Source of the DNA: a virus
Direction: 5' to 3' (one strand)
Length of the DNA stretch: 42,294 bases
IMG/VR virus record: IMGVR_UViG_3300037114_000021
Coordinates: 1 to 42,294 of that record
Shown here: positions 1-42,294 of the stretch, piece after piece
Position numbering within the stretch: position 1 is the stretch's first letter
How the letters are laid out: the number at the start of each line of letters is the position of its first letter
Program-made: the position numbers and the translations under genes
The notes under the pieces: model-generated
Told to the model about the DNA's origin: nothing
What the model saw: the letters and a program-made list of their open reading frames with translations, nothing else
Databases searched by the model: none

Positions 1-2
1 AG

Positions 3-131
3 ATCCGCAGTTTCTCAGACCTCGACATCGTGCTCATGGAGAGTGGCATCAGCACCAAGGACTGGACGACCCGCGACGAAGTCGAGGAGAGCCGCTGGGC
101 CGACGACGGAGGCGCCATCTTCACAGCATGA
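3..131 (+). CDS. Partial CDS, C-terminal 42 residues of an unknown protein
   Basis: An open frame enters from the left edge and ends at TGA 129-131. The visible tail is acidic (for example DEVEESRWADDGG). Its stop overlaps the next start as ATGA at 128-131, the coupling seen throughout this window, which supports real coding. The upstream part lies outside the window, so I cannot name a family. It is the first visible gene of a rightward cluster with the zinc-finger and endonuclease VII genes. Confidence 0.6.
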   Translation: MRSFSDLDIVLMESGISTKDWTTRDEVEESRWADDGGAIFTA

Positions 132-319
132 AACCAGGACCGAAGCCACAGTTACCCAAGAGCCGCGGGACGCCGCTAATGGCGTATCCCGAGGGATTGA
201 CGATCTGTCCAGTGTGCGGGATTGGCTTTATGCCTTCCCGCCACTCGGCTACCTACTGCTCGGATGTTCACCGTCAGAGAGCCAGAGTCGCTCGCAAATC
301 GGGGTCCGAACATGCGTAG
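128..319 (+). CDS. Small zinc-finger protein
   Basis: A 63-residue basic protein. It has CPVC at residues 27-30, then YCSDVH with Cys44 and His48, giving a C-x2-C-x13-C-x3-H pattern typical of small treble-clef-like zinc fingers. The C-terminus is Arg/Lys-rich, which suggests nucleic-acid binding. The start overlaps the previous stop (ATGA) and the stop overlaps the next gene by 8 nt. The same finger layout recurs at the N-terminus of the next protein and in the rightward cassette at 30641. Function is inferred only from the motif. Confidence 0.7.
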   Translation: MKPGPKPQLPKSRGTPLMAYPEGLTICPVCGIGFMPSRHSATYCSDVHRQRARVARKSGSEHA

Positions 320-788
320 AGGGCCGTTCCCGTCGAAGTGCCGAAACTGTGCGGTTGACTTTGAGTCGTACTCGTCGCGAGCCGCGTGGTGCTCCGAGGA
401 GTGCCGGTCGGAGTTCGCGTGGCGAACGATGCTCATGGCCAAGTACAGCCTGTCCGTGGCGGACTACGAAGCCCTGAAGCTGTCCCAAGCCGGGCAATGC
501 GCCATCTGCCACGATCAGCCCGCCCGGCCACTGCACGTCGACCACGACCACGGGAGCGGCAGGATCCGCGGTCTGCTCTGCAGCCGATGCAACACGGGTT
601 TGGCCACCTTCAGGGACGATCCTAAGCTGTTCCGGGCTGCCGTCGCCTACCTGAAGCGGCCAGCCCTCGATCCCTTGGGCCTTCCGCTCCGAGGACCGAG
701 CCTACTGAAATGGAGGGTGGATAGTCGGCTCGGAGCGCTCGTCGCAAGGGTCAATCGTCTGTGTCGTCTTCCGGCTCCAGCGTCGTGA
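312..788 (+). CDS. Recombination endonuclease VII-like HNH nuclease with extra N-terminal zinc finger
   Basis: A 158-residue protein. The core matches T4 endonuclease VII: Cys63-x2-Cys66, then LHVDHDH with His75, Asp77, His78 and His80, then Cys90-x2-Cys93-Asn94, followed by a helical tail. This family resolves branched DNA and debranches DNA before packaging. Residues 10-31 form an additional C-x2-C-x13-C-x3-C finger. I chose ATG 312 because it overlaps the preceding stop by 8 nt; the longer upstream frame is a shadow of the previous gene. The gene ends 38 nt inside the convergent leftward gene. Confidence 0.85.
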   Translation: MRRGPFPSKCRNCAVDFESYSSRAAWCSEECRSEFAWRTMLMAKYSLSVADYEALKLSQAGQCAICHDQPARPLHVDHDHGSGRIRGLLCSRCNTGLATFRDDPKLFRAAVAYLKRPALDPLGLPLRGPSLLKWRVDSRLGALVARVNRLCRLPAPAS

Positions 789-936
789 CAGGGAACAGCC
801 GGCCGTGGATGTAGGCCATGCAAGCTTGCGACGCGTAATCGTTGTCGAAGCCGCCATCGGACATCAAGTCCCTGCGGAGCGACTTCGCGTCATCTGCAAT
901 ATCCTTCAGGAACTGGCGTTCGTTGTCGACAGCCAC
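751..936 (-). CDS. Small acidic protein, unknown function
   Basis: A 61-residue protein with GTG start, helical and acidic (ends EPEDDTDD). It is the last gene of the leftward block and overlaps the convergent endonuclease VII gene by 38 nt, tail to tail. GTG 936 has only a weak Shine-Dalgarno. A 28-codon frame (906-992) that overlaps the upstream stop as ATGA reads across this start and may deliver ribosomes to it. No family recognised. Confidence 0.5.
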   Translation of the reverse strand: MAVDNERQFLKDIADDAKSLRRDLMSDGGFDNDYASQACMAYIHGRLFPVTTLEPEDDTDD

Positions 937-992
937 TCGGCGATCATTGGCCGCAGAATCGGCTTGGTCTTGGCGGCGGCCTTAACGGTCAT
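906..992 (-). CDS. Tentative 28-residue leader or micro-protein
   Basis: ATG 992 sits in an ATGA overlap with the stop of the 989-1354 gene and has a GGAG Shine-Dalgarno about 6 nt upstream. It encodes a 28-residue basic then amphipathic peptide and ends 30 nt inside the 751-936 gene. Junction and ribosome site look real, but the peptide has no recognisable family. It may be a coupling leader rather than a functional protein. Confidence 0.3.
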   Translation of the reverse strand: MTVKAAAKTKPILRPMIAEWLSTTNASS

Positions 993-1354
993 GGGCTCTC
1001 CAAAGCAAGCGGATAGCCGGAGCGGCGCTGAAATGGAATGTTCGGCGTGCCACTGCGAGGACGAATCCGCGGACCTCGATAGAGCTCGGGATGCTCAACC
1101 AACCATGGAGCCATCTCACGCCTGGTGGCCACCCGGCTTGATCTCAGGTAGTCCGTCCGCTCCTGGCGCTTCTGATCTCGCTCGGACAGCTTCTTGTAGC
1201 AGGGAGGACAGTGCTCGCGATACTCGGCCCAGCTGCGGCGGCGTTTGCTCGCCCACTTCGATTGGCATTCTGGACAGGTGAGCAACACTTCCCAGCCCTC
1301 CGCCCCGAGGCCAGATAGCCTTCTAGGGACAGTCCACCTAATGATCGAAGCCAA
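989..1354 (-). CDS. Zinc-ribbon protein, unknown function
   Basis: A 121-residue basic protein with two Cys pairs, CPEC at 27-30 and CPPC at 49-52, spaced like a zinc ribbon, followed by an Arg/Lys-rich stretch. This suggests nucleic-acid binding. The start is TTG 1354, chosen because a good AAGGTGA Shine-Dalgarno lies 5 nt upstream, overlapping the stop of the upstream gene; no ATG or GTG is available in frame. The stop overlaps ATG 992. Confidence 0.65.
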   Translation of the reverse strand: MASIIRWTVPRRLSGLGAEGWEVLLTCPECQSKWASKRRRSWAEYREHCPPCYKKLSERDQKRQERTDYLRSSRVATRREMAPWLVEHPELYRGPRIRPRSGTPNIPFQRRSGYPLALESP

Positions 1355-1359
1355 CTATA

Positions 1360-2025
1360 TCACCTTCGGCGCCTAGCGCGCTGTAGGGCTGTCTTCCTGG
1401 CCAGCTGCTCACTTGACAACGGCCACCGTTTGTGCTTGGGGATCTCGGCTTCGTACGGAGGCAGCGGCTCAACCCTCCCCAGGGGCCGTCTGGGACGCCC
1501 CGAGTGCCGCTCTCCCATGACCAGCGCCATCTCCATCGCACACTGGTCTATCAGCCGGTGGAGCGTGTCCTTGGCCGGATGGCGTTCATCCTGCTCGACT
1601 GTGTACGACCCTCCCAGGTCAGCCATTCGCGCTGTGCTCCACTCGTCCCAATTGCTCAACCGGCCGATGATGAGCCGATCTCGACTGCCGTGATTGGGCG
1701 CTTTGGTTGCCCTGGCGGTCTCTCCAACCACCGTCAGGAACTGGGTGGGAACGAGTCTCAGGGCGCGCTGGAAGTCAAGCTCGGTGATGAGAGCGTCGAA
1801 CGCGTGGTCGGGCTCAACCGTTCCCGAGCCTCCAATTCCCACGGTGGCGATCTTCAGGATCACCCCATCCGGATACTCGCCGGGCGGAGCTTCCTCGGCC
1901 GGCCACGCCCTGAGCCAAGAGGCACAGCCGCAAGCCAAGCACCGACAGTTGTTCTTGTGGTGATCGTCTTCCTCTGACTGGAACATGTCCACTGTCCCGA
2001 CTTCATCGAGATTCGCCACTACCAC
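1360..2025 (-). CDS. Hypothetical protein with N-terminal Cys cluster
   Basis: About 221 residues, not recognised. Near residues 27-33 is a CxCxxCxC cluster (NCRCLACGC) that could bind metal. The middle is mixed alpha/beta and the C-terminus is strongly basic (ends RARRRR). GTG 2025 overlaps the stop of the RusA gene as GTGGTAG; a GTG two codons downstream is an alternative with better Shine-Dalgarno spacing. It sits in the recombination/nuclease part of the early block. Confidence 0.65.
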   Translation of the reverse strand: MVVANLDEVGTVDMFQSEEDDHHKNNCRCLACGCASWLRAWPAEEAPPGEYPDGVILKIATVGIGGSGTVEPDHAFDALITELDFQRALRLVPTQFLTVVGETARATKAPNHGSRDRLIIGRLSNWDEWSTARMADLGGSYTVEQDERHPAKDTLHRLIDQCAMEMALVMGERHSGRPRRPLGRVEPLPPYEAEIPKHKRWPLSSEQLARKTALQRARRRR

Positions 2026-2402
2026 GTCACCTCGATCTCTACCCGCTGATCGAGCTTATGCGTAACTCGGATTTGCTTCACCTCCAGATCACACCACTCC
2101 GGGGAGTCGTCCCGAATCCAGCCGGCTACCTTGGCGCCGTCGACCAGCGGCTTGGCATTGGCGAACAGGTTGTCGCGGTCGAACGGCCGACCAGCCATGT
2201 AGACGACGACCGAGAGCTTCCGGCGCTCGCTTGCGGGCGGCATGCTCAGGCCATTCCTACAGCTCACCATCGCGGCCCACGCCTCTTCCTTCGCGCCAAC
2301 TACCAGACGGGCCTTAGCGGCCCAATGGAGCCTGCCGTTGGCGATCTGGGGCAGCCGGCCGGGGATCGTGACCGCGAGATAGCTTTGAGCGGCGGTGGTC
2401 AC
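2019..2402 (-). CDS. rusA: RusA-like Holliday junction resolvase
   Basis: A 127-residue protein of normal RusA length. It has the family signature: FDRDN with Asp75 and Asp77, Lys84, Asp88, then the DD pair at 98-99. RusA dimers cut four-way junctions during phage recombination. GTG 2402 was chosen over a longer frame because it forms a GTGA overlap with the upstream stop and has GGAGGAGG immediately before it. The N-terminus (VTIPGR.P...N.RLHWAAK) is nearly repeated in the gene just upstream. Confidence 0.85.
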   Translation of the reverse strand: MTTAAQSYLAVTIPGRLPQIANGRLHWAAKARLVVGAKEEAWAAMVSCRNGLSMPPASERRKLSVVVYMAGRPFDRDNLFANAKPLVDGAKVAGWIRDDSPEWCDLEVKQIRVTHKLDQRVEIEVTW

Positions 2403-2620
2403 TCCACCTCCTCCTGATGGGCCGGAAGGGCAGCGAGAGCTACATCGAAGCGCCTGGCGATGGCCCATGCATCCTCGATCGTGAGAGGGTCCATCGCAAC
2501 CGGGAACTCTCGACGCATCCTTTTGGCTGCCCAATGAAGCCTGCTGTTGCCCAAGGACGGCGGGCGCCCTGGGATCGTGACGCTGAGCAGTGATGCCCTG
2601 ACAGCTTGAGCGTCGGTCAC
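2399..2620 (-). CDS. Short protein resembling the RusA N-terminus
   Basis: 73 residues, GTG start in a GTGA overlap with the methyltransferase stop. Residues 14-31 (VTIPGR.P...N.RLHWAAK) match residues 11-30 of the adjacent RusA protein, but the catalytic aspartates are absent. The C-terminus ends in PAHQEEVE, a tail also found in two other small proteins nearby. It could be a partial duplication of rusA kept as an accessory subunit, or the remnant of a second resolvase. The similarity is visible directly; function is unknown. Confidence 0.65.
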   Translation of the reverse strand: MTDAQAVRASLLSVTIPGRPPSLGNSRLHWAAKRMRREFPVAMDPLTIEDAWAIARRFDVALAALPAHQEEVE

Positions 2621-3210
2621 GGCTTAGCCTCCAGCGGCAACACGCCTTGCGCCAGCCGCTTCACGGCGATCTCGCAGTACCGCTCTTCGATCTCAATGCC
2701 GATCGCCTTGCGACCCTCTTGTCTGGCCGCGATAAGCGTCGAGCCGCTGCCCATGAAAGGATCGACAATCCATCCCGGTCGCCCCAGACGGATCAGTTCG
2801 CGGAGCACTCGAACCGGCTTCTGGGAGGGGTGCCCCGTAAAGTCATCGCGGGCGAAGGTGGCCGTCACGGGCGAGTTGATTAGCGAGCAGCGAAACACCC
2901 GGTAAGATGTGCCCCCGCCGCGCTCAAAGATCCGCTCGTACTGGCAGCCGACCCCAATCCTTTTGTCCCAGATATGGATCGCCGTGTAGTCCAACGGGAA
3001 CACGGCTCGGGCACTCCAGAACACGAACTGTTGAACTGGAAACTGCTTGAGGAAGCCTATATCGGCCTGGGCGTACTCTTGGTGCCAGTCCGGGTAGGGC
3101 GGATCAGTGACGATCAAGTCGGCGTCTTCAATCACCCACGGCATATCCCGGCAATCGCCGTGGTAGATCGTGATCCCGTCTTCGCTGTAGTAGGGCGCGG
3201 GAAGGCTCAC
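2617..3210 (-). CDS. DNA methyltransferase (N6-adenine or N4-cytosine, DPPY type)
   Basis: A 197-residue enzyme. It has DPPY at 36-39 (catalytic motif), HPSQKP near 127-132, and the SAM-binding DPFMGSGST at 150-158. This is the DPPY-before-FxGxG order of the N6_N4_Mtase family. It probably modifies phage DNA against host restriction; no cognate restriction enzyme is seen. GTG 3210 overlaps the upstream stop as GTGA and has a purine-rich Shine-Dalgarno. The target base cannot be decided from sequence alone. Confidence 0.9.
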   Translation of the reverse strand: MSLPAPYYSEDGITIYHGDCRDMPWVIEDADLIVTDPPYPDWHQEYAQADIGFLKQFPVQQFVFWSARAVFPLDYTAIHIWDKRIGVGCQYERIFERGGGTSYRVFRCSLINSPVTATFARDDFTGHPSQKPVRVLRELIRLGRPGWIVDPFMGSGSTLIAARQEGRKAIGIEIEERYCEIAVKRLAQGVLPLEAKP

Positions 3211-3383
3211 CCCTTCCCCTCCAGCTCCGCCAGGAACTCACGGCAGGGGCAGACGGTCGCGCCGTCCTCCACGTGGTAAGTCCCCCGGGGGTATTGCCAC
3301 GTCCCGTTGGTGCAGCCCATGATGCTCCGGCTGTGCTGCCGCTTGCCATGCCCACAACGCTCGCAGAGTTGTGCGACGCTCAC
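3207..3383 (-). CDS. Small Cys/His zinc-binding protein
   Basis: 58 residues from GTG 3383, in GTGA overlap on both sides. Cys7-x2-Cys10-Gly-His12, His17, Cys24 and Cys45-Pro-Cys47 form a compact metal-site pattern. Its sister gene at 3636-3887 shows the same order (C...CGH...H...C...CxC). Such proteins are common in actinophages; their roles are mostly unknown. The flanking couplings make it convincing despite its length. Confidence 0.7.
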   Translation of the reverse strand: MSVAQLCERCGHGKRQHSRSIMGCTNGTWQYPRGTYHVEDGATVCPCREFLAELEGKG

Positions 3384-3559
3384 CCCTTCCCCTCCTGATG
3401 GGCCGGAAGGGCCAAATCAGCCATCGAGAACAGTTCCCGCGAGTCCTGCTGCCATCCGTAGTCCCGCTTGGTCCCCAGGACGAAGGACAATTCCCTCGCC
3501 ACGTCGGGAGGCATCCGGTAGACGACCATCCCCGCCTCGAACGAGATTCGCGTTGTCAC
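3380..3559 (-). CDS. Small hypothetical protein
   Basis: 59 residues from GTG 3559, which follows GGAGGAAGGG and overlaps the preceding 27-residue gene by 4 nt. The sequence is mixed (MVVYRMPPDVARELSF core) with no recognised family. Its last residues, PAHQEGKG, come from a repeated junction sequence that also supplies the next gene's Shine-Dalgarno. Confidence 0.6.
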   Translation of the reverse strand: MTTRISFEAGMVVYRMPPDVARELSFVLGTKRDYGWQQDSRELFSMADLALPAHQEGKG

Positions 3560-3639
3560 TTCCCTTCCTCCTGATGGGCCGGAACCGGATAGCCACGACC
3601 GCACCCTGGGCAGCGGTATTGAAAGCTGACCTCGGTCAT
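3556..3639 (-). CDS. 27-residue CxxC micro-protein
   Basis: ATG 3639 overlaps the upstream stop (ATGA) and the stop overlaps the next GTG. The peptide has a CPGC knuckle at residues 10-13 and ends PAHQEEGK. It is very short, but conserved coupling at both ends and the shared C-terminal tail support translation. It could dimerise around one zinc ion. Function unknown. Confidence 0.5.
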   Translation of the reverse strand: MTEVSFQYRCPGCGRGYPVPAHQEEGK

Positions 3640-3887
3640 GGGTAAAGCTCCAGCAGACGCTCGGCGGCGTCATGCAGATCAGCCCAACGGTCCCGACCGT
3701 CCTCTAGGCCAATGAGTGCAGCTTCGAGGTTGCCGAAACCATCCTGCTGTGGTTGGGTGCGGTAGCCGGGACAGCGGCAGTCGAGCGGCGGATCGTGCGG
3801 GCCGATCATCCACTCGAAGCATCCCTCCCCGCTGTGGGAGTCCTCCTCGTGTCCGCATCCGGGGCGAGCGCAGTTAGCCATCCCCAT
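3636..3887 (-). CDS. Small Cys/His zinc-binding protein
   Basis: 83 residues. Cys6, Cys11, His13, His18, Cys23, Cys37 and Cys39 form a pattern like the 3207-3383 protein, followed by an amphipathic helical C-terminus (residues 52-83). ATG 3887 overlaps the HNH stop by 14 nt; ATG 3881 is an alternative with an 8-nt overlap. The two proteins may be diverged paralogues. Function unknown. Confidence 0.65.
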   Translation of the reverse strand: MGMANCARPGCGHEEDSHSGEGCFEWMIGPHDPPLDCRCPGYRTQPQQDGFGNLEAALIGLEDGRDRWADLHDAAERLLELYP

Positions 3888-4368
3888 CCCCCAACTGCGC
3901 CTCTGTTGCGAGGGACGAGGGGTTAGACGTTTCAGCTACGCCACCCCGGGCGGCTTCGCGGGCTTCTATGCGCCGGATGCTCTGCCTCATAGCCACGATG
4001 GGACCGTCCGCGCAGTCCAGGGTCAAGGTCTCGAACGGCACCTCGTACTTGGAGACGAACCGCCCGTAAGCGTCCCACCGGACCTGAAGCCCAAGTGCGA
4101 TGCTGTCGCCCCGGTGGAGCTCGTCGTGGCACGTTCGATCCAGCAGGACGAGCAGTTCAGGGCGGTCGGCGTATTCGTCGCCCAAGCAGGCGCCCGAACC
4201 GCCCCGGCCGAAGGCGTGGTGGACATCTGGGCAACGGGGCAGTTCCCGGCCACATCCGGCGCAGCGCCCCTCCTGCCGCTCCAGGAGCAGCGGGAGCACC
4301 TCCCGCCGAGTCTTGGCCCATGCCTTCGAGCGCTTGCCCACCTTGGGGATTGGAGAGCGGGTCTTCAC
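3874..4368 (-). CDS. HNH endonuclease
   Basis: 164 residues. The N-terminus is basic. Next comes CAGCG, a VHHAFGRG motif (His-His of the HNH finger), then LLDRTCHDELHRG, which completes the ββα-metal site with Cys and His. GTG 4368 was chosen for its GTGA overlap with the upstream gene; the longer frame reads through that gene. It may be a free-standing homing-type or recombination nuclease. It lies in the early block, away from the terminase-linked HNH at 41383. Confidence 0.8.
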   Translation of the reverse strand: MKTRSPIPKVGKRSKAWAKTRREVLPLLLERQEGRCAGCGRELPRCPDVHHAFGRGGSGACLGDEYADRPELLVLLDRTCHDELHRGDSIALGLQVRWDAYGRFVSKYEVPFETLTLDCADGPIVAMRQSIRRIEAREAARGGVAETSNPSSLATEAQLGDGDG

Positions 4369-4574
4369 TTCAGCCACTCCCAGCTCGTGTGGGCCAGAAT
4401 CCACTGGGCAACCCTCGCTGGCCGGGTCGGAGGTCCGACGACCAGCAGCGCCGAATCCGGCGTCATTGCGTTCAGTTCACTCAGCAGAACCCGGTCCCGC
4501 GCCTTCTCGCGCAACTCGCGGATCTCGGCCCGCTGCTCGCGCACCGTCTTCCGTAGCTTGGCTTCGGGGGTCAC
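4365..4574 (-). CDS. Small coiled-coil protein
   Basis: 69 residues from GTG 4574 in GTGA overlap with the upstream stop. Residues 4-30 are a charged heptad-like helix (KLRKTVREQRAEIRELREK). The rest is hydrophobic and ends in SWEWLK. Family not recognised. Position between the helicase-loader candidate and the HNH gene suggests a DNA-metabolism accessory. Confidence 0.6.
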   Translation of the reverse strand: MTPEAKLRKTVREQRAEIRELREKARDRVLLSELNAMTPDSALLVVGPPTRPARVAQWILAHTSWEWLK

Positions 4575-5260
4575 GGCCGCGCGACCCCAGCCTGGTAGTA
4601 AGGCTCGAAGTACCGCAGCCCCACGTAGCACGGGGAGCCCCTGCGCTCTTTGCCGAGAGCGGGGGCCGCGTAGCTCTGACACCGAGGGCACCCCTGCTCG
4701 TGCATGAGCTGCTGCTGGGCCAGATCTAGTCTCGTCTGGTAGTGCGCTTCCTCGGCTTCTCTGGCAGACAACGTTGTCGAGCCCTTGTAGCCGTTCGTGT
4801 GCGGGTCGATGCCCTTCTCGGCGCAGGCGATGACCAGGCACTGCCATGCCCACTGGAGCGGCCCCGGTGTGTTTCTGCCGAGGTAGGCGGCTGGGTATCG
4901 GTTCTGGATCTGGTACTCGATCGCATCCCGTTCCACGGGGTCCAGGGCCGCGTACTGCGCCGCGAAGTCTGGCATCCCAGCCTTGGTCGGCTCGGCCTCC
5001 GGCGGGGGAGGGGGGAGAGCTTCGATCCGCTTCTGCCGGAGGTGGTCCTGCATCCGCTCGGCGAAGACGACCATCAGGCCGGCCAGAGTCGGGCGGTCCG
5101 ACCGCTTGGCGTAGACGCGCACCGCGTCGACGACGAGCCTTGGGTCTTCGTCCACGAACGCGAGACCCCACTCGGCTTTAACGCTGTCCTCGGCTAGGTA
5201 GGGGACGGGCCACGAGCTACGCACCACGCCCCACACGGAACTCCACTGCTGACCGGTCAT
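4571..5260 (-). CDS. Possible helicase-loader-like replication protein
   Basis: 229 residues. The N-terminal 75 residues (W..V......P........W...F.D.DP..V..AV..YA....RPTLAGL) resemble small helicase-loader or loader/inhibitor proteins of phages such as the SPP1 G39P type. This is a pattern judgement, not a proven hit. A Pro-rich linker follows, then a C-terminal CPRC and a later Cys that may bind zinc. The gene is coupled (ATGA) to the replisome-organiser-like gene upstream, an order usual for organiser/loader pairs. No helicase is present here, so a host helicase may be recruited. Confidence 0.5.
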   Translation of the reverse strand: MTGQQWSSVWGVVRSSWPVPYLAEDSVKAEWGLAFVDEDPRLVVDAVRVYAKRSDRPTLAGLMVVFAERMQDHLRQKRIEALPPPPPEAEPTKAGMPDFAAQYAALDPVERDAIEYQIQNRYPAAYLGRNTPGPLQWAWQCLVIACAEKGIDPHTNGYKGSTTLSAREAEEAHYQTRLDLAQQQLMHEQGCPRCQSYAAPALGKERRGSPCYVGLRYFEPYYQAGVARP

Positions 5261-6165
5261 TTCGGACCCCCATATGCGTATTCCAGGACTTCCAGATCCA
5301 TCGAGCCATCGGCAATCTGGCGGCGAAGCTCCTGGTCCTGCCGCCCGGGCTCACGGCCCGTGGGCCGAGTGCTCGGATCCAGCTCGTACCCGGCAAATGC
5401 CTCTAGGTTCTTGACGTTCTTGAACACGTACTCCCAGGTGTCGTACAGCGTGCCGCTCCTGTTCTGGCCCATGTGGACCGGCGAGTAGACGATCCCCCGG
5501 ATCCCAGCCGTGCAGTACTCGGCCCCGTGGCTCTTGAAGTACGGCGCGGCCAACTTTCGCCGGTCAGCCGTGAGCTGCGATCTTGGATGGCGCTCTCGAA
5601 AGACCTCGAAGGCCACGGCGATCTCATCGACCAGCGCAACCCGAGTGCTGCTGAGTACGGTCTCTGGTGTAGTTACGTCTATCCCCTTTCCCCTATCCCC
5701 TATCCCCTCAACTTTCGACATCCCATCCGGGATGCCATGCGGGATCGGATGCGGGATGGCATCGACACCCCATTCGGACGCTAGCTGCGGGTACTCAGCA
5801 GCGAACGCGGATCGGATCACCGGAGAACTGACCTGAGCCATTGCTCGCTTGGCGGATGGCAGCCAATTGGGCTTGGTCAGCAGGCCGTCGTGCTTGATGA
5901 GCGTCCGGAGCCAGACTTCCTCCTCTTCGGCGTCCAACACCAGGAAACGGGCATCAGCCAGAAGGGCGAGAGCTTCGCTCAGTTGCCTGACCGCGTACCC
6001 GAGCCGCTTGGCCCAGCGCGCGGCCCGGAATGGGATGGCACCGCACATCGTCAGATCAGCTTGCGTCGCCAGGAACAGGTAAGTCATACGAGCCCGCTCT
6101 GGCAGGGCCAGGAAGTCGGTGTCATCCCAAACCGAGCACTTGATGCGAGCCTCGGTCCGGCTCAC
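5257..6165 (-). CDS. Winged-helix replisome-organiser-like protein
   Basis: 302 residues. The N-terminal 90 residues (IKCSVWDDTDFLALP, then ARMTYLFLATQADLTMCG) match the start of phage HTH replication-initiation/organiser proteins. A low-complexity Pro/Gly linker follows near residues 135-155, then a conserved C-terminal helical domain. I chose GTG 6165, which forms a GTGA overlap with an 11-codon frame carrying a strong AGGAGG. An in-frame GTG at 6240, in GTGA overlap with the previous gene, would add 25 residues unlike the family. Confidence 0.6.
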   Translation of the reverse strand: MSRTEARIKCSVWDDTDFLALPERARMTYLFLATQADLTMCGAIPFRAARWAKRLGYAVRQLSEALALLADARFLVLDAEEEEVWLRTLIKHDGLLTKPNWLPSAKRAMAQVSSPVIRSAFAAEYPQLASEWGVDAIPHPIPHGIPDGMSKVEGIGDRGKGIDVTTPETVLSSTRVALVDEIAVAFEVFRERHPRSQLTADRRKLAAPYFKSHGAEYCTAGIRGIVYSPVHMGQNRSGTLYDTWEYVFKNVKNLEAFAGYELDPSTRPTGREPGRQDQELRRQIADGSMDLEVLEYAYGGPK

Positions 6166-6197
6166 GAGTCGTCGCCAAAGCGTATAAGGCCGTCCAC
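6162..6197 (-). promoter_or_regulatory. Leader ORF with strong Shine-Dalgarno
   Basis: An AGGAGGGGG sequence precedes GTG 6197, opening an 11-codon frame whose TGA overlaps the preferred organiser start at 6165 as GTGA. The downstream start itself lacks a good ribosome site. The likely role is to load ribosomes and pass them on by reinitiation. Confidence 0.4.
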
Positions 6198-6236
6198 CGT
6201 CCCCCTCCTGAGATATGTTTGTGAGCGTTAGACAGG

Positions 6237-6407
6237 TCACGTTTCGTTCTCAGCTACGCGGGCGGGACGTGACTTCCTGCGGAGCTTCCGGAACTCCCGC
6301 GCCAGCTCTCCCGCAGGACGGACCTGCTGGTAGCCCGTGGCCTCGTCGATCAGCGCCATCAACCCGATCTTCGCCGCGTCCATATCCACCGGCTCGCGCT
6401 CAGCCAC
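6237..6407 (-). CDS. Small helical protein
   Basis: 56 residues from GTG 6407, overlapping the preceding gene by 8 nt. The peptide has an acidic N-terminus and a basic C-terminus (FRKLRRKSR) and is predicted helical throughout. It is too short to place in a family. Its stop forms a GTGA with an upstream in-frame start of the organiser gene. Confidence 0.55.
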   Translation of the reverse strand: MAEREPVDMDAAKIGLMALIDEATGYQQVRPAGELAREFRKLRRKSRPARVAENET

Positions 6408-6621
6408 CGAACGTCACCCGCTGCCTATGGCTCCGACGCCAAGCACTGACGTGGGGGACAGGCTTACGCCCCTGACGGACCCACCTGCTGCTGTCTGAGG
6501 CATAGACCGCATGTGTCGGACAGCGGGCTCCTGTGGCCACTGGGACGGCACAGCGGACACACTGGCCGAGAGCTCGCCTAGCCCAATACCTAGCCCTGAC
6601 GCGCTGGGCTTGGAGACTCAC
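6400..6621 (-). CDS. Small basic zinc-knuckle protein
   Basis: 73 residues. Cys21-x2-Cys24 and Cys34-Pro-Thr-His37 form a compact C-x2-C-x9-C-x2-H knuckle. The flanks are rich in Arg, so nucleic-acid binding is plausible. GTG 6621 is in GTGA overlap with the preceding stop; the adjacent GTG 6624 would add one residue. No named family. Confidence 0.6.
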   Translation of the reverse strand: MSLQAQRVRARYWARRALGQCVRCAVPVATGARCPTHAVYASDSSRWVRQGRKPVPHVSAWRRSHRQRVTFGG

Positions 6622-6941
6622 CACTCAGTCCTAACTTCGACGTCGGGCCAGCCGCCGGCCGCCAACTCGTCCGCGACGAACTTCTGGAACTCCCAGTTGT
6701 CGGGCGCGGCTTCCTCGATCAGGACGCAGTACCAGGTGCGAGTAAGGGAGCGGCACCAGACGACCTCGACAACGCCCAGGTCGCCCCAGTTGATCGCCGC
6801 GTGCTCGAACCACCGCTGCGGACCACCTTCGGATCGGCTGACATCGCGCTGGGCGTGTGCGGCCTTGATCGCCGACTCCGCTGCGCTCTCGATCAGTCGC
6901 AACACGAGGTCGGCCGGGTTCGACGCTTTCGCCTCGCTCAC
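6618..6941 (-). CDS. Hypothetical protein
   Basis: 107 residues from GTG 6941, chosen for the GTGA overlap with the upstream gene; the longer frame reads through that gene. It has an N-terminal helix of about 30 residues, then a Trp/aromatic-rich beta-like half (WGDLGVVEVVW, WYCVLIEE) that looks like a small single-domain fold. Not recognised. Confidence 0.6.
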   Translation of the reverse strand: MSEAKASNPADLVLRLIESAAESAIKAAHAQRDVSRSEGGPQRWFEHAAINWGDLGVVEVVWCRSLTRTWYCVLIEEAAPDNWEFQKFVADELAAGGWPDVEVRTEW

Positions 6942-7135
6942 GGGAGGATCTCCAGCATAGGCTCGCCGTACAGGACCGTCTTTCCGCAGCGGGCACACAC
7001 GGTCACGTGTTGGCCATCGGCCAGTAGCAGCCAGGGCGTCCAGGCGTGGAATCCGAGCTGGCAGCTCTCCGCTCCCGTCTGCGCGTACTGCATCGCCATC
7101 AAGTCAGCGACTCCGGCCGGGAACTCTTCGCTCAT
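6938..7135 (-). CDS. Small zinc-ribbon-like protein
   Basis: 65 residues from ATG 7135 in ATGA overlap. Cys25, His30 and the CARCG knuckle at 47-51 form a C-x4-H...C-x2-C site. The Trp-rich middle (HAWTPWLLL) resembles short phage zinc proteins. Function unknown. It belongs to a run of four consecutive small genes around the G1 peptidase. Confidence 0.6.
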   Translation of the reverse strand: MSEEFPAGVADLMAMQYAQTGAESCQLGFHAWTPWLLLADGQHVTVCARCGKTVLYGEPMLEILP

Positions 7136-7329
7136 CCGACCACTCCCCGGAACCCGCTCGGAACGGCAAGCTGCGCCCAGCAGACGCGGGGATGCTCTAG
7201 CGCTTCTCTTCGGACGATCAGCTCTTGCTTGTTCAAGCCCCCTGCACCACAGGCTTGACATATCCACACATGACGCCAGCCGACCATCGTCTGGACGCGG
7301 TAGAGATACGTTCCGCTCCGCTCAGCCAT
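7132..7329 (-). CDS. Small zinc-ribbon-like protein
   Basis: 65 residues. ATG 7329 overlaps the peptidase stop by 8 nt (ATGGCTGA). Cys24-x2-Cys27 and a later His46/Cys50 give a likely zinc site; the N-terminus is beta-like (TYLYRVQTMVGWRHVW). It is directly coupled downstream of the G1 peptidase, so the two should be co-expressed. Whether they work together is unknown. Confidence 0.6.
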   Translation of the reverse strand: MAERSGTYLYRVQTMVGWRHVWICQACGAGGLNKQELIVRREALEHPRVCWAQLAVPSGFRGVVG

Positions 7330-8023
7330 AGCTCACGCTGAACCCGCTGGGCCCCACCGCAGACACCGTGTCCATTTGGACGCCGCGTTGGAACATGGTC
7401 CAACGCTCCCAGCCGTAGATCGGGCCGTTGGAGGTTTCAGCACCCCAGGTGGTGAGTTGGGAGAACCGTATCGGACTGAACCGGGCCAGCGGGTAGGGCG
7501 CATAGGGGGCAGCGGGCAATCCCGTGTCCTCGACCACCCACTCAGCCGTGTCGCCCACGCTGCTGAAGGGCTGTTCAGTCTCCCACGCGGCCCCGGTGTT
7601 ATCGTCCGACAGGCTCAGCGACCACTCACTCGGGGAAACCTCCTGCACCTCGGCCGTCAGCGTGTCCCCTGTCTGCACCGAAAGGGGAATCGTCTGGGCG
7701 GTGTAGTCCGTTGCCGAAGCGACCCAGAACGGCTCGATGAACTCCTCGCCGTCAGGCTCCATATACAGATTCACCCCAGCCTGGATAAGCGCGGGGTCTC
7801 CGATCCCTCCGACGCCAACCCACTCAGCCACGCTCGACAGCACCGATGCGGGGCGCAGGGATGGAATGGTGAAGTCGCCGGTAGCTTCCTTGAACGGACC
7901 TCCTGTGACGACGTACCCGGACCAGTTAGTCGACTCGTAGGTGGCATAGCTGCTTGCCATGACAGCGGGCGTGAGCGCGGCTGCCAGCAGGACGCCGAGT
8001 GCGAGCCTGATGGGGGTGTTCAC
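7322..8023 (-). CDS. Secreted glutamic peptidase, family G1 (eqolisin-like)
   Basis: 233 residues. Residues 1-23 are a signal peptide: Arg6, a hydrophobic core, then an AVMA cleavage site. The mature part follows the G1 layout: STNWSGYVV at 31-39, FTIPS, then EWVGVGG at 67-73, then ALIQAG with Gln81, then AEWVVED with Glu165. Gln81 and Glu165 align with the catalytic Gln53/Glu136 pair of scytalidoglutamic peptidase (ILQTG and AEFIIED). It should therefore be an exported acid-active endopeptidase. GTG 8023 is in GTGA overlap with the upstream gene and the stop overlaps the next start, so it is fully embedded in the early operon. The role in infection is unknown; surface-protein removal, superinfection effects or a host-fitness trait are possible. 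Confidence 0.8.
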   Translation of the reverse strand: MNTPIRLALGVLLAAALTPAVMASSYATYESTNWSGYVVTGGPFKEATGDFTIPSLRPASVLSSVAEWVGVGGIGDPALIQAGVNLYMEPDGEEFIEPFWVASATDYTAQTIPLSVQTGDTLTAEVQEVSPSEWSLSLSDDNTGAAWETEQPFSSVGDTAEWVVEDTGLPAAPYAPYPLARFSPIRFSQLTTWGAETSNGPIYGWERWTMFQRGVQMDTVSAVGPSGFSVSYG

Positions 8024-8400
8024 GGCGGCTCGGAGGGACTTAGTGCTTGAAGCTCTGCCCTGAGCGCCGCCCCGAGGCTTCTTCCGATCTCAATTCTTGT
8101 GCCGACGGCATTGATCTTGTGGCGCAGATAGCGCACCACCGACTCGGCCACCAGAGCTTCAGACTCTTGCTTCTCCACGGCGATCCGGGCCAAGTGGCGG
8201 CGCATGTCAACTGAACCTTCCGCGCCCACAAACGCCCGGCTCTCTGCCAGGTCAGCCTGCTGCCGCTTGACGGTCGCATCCATGTCGGCCTCCCGTAGCA
8301 GCCGGACGGTGTGCTCTAGGTCCCGGCCCAAGGCGGACAGCGAGAGGACTAGCTCGTTCGGTGTTAGCTGCGGCTCCCGCGTCCGCTGGGCCGTGCTCAC
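8020..8400 (-). CDS. Helical protein coupled to the ERF gene
   Basis: 126 residues from GTG 8400 in GTGA overlap with the ERF stop. It is almost entirely helical and ends in VGTRIEIGRSLGAALRAE. Similar helical proteins with a TRI-IGRS-type end accompany recombination genes in actinophages, as far as I recall. A role in single-strand annealing or exonuclease action is inference from position only. Confidence 0.6.
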   Translation of the reverse strand: MSTAQRTREPQLTPNELVLSLSALGRDLEHTVRLLREADMDATVKRQQADLAESRAFVGAEGSVDMRRHLARIAVEKQESEALVAESVVRYLRHKINAVGTRIEIGRSLGAALRAELQALSPSEPP

Positions 8401-9299
8401 ATCGGTATTTCCGTGTTGGCGAGCGCGCCCTGGATGCTCAGCCGGATCGACTCATCGAGTGCGTTCCACTCCATTTCCCGAAGCGCAGGCTTCCCGGCCA
8501 CGATCTTCAGAGCCGGAAGTGCGGAATGGGCTTGGAATATCTGCTCGGCCTCGTCCTTGCCGACAACTTCCAAGAGAGCCGCTGCACTCACCTCGCCGTG
8601 CTCTGGCTCTCCCTCCTCGCCCCACGCCTGTCCTCCCAGGCGGCTCTTGTACTGCTCCGTTGTCGTGTTCCACAGGGGCGTGATCCCGCACCGCCGGTCA
8701 CAGGCTAGGTACGGCTCGCCCTTCTTGCTCATCCTCTCACGCAAACGCCCATCACAGGCGTCGTCCGGGCAGTGGGGCGCTTCACCATCCTCGGTGGCTT
8801 TGTGGCCGTTCCCATCGGCTCTGGGAGTGGCCGCACGGGCCGGGGTAGCGCGGGCCGTGGTGACGGTCTCACCTGGCGACTCGTGGTCCGCGTCGTCTGT
8901 TGGGTCCGCCACCGCGAACAACTCGAAGATGGCGTACTTGAACGCGGCGGTCATGGCCTTGTTGCTGGCCTTGTCGGAGTAGTCCAGAGCTTCGCCCCAG
9001 GTGTCAAGCTCGATGAAGTCACCGCCGGGCCCGTAGACCTTGTACCCGACGTGGAGGTGGGCGCAATGCCCCACCGCGCCAGACTTGGCGACTCGCTCCT
9101 CGTACTCCCGCTCCAGGACGTGCGGCGCAAAGAACACCCCGTGCTTTGCCAGCAGGGGATGGACAGCCTTCAGGACGTCGTCGATGCCTCTGAAGTTGTA
9201 GCCTTGCTCCTTGTTGCGCTGGTTCTTCCCGATCCCCTCCAGCTCGGTCATGATCTGGCCGATGGCCTGATGGACCGTCGGCTTCGTTTCAGTAGTCAT
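8397..9299 (-). CDS. erf: ERF-family single-strand annealing protein
   Basis: 300 residues from ATG 9299 (GGAAGTGGGGAA upstream, ATGA overlap). Residues 8-135 match the ERF superfamily: YNFRGIDDVLKAVHPLL, FFAPHV, a YKVYGPGGDF strand, then SDKASNKAMTAAFKYA. ERF proteins form rings that anneal single-stranded DNA in phage recombination. After a linker, residues ~176-205 hold a Cys-rich zinc element (CPDDAC...CDRRC). The C-terminal helical part is not recognised. No partner exonuclease is evident. Confidence 0.9.
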   Translation of the reverse strand: MTTETKPTVHQAIGQIMTELEGIGKNQRNKEQGYNFRGIDDVLKAVHPLLAKHGVFFAPHVLEREYEERVAKSGAVGHCAHLHVGYKVYGPGGDFIELDTWGEALDYSDKASNKAMTAAFKYAIFELFAVADPTDDADHESPGETVTTARATPARAATPRADGNGHKATEDGEAPHCPDDACDGRLRERMSKKGEPYLACDRRCGITPLWNTTTEQYKSRLGGQAWGEEGEPEHGEVSAAALLEVVGKDEAEQIFQAHSALPALKIVAGKPALREMEWNALDESIRLSIQGALANTEIPM

Positions 9300-9511
9300 T
9301 TCCCCACTTCCTTCAGGAGCCGGTAGCGTGCTATCGGGCCCCCATGCTTGTGAACTCGGCACGTCTCCGAGACGATCTGCCAGCCATCGCGCCTTAGCTC
9401 GCTGACCCTGTTACGGGCGCAGTACCCCAGTTCCAGCGGTAGGTCTGCGATGCACAGACCCGACTTGGGATGCTTGCGCAGAGCTGTCAGGACCGCTTCC
9501 CGCTGCGTCAC
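9296..9511 (-). CDS. Small winged-helix-like DNA-binding protein
   Basis: 71 residues from GTG 9511, in GTGA overlap with the upstream gene. The layout is helix (REAVLTALRKH), LCIADLP turn, RNRVSELRRDGWQIVSE recognition helix and wing, then RYRLL. This is a winged-HTH pattern common in phage modulators. It directly precedes the ERF gene. The DNA target is unknown. Confidence 0.65.
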   Translation of the reverse strand: MTQREAVLTALRKHPKSGLCIADLPLELGYCARNRVSELRRDGWQIVSETCRVHKHGGPIARYRLLKEVGK

Positions 9512-9777
9512 AGCTGCCCCCAAGACTCAAGCGCCCAGCAGCCAAGCCCCGCCACCAGAACACCCACACCGGCCACGGGGTAGGGGATAAGCCCTAACCA
9601 GGCGTCACGCACCAAGAGGGCCATCAGCAACAGCCCGGCGCCAATCCCCGCCATCGCTACGAAAGACAGTCGGCGGGAACGGGCGGACTGGCGACGTGGA
9701 CGCACCCGCGACGTACCGTGAAGCATCTGCTGGATCTGCTGCCACTCGGGGGGGCTCGCGTCGGGCCACTCGTTCAT
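9508..9777 (-). CDS. Small two-helix membrane protein
   Basis: 89 residues from ATG 9777 (ATGA overlap). A hydrophilic N-terminus of about 40 residues is followed by a basic patch (RPRRQSARSRR) and two hydrophobic segments (about 44-63 and 69-86). The positive-inside rule predicts a cytoplasmic N-terminus. Its place in the early block argues against holin activity. Family unknown. Confidence 0.6.
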   Translation of the reverse strand: MNEWPDASPPEWQQIQQMLHGTSRVRPRRQSARSRRLSFVAMAGIGAGLLLMALLVRDAWLGLIPYPVAGVGVLVAGLGCWALESWGQL

Positions 9778-10073
9778 GAGCGCGCCTCCAGCGGAAGGAT
9801 CCGGCAGATGCCGACATGCTCCAAGACCCAGTCGCCGTCCTCGAAAACCTGCCGCAGGATGGCAAACTGGCGGCCTTCGGAAAAGAGCGGATCCGGCGTC
9901 CAGGTGCCCGAGAGCCACCAGGTAAAGCCCTTATCCCTTCCGAGGGCCACACGCTCGCGGTTCAGCAGGCGCTCAACCGACCTCAGCGGCAAAGTAGTGT
10001 GCTTCGGGACTCTGACCGTGTAGGCAGCCGAGAGCGGGTAATTGGTGACGACGCGGCCCTGCACGGCGCTCAT
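9774..10073 (-). CDS. Hypothetical protein
   Basis: 99 residues from ATG 10073 in ATGA overlap. A beta-like N-terminal half is followed by a basic stretch, a FTWWLSGTW core and a C-terminal strand pattern. No motif identifies a family. Confidence 0.6.
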   Translation of the reverse strand: MSAVQGRVVTNYPLSAAYTVRVPKHTTLPLRSVERLLNRERVALGRDKGFTWWLSGTWTPDPLFSEGRQFAILRQVFEDGDWVLEHVGICRILPLEARS

Positions 10074-10348
10074 GGCTCTCGCTCGAGGGTTTCTGGGTCC
10101 ACGAAGATGTTCTCCGCCTCGTCCCAACGGCGCATATCCCATGGCGGTGCCTCTTCGGGAAGAAGCCCCCCGGCTGCCCAATAACGCGTCGTCAGCTCTG
10201 CCCGCAGCTCGGGGAAAGCCGACGTCAGCTTGGCCGTGTTGTCGTCGTCTGCCTTGAGCATCGCCGCGAAGATGAGCGCGCTAAATGGCGGGTCGCCTTG
10301 GTGTAGCTTCAGCGCCTCGCGGTAGGCGTGCAGCCCCCCAGCGGCCAT
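10070..10348 (-). CDS. Hypothetical helical protein
   Basis: 92 residues from ATG 10348, which overlaps the upstream stop by 1 nt (TGATG). The central DPPFSALIFAAMLKADDDN and FPELRAELTTRYW segments resemble a small hypothetical protein frequent in actinophage early regions. Function unknown. Confidence 0.6.
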   Translation of the reverse strand: MAAGGLHAYREALKLHQGDPPFSALIFAAMLKADDDNTAKLTSAFPELRAELTTRYWAAGGLLPEEAPPWDMRRWDEAENIFVDPETLEREP

Positions 10349-11196
10349 CAGCGTGCCTCCTTCAGCGCAGCCCTGAGCCGCATGGTCAGCCTCCGATCCT
10401 GCCACTTGAGTTCAGCGGCCCCGGCAGCGTCCCTGGCAGCGGCCCAGGCAGCGGCCCTGGCAGCGAACCTGGCAGCGTCCCAGGCAGCGGCCCAGGCAGC
10501 GTCCCCGGCAGCGTCCCCGGCAGCGAACCTGGCAGCGAACCTGGCAGCGTCCCAGGCAGCGGCCCCGGCAGCGGCCCCGGCAGCGAACCTGGCAGCGTCC
10601 CTGGCAGCGGCCCTGGCAGCGTCCCAGGCACCGGCCCAGGCAGCGTCCCAGGCACCGGCCCAGGCAGCGTCCCAGGCACCGGCCCTGGCACCGGCCCAGG
10701 CAGCGTCCCTGGCAGCGGCCCCGGCAGCGGCCCTGGCAGCGGCCCTGGCAGCGGCCCTGGCAGCGGCCCTGGCAGCGTCCAACTCCTGCGTCGTGGCCTT
10801 CCCGTTGGCAAACTGTCGCGCGACCTCTATCGCCTTACGCGGCCTCGCGTCGCCCGGCACGGCCGCCTCAAAGAGAGGCAGCACCCGCTCGGCGCAGTCC
10901 GCCGAGAACAGCCGCAACTCCCGGCCCACGTCCACCGGACCCGCCAACCGGACCCGGCGCGTGGCGCAAGCCTTGTCGGTGTCGGTGAGCACCTGGCCCT
11001 CCAGCCGAACCCGGCTCACCCAGGGGCCGGGCGCGTAGCCCAGTGCGGCCAGGGGTGATTTGCAAGCATGCAGCCCGACCGCGCACAACTCTAACTTCGT
11101 GCCGCCGGGTAGCTCCTCGACGGGCTTGAGCGGCCAGCCGTCCCTGCCCGTGGTTCGGGTCTCCGTGAAGTGCCAACCCGTGTAGGTCTTGGTCAC
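10348..11196 (-). CDS. Alanine-rich tetrapeptide-repeat protein with conserved N-terminal domain
   Basis: 282 residues from GTG 11196 (GTGA overlap). Residues 1-135 form a folded-looking domain (WHFTET, LCAVGLHAC, RVRLEG), possibly like DUF7666; that label is from memory. Residues ~139-258 are about 30 near-perfect four-residue units such as AARA, AAWD, AARF and AAGA, encoded by a 12-bp DNA repeat. A short basic tail follows. The repeat should form a long alanine-rich helix with Arg, Trp, Asp and Phe at regular steps. Role unknown. Variable copy number is expected. Confidence 0.65.
   Translation of the reverse strand: MTKTYTGWHFTETRTTGRDGWPLKPVEELPGGTKLELCAVGLHACKSPLAALGYAPGPWVSRVRLEGQVLTDTDKACATRRVRLAGPVDVGRELRLFSADCAERVLPLFEAAVPGDARPRKAIEVARQFANGKATTQELDAARAAARAAARAAARAAAGAAARDAAWAGARAGAWDAAWAGAWDAAWAGAWDAARAAARDAARFAAGAAAGAAAWDAARFAARFAAGDAAGDAAWAAAWDAARFAARAAAWAAARDAAGAAELKWQDRRLTMRLRAALKEAR
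10423..10780. repeat. 12-bp tandem repeat array (about 30 units)
   Basis: Units of the form GGCAGCG-NCC-CN follow one another with few changes (plus-strand view). On the minus strand they encode the four-residue alanine-rich units of the 10348-11196 protein. Units vary at codons giving Arg, Trp, Gly, Asp or Phe. Confidence 0.85.
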
Positions 11197-11483
11197 CAGC
11201 CGTACGCCTCCGGGGTACCGACCAGAACGCGGTCGCCGCGTAGATCACAGGCGCTGCAGACCCACAGTGCCTTGCCGTGGCGCTCCACCTGTTGCATCCG
11301 GTAGTCGCCGGGGCACTCGTTCGGCGCGTGGCGCATGGCCTTCCGCTCTTCGGGTTTATATGCGCCGACTGGGTTGGGATTCTCTCGCGCGTCCTCTGGG
11401 CACTCGCACCGGGGCATCTCCACTTGGTCGTTCGCCGTTGTGCTGTTTCTCATGTGCCTATACTGCTCCGCTAGCGGAGCCAT
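11193..11483 (-). CDS. Small Cys-rich zinc-binding protein
   Basis: 96 residues from ATG 11483, 1 nt after the upstream stop. It has CEC (near 26-28), His52, Cys57 and a CSAC knuckle (76-79) near the C-terminus, a layout met in small actinophage proteins. If translation starts instead at the ATG at 11453 (in frame, residue 11), the 16-bp palindrome at 11465-11480 becomes intergenic. Function unknown. Confidence 0.6.
   Translation of the reverse strand: MAPLAEQYRHMRNSTTANDQVEMPRCECPEDARENPNPVGAYKPEERKAMRHAPNECPGDYRMQQVERHGKALWVCSACDLRGDRVLVGTPEAYGW
11465..11480. promoter_or_regulatory. Perfect 16-bp palindrome, possible operator
   Basis: GCTCCGCTAGCGGAGC is its own reverse complement. It lies at the 5' end of the 11193-11483 gene, just downstream of the excisionase-like HTH gene. 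A dimeric regulator could bind it, or it may only be an mRNA hairpin. No second copy was noticed. Confidence 0.35.
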
Positions 11484-11484
11484 G

Positions 11485-11640
11485 TCAAGCCCTGCCGTAA
11501 GTCCGTTCGATGGGAACTGAGATCAGCCAATCTCGGCCCTTCCGCTCGGCCCGAATACGACCGACCTGGCAAAGCTCACGGACCCTGCGCTCGGACAGCT
11601 TCAGCACTATGGCCGCTTCCTTCACAGAGTACACCCTCAT
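11485..11640 (-). CDS. Excisionase/MerR-like helix-turn-helix protein
   Basis: 51 residues from ATG 11640. The sequence YSVKEAAIVLKLSERRVREL then VGRIRAERKGRDWLIS is the typical small HTH_17/excisionase domain. It is the first gene of the early block, directly after the late terminator and a TGC-TAGACT element 7 nt from the ATG. It could regulate early transcription or act as a recombination directionality factor; no integrase is in the window. The longer frame upstream runs through the terminator and is rejected. Confidence 0.75.
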   Translation of the reverse strand: MRVYSVKEAAIVLKLSERRVRELCQVGRIRAERKGRDWLISVPIERTYGRA

Positions 11641-11647
11641 GCGGAGC

Positions 11648-11653
11648 AGTCTA
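11648..11653 (-). promoter_or_regulatory. Probable extended -10 promoter of the early block (leaderless)
   Basis: On the minus strand TGC-TAGACT ends 7 nt before ATG 11640. This fits an extended -10 box with transcription starting at or next to the start codon. No convincing -35 is seen, since the upstream DNA is the terminator. The identical TAGACT hexamer with a TGN extension drives the rightward cassette at 30641. Confidence 0.45.
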
Positions 11654-11660
11654 GCAGACG

Positions 11661-11696
11661 CAAAGAAAGGCCGCCACCCCCGAAGGGATGACGGCC
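11661..11696 (-). terminator. Rho-independent terminator of the late block
   Basis: On the minus strand a 12-bp stem, GGCCGTCATCCC paired with GGGGTGGCGGCC (a few G-U pairs) around a TTCG tetraloop, is followed by TTTCTTT. It lies after the tRNA genes and just before the first early gene, so it separates late from early transcription. Confidence 0.85.
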
Positions 11697-11764
11697 AGTG
11701 GGCGCCCCGGTAGGGAACAGGGCGCACCGGGAAGGGGGTGAGAGAGAGCCGTGCTACTCAAAGA

Positions 11765-11830
11765 GCGCCACACGGCAGGCGCCGACCAGGATAGCCCTGG
11801 CCCATTCCGGTCTTTCTATCCTAAGACCGG
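11765..11830 (-). other. Hairpin-rich trailer between tRNAs and terminator
   Basis: Three successive inverted repeats are visible: GCGCC/GGCGC at 11765-11782, CCAGG/CCTGG at 11786-11800, and the 8-bp CCGGTCTT/AAGACCGG at 11807-11830. No T-tract follows, so they are not terminators. They may be processing or stability elements of the tRNA transcript, or part of a small RNA. I see no gene in 11697-11845. Confidence 0.35.
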
Positions 11831-11845
11831 GAGAAGTAGGTGGGT

Positions 11846-11931
11846 TGGCGGAGCGACCAGGGATCGAACCTGGGCAGCGTTGCCGCTGTACGGTTTAGCA
11901 AACCGCTGCATTGCCTCTCTGCCATCGCTCC
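11846..11931 (-). tRNA. tRNA-Ser (anticodon GCU)
   Basis: A complete class II tRNA of 86 nt. The acceptor is GGAGCGA/TCGCTCC with CCA encoded, the anticodon loop TTGCTAA gives GCU (AGC/AGU codons), the long variable arm is CAGCG-GCAA-CGCTG, and the T-arm is CCAGG-TTCGATC-CCTGG. It lies 1 nt downstream of the other serine tRNA and is likely co-transcribed with the late block. Confidence 0.95.
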
Positions 11932-11932
11932 A

Positions 11933-12018
11933 TGGCGGAAGCTAGAGGATTCGAACCCCTGCGGCTTTCACCGTCCAGTTTTCAAGACTGGTGCCTTCAA
12001 CCACTCGGCCAAGCTTCC
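11933..12018 (-). tRNA. tRNA-Ser (anticodon UGA)
   Basis: A complete class II tRNA of 86 nt. The acceptor is GGAAGCT/AGCTTCC with CCA encoded, the anticodon stem CCAGT/ACTGG encloses loop CTTGAAA (anticodon UGA), and it has a long variable arm and a T-arm with TTCGAAT. Its 5' end is 18 nt after the stop of the last late protein gene. Confidence 0.95.
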
Positions 12019-12036
12019 GGGTTGAGTGTACACGGC

Positions 12037-12243
12037 TTACTCGTCGATTACGATGTAGTTGAGCACATAACTGGGCGTAACTCGCCAGATCCGGGAGTCT
12101 AAGCCGAACGCCTCCACGCCAGCGTCGTAGGCAGCCTGGAAGCTGGGGTGAAAGCCCACGAGCACCCCTCCGTGGACGAGCGCGTACTCACCCGGATGTT
12201 GCCTAGCTAGCTGCCCACGATTGGAGAGGTCGGTCTCGCTCAT
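12037..12243 (-). CDS. DUF5678-like small protein
   Basis: 68 residues from ATG 12243, in ATGA overlap with the phosphoesterase stop. The pattern HPGEYALVHGGVLVGFHPSFQAAYDAG then IWRVTP resembles the DUF5678 layout (Y.Ai.dg.vv..G.s.eea...a). Function unknown. It is the last protein gene before the tRNAs. The upstream extension of the frame is a shadow. Confidence 0.6.
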   Translation of the reverse strand: MSETDLSNRGQLARQHPGEYALVHGGVLVGFHPSFQAAYDAGVEAFGLDSRIWRVTPSYVLNYIVIDE

Positions 12244-13265
12244 GCCTCCGCGAGCCATATCACGTGCTGACTGGTGACCCGCCCCTTCTCGGGGTCCACG
12301 AAGTGGAGTCTTTGGGAGGGGACGGCGGAGGACGCCATGCTCACGGAGGCGTAGGCGTTGCCGGTCTCGGTCGAGCCGGTCATGAACAGCCGGCCACCGT
12401 TGCCGGGGAGAGACCATTCCTGGTTTTGGTGGAAGTGGTAGACGTACCCGTCCAGGAAGTCCCAGGGGTAGGCCCCGCTCTGCTGACGGACCAGCCAATT
12501 GACCAAAGTGGTGGGCGCGGCATACCCGGATCTACCGATTTCGTCACCGTGGAACACGAGGGCTCGGTAGTTGCCGATCTCCAGCCTCTTAATATCATCC
12601 GGGGTGTCAGTCCATGTCAGCCGGTCTTCACCGGCCAGGATCTCGCGGGCCAAGTGGAAGGCCATCCGGTCCAGATTGTCGCTCTGAGGGACGGCGTCAC
12701 GCTTCGATCCGATCCGCCCGTGGTTGCCGTGCTCGCCTATGACTGTAACCTTTTCGTAGATCGAGAGAGCCCTCCGCACCACGTCCACCATCAGGCGGGA
12801 GACATCGGTCCACTGGCCGAAGATCGTTTGGTCGATCTCGAACGGCTGTGTGGGGAACTGGAAGGAGACGCCTTCCAGCATGTCGCCGCCGAAAATGATC
12901 GTGGCGTCCCTGACCGGGTGATCGGCCCGCTGGATCTCGGTGATCCGCTGGGCCTTGTCACAGAAGTACATGACCCGCTTTCGGGCGATCTCCGATCCGT
13001 ACGTAGAGTTGTACTTGCCGTACTGCCAGTCGCCCAGACTCCACAGAGCGGCCTCGGGCTTGCGCCTGCGGTCGGCCTTCGGAGTGGCTATCGGGGGAAG
13101 CTTGCCGAGCGACAGGAAGGCGTCGAACGCCCCTTGATGGGCAGCGTCGACCAGCCGTTGGCTTCGATCCTTCGCGTCCCGGAGCTGTCTCTGTAGCGTC
13201 TCAATTGATTTCTGGAGCCGCAACTCTGTGTCCGCGTCCTCAAACTCCGAGAGGTCAACGTCCAC
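12240..13265 (-). CDS. Calcineurin-like metallophosphoesterase
   Basis: About 341 residues. Metal-binding motifs appear in order: GDWQ (78-81), GGDM (126-129), GNHG (180-183) and HGDE (239-242), as in phage SbcD/Mre11-like or cyclic-nucleotide phosphoesterases. A coiled-coil N-terminus of about 60 residues precedes the catalytic domain. I chose GTG 13265, which overlaps the preceding gene by 11 nt; a GTG at 13280 is possible. No signal peptide, so cytoplasmic. The N-terminal DVDLSEFE motif is shared with the next-upstream protein. Confidence 0.8.
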   Translation of the reverse strand: MDVDLSEFEDADTELRLQKSIETLQRQLRDAKDRSQRLVDAAHQGAFDAFLSLGKLPPIATPKADRRRKPEAALWSLGDWQYGKYNSTYGSEIARKRVMYFCDKAQRITEIQRADHPVRDATIIFGGDMLEGVSFQFPTQPFEIDQTIFGQWTDVSRLMVDVVRRALSIYEKVTVIGEHGNHGRIGSKRDAVPQSDNLDRMAFHLAREILAGEDRLTWTDTPDDIKRLEIGNYRALVFHGDEIGRSGYAAPTTLVNWLVRQQSGAYPWDFLDGYVYHFHQNQEWSLPGNGGRLFMTGSTETGNAYASVSMASSAVPSQRLHFVDPEKGRVTSQHVIWLAEA

Positions 13266-13494
13266 AGCAGCACAGCCCACGCCGATGACGCGACACGGTG
13301 CTTTCCCCGACATGGTGGCCCCACGCCCGGAGCACTTTGGAGATCGCCGACGATGGAAGCGTACTGGCCAGAGCAGCTGTCAATTTGGCCTGCTGCTCCG
13401 GGTCGAGTCCCAGCCGACTCATGGTGCATCTCGGGCCAGAGCCACCCCTCTGCGCCTCAAATTCGCTTAGGTCGATGTCGTCAGATCCCTCCAC
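13255..13494 (-). CDS. Small HTH-like protein with C-terminal Cys cluster
   Basis: 79 residues from GTG 13494 behind an AAGGGGGT site. It starts with DDIDLSEFE, then a helical part whose SAISKVLRAWG...ESTVSRHRRG reads as a helix-turn-helix, and ends GLCCCGR. With Cys23 this could form a metal site. It precedes and overlaps the phosphoesterase gene; the pair may act together. Family not named. Confidence 0.6.
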   Translation of the reverse strand: MEGSDDIDLSEFEAQRGGSGPRCTMSRLGLDPEQQAKLTAALASTLPSSAISKVLRAWGHHVGESTVSRHRRGLCCCGR

Positions 13495-13521
13495 TGTTAC
13501 CCCCTTGAGTTTGGAGAAGGA

Positions 13522-14229
13522 CTAGAGAGAATCTAGGTCCGTGTTGAGACTCGCCAGGTCGATGTGGAGTTCGTCTTGACCGCGTTCGACCATTTGACTC
13601 GGGATGATGGCCCACGCTTCCTCGAGGAAATGGGCCAGGAAGGGGTAGCTGACAGTAGCGATCCCTCCCCATGTGGCACACTCCAAGCCAGCCGAGTTGA
13701 ATCCCAGGGCGACGATGCAATGTCCCCCTTCGATGGGAGAGCCCGGGACATAGGTCCAGGGCTGGCCGTCTTGGAACTGCTGTTGGGCGCTTTGCGGGCA
13801 CTGGATGCCGAGATAGCACCCGCCGAAGAACGCCACCGCCTGGTGGAGCTCCACGATGCTATGGGGTCTGACTGGGGCGTATGCCTCGATCTTGTGACCG
13901 AACAGCCCCTTAGCCCGCCACAGCTGGAGCACGTCGGCCTCGTTGCAGCCGGTATCCTGCCCGCCAGTCTGGGCGAAGTAGGCCGTCTCGATCTCGTCTT
14001 GGTTCGGCTGCGGGTCCGTCTCGGACTCTTCCGCGTTCCACGCCCGGATCAGGTGATCCACACCCGCGTAGGTGCAGTCTCCCAGGGAGTCGTTACCGTC
14101 CATCGGGTAGGGAGTGTTTGGGACAGCCACAGAGGCCGGAGGGGGTGGCAGTTTACCCTTCGCGTAGACCGAGAGTTCTGAGAGACCAAATGGCCGTCGT
14201 GCTGGCAGCCGACCGAGCTTGAGATCCAT
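13522..14229 (-). CDS. Papain-like cysteine-peptidase-fold protein
   Basis: 235 residues from ATG 14229 (TGATG overlap). DSLGDCTYAG puts Cys52 at the head of a helix. GGHCIVALGF puts His170 at the start of a strand, and ATWGG (186-190) sits where papains have N-S-W-G. This order matches papain-like C1 folds, with the usual Asn replaced. No signal peptide or transmembrane segment. It may be a virion or lysis-linked peptidase, as it lies just after the holin candidate. Fold assignment is moderate; activity is uncertain. Confidence 0.55.
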   Translation of the reverse strand: MDLKLGRLPARRPFGLSELSVYAKGKLPPPPASVAVPNTPYPMDGNDSLGDCTYAGVDHLIRAWNAEESETDPQPNQDEIETAYFAQTGGQDTGCNEADVLQLWRAKGLFGHKIEAYAPVRPHSIVELHQAVAFFGGCYLGIQCPQSAQQQFQDGQPWTYVPGSPIEGGHCIVALGFNSAGLECATWGGIATVSYPFLAHFLEEAWAIIPSQMVERGQDELHIDLASLNTDLDSL

Positions 14230-14489
14230 CAGCTAGTCCCCGAGCCTTCGAAGGTCCCGCCAGACGTAAGGCTCCAAGTCGTAGTGGGATAGGGGTAAGT
14301 CGTTGGGTACCAGTAGCCGTGATCCGCATGGGGCCGCTGGCAGGGTGCTATCGGGACGATCACCGGGTAGGCTTGGGTTCCGGCCAGTTTGACCAGAGCG
14401 CCCACCAGTCCGTCGATGCGCCGCTCAAGCTCCGCGATCATCTCGTCCCTAGGGTCCGGGGTTTCGGTCGCTACGGCTGTCTTAGCCAC
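14229..14489 (-). CDS. Small protein with Tyr/Thr/Pro-rich C-terminus
   Basis: 86 residues from GTG 14489, overlapping the holin-candidate stop by 8 nt. An acidic helix (EMIAELERRIDGLVGALVKLAG) is followed by a Pro/Tyr/Thr-rich tail (YPTTYPYPTTTW). No family recognised. The tail looks like a structural or surface low-complexity segment. Confidence 0.55.
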   Translation of the reverse strand: MAKTAVATETPDPRDEMIAELERRIDGLVGALVKLAGTQAYPVIVPIAPCQRPHADHGYWYPTTYPYPTTTWSLTSGGTFEGSGTS

Positions 14490-14709
14490 GGTGCAGGGAA
14501 GCTGCGCCCGCAGCGAACGCCTTCTGATACGCACTGATGACCACGATGACGAAGGCTGCCGCGGCTAGGACGAAGCCAACTACCGAGTCGACCTCGGCAC
14601 TGCCCAAGGGCTTGGTGAAAGCGATGATCACCCCGCCCAGGCCACCGAGAGTCGAGAGTACGATCTTGACATCGGCAAGATCCGCCAGGATCGCAGATAG
14701 CTTAGGCAC
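14482..14709 (-). CDS. Holin candidate
   Basis: 75 residues from GTG 14709, with GGAGGG 5 nt upstream. Two hydrophobic segments (about 17-31 and 42-62) are separated by a short polar loop, with a charged C-terminus. Size, topology and position right after the peptidoglycan hydrolase genes fit a two-helix holin that would let the lysins reach the wall. Holins lack sequence signatures, so this rests on context. Confidence 0.6.
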   Translation of the reverse strand: MPKLSAILADLADVKIVLSTLGGLGGVIIAFTKPLGSAEVDSVVGFVLAAAAFVIVVISAYQKAFAAGAASLHRG

Positions 14710-15166
14710 TTGGGCCCTCCTGAATTAGAGCGACTGACCACGAAAGGTCAGCCGGCGAGGCAAACGGTCGGCGGGTCAGCGTGACGCCCGCTTGGGCGAA
14801 CGCCCAGCAGACGAGGCCGGAGCAGTCAACAGGCTGAAGGCGGGTGCGGCGCAGCAACTCGGCACCGACCAGCGGACGGTTCCAGTCGTGGGCGACGTCG
14901 TTCCAGCCGTATGGTTCGCCCAACCGCGTGAGCGCCCAAGCGACCGCAGTGAGAGCTTGCTCGGGCGAACAATCGACGGCGAACCAGTCCGCGTCTGGGT
15001 AGGTGTCCGCCGGAACGAGCCTGATCCCCTTGAACTCCTTGGCCTCCACCAGCTCGCCCGTCGGGGTCAGCATGGCGACGTGGGAATAAGGGCTGGAAGT
15101 GGCCCACTCGATCAGTTTTTCGACCGGACCCTTCCCGCGAACGAGCCGCAGGTCTCCGGGCTTCAG
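14702..15166 (-). CDS. Permuted NlpC/P60-type endopeptidase, apparent CTG start
   Basis: About 154 residues. The frame begins LKPGDLRLVRG, then WATSSPYSHVAML with His29, and later PVDCSGLVCWAFAQAG with Cys115. His-before-Cys order and the LKPGD...SHVAM start are typical of circularly permuted papain-fold (YiiX/YaeF-like) hydrolases. No ATG, GTG or TTG precedes this conserved part; the first ATG (15073) would remove His29. CTG 15166 overlaps the lysozyme stop as CTGA, like the ATGA/GTGA junctions elsewhere. The likely role is cutting peptidoglycan peptide bonds at lysis. The frame could instead be reached by a -1 shift from the lysozyme gene. Confidence 0.65.
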   Translation of the reverse strand: MKPGDLRLVRGKGPVEKLIEWATSSPYSHVAMLTPTGELVEAKEFKGIRLVPADTYPDADWFAVDCSPEQALTAVAWALTRLGEPYGWNDVAHDWNRPLVGAELLRRTRLQPVDCSGLVCWAFAQAGVTLTRRPFASPADLSWSVALIQEGPSA

Positions 15167-15975
15167 GGGAACGGTAGTCCGAGCTGGGCCGCTGTTGCGG
15201 CGTTTGCTGGGGTGCCGAAGGCCATCGGATCGGCGACGGGTGCGGTCGCCGCGTTCCAGACATGAGGTGGCTTGCTACCAGCGACAGCCCCGACGGCCAG
15301 CGCATCGGCCTGCTGCGCCGCGCTCTCAAGCCATCGGAAGGTGGTTAGCCCATCACCGGCGAATGAGGCGACCGCGCCGTGGACGTTCTTGGCATAGAAG
15401 ACGACTAGCATTTTCCCCTCCTTTGGTGTTGGTGCGGGGGGATCTGTCCCCAAGATCGCTGAGTTGAAGTAGTCCACGTCCACGCTGCCCGAGAATCCAG
15501 CCAAACTGGAGCCGAGCGAGATCTGGGTCGCGAAGTCCGGCGCGACGAGCCCCTTGGCTCCGGGTCGAGACGTCCACTGGCGCCCCAACGGCCCGGTAAC
15601 CTCAAGGTAGTAGCCGTCGCTGTAACGAAGGGCCAACGGGCCGGCCAGCTTGAGGAACTCCAGCATCCACGGCTTGTTGATCTCGGACTCGTCATCCACC
15701 ATCGGCGGAAGGTTCGTGTTGGCCGTGTCGGCCCAAGCCTTGAAATAGGCCCACTGCGTAGCTGCAGAGCTTGACGCGGGCTCCGAGAAGTGGTAGGCAC
15801 CGACGGCAATCCCTGCCCGTCTGGCTCCTTCCACCTGGCTGACGTACACCGGACTCCGGTAAGTGACTCCCTGAGTCGCTTTCACATAGGCCACGCGGAC
15901 CCCGGCTTTGTAGGCTTCGGCCCAGTCGATGGGGCCGTTGTTGGAGCTGACATCAACACCGAGAACTTGGGTCAT
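15163..15975 (-). CDS. GH25 lysozyme (endolysin)
   Basis: 270 residues. Residues 4-190 match GH25 muramidases: GVDVSSNNGPIDW with Asp8, VKATQG, GAYHFSEP, the acidic VDDE cluster (Asp94/Glu96 as the D-x-E pair) and VDYFNSAI. The C-terminal ~80 residues after a Pro linker are unrecognised and may bind cell wall. There is no signal peptide, so release needs a holin. ATG 15975 has GGAGGGGGCG upstream, inside the end of the preceding zinc gene. The stop forms a CTGA with the endopeptidase frame. Confidence 0.9.
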   Translation of the reverse strand: MTQVLGVDVSSNNGPIDWAEAYKAGVRVAYVKATQGVTYRSPVYVSQVEGARRAGIAVGAYHFSEPASSSAATQWAYFKAWADTANTNLPPMVDDESEINKPWMLEFLKLAGPLALRYSDGYYLEVTGPLGRQWTSRPGAKGLVAPDFATQISLGSSLAGFSGSVDVDYFNSAILGTDPPAPTPKEGKMLVVFYAKNVHGAVASFAGDGLTTFRWLESAAQQADALAVGAVAGSKPPHVWNAATAPVADPMAFGTPANAATAAQLGLPFP

Positions 15976-16111
15976 CGCCCCCTCCGAGCATGTCGTGCTG
16001 TTCCTCGACGCGGTCCTTGGCGTCGCGTACCTTGCCCGTCCGCCTCTTGAGGCAGCGGTCGCAGAACCGCCATTCGCCCCGGGTCTTACCGCCGCAGTCA
16101 GGACACGGCAC
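15953..16111 (-). CDS. Small two-knuckle zinc-ribbon protein
   Basis: 52 residues from GTG 16111, 3 nt after the upstream stop. Cys3-x2-Cys6 and Cys17-x2-Cys20 form a clear zinc ribbon, followed by a charged helix. AGGAGGT lies about 13 nt upstream. Its 3' end overlaps the lysozyme start by 23 nt and carries the lysozyme Shine-Dalgarno, so translation of the two is linked. Function unknown. Confidence 0.6.
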   Translation of the reverse strand: MPCPDCGGKTRGEWRFCDRCLKRRTGKVRDAKDRVEEQHDMLGGGDDPSSRC

Positions 16112-16114
16112 GGC

Positions 16115-16321
16115 TCACGCTGCGACCTCCTGAGCGGCCATGTAGGCGTTGTAAGCGGTCAGTCTCTCCACGTATCGCCCGTGGTGCTGCTCGGCCAGTT
16201 CCCGCATCTCAAGGTTCGTCCGCTTGGTCAGATTCTCGGCCCAGTAGATCAGCTCCATCGCCTCGATGAAGGCAATCTCAGCCTCTCGGAACCATGCCAA
16301 CCATGCCTCGCGGGGAGTCAT
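16115..16321 (-). CDS. Small helical protein
   Basis: 68 residues from ATG 16321, in TGATG overlap with the upstream gene. It is almost wholly helical (AWLAWFREAEIAFIEAMELI) with many Glu, Trp and aromatic residues. No family recognised. It lies between small membrane-protein genes and the lysozyme. Confidence 0.55.
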   Translation of the reverse strand: MTPREAWLAWFREAEIAFIEAMELIYWAENLTKRTNLEMRELAEQHHGRYVERLTAYNAYMAAQEVAA

Positions 16322-16431
16322 CAGATCACGTGGACCACGAGTAGGACGATCAGCACAACGCCGACGACCGCCAGAATCCAAACGAGCTGGGACTGGCCGC
16401 GCTGGAAACGAAAGCGCTTGATACGGTTCAT
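16321..16431 (-). CDS. 36-residue single-span membrane peptide
   Basis: ATG 16431 is in ATGA overlap. A basic N-terminus (MNRIKRFRFQRGQ) is followed by one hydrophobic helix (about 16-35). This arrangement suits a small lysis accessory such as a holin partner or antiholin. Topology is seen; the role is inferred from the lysis-region context. Confidence 0.5.
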   Translation of the reverse strand: MNRIKRFRFQRGQSQLVWILAVVGVVLIVLLVVHVI

Positions 16432-16634
16432 GGGTTCTCCTTGGTTACCGGCCCTTCGCCGGGACTTGGCTCCGGAGGGTGTTTCTCCGTGGTGCCAGCG
16501 TGCATCCACTCGAGTGCTTTGATCTCGCGGGTGTGCTTGCGGTGTGCGTGCCAGGCGATTAGCCGCTCCACGACGCCGCCCAGGAAGATCAGCGAGATCA
16601 CGAGGTCGTAGACGGTGAAACTGCCTTTAATCAC
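16428..16634 (-). CDS. Small membrane protein with cytoplasmic tail
   Basis: 68 residues from GTG 16634 (GTGA overlap with the phosphoesterase stop). One hydrophobic segment (about 8-28, YDLVISLIFLGGVVERLIAW) is followed by a basic His-rich stretch and a Pro/Glu-rich tail. It is another candidate for the lysis machinery. No signature. Confidence 0.55.
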   Translation of the reverse strand: MIKGSFTVYDLVISLIFLGGVVERLIAWHAHRKHTREIKALEWMHAGTTEKHPPEPSPGEGPVTKENP

Positions 16635-17719
16635 AGCGAGAACACGTCCGCGCCTTCGGTTGGAGTTCCCGAGAGCGGCACTTTGGTATAGCTCCCCGAC
16701 ACGGTTCCCCCTTTCACGGTGAACTGCACGAAGCCCCACTGGGCCGCGTCGGCGTAGTCGCAGGTCACTCCGTTGCCGAGGTCCATCCCCGGCTGGTAGT
16801 CCCCGGCGATCTCGTGCAGGTTGTGGTACCCCCCATCTCCGCTGACGATGTAAGAGATCGGCTTGCCGGACACCGTGCGGGTGAACCTTTGATAGTCGTG
16901 GATGTGTCCCGCCAGGACCGCCGTGGGCCAGCGGTTCGCTGCCTGGAAGCAGAGGTCGAGCGTGTTGCCCATCGCCAGTGAGCCGCCGTGGTAGGCGTCC
17001 ACTGAGTACGGGGGGTGGTGGAGTCCGATCAGGACTGGCAGCTCCGGCGCGGTGGCCTGGAGGGTCGAGATGAGCCATGCCTGCTGCGCCGAGTCCAGAT
17101 AGCCTCCGCTCTTGACGTTGGAGTAGAGCCCGATCAACAGGAAGTCTTGGAAGCGGACCGCCCAGTAGCAGTACGGCAGCGTCTGAGTGTCACGCCCGAA
17201 CTCCCCATCCGGGTCACCGGCAGGCAGTCTCGGTCCCTTGGGGTCGCACCAGTTCTGCATCCAACTTGCGATGCCCGCTCCCGCCACTCCATCGGTCGGG
17301 TCTCCGTCGTGGTTCCCCGGCACACTCAGGAACGGTCTCGGTACTCGGGCCCACGCCTGCCAGAACTGCGGCATGTACTCGTTCGGGTCGCCGTTGAAGT
17401 ACACCACGTCCCCGGCGATGAAGATGAAGGCGATGGTGGGGTCGGCTGCGATGGCGGCCTGCACCGCTGCCGCGACCGCCTTCTGCGGGTTCACGTCTTG
17501 GACCGGCCCGCAGTCCCCGAGCACGATGAAGCTGATGCCGTCGCCTTGGTCTTTGATGCCGACCGACTCCGGGGTCACGATCGCGGGGGTGCGCGGCTCA
17601 GGGAGCGGCTGGTTGCCAGCGGTGTCCCACTTCCCGACCCCCGGCGGGGCGGCGCGCTGCAACTGGTCAGCCGCCTTAACGGTCGAGGGGTGAGGCAGCC
17701 CAAATCGGCGTTCAGTCAT
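16631..17719 (-). CDS. Purple-acid-phosphatase-like metallophosphoesterase
   Basis: 362 residues from ATG 17719 (GAAGGGGAC upstream). Motifs appear in order: GDCG (68-71), GDVVY (103-107), GNHD (135-138), HHPP (234-237) and GHIHDYQR (271-278). The GDxxY and HxHxYxR forms are typical of purple acid phosphatases and related secreted phosphoesterases. No signal peptide is seen. Possible roles are virion-associated hydrolysis of phosphate-bearing wall polymers or nutrient scavenging; neither is proven. It sits between tail-tip membrane-protein genes and the lysis genes, and is distinct from the 12240 enzyme. Confidence 0.8.
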   Translation of the reverse strand: MTERRFGLPHPSTVKAADQLQRAAPPGVGKWDTAGNQPLPEPRTPAIVTPESVGIKDQGDGISFIVLGDCGPVQDVNPQKAVAAAVQAAIAADPTIAFIFIAGDVVYFNGDPNEYMPQFWQAWARVPRPFLSVPGNHDGDPTDGVAGAGIASWMQNWCDPKGPRLPAGDPDGEFGRDTQTLPYCYWAVRFQDFLLIGLYSNVKSGGYLDSAQQAWLISTLQATAPELPVLIGLHHPPYSVDAYHGGSLAMGNTLDLCFQAANRWPTAVLAGHIHDYQRFTRTVSGKPISYIVSGDGGYHNLHEIAGDYQPGMDLGNGVTCDYADAAQWGFVQFTVKGGTVSGSYTKVPLSGTPTEGADVFSL

Positions 17720-17729
17720 GCGGTCCCCT

Positions 17730-17798
17730 TCACAGAAACGGAATGCAGATCGAGCCAAGACACAGGCCCGGAGTCGGGGTTGGCACTCCCTCCGTCAC
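17730..17798 (-). CDS. Tentative 22-residue hydrophobic micro-protein
   Basis: GTG 17798 overlaps the stop of the 17795 gene as GTGA. It runs 22 codons to a TGA 10 nt before the phosphoesterase ATG. The peptide is Pro/Thr then hydrophobic with two Cys. The coupling is typical of this genome, but the product may only carry ribosomes across the gap. Confidence 0.3.
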   Translation of the reverse strand: MTEGVPTPTPGLCLGSICIPFL

Positions 17799-18403
17799 TT
17801 GTGGAAGACTGCGATCACCACAGACGCGACGATGGCGATGGCGACGATGAGGCTCATTCCCAAGCCGACCGCAGCGGTGATCCCGGCTCCACGTCCGGTC
17901 CGCTGCGCCAGCGTCTCTTTGATGTCGTTGATCTTGTCGTCAGTCGCCTTTTGGGAGGAGACCACCTGCGCACCAATGGCGTCGATCTGCTTGGTGGTTG
18001 AGGCTTCGCTCTTGGAGATCGCTTCGGAGCTGGATACGTTCTGCGCCGCTACGGCTTCCTTGGCGGCGGCAAAGGCAGCATCGACGGCAATCTTGTTGTC
18101 CCGGCTCTCGCGCTCGGCCCGGATATCACGCTCGGCAAATTGCTTGTCGACGCTCTTGAACTTCTCCTCGTGCAATTCCCGAAGGTGTGCAACCTGCCGG
18201 TCAACGTCGGTGGGCACGCGAGTAACCGTGTCATTGAGCACCTTCGTGGCGATGTCCATGCCGTCCAGCCGGGTCTCAAGGATCTGGCGCAGCGCCGCGA
18301 CCTCGTGGTGCAACTGCTCGGTCGTGAGCAGAGATGGATCGGGGCGAGGGATCCAGCTCTCCCGCTCACCGGCACTGGAGCGCTCGCCGTTAGCTTCACC
18401 CAT
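17795..18403 (-). CDS. Coiled-coil protein with C-terminal membrane anchor
   Basis: 202 residues from ATG 18403 (TGATG overlap). A long charged coiled coil (about 25-165) precedes a single hydrophobic C-terminal segment (AAVGLGMSLIVAIAIVASVV). The protein is probably tail-anchored with the coil in the cytoplasm. The next-upstream gene has the same design. Together they may form a membrane complex in lysis or in blocking superinfection; no motif decides this. Confidence 0.65.
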   Translation of the reverse strand: MGEANGERSSAGERESWIPRPDPSLLTTEQLHHEVAALRQILETRLDGMDIATKVLNDTVTRVPTDVDRQVAHLRELHEEKFKSVDKQFAERDIRAERESRDNKIAVDAAFAAAKEAVAAQNVSSSEAISKSEASTTKQIDAIGAQVVSSQKATDDKINDIKETLAQRTGRGAGITAAVGLGMSLIVAIAIVASVVIAVFHK

Positions 18404-18789
18404 CAGAACGGGTTGCCGATGATCTTGAAGCTGCCCACCACGGACAGAATGAACGCCCCGGTGAAGTAGATCCCGAGGTAGCGCGACTGGACGCCCTGCG
18501 CGTAGGCGCGACCCTCGTTCCGGTCGTCCCGGGCGGCGCGGCCCCTGTTTTGGTCTATGGCTGCTTGCAGGCCGTCGATCTTGGACGCCAAGGCATTCAT
18601 CCTAAAGTCCGCTTCCTGCCGGACAGTTTCAAACCGCTTCTCGGTAGCGATCTCCGCCTTGACGACGGCTTCCTTTTGGGCTGAAAGCGCAGCCACAACA
18701 GCCTTGTCGGCATCCTCGAACCGCCGGTCCATGTACGACTTGAGGGTGTATACGGTCCAGCCGTTCGGAGCGTGTGCTTCGTCAGCCAT
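18403..18789 (-). CDS. Coiled-coil protein with C-terminal membrane anchor
   Basis: 128 residues from ATG 18789. Residues 15-85 form a coiled coil (KRFETVRQEADFRMNALASK). A single hydrophobic helix lies near the C-terminus (YLGIYFTGAFILSVVGSFKI). It is a shorter version of the adjacent 202-residue protein. Function unknown. Confidence 0.65.
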   Translation of the reverse strand: MADEAHAPNGWTVYTLKSYMDRRFEDADKAVVAALSAQKEAVVKAEIATEKRFETVRQEADFRMNALASKIDGLQAAIDQNRGRAARDDRNEGRAYAQGVQSRYLGIYFTGAFILSVVGSFKIIGNPF

Positions 18790-18890
18790 CAGTCCCCTTC
18801 CTCGGAGTCAACGGTGATGTTCACGGAGGTGTTCTCGCTTGTCACGTAGGGCTCAGAGGTCGGGATGACGGTGTTCGTGGTGCGGTTCAT
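18789..18890 (-). CDS. Small Thr/Ser-rich protein
   Basis: 33 residues from ATG 18890, which has AAAGGAAC four nt upstream. An alternative ATG at 18905 overlaps the stop of the repeat protein as ATGA and adds five residues. The peptide is polar (TNTVIPTSEPYVTSENTS) and acidic at the end. No family. Confidence 0.5.
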   Translation of the reverse strand: MNRTTNTVIPTSEPYVTSENTSVNITVDSEEGD

Positions 18891-18901
18891 CTGAGTTCCT
18901 T

Positions 18902-21900
18902 TCATGTCAGCTTTGCGGCCAGCTGTCCGTCCCAGCTCTCGGCTTCCAGAGTGCCGTCCGTCGAAGTAGCGGCCAACTGTCCATCCCACGCGTAGACGTT
19001 GAAGTACAGGAAGATCGGGACCGCGACGTAGGTGTGCCCACTCGCTTGAAGAAGAAGCGCCCCCAGCGCGATGTCAACCCACCCGAAGGTGGTCCGCGTC
19101 CCCTGGGCTTGCAGGCTCAGCGAAGCTAGAGCGACGACCGCCTGACCCTTGGCGGTGCGCTTCCCCGTTGCCAAGAGGCTCAGGATGGCGAGAGCTACGA
19201 CCGCATGGCCGAATGTCGTCCGTTTGCCCGAAGCTGTAGTGGAGATCCCACCGATTCCGACGCTGGCCGAGCCCAGGACCGTGACTTTCCCCGTGGCAAC
19301 AGTCGAGAGTGCGCCGAGGCTGACCGAGGCAACTCCGGTGACCCGGACGCCGGTGGTGGTACCCGTAGCCGCCACGCTCAGCCCACCGAGGGCGATACTG
19401 GCCGTGGCGAAGGTCGTGCGTTTGCTGGTTGCGGTGACGCTCAGAGACCCCAGGGAGACACTCGCTGCGCCAACTGGGGTTGAGGACGCAGTGACCGACA
19501 GAGCGCCGAGCGCGACCGATGCGTGGCCGATGCCGGTGTGCAGACTTGTGGCCGCAAGGTCGAGCGAGCCGACTGCGACCGAAGCGGATCCGAGGACCGT
19601 GACCTTCCCGGTGGCCGTCAGCGACAGAGCGCCCAAGGGAACCGACGCGACTCCCGTGATCGTGCCCGAGACCGATCCGGTTGCGGTGACGGACAGGGAT
19701 CCCAGCGGGACGGAAGCCGTCGCGAAGGTGGTGCGCTGACTCGTTGCCGCGACGCTCAGCGAGCCAAGCCCGACCGATGCCACCCCCGGGACCGTCACCG
19801 TGCCGGTTGCAGTGACCCCTACCGCTCCCAAGGGGACGCTAGCGACTCCGAGGACCGTTACCTTGCTGGTGGCCGCTACAGAGAGGTTCCCTAGCGGAAC
19901 CGATGCGGTCCCAAACGTGGTCCGCTTGCCAGTGGCGACAACGCTCAGGGAGCCCAGCGAGACTGAGGCCGAGCCCTGCAACTGGCCGATGGCCGTGACG
20001 CTCAGAGCGCCAAGAGGGACAGACGCAGTGGCAAAGGTCGTGCGCTGGCTCGTTGCCGAGACGGACAACGCCCCTAGCGAGACGCTGGCCGAGCCCAGGA
20101 CCGTGACCTTGCCGGCTGCAGTGACCGCTAAGGCCCCCAGGGGGACGCTGGCGCGTCCAAGGCCCGTGTGCAGGCTCGTGGCCGCTACGGTCAGCCCACC
20201 GAGGGGGACTGAGGCGGTGCCAGTGACCAAGACCCCGGTGGTGGTCCCGGTGGCCGCGACGGATAGGCCACCCAGGTTGACCGAGGCCGCCCCGTAGACC
20301 GTACTGGGTGCGGCGCCGAATGAATCGAGCACCTGAGCGGTCGAGTTGGGCAGTCCGGATATGAAGAGGTTGAACGTGGACACGCCGCCAACCCAAAGCA
20401 CCAGCTGGACGTTATTGGTCTTCGCCCAGGAGGCTATCTCGGCGAAGAAGTACGGATCGTCATCCGTTCCGCCTTCAGCAGGGAAGCTACCCGCCAAGGG
20501 CCACGCCCCAATCTCGGGGAACAGCATGGGCTTGCCGAGATACGCGGCGTACCCCGCGAACCACTCCAGGCCGTATTCCGAGAGTCCGGTTCCAGGAGAC
20601 GAGAACGGCGCGGACTGAGTCAGAAGCTGGGTCCAGAAGCTGGGTTCGGTGGGATTCGCCCCCCCGCTTCCGCCGTACTTCTGGGCGTAGGTGTCACCAC
20701 CAACGAGGTCCACATACGCGGAACCCGGATAGAACGTGGTCATATCCGGCTTCCCGCCGTCCACGTTTAGAATCGGGTTCCAGGCGGTCTTAAGGCCGTA
20801 GGCGTGAGCCAACGGCGCAACGTGTTGCCAGAGCAGGACGTAGTTGGCGGCGGTTGTGTACGTGTGGGACCAGCAGTACGAAGTGCCGTTGAACTCGTGG
20901 CCGAGCCGGACAATGCCTTCCGAATCGAGCGAAGCTATGGCCGCAAAGACCGCGTTGAAGTCTGTGTCGTAATCGCCGGCGAGAACGTTCGCGACCGTGT
21001 AGGTTCCGGTTGGAGCGCCCGTCCCGTTGGAGTTACCGCTCCACAGAAGCGGGACCACGAAGACGTAGTGCGCCCCGACAGGCCCGTTGGCAGCCCATCC
21101 GGACACAACAGCATGGGAACCCATGACGCTTGGACTGGTGGCGTCCAGATAGTCCGAGACGACCGGCTGGTAGCCCAACTCCCCGGCGATGGTCGCCATG
21201 CGGGAATAGCCTTCGAAGCCGGTGTAGAAACCCACCGGGTTGGCCACCACTCCCGTGGCGACCACACCGAGGGACCCGAGGGAGACTGAGACCGAGCCGA
21301 TGCCGGTGTGCTTGCTGGTGGCCGCCAGGTTCAGCACACCGAGGGCGACCGAGGCATGGCCGAATGTGGTCCGCTGACCCGTCGCGGTGGCAGACAGCGC
21401 CCCCAGGGATACCGAAGCGCTGCCCGTGATCGTCGGAGCGGTGACGGTACCGGTCGCGGAGACCGAGAGGGTGCCAAGGGCTACAGCAGCGGTCCCGAAT
21501 GTGGTCCGCTGGCTGGTTGCGGCCAGGGCTAGCGTGCCGAGGCTGACGGATGCGGTGCCGGTCACTGTGACGGACGCTGGCGCCAGGACGACTATCGCCG
21601 CACTGGCCGCAGCCGCTCCCGACCACGAGTAGGTTGCTGTGGTCGAGCCGCTTCCAGTCGGCAGAATGTAATCTGCCGCGACGTTCCGAGCGGTGGCGGA
21701 TGAAAGGTCGTTAGCCCCAAGCGAAGTCGTCGCGGCACCATTGGACCATGTGGTCGCGTTGATGGTGGAGTTGCCGACGTTACCCGCAGCCAGGACAAGC
21801 TGGCCGGCGGTGTAGCTCTCACTCGGCGTGGTGAGGGTCGTGACGCCAGTGGATGAATCTGTGATCCCGGCGACCACGAGAGGTGTTGAGGACGCTAGTA

Positions 21901-22210
21901 CCCCCGAGAACATCCCAAGGGTGTACGTGCCGAGGGTTAGCCCGGAAACATACGTGGCCGTGATGGTCGTGTCGCCCGCAGCGCAGTTGTAGCCGATGAA
22001 GACCTGGAGTTCAGGCGAGTACGCCTCGCTGTACTCGGCCTCAGTCCATGTGGCCCCGGCACCTGTTATCGCAAGCGCGCCCGCTCCGGTCCCCTTGAAG
22101 GCGATCGCTATGAAGATGCAGTCGTAGAGCTGAGTGGTCTGGGGGAGGGTTATCGCTACCCCGGTTGCGGGCAGGAGACCCTGCTGCTGGTTCTCCTCGA
22201 GGATCGCCAA
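18902..22210 (-). CDS. Giant tail-tip repeat protein with embedded GH26-like glycosidase domain
   Basis: 1102 residues. An N-terminal domain of about 210 residues is followed by five repeats of ~20 residues (pattern ASVSLG-LSVAATG). Then comes a catalytic domain at ~327-628, about 20 more repeats to ~1062, and a C-terminus with WDGQLAA twice. The catalytic domain looks like GH26 (beta-mannanase clan): RLGHEFNG...CW with Glu439 as acid/base, and FPEIGAW with Glu566 as nucleophile. It probably degrades a host surface or capsule glycan during adsorption. The start is TTG 22210, the only one in frame; an SD-led 7-codon ORF ends just before it. The repeats suggest stalk-like spacing and copy-number variation. 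Confidence 0.75.
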   Translation of the reverse strand: MAILEENQQQGLLPATGVAITLPQTTQLYDCIFIAIAFKGTGAGALAITGAGATWTEAEYSEAYSPELQVFIGYNCAAGDTTITATYVSGLTLGTYTLGMFSGVLASSTPLVVAGITDSSTGVTTLTTPSESYTAGQLVLAAGNVGNSTINATTWSNGAATTSLGANDLSSATARNVAADYILPTGSGSTTATYSWSGAAAASAAIVVLAPASVTVTGTASVSLGTLALAATSQRTTFGTAAVALGTLSVSATGTVTAPTITGSASVSLGALSATATGQRTTFGHASVALGVLNLAATSKHTGIGSVSVSLGSLGVVATGVVANPVGFYTGFEGYSRMATIAGELGYQPVVSDYLDATSPSVMGSHAVVSGWAANGPVGAHYVFVVPLLWSGNSNGTGAPTGTYTVANVLAGDYDTDFNAVFAAIASLDSEGIVRLGHEFNGTSYCWSHTYTTAANYVLLWQHVAPLAHAYGLKTAWNPILNVDGGKPDMTTFYPGSAYVDLVGGDTYAQKYGGSGGANPTEPSFWTQLLTQSAPFSSPGTGLSEYGLEWFAGYAAYLGKPMLFPEIGAWPLAGSFPAEGGTDDDPYFFAEIASWAKTNNVQLVLWVGGVSTFNLFISGLPNSTAQVLDSFGAAPSTVYGAASVNLGGLSVAATGTTTGVLVTGTASVPLGGLTVAATSLHTGLGRASVPLGALAVTAAGKVTVLGSASVSLGALSVSATSQRTTFATASVPLGALSVTAIGQLQGSASVSLGSLSVVATGKRTTFGTASVPLGNLSVAATSKVTVLGVASVPLGAVGVTATGTVTVPGVASVGLGSLSVAATSQRTTFATASVPLGSLSVTATGSVSGTITGVASVPLGALSLTATGKVTVLGSASVAVGSLDLAATSLHTGIGHASVALGALSVTASSTPVGAASVSLGSLSVTATSKRTTFATASIALGGLSVAATGTTTGVRVTGVASVSLGALSTVATGKVTVLGSASVGIGGISTTASGKRTTFGHAVVALAILSLLATGKRTAKGQAVVALASLSLQAQGTRTTFGWVDIALGALLLQASGHTYVAVPIFLYFNVYAWDGQLAATSTDGTLEAESWDGQLAAKLT
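19025..20299. repeat. Coding repeat array, about 20 units of ~60-66 bp
   Basis: The minus strand encodes roughly 20 successive ~20-residue units with the core ASVxLGxLSVxATG, alternating with connectors such as KVTVLG and RTTF. Some units are very similar and invite recombination or mis-assembly. Confidence 0.8.
21248..21565. repeat. Coding repeat array, five units
   Basis: Five units of the same ASVSLG/LSVAATG type lie before the GH26-like domain, encoded on the minus strand. They match the longer array after the domain, so the glycosidase is framed by one repeat family. Confidence 0.75.
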
Positions 22211-22211
22211 G

Positions 22212-22235
22212 TCAGTTCACTACCGAGAGCGCCAT
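22212..22235 (-). promoter_or_regulatory. Seven-codon leader ORF with strong Shine-Dalgarno
   Basis: GGAGGG stands 6 nt before ATG 22235, which opens a 7-codon frame (MALSVVN) ending TGA. One nt later comes TTG 22210, the only start of the giant repeat gene. This looks like a reinitiation leader. A +1 shift or a one-base sequence error would instead fuse it to the large gene. Confidence 0.4.
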
Positions 22236-22258
22236 ATCGTGCCCTCCCGGCTAGTTGG

Positions 22259-22648
22259 TTAGGCTGCGACCGTCACAGACACGGTGGCGTCGCCGATGGG
22301 GATTGAGAAGTTGTCTCCGACCGTGACGGCTGAAGCTGTGATGGTCCCCGAGGCGACGAATGTGCCCGAGGTTGCAGCGGACCACAGGGTAATGTTGGTG
22401 TACGTCTCCGAGGTGGACACGGAGGTCCAGTTGATCGCAGCCGAGTTGGTAGTCGAGCCACCCGACGGTGTGGCGAAGGTCCCCGCAGACTCCCGCGTGG
22501 TCTCCCCCGCGATGTTGGCTGTCCCCGCTGCGCCCGGAGCTCCGACGTGAAGCTGGACGTAAACCGGACCGTATGCCGTAAACGCCGTGTCGTTCAGGAT
22601 GGACGCCAGCAGGGCGTCGCCTACTGTGCTTGAGATGCCGTCTGCCAT
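22259..22648 (-). CDS. Minor tail protein, fibre-type
   Basis: 129 residues from ATG 22648 with GGAGA upstream. The pattern LHVGAPGAAGTAN, then GGSTTNSAAINW, then FSIPIGDATVSV is typical of a small minor-tail family found behind tail-tip genes in actinophages. It should be a structural beta-rich subunit of the tail tip or fibre. Confidence 0.7.
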   Translation of the reverse strand: MADGISSTVGDALLASILNDTAFTAYGPVYVQLHVGAPGAAGTANIAGETTRESAGTFATPSGGSTTNSAAINWTSVSTSETYTNITLWSAATSGTFVASGTITASAVTVGDNFSIPIGDATVSVTVAA

Positions 22649-22657
22649 GAAGGTCTC

Positions 22658-22972
22658 CTAATTGGCTACTGGGGTCTGGATGACAATGATCTGGGGTGAG
22701 AAGTGCTGCGCGAGAGAGCCGGGGAAGATCGCTTCCAGTTGAACCTGGAAGGTGCCAACCGAGCTAGAGTCGCTCGGAGCGAGTGAGTACGTGTACACGT
22801 TCGCCAGGACCGATCCGGTCCCAGATCCGACAAACCCCGGCTGGCCGTTGATGGGGCCGAACAGGACGCTACAAGTAGCTCCGGTGAGGTCCACAGCTGC
22901 CCCCGAAGGTTGGGCGGTTGCGGTGAATACGAGATTGGGGAGAAGATCACCCTGGTAGATGATGTTGAACAA
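22658..22972 (-). CDS. Small Ig-like tail/baseplate protein
   Basis: 104 residues from TTG 22972, with GGAGATC 6 nt upstream. The start FNIIYQGDLLPNLVFTAT resembles the Ig-like N-terminal domain of baseplate upper proteins (BppU type). The rest is beta-rich. Likely a structural tail component. The TTG start is chosen on ribosome site and family start. Confidence 0.65.
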   Translation of the reverse strand: MFNIIYQGDLLPNLVFTATAQPSGAAVDLTGATCSVLFGPINGQPGFVGSGTGSVLANVYTYSLAPSDSSSVGTFQVQLEAIFPGSLAQHFSPQIIVIQTPVAN

Positions 22973-22982
22973 GGGGATCTCC

Positions 22983-24165
22983 TCAGTCCGCCGTTGGACC
23001 TTGAGCGCTGCCGTACAACCCCACCGCGACCGCGTAATAGCTCATGTCGACCCCGGAGGCCGGGCTGTAGTCGACGACCGTGCCGTTGACCGCAAGGTCC
23101 GTCGAGATCCGGTAGGCAGTCGCCGGACCCTCCGAACTCACAAATCTGTACAGGTCGTTGTAAATGACCGCGACGATCCCCAAGGACCACACCGAGACCG
23201 TCCCGAGGAAAAGGCCATCCTCATCCACGTAGTGCAACTCTGAACTTGAAGCCCCGATGACGATGGCCTCGACCCCGGCGTAGGCCGCCGTGGAGGGGGA
23301 CGTTGCAGTCACGGCGATCTGGATCCAAGCCGAGGTGCTGTCGGTGGAGTCCGGGCTCCAGCTGGACGAGATCAGGGCGCCCGCTGAGGTGTACCAGTTG
23401 ATCTGGACGGCGCAGGACCGTGCGGTGGCCCCGGCGATGAAGTTGGCCAGGTAGGTGTACTGGGTCGAGGGGAGGACTGGGTAGTACCCAGAGGACGCGA
23501 TGGAGGGCGTCGTGCCCGAGCACGTCAGGAGCAGCGAATACGCCCCGTCTAGGTGCTTGGTGGGCGACTGGGTCAAGACGGCATTGGTCCCGACGAAGGT
23601 GCCGGTCAGGTCGAGAGTGATCTTCGTTGTCGGACAGGTACTCGACATCGCCCACGACCACGTTCCCCGAGGAATCGGCAACCGTCACGGACGGGTAGTA
23701 CCCAAGGTTGTGAAGCACATCCCAAAGGACAGAGGGAGAGGCTTGGTTCCACACATAGGGAGCGCCTCCCGGAGGCCCCGTCGCACCCGTCGCTCCCGGA
23801 GGTCCGACCGGCCCCGTTCCCGCAGTCGGTCCCGCGGGCTGGGCGGTCAAGAGGTCTGCGTAGTTCCCGCCGCCCTCTGGGACCGTGATGTACACGTCCG
23901 TCTGCATCGCCCCCGCGAGGATGCGACGGATTCGGTAGACCATGCCCGACGGCGCCATCGTGTCGGTCCGCTCCAGGCTTAGCGACCAGGTTCCGTCAAT
24001 TGCACTCGTGGTGGTCACGGTCTGCGGGGACGGGGCGTCGACCGCCTGCAGAGAGGGGCCGTAGCAGAAGATCCCCGGAGGGTAAAGATCCGCCGTGATC
24101 GTCATGCCCGAAAGCGGGTTCTCGCTTGCATCCAGCTCAAGGCCGGTGACGGGGGCTAAAGCCAT
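22983..24165 (-). CDS. Tail fibre protein with collagen-like segment, interrupted by a +1 frame change
   Basis: From ATG 24165 (GGAGG upstream) the frame encodes a beta-rich N-terminus and a collagen-like GPTAGTGPVGPPGATGATGP segment. It then has a conserved fibre motif (HNLGYYPSVTVADSSGNVV, then GDVEYLSDNE). After GAA 23625-23623 the conserved reading continues one base later as ITLDLTGTFVGTNA to a stop at 22983, about 393 residues in all. Neither half alone looks complete. A base at ~23622 is either a sequencing or assembly indel, a real mutation, or a programmed +1 site. The C-terminal half resembles that of the 24230 protein. Confidence 0.6.
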
Positions 24166-24229
24166 GCCGACCTCCTAAGTTGAGGGCGTGTTTCGACAAG
24201 AGAGGGAAGAGATCAGTCGCTAGCGCGGA

Positions 24230-25993
24230 TCAGTCGTACCAGGCGCCGGGAGTCGAACTTGGAAGTGCGCCGTCGTAGATGGCGACAGGCTGGTACTGGA
24301 TGTCAACTCCGCTTGGCGGGGTGTTATCTGTCCACGATCCATTCACCGGGAGCAGAGTGGCGACACGGTAGGCAGCGAGCGTGGTGGGCGTAGGAGGGTC
24401 CGGGAGCGCAGAGATCCCGCCGAAGGCCACGAGAACCACCGGATTGACGTAATGGGTCTCAGAGGCTCCCACAGCGGCCACCGAGAGCGTGATGGTGCAG
24501 GTGGCCGTCCCGACAGGGGAGACGCTGGCGGTGGGATAACCGACCTTCGCCTGTTCCCAGGTTCCGGTGCCGTCGCCCTTCGTGGCGCTCACAGTTCCCA
24601 ACACCTGACCGCTCGATCCGTAATAGGTGATCAGCCCGGAGCAGGTCCGATCGTTGACCGCAGCCAGGAAACAGGCGAAGACGGTGTAGGCCGTGTTCGG
24701 CATCACCGAGTACGGCTTGCATGTCGCGCTCATCGTGCCCGCCGCGATGGAAGTCATGACGAGGCTTGGGCTGTAGGGTGGGAAGTAATTGGCCGTGTTC
24801 TCGGGCGAAGTGGTGGTCGTGAGCGTGCAATTGGTCGGCGTCCACGACCCGATCCCGGCCCCAAACGTCGCATCCTCCACTGTGAGAAGGTTCCCCGTCA
24901 GCCCAGCCGGCGGGGTGTAGCGATAGAGGTCGTTGGAGGTTGGCGTCACCGCTCCTCCCGAGGGATTGGCGCTCTGGACCAGGATGCTTCCCGTCTGGTT
25001 GTTGGGTGTGAGGGTGAGCGTGGGAGCATTCGGCGCGGGGAAGTCCGTGTCTACGATCACGTCGGCCCATGCAGACCAGAGGACTGAGGCGGTGGTCAGG
25101 ATGGCGACCTGGATGTGATAGGGGACAGGAGAAGCTAGGCCAGTGAAGACCGCCGCGTAGGTGAGGGCGGCCCCGCTGATCTGGGCGGTTTCCCAGTAGA
25201 TGACATCGGGGTTGGCTACCCCGTCAACATCCTGGACGATCCGCACCTGGTAAGCCGTTTCGGTCTGACCGGCGACGGTCCAGTCGACCGTCTCTGTGGC
25301 TCCTGTGACGCTTGCGTTTGCGGCAGGAGAGGTGATAGTCGGTGTGGTGGGAACGATGGCATTCGTGAGCGCGATCGTGATCGGAACGATGGTGCCCGTG
25401 CCCGTGGCGCCCTGGACGGGACTCGCGCCCTCGGTAGCCTGCTCGACCTGGCCGACAATCCAGTAGTCCGTGCCGGTGTCCACGTCGACCACGAGCGGGG
25501 CGTTGAGGTCACCGCTTCCCGTCCAGGCGTCTGGCGGCCCCCCCCAGAAGACGGTGAGCACGGTCTGATTCACTGCGGTTGTAGTCGCCGAAGCCGACGT
25601 TACGGTCGTGCCCGCGACGGTCTCTGGAGTGCCGAAGGCAAATGCCGCGGTCGGCGTGCTTCCCGCAGCGGCCATGCCGAGCATGGCGGTCGCGCCATCG
25701 CTTCCCGCGGGGGTGAAGTCAACCGACCCGTCGGTCAGCATGGTCGAGGTGACAAGAGCCCACGCCACCTGGATTGTCGCGTAGGTGAACGGCGCCACAT
25801 TATTGACGTTCTGGTAGTTGAGAATCCCCAGGCTCGTGAACCCCGAGGGGAGTGTGGCCGGGGTGGCGTAGGAGCCAGAGTTGATGATGTAGATGAGGGC
25901 GTAGAGGGCATCACCGATGGCCGCCCCCTCGGGGATGTCGATGGCCCCCCCGTTCCCCCCGCTCGGCGTCCAGCCGACGAAACTGGCGCTCAC
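24230..25993 (-). CDS. Minor tail protein with fibronectin-like domains
   Basis: 587 residues from GTG 25993 (GTGA overlap). The N-terminal ~200 residues resemble the N-terminal domain of the giant repeat protein. Next come FN3-like beta domains (PTITSPAANASVTGATETVDW onwards), then a carbohydrate-binding-like region and a tail with AYRVATLLPVNG...SGVDIQY. That last part is paralogous to the end of the 22983-24165 protein. Likely a tail-tip adhesin. Confidence 0.7.
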   Translation of the reverse strand: MSASFVGWTPSGGNGGAIDIPEGAAIGDALYALIYIINSGSYATPATLPSGFTSLGILNYQNVNNVAPFTYATIQVAWALVTSTMLTDGSVDFTPAGSDGATAMLGMAAAGSTPTAAFAFGTPETVAGTTVTSASATTTAVNQTVLTVFWGGPPDAWTGSGDLNAPLVVDVDTGTDYWIVGQVEQATEGASPVQGATGTGTIVPITIALTNAIVPTTPTITSPAANASVTGATETVDWTVAGQTETAYQVRIVQDVDGVANPDVIYWETAQISGAALTYAAVFTGLASPVPYHIQVAILTTASVLWSAWADVIVDTDFPAPNAPTLTLTPNNQTGSILVQSANPSGGAVTPTSNDLYRYTPPAGLTGNLLTVEDATFGAGIGSWTPTNCTLTTTTSPENTANYFPPYSPSLVMTSIAAGTMSATCKPYSVMPNTAYTVFACFLAAVNDRTCSGLITYYGSSGQVLGTVSATKGDGTGTWEQAKVGYPTASVSPVGTATCTITLSVAAVGASETHYVNPVVLVAFGGISALPDPPTPTTLAAYRVATLLPVNGSWTDNTPPSGVDIQYQPVAIYDGALPSSTPGAWYD

Positions 25994-26196
25994 GAGGGGT
26001 CCTCACCGTGGATGTAGAGCTGGCCTCGGTACTTCTGGACTGCTACGGTGTTCCCCACGACGGGCGTGTAGGCTGAATTGGAGATGGCGGGGACCGGAGT
26101 GTCGGCGCCCCACCCGAGCACCATGAGAGGGGATGTGGACGTCACCACGGCGGGGAAGAGGGAGGGGAGGGCATTCGCGACCCTGGAGTTGGCCAT
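25990..26196 (-). CDS. Small tail-region protein
   Basis: 68 residues from ATG 26196 (TGATG overlap). Beta-rich, with a Ser/Ala/Val-rich start and ending GQLYIHGEDPS. No family. Its place between two minor tail genes suggests a structural component. The longer frame is a shadow of the upstream gene. Confidence 0.6.
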   Translation of the reverse strand: MANSRVANALPSLFPAVVTSTSPLMVLGWGADTPVPAISNSAYTPVVGNTVAVQKYRGQLYIHGEDPS

Positions 26197-27383
26197 CAGG
26201 TGATCTGCCAGATCTGCGAGCCATCCACAGGCGCTAGGTTCAGCATCCAACTCTGGACTTGGACTTGCACCGTTCCTGGTCCGGCTGGATCGATCATCGT
26301 CGCCACATCCCAGTTCCACGAATGGGGGAAGGACGCTATTCCTACATTCACCGTCTGCACGTTCTGCATGTCCGTTTGCACTTGAAGGTTGCCGAGAGAC
26401 ACAAGAGCCGCCTGGGAGGCCGCAGAGACGAAGTTCAGCGACTTGATGACTCTTTCCACCGCGGTCTGAGAGGCGGAGCCCGTATCGACGTTCTGGACGG
26501 TGTACTGGCCGTTTCCCTCAACCGGAGTCGTGGGCCAATTGGAGGCTATGAACCTCCACCAGTTCGGAGCGTTGAAGGTGTCGGTTGTTGAGGTCCGGTT
26601 CTGCTCGATCACCACCCCATTCCCAACCGGGGTCGGGCTGCCCGCCGGAGTGGTGGAGACGTAGAAGGCGAACTCGGGTTCCGCGTCTGACGGGTCGACA
26701 TAGGGCTGAGCCCGGTAGACGCCGTTCCAATCACACCAAAGCGCCACATAGCCGATCGACCCCAAGAGGTCGTTGATGACATCGGTGTAGTTGTAAGTCC
26801 CTCCCTGGTCTGGATCATTCGCATACGATCCCGTTCCCTGCAACGGCCAGACCTGAGCGGTGGGAAGCGTCTCGTCCGCTGCGGTCTGGTCCAGCATGAC
26901 GTTCGTACCCCCGCCTCCCGCCGCAATCGCAGCCATGATGGCCGAGAGGTAGCTCGTTCCTGCGGCGACTGTGTAATTGTCCCCAATCGGGTTGTCCAGG
27001 ATGTACATGAGGTCATAGCCCGTCACCGAATAAACCAGAGGAGTTGTCCCGATCGGAACGGCGGGGGTCGCCATGAGATAGACGCCCAAGACCCACTCAG
27101 CCGAGATCTGCCCGTTCGACAGAATCATGTAGGGCTGAACTCTCTGCAAGCCCCAGCCGAGTTCCTGGGAGATGTTGAGACTGCAGGCTCCCTGCGTCAC
27201 CGCGTTGTTGGTCCGGGTCAGGGATCCCGAGACAAGCTGGTCCGAGATATCGCTGAGGATCTCGTTGGAGGAGTTCATCAGGGACAGACCGGGCTGGACC
27301 GAGAGAAGCGGGCCGGTCAGCAGGCCGATGATCTGCGCCGCGGTGAAGGCATTCCGGTACGGCGCGTCTGTGAGGCCCTGCAA
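26196..27383 (-). CDS. Minor tail / baseplate protein (Gp37-like)
   Basis: 395 residues. The start TTG 27383 follows the upstream TGA by 1 nt. Beta-rich, with SGYDLMYILD and VINDLLGSIGYVALWCDWNGVYR motifs reminiscent of siphovirus tail proteins of the ReqiPepy6 Gp37-like group. It probably forms the tail hub. No enzymatic motif. The assignment rests on gene order and a remembered pattern. Confidence 0.65.
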   Translation of the reverse strand: MQGLTDAPYRNAFTAAQIIGLLTGPLLSVQPGLSLMNSSNEILSDISDQLVSGSLTRTNNAVTQGACSLNISQELGWGLQRVQPYMILSNGQISAEWVLGVYLMATPAVPIGTTPLVYSVTGYDLMYILDNPIGDNYTVAAGTSYLSAIMAAIAAGGGGTNVMLDQTAADETLPTAQVWPLQGTGSYANDPDQGGTYNYTDVINDLLGSIGYVALWCDWNGVYRAQPYVDPSDAEPEFAFYVSTTPAGSPTPVGNGVVIEQNRTSTTDTFNAPNWWRFIASNWPTTPVEGNGQYTVQNVDTGSASQTAVERVIKSLNFVSAASQAALVSLGNLQVQTDMQNVQTVNVGIASFPHSWNWDVATMIDPAGPGTVQVQVQSWMLNLAPVDGSQIWQIT

Positions 27384-27384
27384 C

Positions 27385-27801
27385 TCAAATTTGGTCCGTG
27401 TAGGTCATCTCGTAGATCGTCAAGGTGATGTCGGTGTTCAGGTCGTAATAGTGCTCATCGGCTTCGTAGGTGAAGTACATGCCCCAGAACCTCCGTCCCC
27501 GGTCGTCCCTCACCAAGAGGACCATCCCCATGTGGGCGTAGAGCCAGTTGACCTGAGCCGTGGTCGAAGCGGGACAGGTGGCGACTAGAACTCTCTGCTC
27601 CCCCGGCTGGGTGATCGCCCGAAGCGTTCCGTTGGCATAGAGCGTGATGGGAGTCGTCGCATTCGCCGCACTGCTGTTCGACGACATCATGATTCCCACT
27701 GCAGGCGTGTCCGAGAGTTGGGACATGAGCGGGAACTGGATCAGGTCCGCGTAGTTCAGAGCGTTGTTCAGGGTGAGAGTCGTTAGGGTGACGTAGGCCA
27801 T
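27385..27801 (-). CDS. Distal-tail-type protein
   Basis: 138 residues from ATG 27801, in TGATG overlap with the tape measure stop. A beta-sandwich-like sequence ending in an acidic/Tyr-rich YEADEHYYDLNTDITLTIYEM. A protein of this size directly after the tape measure gene is normally the distal tail (Dit) protein joining tube to tip. Confidence 0.65.
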   Translation of the reverse strand: MAYVTLTTLTLNNALNYADLIQFPLMSQLSDTPAVGIMMSSNSSAANATTPITLYANGTLRAITQPGEQRVLVATCPASTTAQVNWLYAHMGMVLLVRDDRGRRFWGMYFTYEADEHYYDLNTDITLTIYEMTYTDQI

Positions 27802-30590
27802 CAGCGGGCACCCTGGCGCTGCAGCGTGACGACTGTGCGAGCGTGCTGGGTGACGACGTTGGTGAGCTTGGAGTCAACCTTGGTTGAAATGGCTGCACCG
27901 GTCTGAGCGGGCGCTGCAGAGGCGAGTGCGATCAGCTTATCCAGGCGGGTGTTCGTGCTGTTAGCCACGGCGTTGCCGATGTTGATCGCGCCGGAAGCAT
28001 TGACCGAGAGGGCGCCGTTCAGGCCGCTCAACATGCTCTTGCCGGCTGCAGTAATCAGTCCAGTGGACCCGATAAGGCCCTTGGCGTACCCGGTGCCGCT
28101 ATCGACACCCATGCTCTCAAACACGGTCGAGGGGCTCTTGATCCCCAGAACGCCCTTGGCCCAGCCGACGATATCTCCAGCCCACCCGGAGATCAGGTTC
28201 TTCAGCCAGGTCGTCATGCTGTTGATGCCGTTCCAGAGGCCAGTGACGATGTCAACGCCGACTTGGAGCAGGATGGTCTTGGCATCGCCCAATGCAGCCA
28301 CGATGCGGCCTGGGAGCGCGGCGAACCAGGGCTCGGCGGAGCTGTTCCACCAGTTCTTGATGCCAGTGGTGATGTCATCCCAGATCGTTGCGATCCGGCC
28401 CGGGAGCGCCTTGAACCAAGTGACGATCTGCTCCCAGTGGGTGATGATCCACGCCACGGCGAGAACCACCGCGACCACGATCGCAGCGATGAGGACCACG
28501 ATCCAGCCGCCCGCAACGAACCAGGCGAGGCTCGCAGCAGCCGCAGCAGCGAGCCATCCAGCGGTCACCAGGGCGGCATCCGCGACCATGAGGGCCGTGG
28601 TGACCGCCAAACGGGCGACCCACTCGACGCTGGCCGCCAGCCATGCGGCGACCGATGTCGCGGCAGACGCGACCCAGCCAGCGGCGACTACAGCCGCGCT
28701 GGCCACGAACTGGGCCTGAGTTGCAACCCACGCAGCCACGGAAGTCGCAGCCGAAGCGACCCAAGCGGCCGCGGCACCCGCAGCATCGGCCAGCGACCAG
28801 AACAGCCAGGTGGCACAACTCGCGATGATCTTGGCGTCTGTCGCGATATAGGCGCCGATAACCTTCAGCGTGCCCGCGTACGTGGTCGCTACCCAGGTGC
28901 CAACCGCGGTGGTCAGCTTGCCAAACGCACCTAGCGTCACACCGTTCAAGATGGAGGTCAGGATCCCCAACTTGGCCGCAATCAGGGCGAACCCCAGTGC
29001 ATAGGCGGTGACCTTGTTGCTATCCATCAGGTCGAGCAACTTGGACAGTCCGATCGTCAGGATCGTCACGGCCGCGACTAGGGGCGGTGAAATAGCCAGG
29101 TACAGGGCTCCGAAGGCCGCGATCAGTGGTACGAGTGCATTGAGAAGCGCGATGACCTCGTTCTTGTGGACCGTGAACAGGTTGCCAATCGACGCCTTGC
29201 CGCTGGTGGAGGTCAGCCAAGCGTCGAGCTTGTCTAGCATCTGCGTGAGGGTGGTGACGATCCCCGTCCCCAGCCCCTTGCTGTTGTCGAACAGGTCGTA
29301 AATGGTTTTGGCAACTGCCTTGAGGAGCGCCCACCATTTGTAGAACATCGCGATAAGGGTGCTGATACCAGCCGTGAGCTTGGTAAAGCCCGCGTTGGTG
29401 TTCAAGTACGTCAGGTCCTTGAGAAGCACGCTCATAAACCCGCCGGTCGTCTGGTTCGCAAGGTAGCCGATGGTCTTGATCAGCAGCTCAAGGCCCTGGA
29501 CCAGGACACCCATCGCGGTTGGCAGCCGGGCCGTGAAGATCATCTCCAAGTCCGTGAAGACGCTCACGCCCGTCGTGCTGAGGAACTGGAACAAAGGCTG
29601 AAGAGCCTTGCCGATGATCCCCATGTTGATGGTCGCGAACTTGCCCAGGATGGGGAGAAATACCTCGCCAACCTTCAGAGCCTGGTTGATGATGTTCGCC
29701 CCGATCGCTTCAGCCGTACCCGTGGCCTGGTCGTAGAGCCAGTGGAACTGACTCGCCGTGAGAGAGGCCGCTAGAACAGCCTGTCGTGCGGCAGGGGCGA
29801 ATCCCGCCAGGGCGGTGTTCAGCGCCGCCTGGGCGGCCGCCGACTGGGGAACTACCTTGTTCAGCGCCTGCGACTCTGTCTGGTACTGCGTGAGCGCCGT
29901 GGTGACGGTCTTGATGTCACCGGCCGCCTGGCCGATGCCTCCCAGGTCGGTGACGAACCCGACCGCGAAGATGCTCAGGGCCCCGGTCGCAAGGAGGATT
30001 CCCCCCGTCAACGCGCCCGCAAATGACGCCGCCAGCCCGAGGACGGTCACCACAAGATGCTCAAGGCCGAACCCAGCCAGGGACATGATCGACCCGAAAC
30101 CAGCTCCGATCCCGGCTATGCCACCTCCTCCCCAGAGAAGCATCCCGATGAGACCCATGCCACCACCACCGCCGCCTGCCGCAGCACCCGCCCCGCCGAC
30201 CGCAGCGGAGAGCCCGACCAGCGCGGTGACCTCAGCTAGGTATGCGGCGGTCGCCCCGATGCCGAGGCTCGGGTCAATCTGGACAGTCCGGTCGGCTGTC
30301 ACCACGTCCAGCTCTGAGAGCACCTTGGCAACGTCGGTCTGACCCAGCTCGGGGTCGATCGGCACCTCTACGCCGCCGCCCTGACTCTTGAGCGCGGCCA
30401 GCTCCGCTTCGAGCTTGGCTACGTCCAGGTTCGCCCCGATGTTGAGGTTCTGGACCTGAGCCTCAAAGGCGGTCTTGAAGGTTTGCCCAGCGATTTCGCC
30501 CCACTCCGTCGCCTGCTCAGCGATGGCTGTGACGACGCCCTGAAAGCTAGGGACGATCTGCAGGAAGGCCGTGCCGGCTTCGTATGCCAT
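27801..30590 (-). CDS. Tape measure protein
   Basis: 929 residues from ATG 30590, with GGAGGGCGC 5 nt upstream. It has an Ala/Gly-rich N-terminus with a hydrophobic glycine-rich stretch (about 140-250), long helices and an Ala/Trp-rich helical cluster (about 600-730, units like WVASAATSVAAW). The C-terminus has FKALPGRIATIWDDI-type repeats common in tape measures. It sets tail length, roughly 140 nm by the usual 0.15 nm per residue. No lysozyme or peptidase motif was recognised inside. Confidence 0.9.
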   Translation of the reverse strand: MAYEAGTAFLQIVPSFQGVVTAIAEQATEWGEIAGQTFKTAFEAQVQNLNIGANLDVAKLEAELAALKSQGGGVEVPIDPELGQTDVAKVLSELDVVTADRTVQIDPSLGIGATAAYLAEVTALVGLSAAVGGAGAAAGGGGGGMGLIGMLLWGGGGIAGIGAGFGSIMSLAGFGLEHLVVTVLGLAASFAGALTGGILLATGALSIFAVGFVTDLGGIGQAAGDIKTVTTALTQYQTESQALNKVVPQSAAAQAALNTALAGFAPAARQAVLAASLTASQFHWLYDQATGTAEAIGANIINQALKVGEVFLPILGKFATINMGIIGKALQPLFQFLSTTGVSVFTDLEMIFTARLPTAMGVLVQGLELLIKTIGYLANQTTGGFMSVLLKDLTYLNTNAGFTKLTAGISTLIAMFYKWWALLKAVAKTIYDLFDNSKGLGTGIVTTLTQMLDKLDAWLTSTSGKASIGNLFTVHKNEVIALLNALVPLIAAFGALYLAISPPLVAAVTILTIGLSKLLDLMDSNKVTAYALGFALIAAKLGILTSILNGVTLGAFGKLTTAVGTWVATTYAGTLKVIGAYIATDAKIIASCATWLFWSLADAAGAAAAWVASAATSVAAWVATQAQFVASAAVVAAGWVASAATSVAAWLAASVEWVARLAVTTALMVADAALVTAGWLAAAAAASLAWFVAGGWIVVLIAAIVVAVVLAVAWIITHWEQIVTWFKALPGRIATIWDDITTGIKNWWNSSAEPWFAALPGRIVAALGDAKTILLQVGVDIVTGLWNGINSMTTWLKNLISGWAGDIVGWAKGVLGIKSPSTVFESMGVDSGTGYAKGLIGSTGLITAAGKSMLSGLNGALSVNASGAINIGNAVANSTNTRLDKLIALASAAPAQTGAAISTKVDSKLTNVVTQHARTVVTLQRQGAR

Positions 30591-30604
30591 TTGCGCCCTC
30601 CGGG

Positions 30605-30634
30605 TTGACTACTAGCCGCCCTCTGTGGTAGACT
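30605..30634 (+). promoter_or_regulatory. Promoter of the rightward cassette (leaderless)
   Basis: TTGACT (30605-30610), an 18-bp spacer and TAGACT (30629-30634) preceded by TGG make a near-consensus housekeeping-type promoter with an extended -10. Only 6 nt separate the -10 from GTG 30641, so the transcript should start at or next to the start codon. It faces away from the surrounding late genes. Confidence 0.65.
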
Positions 30635-30640
30635 CCAGCC

Positions 30641-30790
30641 GTGAAAGAGCTGGCGATCGACCGGCCGAAGCTGATCGGGCGATGCAAGCGATGCGGGAGG
30701 CTATTCGAGGCAAAGCGCCGAGATCGGATCTACTGCTCACGCACTTGCGTGGTACTCGCATCGAGAACCCGACGGAAGGGGAAGCCATGA
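30641..30790 (+). CDS. Moron zinc-finger protein
   Basis: 49 residues from GTG 30641. Cys15-x2-Cys18, then YCSRTC (Cys32 and Cys36), give a C-x2-C-x13-C-x3-C finger in a very basic protein. This is the layout also seen at 128-319 and in the endonuclease VII N-terminus. It reads opposite to the late genes and is probably translated from a leaderless mRNA. Its stop overlaps the next start (ATGA). It may bind DNA or RNA and act on host functions; not proven. Confidence 0.65.
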   Translation: MKELAIDRPKLIGRCKRCGRLFEAKRRDRIYCSRTCVVLASRTRRKGKP

Positions 30791-31044
30791 GGAAGACGAC
30801 CACGACCACGCATCCAGACGGCGGCGTGACCACAACCAAGTCCAAGTCAAGCTGCGGATGCATGACCTTCCTGGTCGTGCTGTTCGGAGCGGGACTCATG
30901 ATTCAGGCATGGCAGAGCAGCTCGACTCTGGAGCGAACGCTTTACATCGCGGTTCCCGTTCTCATCGGACTGGTTGCTCTCGGAATCTACGGCGCCAGGG
31001 AAAACAAGCGGGAGGCAAGCGCCGCCAGCGACGAAGCCAACTAG
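30787..31044 (+). CDS. Moron two-span membrane protein
   Basis: 85 residues from ATG 30787 (GAAGGGGAAG upstream). A Thr/Lys-rich N-terminus contains CGC, followed by two hydrophobic segments (about 29-45 and 53-70) and a charged tail. With the zinc-finger gene it forms a two-gene rightward cassette between tail-chaperone and tape-measure genes. Membrane morons often alter host surface or exclude other phages. That is known for others, not shown here. The stop TAG shares a CTAG with the opposing gene. Confidence 0.65.
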   Translation: MRKTTTTTHPDGGVTTTKSKSSCGCMTFLVVLFGAGLMIQAWQSSSTLERTLYIAVPVLIGLVALGIYGARENKREASAASDEAN

Positions 31045-31753
31045 CGCCCCAGCAGCCGCTTCGACAACTGAGCTCTACGCTCTTGGGCCTTCGCGATTCG
31101 GGCGCGCTGCATCGCCGTGACGGGACGGGGATAGGGAGTTATGTTCGGAGGCTTCCCGCCGTTCACAGCTACCAAGGCTCGGATGACCTCTCCCAGCCGG
31201 TCGAAGCATGCAGCTAAGACCTCACGCTCGGGAGACCACGTCGACAGCCGTTCCTCTGGTGGTTCGTCGCTTTCGGGCATCGCTTGGGCCAGCTCCTCGT
31301 CCTTGGAGACGGCCTCCACGAAGAATGAGTTCCTAGGCAAATGCTCGATCAGGTTCAGGATCAGCCGGAACCTCCGTTTCGCCCAGAGTGCGCCAAGGTC
31401 CGCGCCTTTGAACGTGAGGTCCGCCTCGATTGCCTCGCCGTACCGTTCAATGATGGCAACGAGGCGACGCCTTCCCCCAAGGAGTCGATCCCGTAGTGAG
31501 CCGCGTACTTCTTGATCACGGCTTGGAAGAAGTAGCCGTCGACCTCGGGTTGAGCGGAAAACTCCTCGAACTTGTCACCCGCGACGAGAGCCTTGATCTG
31601 CTCGATCAATGGCATGCTCTCCAGGTTGATGAGCACGTTCAGCCGAACGCCGCCGGGGTCCTGGAGAGAATAGACGGAGCCATCCGCCGTCTCGATCTCC
31701 AGTCCCTCAGCCGGCCGCTCGATCTCTAGGTCGGCAATTGTCAGCCTCGTCAC
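31041..31753 (-). CDS. Tail assembly chaperone, frameshifted long form (G-T type)
   Basis: Translation from GTG 31753 proceeds in the first frame to GAA 31474-31472. It then slips -1 at GGGGGAA and continues as RRRLVAIIERYGEA...WAKRRFRLILNLIEHLP to TAG at 31041, about 237 residues. The second frame has no start before its conserved region, and its sequence matches chaperone T domains. The long form recruits tail-tube subunits around the tape measure during assembly. Confidence 0.8.
31361..31753 (-). CDS. Tail assembly chaperone, short form (G type)
   Basis: 130 residues from GTG 31753 in GTGA overlap. It has a compact N-terminal domain (LTIADLEIERPAEGLEIETA, then VLINLESMPLIEQI). The last ~35 residues after the slip site are basic and low-complexity, as expected for a zero-frame tail. 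It is usually made in excess over the frameshifted product. Confidence 0.8.
   Translation of the reverse strand: MTRLTIADLEIERPAEGLEIETADGSVYSLQDPGGVRLNVLINLESMPLIEQIKALVAGDKFEEFSAQPEVDGYFFQAVIKKYAAHYGIDSLGEGVASLPSLNGTARQSRRTSRSKARTLAHSGRNGGSG
31472..31478 (-). other. -1 ribosomal slippery heptamer GGGGGAA
   Basis: In zero frame the codons are TTG GGG GAA. Slipping back one base lets both Gly and Glu tRNAs re-pair, and the new frame reads AGG CGT CGC. G-rich slip sites at this point are standard in siphovirus tail chaperones. Confidence 0.75.
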
Positions 31754-31926
31754 TTCCCCTCCTTATTGTCCTCTGGCTTCTCCTCGTCCTTCGGAGGAGT
31801 CTCGTGCCAGTCGTCGAAGTAGGGATCGTCCGCTACCTCGACCCAACCTCCCGCCTTCAGGTTTACAACCTGAGTCGGGTTGTAGGCGTATCTCGTCTGA
31901 CCGTCCTTGCGGAATTCCTGCTCCAT
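31750..31926 (-). CDS. Small acidic tail-region protein
   Basis: 58 residues from ATG 31926, 1 nt after the tail-tube stop. The N-terminal half (QTRYAYNPTQVVNLKAGGWVEV) looks like a small beta unit; the C-terminal half is highly charged (KDEEKPEDNKEGK). It lies between tail tube and chaperone genes and its stop forms a GTGA with the latter. Probably a tail-assembly accessory. Confidence 0.65.
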   Translation of the reverse strand: MEQEFRKDGQTRYAYNPTQVVNLKAGGWVEVADDPYFDDWHETPPKDEEKPEDNKEGK

Positions 31927-31927
31927 A

Positions 31928-32794
31928 TCAGACCTGGGACACAGGTGTGATCGTGACTGCGACAGCAGATCCGGCCACGGTGCCAGCCGCGCTCAACGTG
32001 GCTGTCGTGGAACTGCCGACCGAGACGATCGTCTGCGCACTCACAAGCCCAAGGCCGGAGACGGTCGCCCCAACGTCGTAGGACGAGAAAGTGCCGGTCG
32101 TGGCGACGAGCGCAGTCGTGAGCGCAACGGTGCAGCTCACGATCCGCGGGATGCCGGCGTCAGACAGCATGTAGAGCCATCCCGCCCCGCCGTAGATCAT
32201 CTGCTGGGCAAACCCCGAGGGGCCGTCCAGGTTGGCGGTAAAGGTCACTCCGTAAGCCAAGGGGTCCTTCCCGTCGGAATATGACTGCGCACCGTACTCG
32301 GTGACTTGGGCATTGGGGAAGTAGCGGGCGAAGACGACCTCACCGTTTGCCGTCTCGTCGATACCCACCGCCAGGACACGGTAGTAGTTGGTGATCGGAG
32401 CTGTCGGAACGGCGAGCGCCACGACGCCGTTCACGCCTGCCGAAATGGCCGACGGCAACACGTTGGCAAACAGCCCAACTGTCACCAGATCGGTCTGGTA
32501 GGCGTTGACCTTCAGCGTGGTCGTGTCCGCCGTGACATCCGTTCGGAGGGGGTCAAGAGTTCCCCACCCGGCGATACCGGTCGTGGTGACCTTCCGGTCG
32601 AAGACAGCTCCAGTCTCGTCTGTCCACCCGAGGTCGTTATAACCGGTTGGAAGCGTCGCCAGATCTCCGGTCGTCCCGAAGAGGGTTGAGGTAGAGATGG
32701 CTGGGGCGGTGTAGGGCGCGATGAAGACCGAGCCCTGGATTGCCTTGCGGATCAGTTCAGCTTTCTTGTTCTCGATGGATGCGTAACCGGGCAT
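31928..32794 (-). CDS. Major tail (tube) protein with C-terminal Ig-like decoration
   Basis: 288 residues from ATG 32794 with AAGGAGT upstream. Residues 1-210 fit a siphovirus tail-tube subunit (GSVFIAPYTAPAI, then GWTDETGAVFDRKV). Residues ~215-284 form an extra beta domain (FSSYDVGATVSGLGLVSAQT, then TATLSAAGT) of the kind often appended to virion proteins. The domain would decorate the outside of the tail. The position before the chaperone gene supports the call. Confidence 0.85.
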   Translation of the reverse strand: MPGYASIENKKAELIRKAIQGSVFIAPYTAPAISTSTLFGTTGDLATLPTGYNDLGWTDETGAVFDRKVTTTGIAGWGTLDPLRTDVTADTTTLKVNAYQTDLVTVGLFANVLPSAISAGVNGVVALAVPTAPITNYYRVLAVGIDETANGEVVFARYFPNAQVTEYGAQSYSDGKDPLAYGVTFTANLDGPSGFAQQMIYGGAGWLYMLSDAGIPRIVSCTVALTTALVATTGTFSSYDVGATVSGLGLVSAQTIVSVGSSTTATLSAAGTVAGSAVAVTITPVSQV

Positions 32795-32804
32795 GGATGA
32801 CTCC

Positions 32805-33203
32805 TTAGATTGATCTGCGCGAGCTAATGGCGTAGGAGGCTGTGAGCCTGCGGACCCCTATGTCGCCCCAAGGGACTTCGTGCGGGCCCGCGGTCGTCAC
32901 GACCGAGTCGATGACACCTGCTGCGGTGACATACGGGAAGCCGAGCAACAGCTGTCTGCAGCTCTCGGCCAAGCCATAGGCAGCTTCCCGAGTGGCACCG
33001 AAGGCGTCGATGTCGATGTGCGCCGTATCGTCGAAGCGTGTGTCGCCGCCGCCGATCCTCATCACCCGGACGAAGGGCATCGACGTGACTAGATTCGCCG
33101 GGGTAACCGTTCCGGTCGTCACGGCAACTGAGTTCACCTCCAGGGTGCCGATCAGGTCCATGACGGCCATCTCAAGATCCGGGAATGCGGCGAAGTCAAT
33201 CAC
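32805..33203 (-). CDS. Tail completion / terminator protein
   Basis: 132 residues from GTG 33203 in GTGA overlap. The pattern DLEMAVMDLIGTL, PFVRVMRIGGGDTRFDDTAHIDIDAFG, then LLGFPYVTAAG matches tail terminator/completion proteins just upstream of the tail-tube gene. It caps the tail tube and joins it to the head. The longer upstream frame reads through its neighbour. Confidence 0.75.
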   Translation of the reverse strand: MIDFAAFPDLEMAVMDLIGTLEVNSVAVTTGTVTPANLVTSMPFVRVMRIGGGDTRFDDTAHIDIDAFGATREAAYGLAESCRQLLLGFPYVTAAGVIDSVVTTAGPHEVPWGDIGVRRLTASYAISSRRSI

Positions 33204-33535
33204 AGCGTCTCTAGCGTTGCCAGAACCTTCCCAAGCACCCGGTGAGGCTTGCGATCGTCCTTGTTGCCCCACTCCACGTCGGGCGCGTAGGGAGCTGTGT
33301 TCCCCAGGATCGCCGTGGCGACGGGATGGGTGCCAAAGGCCGTCTTCAGCATCGTGGTGTCAGTGACGACCTCGAACGATCTCTCATACTCGCCCGTCAC
33401 CCTGAAGGGAGCCGAGAGAGCGATGGCTTCAACCTTGGCGGCCTCGGCCTTCGCCATGAGGCAGGCTCGAACTTCATCCGAGACAGCCATCGCTTTGAAG
33501 CCAGCGGAGTTAGCCTTAAAGACTGCGTAGCCCAT
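33200..33535 (-). CDS. HK97 gp10-like tail component
   Basis: 111 residues from ATG 33535, 3 nt after the preceding stop. An N-terminal helix with AKAEAAKVEAIALSAP is followed by GEYERSFEV, ILGNTAPYAPDVEWG and RVLGKVLATLE. This is the usual layout of the HK97 gp10/neck-protein family. Position between stopper and tail-terminator genes agrees. Confidence 0.75.
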   Translation of the reverse strand: MGYAVFKANSAGFKAMAVSDEVRACLMAKAEAAKVEAIALSAPFRVTGEYERSFEVVTDTTMLKTAFGTHPVATAILGNTAPYAPDVEWGNKDDRKPHRVLGKVLATLETL

Positions 33536-33538
33536 GCT

Positions 33539-33868
33539 TCACCCCGTGTACGCCTTGAGCAGCACTTGGACGCCAGCCTTGGTTCCGGTGAGAGGCGACA
33601 TGTGCATCGTCGGCTCGCCGTTCACCCAGTACAGCGTCCCCCGAACTGTCACTTTGTCAGTCGAGAGCACCTGGACCTGGGAATCGGGTGGGACAAGGAC
33701 GGTGAGCCCGTAGACGACGACATCCATGCCGCCCGCTATGGTTTCAGTTCCGGTTGTGGGCCACACCGCGCAGCCGGGTATCTCGTACGTGAGCCCAGGG
33801 GCCCAGTCTCCAAACTGGTTCTCGGTCTGGCGGATCACGCTGATCGTCTCGCCGAACGGGAGAGGCAT
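33539..33868 (-). CDS. Head-tail stopper protein
   Basis: 109 residues from ATG 33868 (TGATG overlap). A small beta-barrel-like protein (ISVIRQTENQFGDW, YGLTVLVPPDSQV, DKVTVRGTLYWVNG) with the features of head-closure/stopper proteins. It seals packaged DNA after the connector. Confidence 0.75.
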   Translation of the reverse strand: MPLPFGETISVIRQTENQFGDWAPGLTYEIPGCAVWPTTGTETIAGGMDVVVYGLTVLVPPDSQVQVLSTDKVTVRGTLYWVNGEPTMHMSPLTGTKAGVQVLLKAYTG

Positions 33869-34632
33869 CAGTCATAAACTCCGCCGCCGCTGAGTTCGTC
33901 CCCGCCGCCTGCACCGAGTTGATTGCCCTGCAGGTAGTCACGATCCCAGGGGGAGAGCCCCTGGCCGGGTGCGTAGACGCCCCTGGTGACGGTCGAGACG
34001 GTGACCGCGGCGCCGGGGCCTGTCAGCAGGGAGCCATCGGTCCCCATCAGCGGGACCGGCGTGGTTGCCAGATGGTTGATGAAGGTGACGGTGTATGGGC
34101 CGTTGCCGGTCACGGCGACGTTCCCCACTCCGATCAGCGAGAGCGCGGTGAGCGCGTTCTGGAGGTCGCCCGAGAGTGCGTTGTAAGCCAGAGGCGTCGT
34201 GTACGAGCCCGTGAGCGAGAGCAGGAACGTTCCGCCAGTTGCGGTGACGGTCACCAACTGGACCGCGTTGACTCCCGGAGGCAGAGTCTCGATCGAGAAG
34301 GCCGAACTACCCCCCGCAAGTCTGCGGATGGTGGCCTTGTCACCACGAGTCAGGTACGGGCCGATCGACCCTCCACCTGTACCCGTGGACGTTCCCCATT
34401 CCGCGTGGTATGGGCCGACCGTCTCGCTCTGCACGCCTTGAGGGTTGATGTATCCCCTCGCGGCGACGATCTTGACGACCACATTGGCGGAAAGAGGGAG
34501 CGGGAAGGCGATGGACTCGCAGAGGTTCTGCGCATCCTGAATCGCTGCGGAGGCACGCATGGCGTTGATCGTGCCCGTATCCATGCCCAGGAACATCTCC
34601 AGGTCGGAGGACGTCACCGTGGGAGTGGACAT
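33868..34632 (-). CDS. Head-tail connector with inserted beta domain
   Basis: 254 residues from ATG 34632 with AGGAGG upstream. Residues 1-115 are a typical connector (DLEMFLGMDTGTINAMRASA, ANVVVKIVAARGYINPQG), normally about 120-150 residues long. Residues ~116-220 are an insertion (GGTFLLSLTGSYTTPLAYNA, GVGNVAVTGNGPYTVTF) resembling a modular beta-sandwich found in many virion proteins. The final ~34 residues resume a connector-like acidic tail. Confidence 0.75.
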   Translation of the reverse strand: MSTPTVTSSDLEMFLGMDTGTINAMRASAAIQDAQNLCESIAFPLPLSANVVVKIVAARGYINPQGVQSETVGPYHAEWGTSTGTGGGSIGPYLTRGDKATIRRLAGGSSAFSIETLPPGVNAVQLVTVTATGGTFLLSLTGSYTTPLAYNALSGDLQNALTALSLIGVGNVAVTGNGPYTVTFINHLATTPVPLMGTDGSLLTGPGAAVTVSTVTRGVYAPGQGLSPWDRDYLQGNQLGAGGGDELSGGGVYD

Positions 34633-34717
34633 GCGGGCCTCCTGTTGGATCGAAAGGCGGGAGCGCCCCAAGCTGGGTTAAGACAGCCGGGACGCTCACC
34701 GCCAGGGCGAAGGGGGG

Positions 34718-35926
34718 TTAGAGAAGCCCGCTGATCAGCGCGTGGTAGGTCGGAGGACCGTACTCAAGCCCGATCTCGCCGTAGAGCTGGAACTGCCGGT
34801 TGGAACCAGTACGAGCCAGTTCCTCAGCGAACAACAGTCCCTTGTCGGGGATGTTCAGGAAGACCGGGTAGCAGACCGAGAGGTCGATGACCGCGATGGT
34901 GCCAACGGGCATCCAGCGGTTGACCATCACCCCGAAGGTGCCGAAGTCGGTCACCAGGGTTTGCATCGCCACGCCGCCGATGGTGCGGCTCTGGGTGGGC
35001 CAGTTCAAGGCCGGAAGCGCGTATGCGTTGGAGAGGTTGACCTTGGCCTGTGGCCCCATCATCAGGACCGTGGTGGCGTCCGGGAGCTTCGCGCCGTTCT
35101 CGTAGGCCAGCGCCAGCGCACCATCGATGGTGGCCTTGGCAGTCGCCCCAGCGGCGTAGACCCCAGTGGTCGAGCCGTTGCCCGTCAGCGTGAGCGCGGT
35201 CCCGTCCGGAGTCGCCGAGAGGGTGAAGGTGGTCGTGCTCAGAGAGGCGCCCAGCACGTAGTAGTTGACGCCTTCCGAGACGCCCGTTGTCGTGGTGATC
35301 GGTCCCAGCGTCACTCGCTGGCCCGCCGTGAGAGCCGGAGACTGGGTACTGGTGGTGAAGATCCCGGTTGCCGCGGCAATGGTCGCGCTGCCGTAGGGCG
35401 TCCCGTTGTCGTACACGTTCGGCCCAGTCGCTATCGCGCCCAGGATCCCCTGAGTCTGCCGGGGGCTGGCGTTGGTCGCCGGGTTGGCATAGGTGCCAGT
35501 CAGGAAGGACTGTTCGATGTCCACTGCCATCGACTCCAGCTCGGCCGAAGTCTGGAAAGTCAGCTCGTTGATGATCGAGTCATCCGACTGAGCCGCGATG
35601 TTCGCACCAGCGAACTGCCCCACAGCCGCCAGGCGGGTGTAGGAGATGTTGATTGCCGAGTGGTGGATCTCAGTCACGTTGTCGATGTTCGACCGCGAGC
35701 GCTCCTGAGCGGTCGGCGCAGCCGCACCTTCCAGTGCGACGTTGTTCGCCGAGGAAGCCCGGCGGTCGACGGTCTGCCACTCAAAGACTCGGGCCGAGGT
35801 CATCTTGGCGCCGCCCAGTCCGCCGATCGCGGACAGGAACGGAGTCTCGGTTGGCGTGATGACGAACAGCTCGCCATGGTAATTGGGCAGGTTAAAGGTT
35901 GTGCCCTGTGCGGAAACGGTAGCCAT
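34718..35926 (-). CDS. Major capsid protein with inserted beta domain
   Basis: 402 residues from ATG 35926 with GGAGAG upstream. The N-terminus (ITPTETPFLSAIGGLGGAK, FEWQTVDRRAS) and C-terminus resemble the SU10-type/DUF5309 HK97-fold capsid proteins. Residues ~182-260 (GIFTTSTQSPALTAGQRVTL, YYVLGASLSTTTFTLSA) form an inserted beta-rich module likely exposed on the shell. The position after scaffold agrees. Confidence 0.85.
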   Translation of the reverse strand: MATVSAQGTTFNLPNYHGELFVITPTETPFLSAIGGLGGAKMTSARVFEWQTVDRRASSANNVALEGAAAPTAQERSRSNIDNVTEIHHSAINISYTRLAAVGQFAGANIAAQSDDSIINELTFQTSAELESMAVDIEQSFLTGTYANPATNASPRQTQGILGAIATGPNVYDNGTPYGSATIAAATGIFTTSTQSPALTAGQRVTLGPITTTTGVSEGVNYYVLGASLSTTTFTLSATPDGTALTLTGNGSTTGVYAAGATAKATIDGALALAYENGAKLPDATTVLMMGPQAKVNLSNAYALPALNWPTQSRTIGGVAMQTLVTDFGTFGVMVNRWMPVGTIAVIDLSVCYPVFLNIPDKGLLFAEELARTGSNRQFQLYGEIGLEYGPPTYHALISGLL

Positions 35927-35978
35927 TGTTAGGCTCTCCTTTGTGGTTCAGGACAGGGCACGAGCCTTAGTCCCTGGA

Positions 35979-36662
35979 TTACGGTTGGATCGAGCGATCG
36001 GCGTGAGACATCTCCAGCTGCCTAGCAGCCTTCAGACGGAGCGCCGTCTTGGTGTCTCCCGCCTGTTCTGCGGCCTTGATTTGGCCGGCCAGACCTTGCG
36101 GCGACGAACCCGAACTTCCCTGCGCTGGATTTGGCCTCATAGGCCCTGGAGCGGGAGCGGTAGGCTTGCCGAGGCGCGGATTCATCGTCACGGCTTCGTG
36201 GATGGCCGTCTCCAGGGCAGCGCTATCGGACGGGTCGATCTCCGCAACCCTCGCCAGGAAGGTACGCGAGTCAAGCAACGCTTGCGGGTCGCCATTTACG
36301 GCATCCGCCGCCTGGTAGACGGCTAGCTGAATCTCAGCCTGCCGCGCCTGGGTCTTGAAGACGTTGGACTGCTCTAGGAGCTTCGCCGGGTCAGCGGCGT
36401 CATCTGGGACCAGTCCAAGCGCCTTGCCGAACTGCTGCGCCAATTCGGCCTTGGCCTCGTCGACTGCAGACTTTTTGCCGATGCGCGCCTTCGCGGCTTC
36501 GTCCCGAACCTTCGTCACCTCGGCCTCAAGCCGGGCGATCTTCTCTTCGGGAGTTTCTACGGGTTCCTTCGGTGCCGAAGGCGCAGGGGGCTTAGCCGGA
36601 GGTGCCGGAGGTGCGGCAGCGGGATCGGGCGCGACTGGATCGGCGACTGGAGCATCGGGCAT
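35979..36662 (-). CDS. Scaffold protein
   Basis: 227 residues from ATG 36662 with AGGAGG upstream. A Pro/Ala-rich N-terminus, a coiled coil (EEKIARLEAEVTKVRDEAAK) and a helical, charged C-terminus. Composition and position just before the major capsid gene are those of a capsid assembly scaffold. No protease motif was seen here. Confidence 0.8.
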   Translation of the reverse strand: MPDAPVADPVAPDPAAAPPAPPAKPPAPSAPKEPVETPEEKIARLEAEVTKVRDEAAKARIGKKSAVDEAKAELAQQFGKALGLVPDDAADPAKLLEQSNVFKTQARQAEIQLAVYQAADAVNGDPQALLDSRTFLARVAEIDPSDSAALETAIHEAVTMNPRLGKPTAPAPGPMRPNPAQGSSGSSPQGLAGQIKAAEQAGDTKTALRLKAARQLEMSHADRSIQP

Positions 36663-36702
36663 GGGTGACCTCCTGGGTCAAGTGGTCCCGCGCCAGGCGG
36701 GA

Positions 36703-37485
36703 TTACTGAGCGGCTTTGGGATACGCTTGGTCGTAGGCGACGCGAAAGGCTTTCTGCATGTTCTTCATGCCGTGAACGCCCTTGGTGCTGGACTGGTAAA
36801 GGGCTCTGTAGTCCTGAATCTGCTGGGGCATCACGTAGTCGCCCCAGCCGGGAGCGGCAAAACAACGGCAATGGTCATGTGCCTGGAAGTCGGCTTTTTG
36901 TTCGGAGTGGTAGACGGCCCCCCTCGTCGCCAACAAAGCGCAGAAGCTACAGGCTCCAGGTTCGCACTCGCGCTCCCATCTGGCGGAGCGCGGAATGCGG
37001 CCCCGCGTGGCGGCGCTGCGGTCCGACTTGACCGCGTTGAGGACGGTCTGCCGACCGGCGTCCAACACGTCCTTCTCGACGACTCCAAGAACCATGCTGT
37101 GGATCGCTTCCATGTCGGGGTTCGGCTTCCAGAGGTCCTTCGTGGCCCAGCGGATGGATGCTTCGATCTTGGCCGGATCGGCGGGAGGTGCGGGTCTTGC
37201 GGTGAAGGTTCCCGCGACTCCCGCCGCCTTGCGCTTGGTCTCATAGCCAAGCGCGGCTTGGGAGGCCGAGGCCATCCCGAAGTGGTGGACAAGAGCTGTG
37301 ATGGCCTGTATGAACGCCGTCATGCTCGATGGGTCCGCAATGTGGACCAGACTCCAGGCGTTCGCCAGCGGAGCCGTGAGCAGCGATATGAGCGCCGTCT
37401 GCATCGCCCGCATGCTCGGATTCGCGGGAGCTGCCGGCGCGGGAGTCCTGCGAGCAGGTCTCTGTTGGGTGGTCTGATTAGCCAC
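36703..37485 (-). CDS. MuF-like minor head protein
   Basis: 260 residues from GTG 37485, overlapping the portal stop by 8 nt. A helical N-terminal two-thirds is followed by the MuF motif: CEPGACSFCALLATRGAVY, then FQAHDHCRC with paired Cys/His. This is a head-morphogenesis protein that sits near the portal and may be ejected with DNA. The extended frame upstream is a shadow of the portal gene. Confidence 0.85.
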   Translation of the reverse strand: MANQTTQQRPARRTPAPAAPANPSMRAMQTALISLLTAPLANAWSLVHIADPSSMTAFIQAITALVHHFGMASASQAALGYETKRKAAGVAGTFTARPAPPADPAKIEASIRWATKDLWKPNPDMEAIHSMVLGVVEKDVLDAGRQTVLNAVKSDRSAATRGRIPRSARWERECEPGACSFCALLATRGAVYHSEQKADFQAHDHCRCFAAPGWGDYVMPQQIQDYRALYQSSTKGVHGMKNMQKAFRVAYDQAYPKAAQ

Positions 37486-39085
37486 GGCTTGGCGGTTGGA
37501 CTGGGACCTTCTTGGGCGGGATCGCACCAGGGATACCGGTTGCGACCGGTTGCATGCCCGGCACGTTCGATCCCGAGCCCACGTAGTTCGCCAGTTGGGT
37601 GTCGACCCTCGCTTCCTTGCCGATGATGCTGTGCGCCACTTCGGCGAGGAATTGCGCACCTTCGTCCTTTTCGCGGTCGATGATCAGGCGAGCGATCTCC
37701 TGATCCGAGTATCCGAGCCTGCGGAGCACGACGGGTGAAGTCGGAGGCACCATGCCGCCCTGGGTCTGCTGGAACAGGGCCTGAGATGTTGAGAGGGGAG
37801 TGAGCGGCATCGGGTCGGTCCAGTCGGCTTCCATCCGGTGCGCCCCGTCGGGCATAGAGCCGTCGCGGATCAGGAGGGAGAGCCGCATGATCCCTTCCCA
37901 GGCGTCCCCAAACATGATGTGCTTGTTGCGCGCCCGAACGGTCAACTCCTCGTAGCCAGACCGGATTGCGTCGGCTGACGTGGGGTTGGCAGATGGCGTG
38001 ACACCAAGGAGATGAGGAGGAAGCCCCATCATGCCGGCCATCGCCGAGGCGTAGGCGTCGAGGATCTTGGTGTAGGCCGTCGGGTCGCCGGCCTTGAACT
38101 CGCCCACGGTGGGGACGTTCCCCTCTTCGTCGCGCTCGATCGCCCACACCTTGCTCATGTAGGCTTCCCAGGCCGAAGTCGCGCCACCCGTGGATGTCTG
38201 GAAAGCGTCTTCCGACGCGCCGAGGACGTACCTACGAGGAGCGGCGTAGAACTCCCGTCCCAGTTCCATCGCCAGCAGGGTCCGGTTGGCCGAGTCGGTT
38301 GTGTTCATCCACTCGGGGGTGATCTCGGACAAGCCATCCGGGGTCTGCAACCGCGCGCGGTTGGACATATGGACCACCGGGACTCGCCTCAGCCCGTGGT
38401 CATCCCGGTCCAACAGCGTCCACTTCTCTTGTGCGCCGGTGGTCACCGCCGGCCGACCCATCAGGATCGTTGAGTTGGGAAGGTAGAGCGCCGCCACCTC
38501 CTGCCCGTACATGTCGGAGGTGAAGTCGGTGTCCAGGTAGATTTGTAGGGCTGCTGTGCAGCGCCGCATCCGAGGGCTCCAGAGGGCCGTCATGTTCATC
38601 GGCGACTCGGCCGTGATCAGCGGCTGGCCATTCGTCGAGTCGTCGGGGTCAGGCGTGCCCGCCACCAAGTAGCAGCGGCCATAGATCAGGGCGTCCAAGT
38701 GAGCTAGATAAGCGGTGGCGTCCAGGTTGTTCGACTGCCAGATGTCCCACAGATCCTCGTCTGTGTCCGTGACTCCTGGGTAGCGGAATCCCTCAACCCG
38801 GCACCTGTTCGCAAGGGCGTCGATCCCGAGCCGGGGCCAGCCGATGATCGTCCGGAGTCGGTTCAATGACGGGGGAATCGAGATCCCGAGGTCCTGCATC
38901 TTTTGCAAGCCGTCGTAGTACAACCCGTGGAGTTCCAGATATGGCCGCTGGTCAAACAGCCGGGTCGCCAGCCATTGGGCGGTGTTGGCCTCTTCCGGGG
39001 TGAGCTGGAGTGTCGGGAGGGTCGCAATAGTCGCAGTCGGAACGCTGAACATGGGGTTCAACGCAGATCCGACTGTACTTGCCAA
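37478..39085 (-). CDS. Portal protein (SPP1 gp6-like)
   Basis: 535 residues from TTG 39085, with GGGAGGTTC 3 nt upstream. It matches the SPP1 Gp6-type portal family: YYDGLQKMQDLG near the start, RLGIDALANRCRVEGFRYPG, then LDALIYGRCYLVAG, and a long helical C-terminus. It forms the dodecameric DNA gateway. Downstream of the large terminase by 107 nt, with a rightward terminator in that gap. Confidence 0.9.
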   Translation of the reverse strand: MASTVGSALNPMFSVPTATIATLPTLQLTPEEANTAQWLATRLFDQRPYLELHGLYYDGLQKMQDLGISIPPSLNRLRTIIGWPRLGIDALANRCRVEGFRYPGVTDTDEDLWDIWQSNNLDATAYLAHLDALIYGRCYLVAGTPDPDDSTNGQPLITAESPMNMTALWSPRMRRCTAALQIYLDTDFTSDMYGQEVAALYLPNSTILMGRPAVTTGAQEKWTLLDRDDHGLRRVPVVHMSNRARLQTPDGLSEITPEWMNTTDSANRTLLAMELGREFYAAPRRYVLGASEDAFQTSTGGATSAWEAYMSKVWAIERDEEGNVPTVGEFKAGDPTAYTKILDAYASAMAGMMGLPPHLLGVTPSANPTSADAIRSGYEELTVRARNKHIMFGDAWEGIMRLSLLIRDGSMPDGAHRMEADWTDPMPLTPLSTSQALFQQTQGGMVPPTSPVVLRRLGYSDQEIARLIIDREKDEGAQFLAEVAHSIIGKEARVDTQLANYVGSGSNVPGMQPVATGIPGAIPPKKVPVQPPSRG

Positions 39086-39138
39086 GTTGAACCTCCCTAG
39101 ACAAAGTCGTCGCGGAGTGGGATACTGTGGACTCGGCC

Positions 39139-39174
39139 GGGGCGCGTCTCAGCGGGCGCGTCCCATCTTTTTTT
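39139..39174 (+). terminator. Rightward rho-independent terminator between terminase and portal genes
   Basis: On the plus strand GGGGCGCGTCT and GGGCGCGTCCC pair (11 bp with G-U) around loop CAGC, followed by ATCTTTTTTTA. On the minus strand no T-tract follows, so it would stop antisense, rightward transcription only. No rightward gene is nearby. Confidence 0.6.
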
Positions 39175-39192
39175 ATCGGCCGGCGCGGCTGG

Positions 39193-40905
39193 TCAGCTCA
39201 AAACGATGATCCGACCTCGTCCGGTGCCTCGGTGTTGGCGCTTCTCCCACTCTTTGGAAGCCAGCACCAGGCGTCGGACCATCCTCGCGCCGATCATGCA
39301 CACCGCTAGGTCGATCTTCTTCGGCGAGTCCTTGGACTCTTTGCCGATCGAGATGCCGTACCGTCCGGCGCGCCTCCTGGCGTTGGCGACATGCCTAGCC
39401 AAGACCGGGTCACCATCGTGGGTGAAAGACCTTTCGAGGATTTCGTCTGCGGTCAGTTCACAAGCGACGGTGAACTCGAAACCGTGAGAGCGCATGTCCC
39501 AAGCGATGGGCTGCGGATCTCGTCCCCCAGGAACGGAGTCGATCAGGAGCTTGTCGCCGTACTCGGTGGGCCAGGTCACCTTGGTGAACCCTTCCCACTC
39601 CTTGACATCGGCGAAGAAGGCCATGATCGACCACTTGTCGAAAGCCCTTGCGACCGTTGCATCGACTTCGTTGACCGGGATGAGATCGTCCGGGTCTCGA
39701 GGGTCGGGTTCCCATGAGCCAACGGTGAAGATGTGGCCGTCCGACATGCAACATCCCACGATCCCAGTGGCATCGCGGGACTTGGAGCCGTCGAAGAACA
39801 GGACCACCTCTTCGCCGTCCTGGACTTGGCGCGGAACCTGGCGCGTCTTGTCGAGGCAGAGTTCCACCGAATCGAGCGCCCGCCAGTTCATCGGAGTCGT
39901 CCAGGCATCCTCTGAAGCCGTGGGTTGGTTCAGGTAGAACCTTCGGGAGACATCGGGCGAGTTCCGAGGGTCCCAGATCCGCTCCTTGATCGTCTCCAGG
40001 TCGACCCATCCGCCTGCGCCGTCTGGGTCTTCGGGGCCCCTCTGCCGGCAGTCACCGTAAGCGTACGTGAGCGCCTTGGTGAGCGACTCCTCGTCCGTTA
40101 GATCGGTGTCGGCTGGCGCGACCCGGGCGTCGTAGAGGATCTTCGACTTGCCCTTGGTGCGGCCTTCCTGCTGGGCTTGCCAGGCGTTGAAGGTACTCTC
40201 GGCTACCGATTCCGACCCAGGCTCCCAGGCATTGGCGGTCTCCATCCCGCGGGAAGACGACTTGGCCAAGTTGCGGTCAAGCACCCCGGCAAGATTCGGA
40301 CCACCCGTTCCCGGCGTCCACAGCTCCGTTTCGTCCTCGACTGCGAAGGTGACCAGCGCACCCTCCGCGGCAGCCGCAGAAGAGGTGATGACCTCCAGTT
40401 GCCCTCCAGACTGGGTGTAGAAGACCGTCTTGCCGACATCGATCTGGTGTTCCCTGACGACGCGGGATTTCTTGGTCGCCATGGCCCGGATCATCCGCAT
40501 CGTATTGGCGGTCTGACTTAACGCAGTCGCGGCAACCTGCACCAAGGGCATATCGACCGGCTTGGAGCCGCCCTTTGAGTCGATGCTGGCCTGGGTCCCG
40601 TCGAACCGGTCCATGTTGAGTCGGACTGGCCCGATCAGTTCCTCCAACGCGAAGACGGCGGCGAAAGGGGACTTGCCCGATCCCTTGGCTAATCTTCGGA
40701 CCCCGTGGTGGAAGAGCCAGCGCCCATCGGGGCCAACGGAGTACCACCAGAGCGTGTAGCGGATCTGTGAGTCGGTAGGCACCCATGGCTGGCCGGCCTG
40801 AGGACCGTCCGGCTGGGTCAGCCATTGGGTCGCGTTCTCGATGACGCCCCAACCGAGGGTTAGATCAGGAAGGCCGACCGGGAGGGTGCTCTGGCCCTCA
40901 GCCAC
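39193..40905 (-). CDS. terL: Large terminase subunit
   Basis: 570 residues from GTG 40905, overlapping the small-subunit stop by 8 nt. Walker A-like RRLAKGSGKS lies at 70-79 and Walker B VTFAVEDE at 185-192. The C-terminal nuclease domain begins at VVLFFDGSKSRDATG with Asp372. It is the packaging ATPase and nuclease. The G-S-GKS loop lacks the usual spacing of classical Walker A, as is common in phage terminases. No internal disruption. Confidence 0.92.
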   Translation of the reverse strand: MAEGQSTLPVGLPDLTLGWGVIENATQWLTQPDGPQAGQPWVPTDSQIRYTLWWYSVGPDGRWLFHHGVRRLAKGSGKSPFAAVFALEELIGPVRLNMDRFDGTQASIDSKGGSKPVDMPLVQVAATALSQTANTMRMIRAMATKKSRVVREHQIDVGKTVFYTQSGGQLEVITSSAAAAEGALVTFAVEDETELWTPGTGGPNLAGVLDRNLAKSSSRGMETANAWEPGSESVAESTFNAWQAQQEGRTKGKSKILYDARVAPADTDLTDEESLTKALTYAYGDCRQRGPEDPDGAGGWVDLETIKERIWDPRNSPDVSRRFYLNQPTASEDAWTTPMNWRALDSVELCLDKTRQVPRQVQDGEEVVLFFDGSKSRDATGIVGCCMSDGHIFTVGSWEPDPRDPDDLIPVNEVDATVARAFDKWSIMAFFADVKEWEGFTKVTWPTEYGDKLLIDSVPGGRDPQPIAWDMRSHGFEFTVACELTADEILERSFTHDGDPVLARHVANARRRAGRYGISIGKESKDSPKKIDLAVCMIGARMVRRLVLASKEWEKRQHRGTGRGRIIVLS

Positions 40906-41341
40906 CAGCTAGGCGGCGGCGAAGGTCGACCACGGTGCCAGTAGCCCGTTGGGCGTCAGCATCGGGTCCACGATCGCGCTCTAGCTCCATCCGCATCCTT
41001 CGCCTCGACCCTTCAGTGGTCAAGAGTTCGCCGGCTCCGGCCATGAAGGCCATGACCATCATGGATGAAGGCTTGTCCTGTCTCATCGCCGATCCGATCA
41101 GTTCGGTCAGGATTCGCGCCTGCGCCCAATCCGAAGGTTGGTAGAATTCGGCCTGCCCCGATCGGCGCAAGCCTTCGTACCAGTCCCGAGCCAGCGGGTG
41201 AGGATCTGCGAGTCCCAGCGCTGGTCCGTACAGTTTTCCGGACTTCGGGACGATCACGGTCTGTGTTTTTGCCTGCTCGGCCTGAGTTCGGTGCCCCAAT
41301 CTCTGGGTGCTGCGCTTCGGCATGGGGCCTTTGGTTGCCAT
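40898..41341 (-). CDS. terS: Small terminase subunit
   Basis: 147 residues from ATG 41341 with CAGGAGGTC upstream. A basic N-terminal tail is followed by LADPHPLARDWYEGLRRSGQAEF and a helical core (DWAQARILTELI), then a charged C-terminus with RMRMELER and VVDLRRRLAG. This is the typical P27-type small terminase layout. It recognises packaging-site DNA. The long frame upstream is a shadow of the HNH gene. Confidence 0.85.
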   Translation of the reverse strand: MATKGPMPKRSTQRLGHRTQAEQAKTQTVIVPKSGKLYGPALGLADPHPLARDWYEGLRRSGQAEFYQPSDWAQARILTELIGSAMRQDKPSSMMVMAFMAGAGELLTTEGSRRRMRMELERDRGPDADAQRATGTVVDLRRRLAGG

Positions 41342-41382
41342 TTTGACCTCCTGGGTCACGTTGCCCAACCACCAGGGTCGGG

Positions 41383-41889
41383 TTACTTCGGGTCGATGTG
41401 GTTGCTCCGCGCCACGTTGCACGTCAAGTGCGAGCACCGAACATTCGCCCGAGAGTGAGGGCCTCCGAGACTCAGCGGGTCGATGTGGTCGATAGACGCG
41501 CTCAGCGGATGTGGGTGCTTCAGTTCGGGCGACACCGGGTCGCCACAGATCCCGCAGACCCAGCCATCTCGCTCGTAGATCTCCGGGTGCAGGAACTTCT
41601 CGGAGTCCGCGCCGCGTTTCTGCGCCTCGCGCCGAGCGAATGCCGCCTGCTTGGCTGGCGTCCACGGGTTCCAACCCTCGGTTTGGCGGAGGGTTCTCCT
41701 GGCCGCTTCTACCTCGGGCTTCCGCCAGAGGTTGCCACCCTTGCGCTGGAAGTAGAGCCGCATGCTCTCGGAGTTGGCTGTACGGCAAGCCTGGCACCGG
41801 CAACCGTCGCGGTATCGGTTGCCAGAAGGCGCCGCACAGATCAGGACGCCGACGTTGCGTATTTCCCGTCTGCCTCTAACATGGGCCAC
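41383..41889 (-). CDS. HNH endonuclease linked to packaging genes
   Basis: 168 residues from GTG 41889 with GGAGGG 6 nt upstream. The C-terminal HNH domain reads YERDGWVCGICGDPV, then SIDHIDPLSLGG, then RCSHLTCNVARS. The N-terminal half has CRCQAC and a basic region. HNH proteins beside terminase genes are required for cos cleavage in HK97-like phages, so this may act with the terminase. It is the first gene of the late block. Confidence 0.85.
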   Translation of the reverse strand: MAHVRGRREIRNVGVLICAAPSGNRYRDGCRCQACRTANSESMRLYFQRKGGNLWRKPEVEAARRTLRQTEGWNPWTPAKQAAFARREAQKRGADSEKFLHPEIYERDGWVCGICGDPVSPELKHPHPLSASIDHIDPLSLGGPHSRANVRCSHLTCNVARSNHIDPK

Positions 41890-42191
41890 GCAGGACCCTC
41901 CAACTCAGGGTTCGGCCACGTCCGGGGCCGCGCAAACGGCGCCCGGACACTCCCCAGCGCTCAAGCGAGCTTCGGTATTTGGGACGGGTTTGTGACGGAA
42001 TACGGCACGGGAGCAGCGCCAAAAATGGGCTTAGGATACCGACCCCCCCTGGCGCCTCGGCACACCATCAAGGCCAGCGTGCCACGTTGCCTCGTCGCCA
42101 GTCGTGGCAGAGATACGAGTCGAGTGGATGGATGGGGCAGGCTAGACGGTTGAGTGAGAGTGACGAGTGACGAGTGTTGATGAGTGAGTGG
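41890..42191. other. Non-coding region upstream of the packaging genes
   Basis: No convincing gene in about 300 bp. It holds an inverted repeat GCGCCA/TGGCGC (42016-42055) around a C-rich stretch and iterated GAGTGA-type units at 42151-42190. No clear late promoter was found on the minus strand. Position before HNH and terS makes it the best place for a packaging or cos site, or a late promoter. Confidence 0.4.
42151..42190. repeat. Short direct repeats (GAGTGA/GACGAGT iterons)
   Basis: On the plus strand GAGTGA, GAGTGACGAGTGACGAGTG and GAGTGAGTG follow in 40 bp; the minus strand reads as repeats of CACTC and CACTCGT. They could be binding sites for the small terminase or a regulator. Short simple repeats can also arise by slippage. 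Confidence 0.4.
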
Positions 42192-42293
42192 TTACTTGTG
42201 GGACCAACTCCTCGCATTGAGAGCGAAGTTGGCACGCTTGCGGGTGGTTGGATTGGATGACTTCTTCAGTGCTTCCAACTTGGATACAGGAAT
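42192..42293 (-). CDS. Partial CDS, C-terminal 33 residues of a basic protein
   Basis: An open minus-strand frame enters from the right edge and stops at TAA 42194-42192. The visible tail is basic (KLEALKKSSNPTTRKRANFA), like the end of small nucleic-acid-binding phage proteins. The start lies outside the window. It belongs to a leftward gene upstream of the packaging region. Confidence 0.5.
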   Translation of the reverse strand: MPVSKLEALKKSSNPTTRKRANFALNARSWSHK

Positions 42294-42294
42294 G

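Follow-up and report, generated by a model that had tools for sequence, protein, structure and literature searches.

The window analysed here, an entire 42,294-base IMG/VR virus record, encodes a member of the rare acid-protease family G1 of glutamic peptidases (Peptidase_A4, eqolisins), for which to our knowledge only fungal, bacterial and archaeal members had been described. The protein retains the catalytic Gln/Glu pair, carries valine in place of the glutamate that supports the catalytic Gln, and is probably exported. The enzyme family is known; new are its carrier and the change in a residue that supports the active site. G1 genes occur in at least three tailed-phage settings, in one of which the gene is fixed in a clade under purifying selection. 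Exported acid proteases thus seem to be among the products of phages, which raises the question of what a phage gains from cutting proteins outside the cell.

Phage record and location of the G1 gene

The window encodes a large terminase (TerL), a portal, a head protease, a major capsid protein, a tape measure and tail proteins. With 52% identity of its terminase to the one of Corynebacterium phage Juicebox and 55% identity of its capsid protein to the one of Mycobacterium phage Bernal13, the window is an actinophage-like siphovirus; the nearest phages infect Mycobacteriales. A single excisionase-like HTH protein is encoded, and integrases of the tyrosine or serine families (PF00589/PF00239) were not found in the record, which may be incomplete. 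The phage therefore need not be temperate, and the prophage origin contemplated when the sequence alone was read is unsupported.

The G1 gene had been correctly delimited in that sequence-only reading and lies on the minus strand, between the genes for the Erf-type annealing protein and the replication initiation protein (Table 1), in a block that also contains an exonuclease gene. It overlaps the upstream gene by 4 nt (GTGA) and the downstream gene by 8 nt, confirming the proposed coupling on both sides. Since the overlaps involve phage genes on either side, a host flank or a chimeric contig as source of the G1 gene is excluded. The further proposal that the gene belongs to an early operon holds for its location among replication genes (Erf, exonuclease, replication initiation); early expression would follow from this position only. 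A promoter search gave no match.

Table 1 Features of the G1 gene, its product and selected genes of the window
Feature	Position	Strand	Basis
G1 (Peptidase_A4/eqolisin) family protein, 233 aa	7322..8023	(-)	GTG start at 8023, TGA 7324-7322
Predicted signal peptide, aa 1-23 (MNTPIRLALGVLLAAALTPAVMA, then SSYATYES-NWSGY)	7955..8023	(-)	hydropathy; cleavage by (-3,-1) rule
Gln81, position of SGP catalytic Gln53	7781..7783	(-)	phmmer alignment; invariant in 22- and 44-row alignments
Val101, Glu69 position	7721..7723	(-)	44-row alignment; profile without window protein; hairpin register
Ala104, Pro72 position (70's loop)	7712..7714	(-)	44-row alignment; profile without window protein
Glu165, position of SGP catalytic Glu136	7529..7531	(-)	phmmer alignment; invariant in 22- and 44-row alignments
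Upstream overlapping gene, phage family phrog_23922	8020..8400	(-)	PHROG E 1.2e-9
Erf-type single-strand annealing protein	8397..9362	(-)	PF04404 E 5.5e-20; phrog_155 E 3.5e-28
Downstream overlapping small gene, 65 aa, CxxC motif	7132..7329	(-)	ORF list and sequence
Replication initiation protein	5257..6240	(-)	phrog_3171 E 1.4e-32
GH25 endolysin	15163-15975		
Excisionase-like HTH, single	11485-11727		

Family membership and predicted fold

The protein matches PF01828 (Peptidase_A4/G1) with 88 bits (E 7.5e-25; curated cut-off 22.3 bits) over the complete model (positions 1-206 of 206), bearing out the G1/eqolisin identity that had been read from its motifs. With a G1 profile of 21 homologues from which the window protein was left out, it was the only match (E 4e-39) among the ORFs of all six reading frames of the window; a search of NCBIfam found nothing. 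The AF2 model (22 sequences; pLDDT 85.6, pTM 0.81) comprises 14 strands, in keeping with the two seven-stranded antiparallel sheets of scytalidoglutamic peptidase (SGP). In a Foldseek search against PDB, SGP was the top match (2ifw, E 4.4e-12, TM 0.79-0.81 by target) and aspergilloglutamic peptidase (AGP) came next; the fold also resembles that of lectins and glucanases. The outcomes that the sequence-only reading had named as refuting it did not arise, the profile match being strong and the predicted fold that of G1. Membership of the protein in family G1 is firm.

Active site

Residues were compared in a 44-row alignment (43 homologues and the window protein) and in a 22-row alignment; Gln53, Glu136, Glu69 and the further reference positions follow SGP numbering. 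All landmarks that had been named are in place, i.e., NWSGY (residues 33-37), EWVGVGG (67-73), Gln81 within IQAG, and AEWVVED (160-166) with Glu165, and the proposed catalytic pair coincides with the SGP dyad in the phmmer alignment to SGP. The conserved glycines G8, G41, G44 and G55 as well as Trp39 are present as Gly36, Gly70, Gly73, Gly83 and Trp68. Dyad, Trp68 and the four glycines are kept in every covering row of the 44-row alignment. The catalytic pair of AGP is formed by Gln B24 and Glu B110, the latter bonded to Trp B10, and the oxygens of the pair lie about 4.8 A apart (PMC8147669); the equivalent of Trp B10 is the retained Trp68.

The surroundings of the dyad are changed. At the Glu69 position, all covering rows of the 44-row alignment contain Glu except the window protein (Val101) and the G1 protein of a second phage record, L112 (Thr). 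Both proteins have Ala at the Pro72 position. Trp67 is replaced by Phe99, an exchange that occurs in natural eqolisins. Asp43 of the WVG-D-G turn corresponds to Gly72, and G43 is listed among the accepted substitutions for Asp43 (PMC6154417). Glu69, however, is reported to be strictly conserved in functional eqolisins and to help Trp67 position the catalytic Gln53, and replacement of Pro72 has been argued to impair function (PMC6154417). With the equivalents of Glu69 and Pro72 lost, catalytic competence is not to be taken for granted; with the dyad retained, peptidase activity is probable. We thus regard peptidase activity of the window protein as likely, not assured. Loss of Glu69 with retention of the dyad represents a natural experiment on the residues truly needed for G1 catalysis.

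Assignment of Val101 to the Glu69 position is supported by the hairpin register (79-88/94-103) in two models, one of which, alignment-free and of low confidence (pLDDT 32.7), shows the hairpin at 80-88/94-102. The phmmer alignment places Glu97 at this position, a register judged less likely because both the conserved D/N-G turn of the hairpin and the profile that leaves out the window protein favour Val101.

N terminus and export

The N terminus is signal-like, in agreement with the signal peptide noticed earlier: its 12-residue hydrophobic stretch, LALGVLLAAALT, ranks first in hydropathy among the N-terminal regions of all genes of the window. The first 20 residues have low pLDDT in the AF2 model. 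Of the 32 residues ahead of NWSGY, about 23 form the predicted signal peptide and about 9 lie between the likely cleavage site and NWSGY. Eqolisins are made as pre-pro precursors in which about 55 extra residues precede the mature enzyme (PMC6154417), and the short distance in the window protein leaves no room for a full pro-segment. Judged from its N-terminal sequence, the protein is probably exported via a Sec-like signal peptide.

G1 genes in other phages

No G1 gene was found in 50,697 GenBank phage records by tblastn with four queries, at settings under which the window query does recover plasmid G1 genes. The predicted viral structures of BFVD contained no comparable match (best E 2.6e-5, TM at most ~0.4, sandwiches of tail-fibre and coat proteins). 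Single-sequence searches of viral and genome contigs yielded no close relatives of the window gene, so that alignment-based scans were needed. Scans of IMG/VR with degenerate patterns, which are not exhaustive, revealed two further tailed-phage settings with a G1 gene. The survey of phage genomes that had been advised was accordingly negative for GenBank and positive, with two other lineages, for IMG/VR; the phage location is unexpected, as had been stated, but not unique.

One of the two settings is a 54 kb tailed-phage record (L112/L113) with terminase and portal, in which the G1 gene lies on the opposite strand and adjoins tail and lysis-region genes. The other is a podovirus-like clade (L020-L030, L162-L174; portal phrog_156, capsid phrog_1357) with the gene in about 17 contigs. 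The G1 proteins of this clade resemble the window protein in their match to PF01828, their hydrophobic N terminus and their tailed-phage carrier. They differ from it in their canonical active site, a Cys-containing segment after the signal, the gene location between portal and scaffold in all contigs that include both flanks (e.g., L022:5219-6016), a G+C content of ~0.44 and a separate branch in the G1 tree. The clade's G1 gene is under purifying selection (pairwise dN/dS ~0.1), and a G1 gene can thus be a selected phage gene. Between some members, G1 diverges far more than portal or capsid; L022 and L029, for example, share 91% identity in the portal and only 52% in G1.

An insert whose opposite strand encodes an endonuclease ORF (PHROG: HNH) splits the major capsid gene of L022 (L022:8921-10696), and split capsid genes are seen in further members of the clade.

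The closest capsid relative in IMG/VR (L111) had no G1 match. A further G1-bearing contig (L019, gene at L019:7014-8705) was considered as a phage and set aside as probably plasmid-like, with genes for ParA, SSB, a DNA polymerase and a conjugation-ATPase-like protein; a portal was not found in it using a portal family that also missed the other phage records.

Origin of the phage G1 genes

In a G1 tree of 41 rows, the window protein and that of L112 are sisters (92/75) and stand beside G1 proteins of Acidimicrobiaceae (96/87), while the podovirus clade is placed apart (100/100), next to other actinobacterial proteins. Owing to the long end branch of the window protein (2.11), its exact place is unsure. 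The two separate branches suggest that phages acquired G1 genes at least two times. The G1 profile had matches in 11 of 396 genomes drawn from a single actinobacterial phylum. Acidimicrobiaceae genomes, of which one comes from a bog, are among the nearest cellular relatives.

Comparison with known glutamic peptidases

The window protein has the same fold and Gln/Glu pair as SGP (scytalidopepsin B, G01.001; 2IFW, 1S2B) and AGP (G01.002; 1Y43), and likewise a Trp beside the Glu, the conserved glycines and an export signal. It differs from both in sequence (~20% identity), in lacking a full pro-segment and cysteines, and in residues (Glu69=Val, Trp67=Phe, Asp43=Gly, Asp57=Asn, Pro72=Ala). Bacterial G1 proteins (pepG1 of Alicyclobacillus, PMC3009609; Acidimicrobiaceae L008, L009, L011) match the profile as the window protein does and share its long catalytic hairpin, Gly at position 43 and absence of disulfides, whereas Glu69 is kept where covered and Pro72 in nearly all of them. 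The Acidimicrobiaceae proteins furthermore have long extra N-terminal regions, in contrast to the window protein.

Glutamic peptidases of a different kind are also encoded by viruses. The self-cleaving appendage protein of phage phi29 (MEROPS G2) is one of these; it processes viral proteins and is not an exported G1 enzyme. We know of no sequence homology of the window protein to the phi29 protein or to the glutamic protease of strawberry mottle virus, and both are set apart here by description. The strawberry mottle virus enzyme, like the window protein a virus-encoded glutamic peptidase, processes viral proteins and is not an exported G1 enzyme; as of 2019, no other viral protease of this fold had been reported (PMC6357015). 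The open-licence literature searched for phage G1 peptidases, Peptidase A4 or PF01828 contained no phage case.

Proposed function

The best explanation as a whole, held with middling confidence, is an exported G1 peptidase that acts outside the infected cell and may alter surface or nearby proteins. The gene would have come, probably from a soil actinobacterium, into a tailed phage with an actinobacterium-like host and been retained inside the replication/recombination block, so that the product may be made together with the other proteins of the replication module. Following export by the Sec route with its 23-residue signal peptide, the protein, lacking a full pro-segment, would adopt the two-sheet G1 sandwich on the outer side of the membrane. 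There, Glu165 would activate water and Gln81 stabilise the transition state, as described for SGP and AGP, and proteins outside the infected cell would be cleaved under acid surroundings. As the protein is presumably made with the replication block, one may speculate that its most likely use is a change of surface or nearby proteins that keeps out competing phages or prevents the trapping of released virions.

It is possible, if doubtful, that the exported protein binds a surface protein or a sugar without cutting, its concanavalin-like sandwich serving as a binder. The replacements at the Glu69 and Pro72 positions (Val and Ala here, Thr and Ala in L112, with Glu69 kept in the other covering homologues), the long end branch and the resemblance to lectins and glucanases are consistent with such a role; drift after loss of catalysis, however, should have hit the dyad too, and Gln81, Glu165, Trp68 and Gly36/70/73/83 are all kept. 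A rather unlikely elaboration is that the window/L112 branch constitutes a phage-adapted subfamily, in which replacement of the Glu69 support of the Gln went along with changed specificity or with binding directed at competing phages or host surface proteins.

Two other uses were considered. The protease might feed an acid-soil host during residence of the phage, in the manner of lysogenic conversion, to which the Acidimicrobiaceae (one bog genome) among the nearest cellular relatives and the moron-like L112 gene, which stands by itself amid late genes in the opposite orientation, would conform. We consider this improbable for the window gene, which overlaps replication-module genes on both sides in a record, possibly incomplete, in which no PF00589/PF00239 integrase was found. 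An envelope-directed enzyme that aids lysis and release by cutting envelope proteins appears very improbable: the L112 gene does lie beside tail and lysis-region genes, and the podovirus-clade gene resides in a head-gene block expected to be late, but the window gene is far from the GH25 endolysin gene and sits with replication genes.

Further features of the phage records

Two neighbouring tRNA-Ser genes (anticodons GCT and TGA) are located at 11846-12018 (-). An Imm5-like protein (10348-11196, minus strand) ends in an Ala/Arg-rich tail encoded by ~30 copies of a 12-nt repeat (repeats 10341-10861); a similar protein, with an Ala-rich repeat of its own, is encoded at L112:2901-3671. Common to both G1-bearing actinophage-like records are also phrog_19005 proteins (13522-14229 (-) and L112:4924-5688 (-)), which have GDC and GGHC motifs and the look of papain-type cysteine peptidases, with no Pfam match. 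The 1102-residue tail protein at 18902-22210 (-) contains a GH26-like domain amid many repeats of the type ASVSLGALSVTATG.

A 36-nt inverted repeat has its arms (6818-6853 and 19062-19097; 92% complementary) 12 kb apart, one within the ORF at 6618-6998 and the other within the tail protein gene. Finally, a 40-nt direct repeat with AGGAGG on the minus strand occurs at 2392-2431, 3373-3412 and 3549-3588; it is perhaps a start-associated sequence, and the start codons of ORFs near it may need revision.
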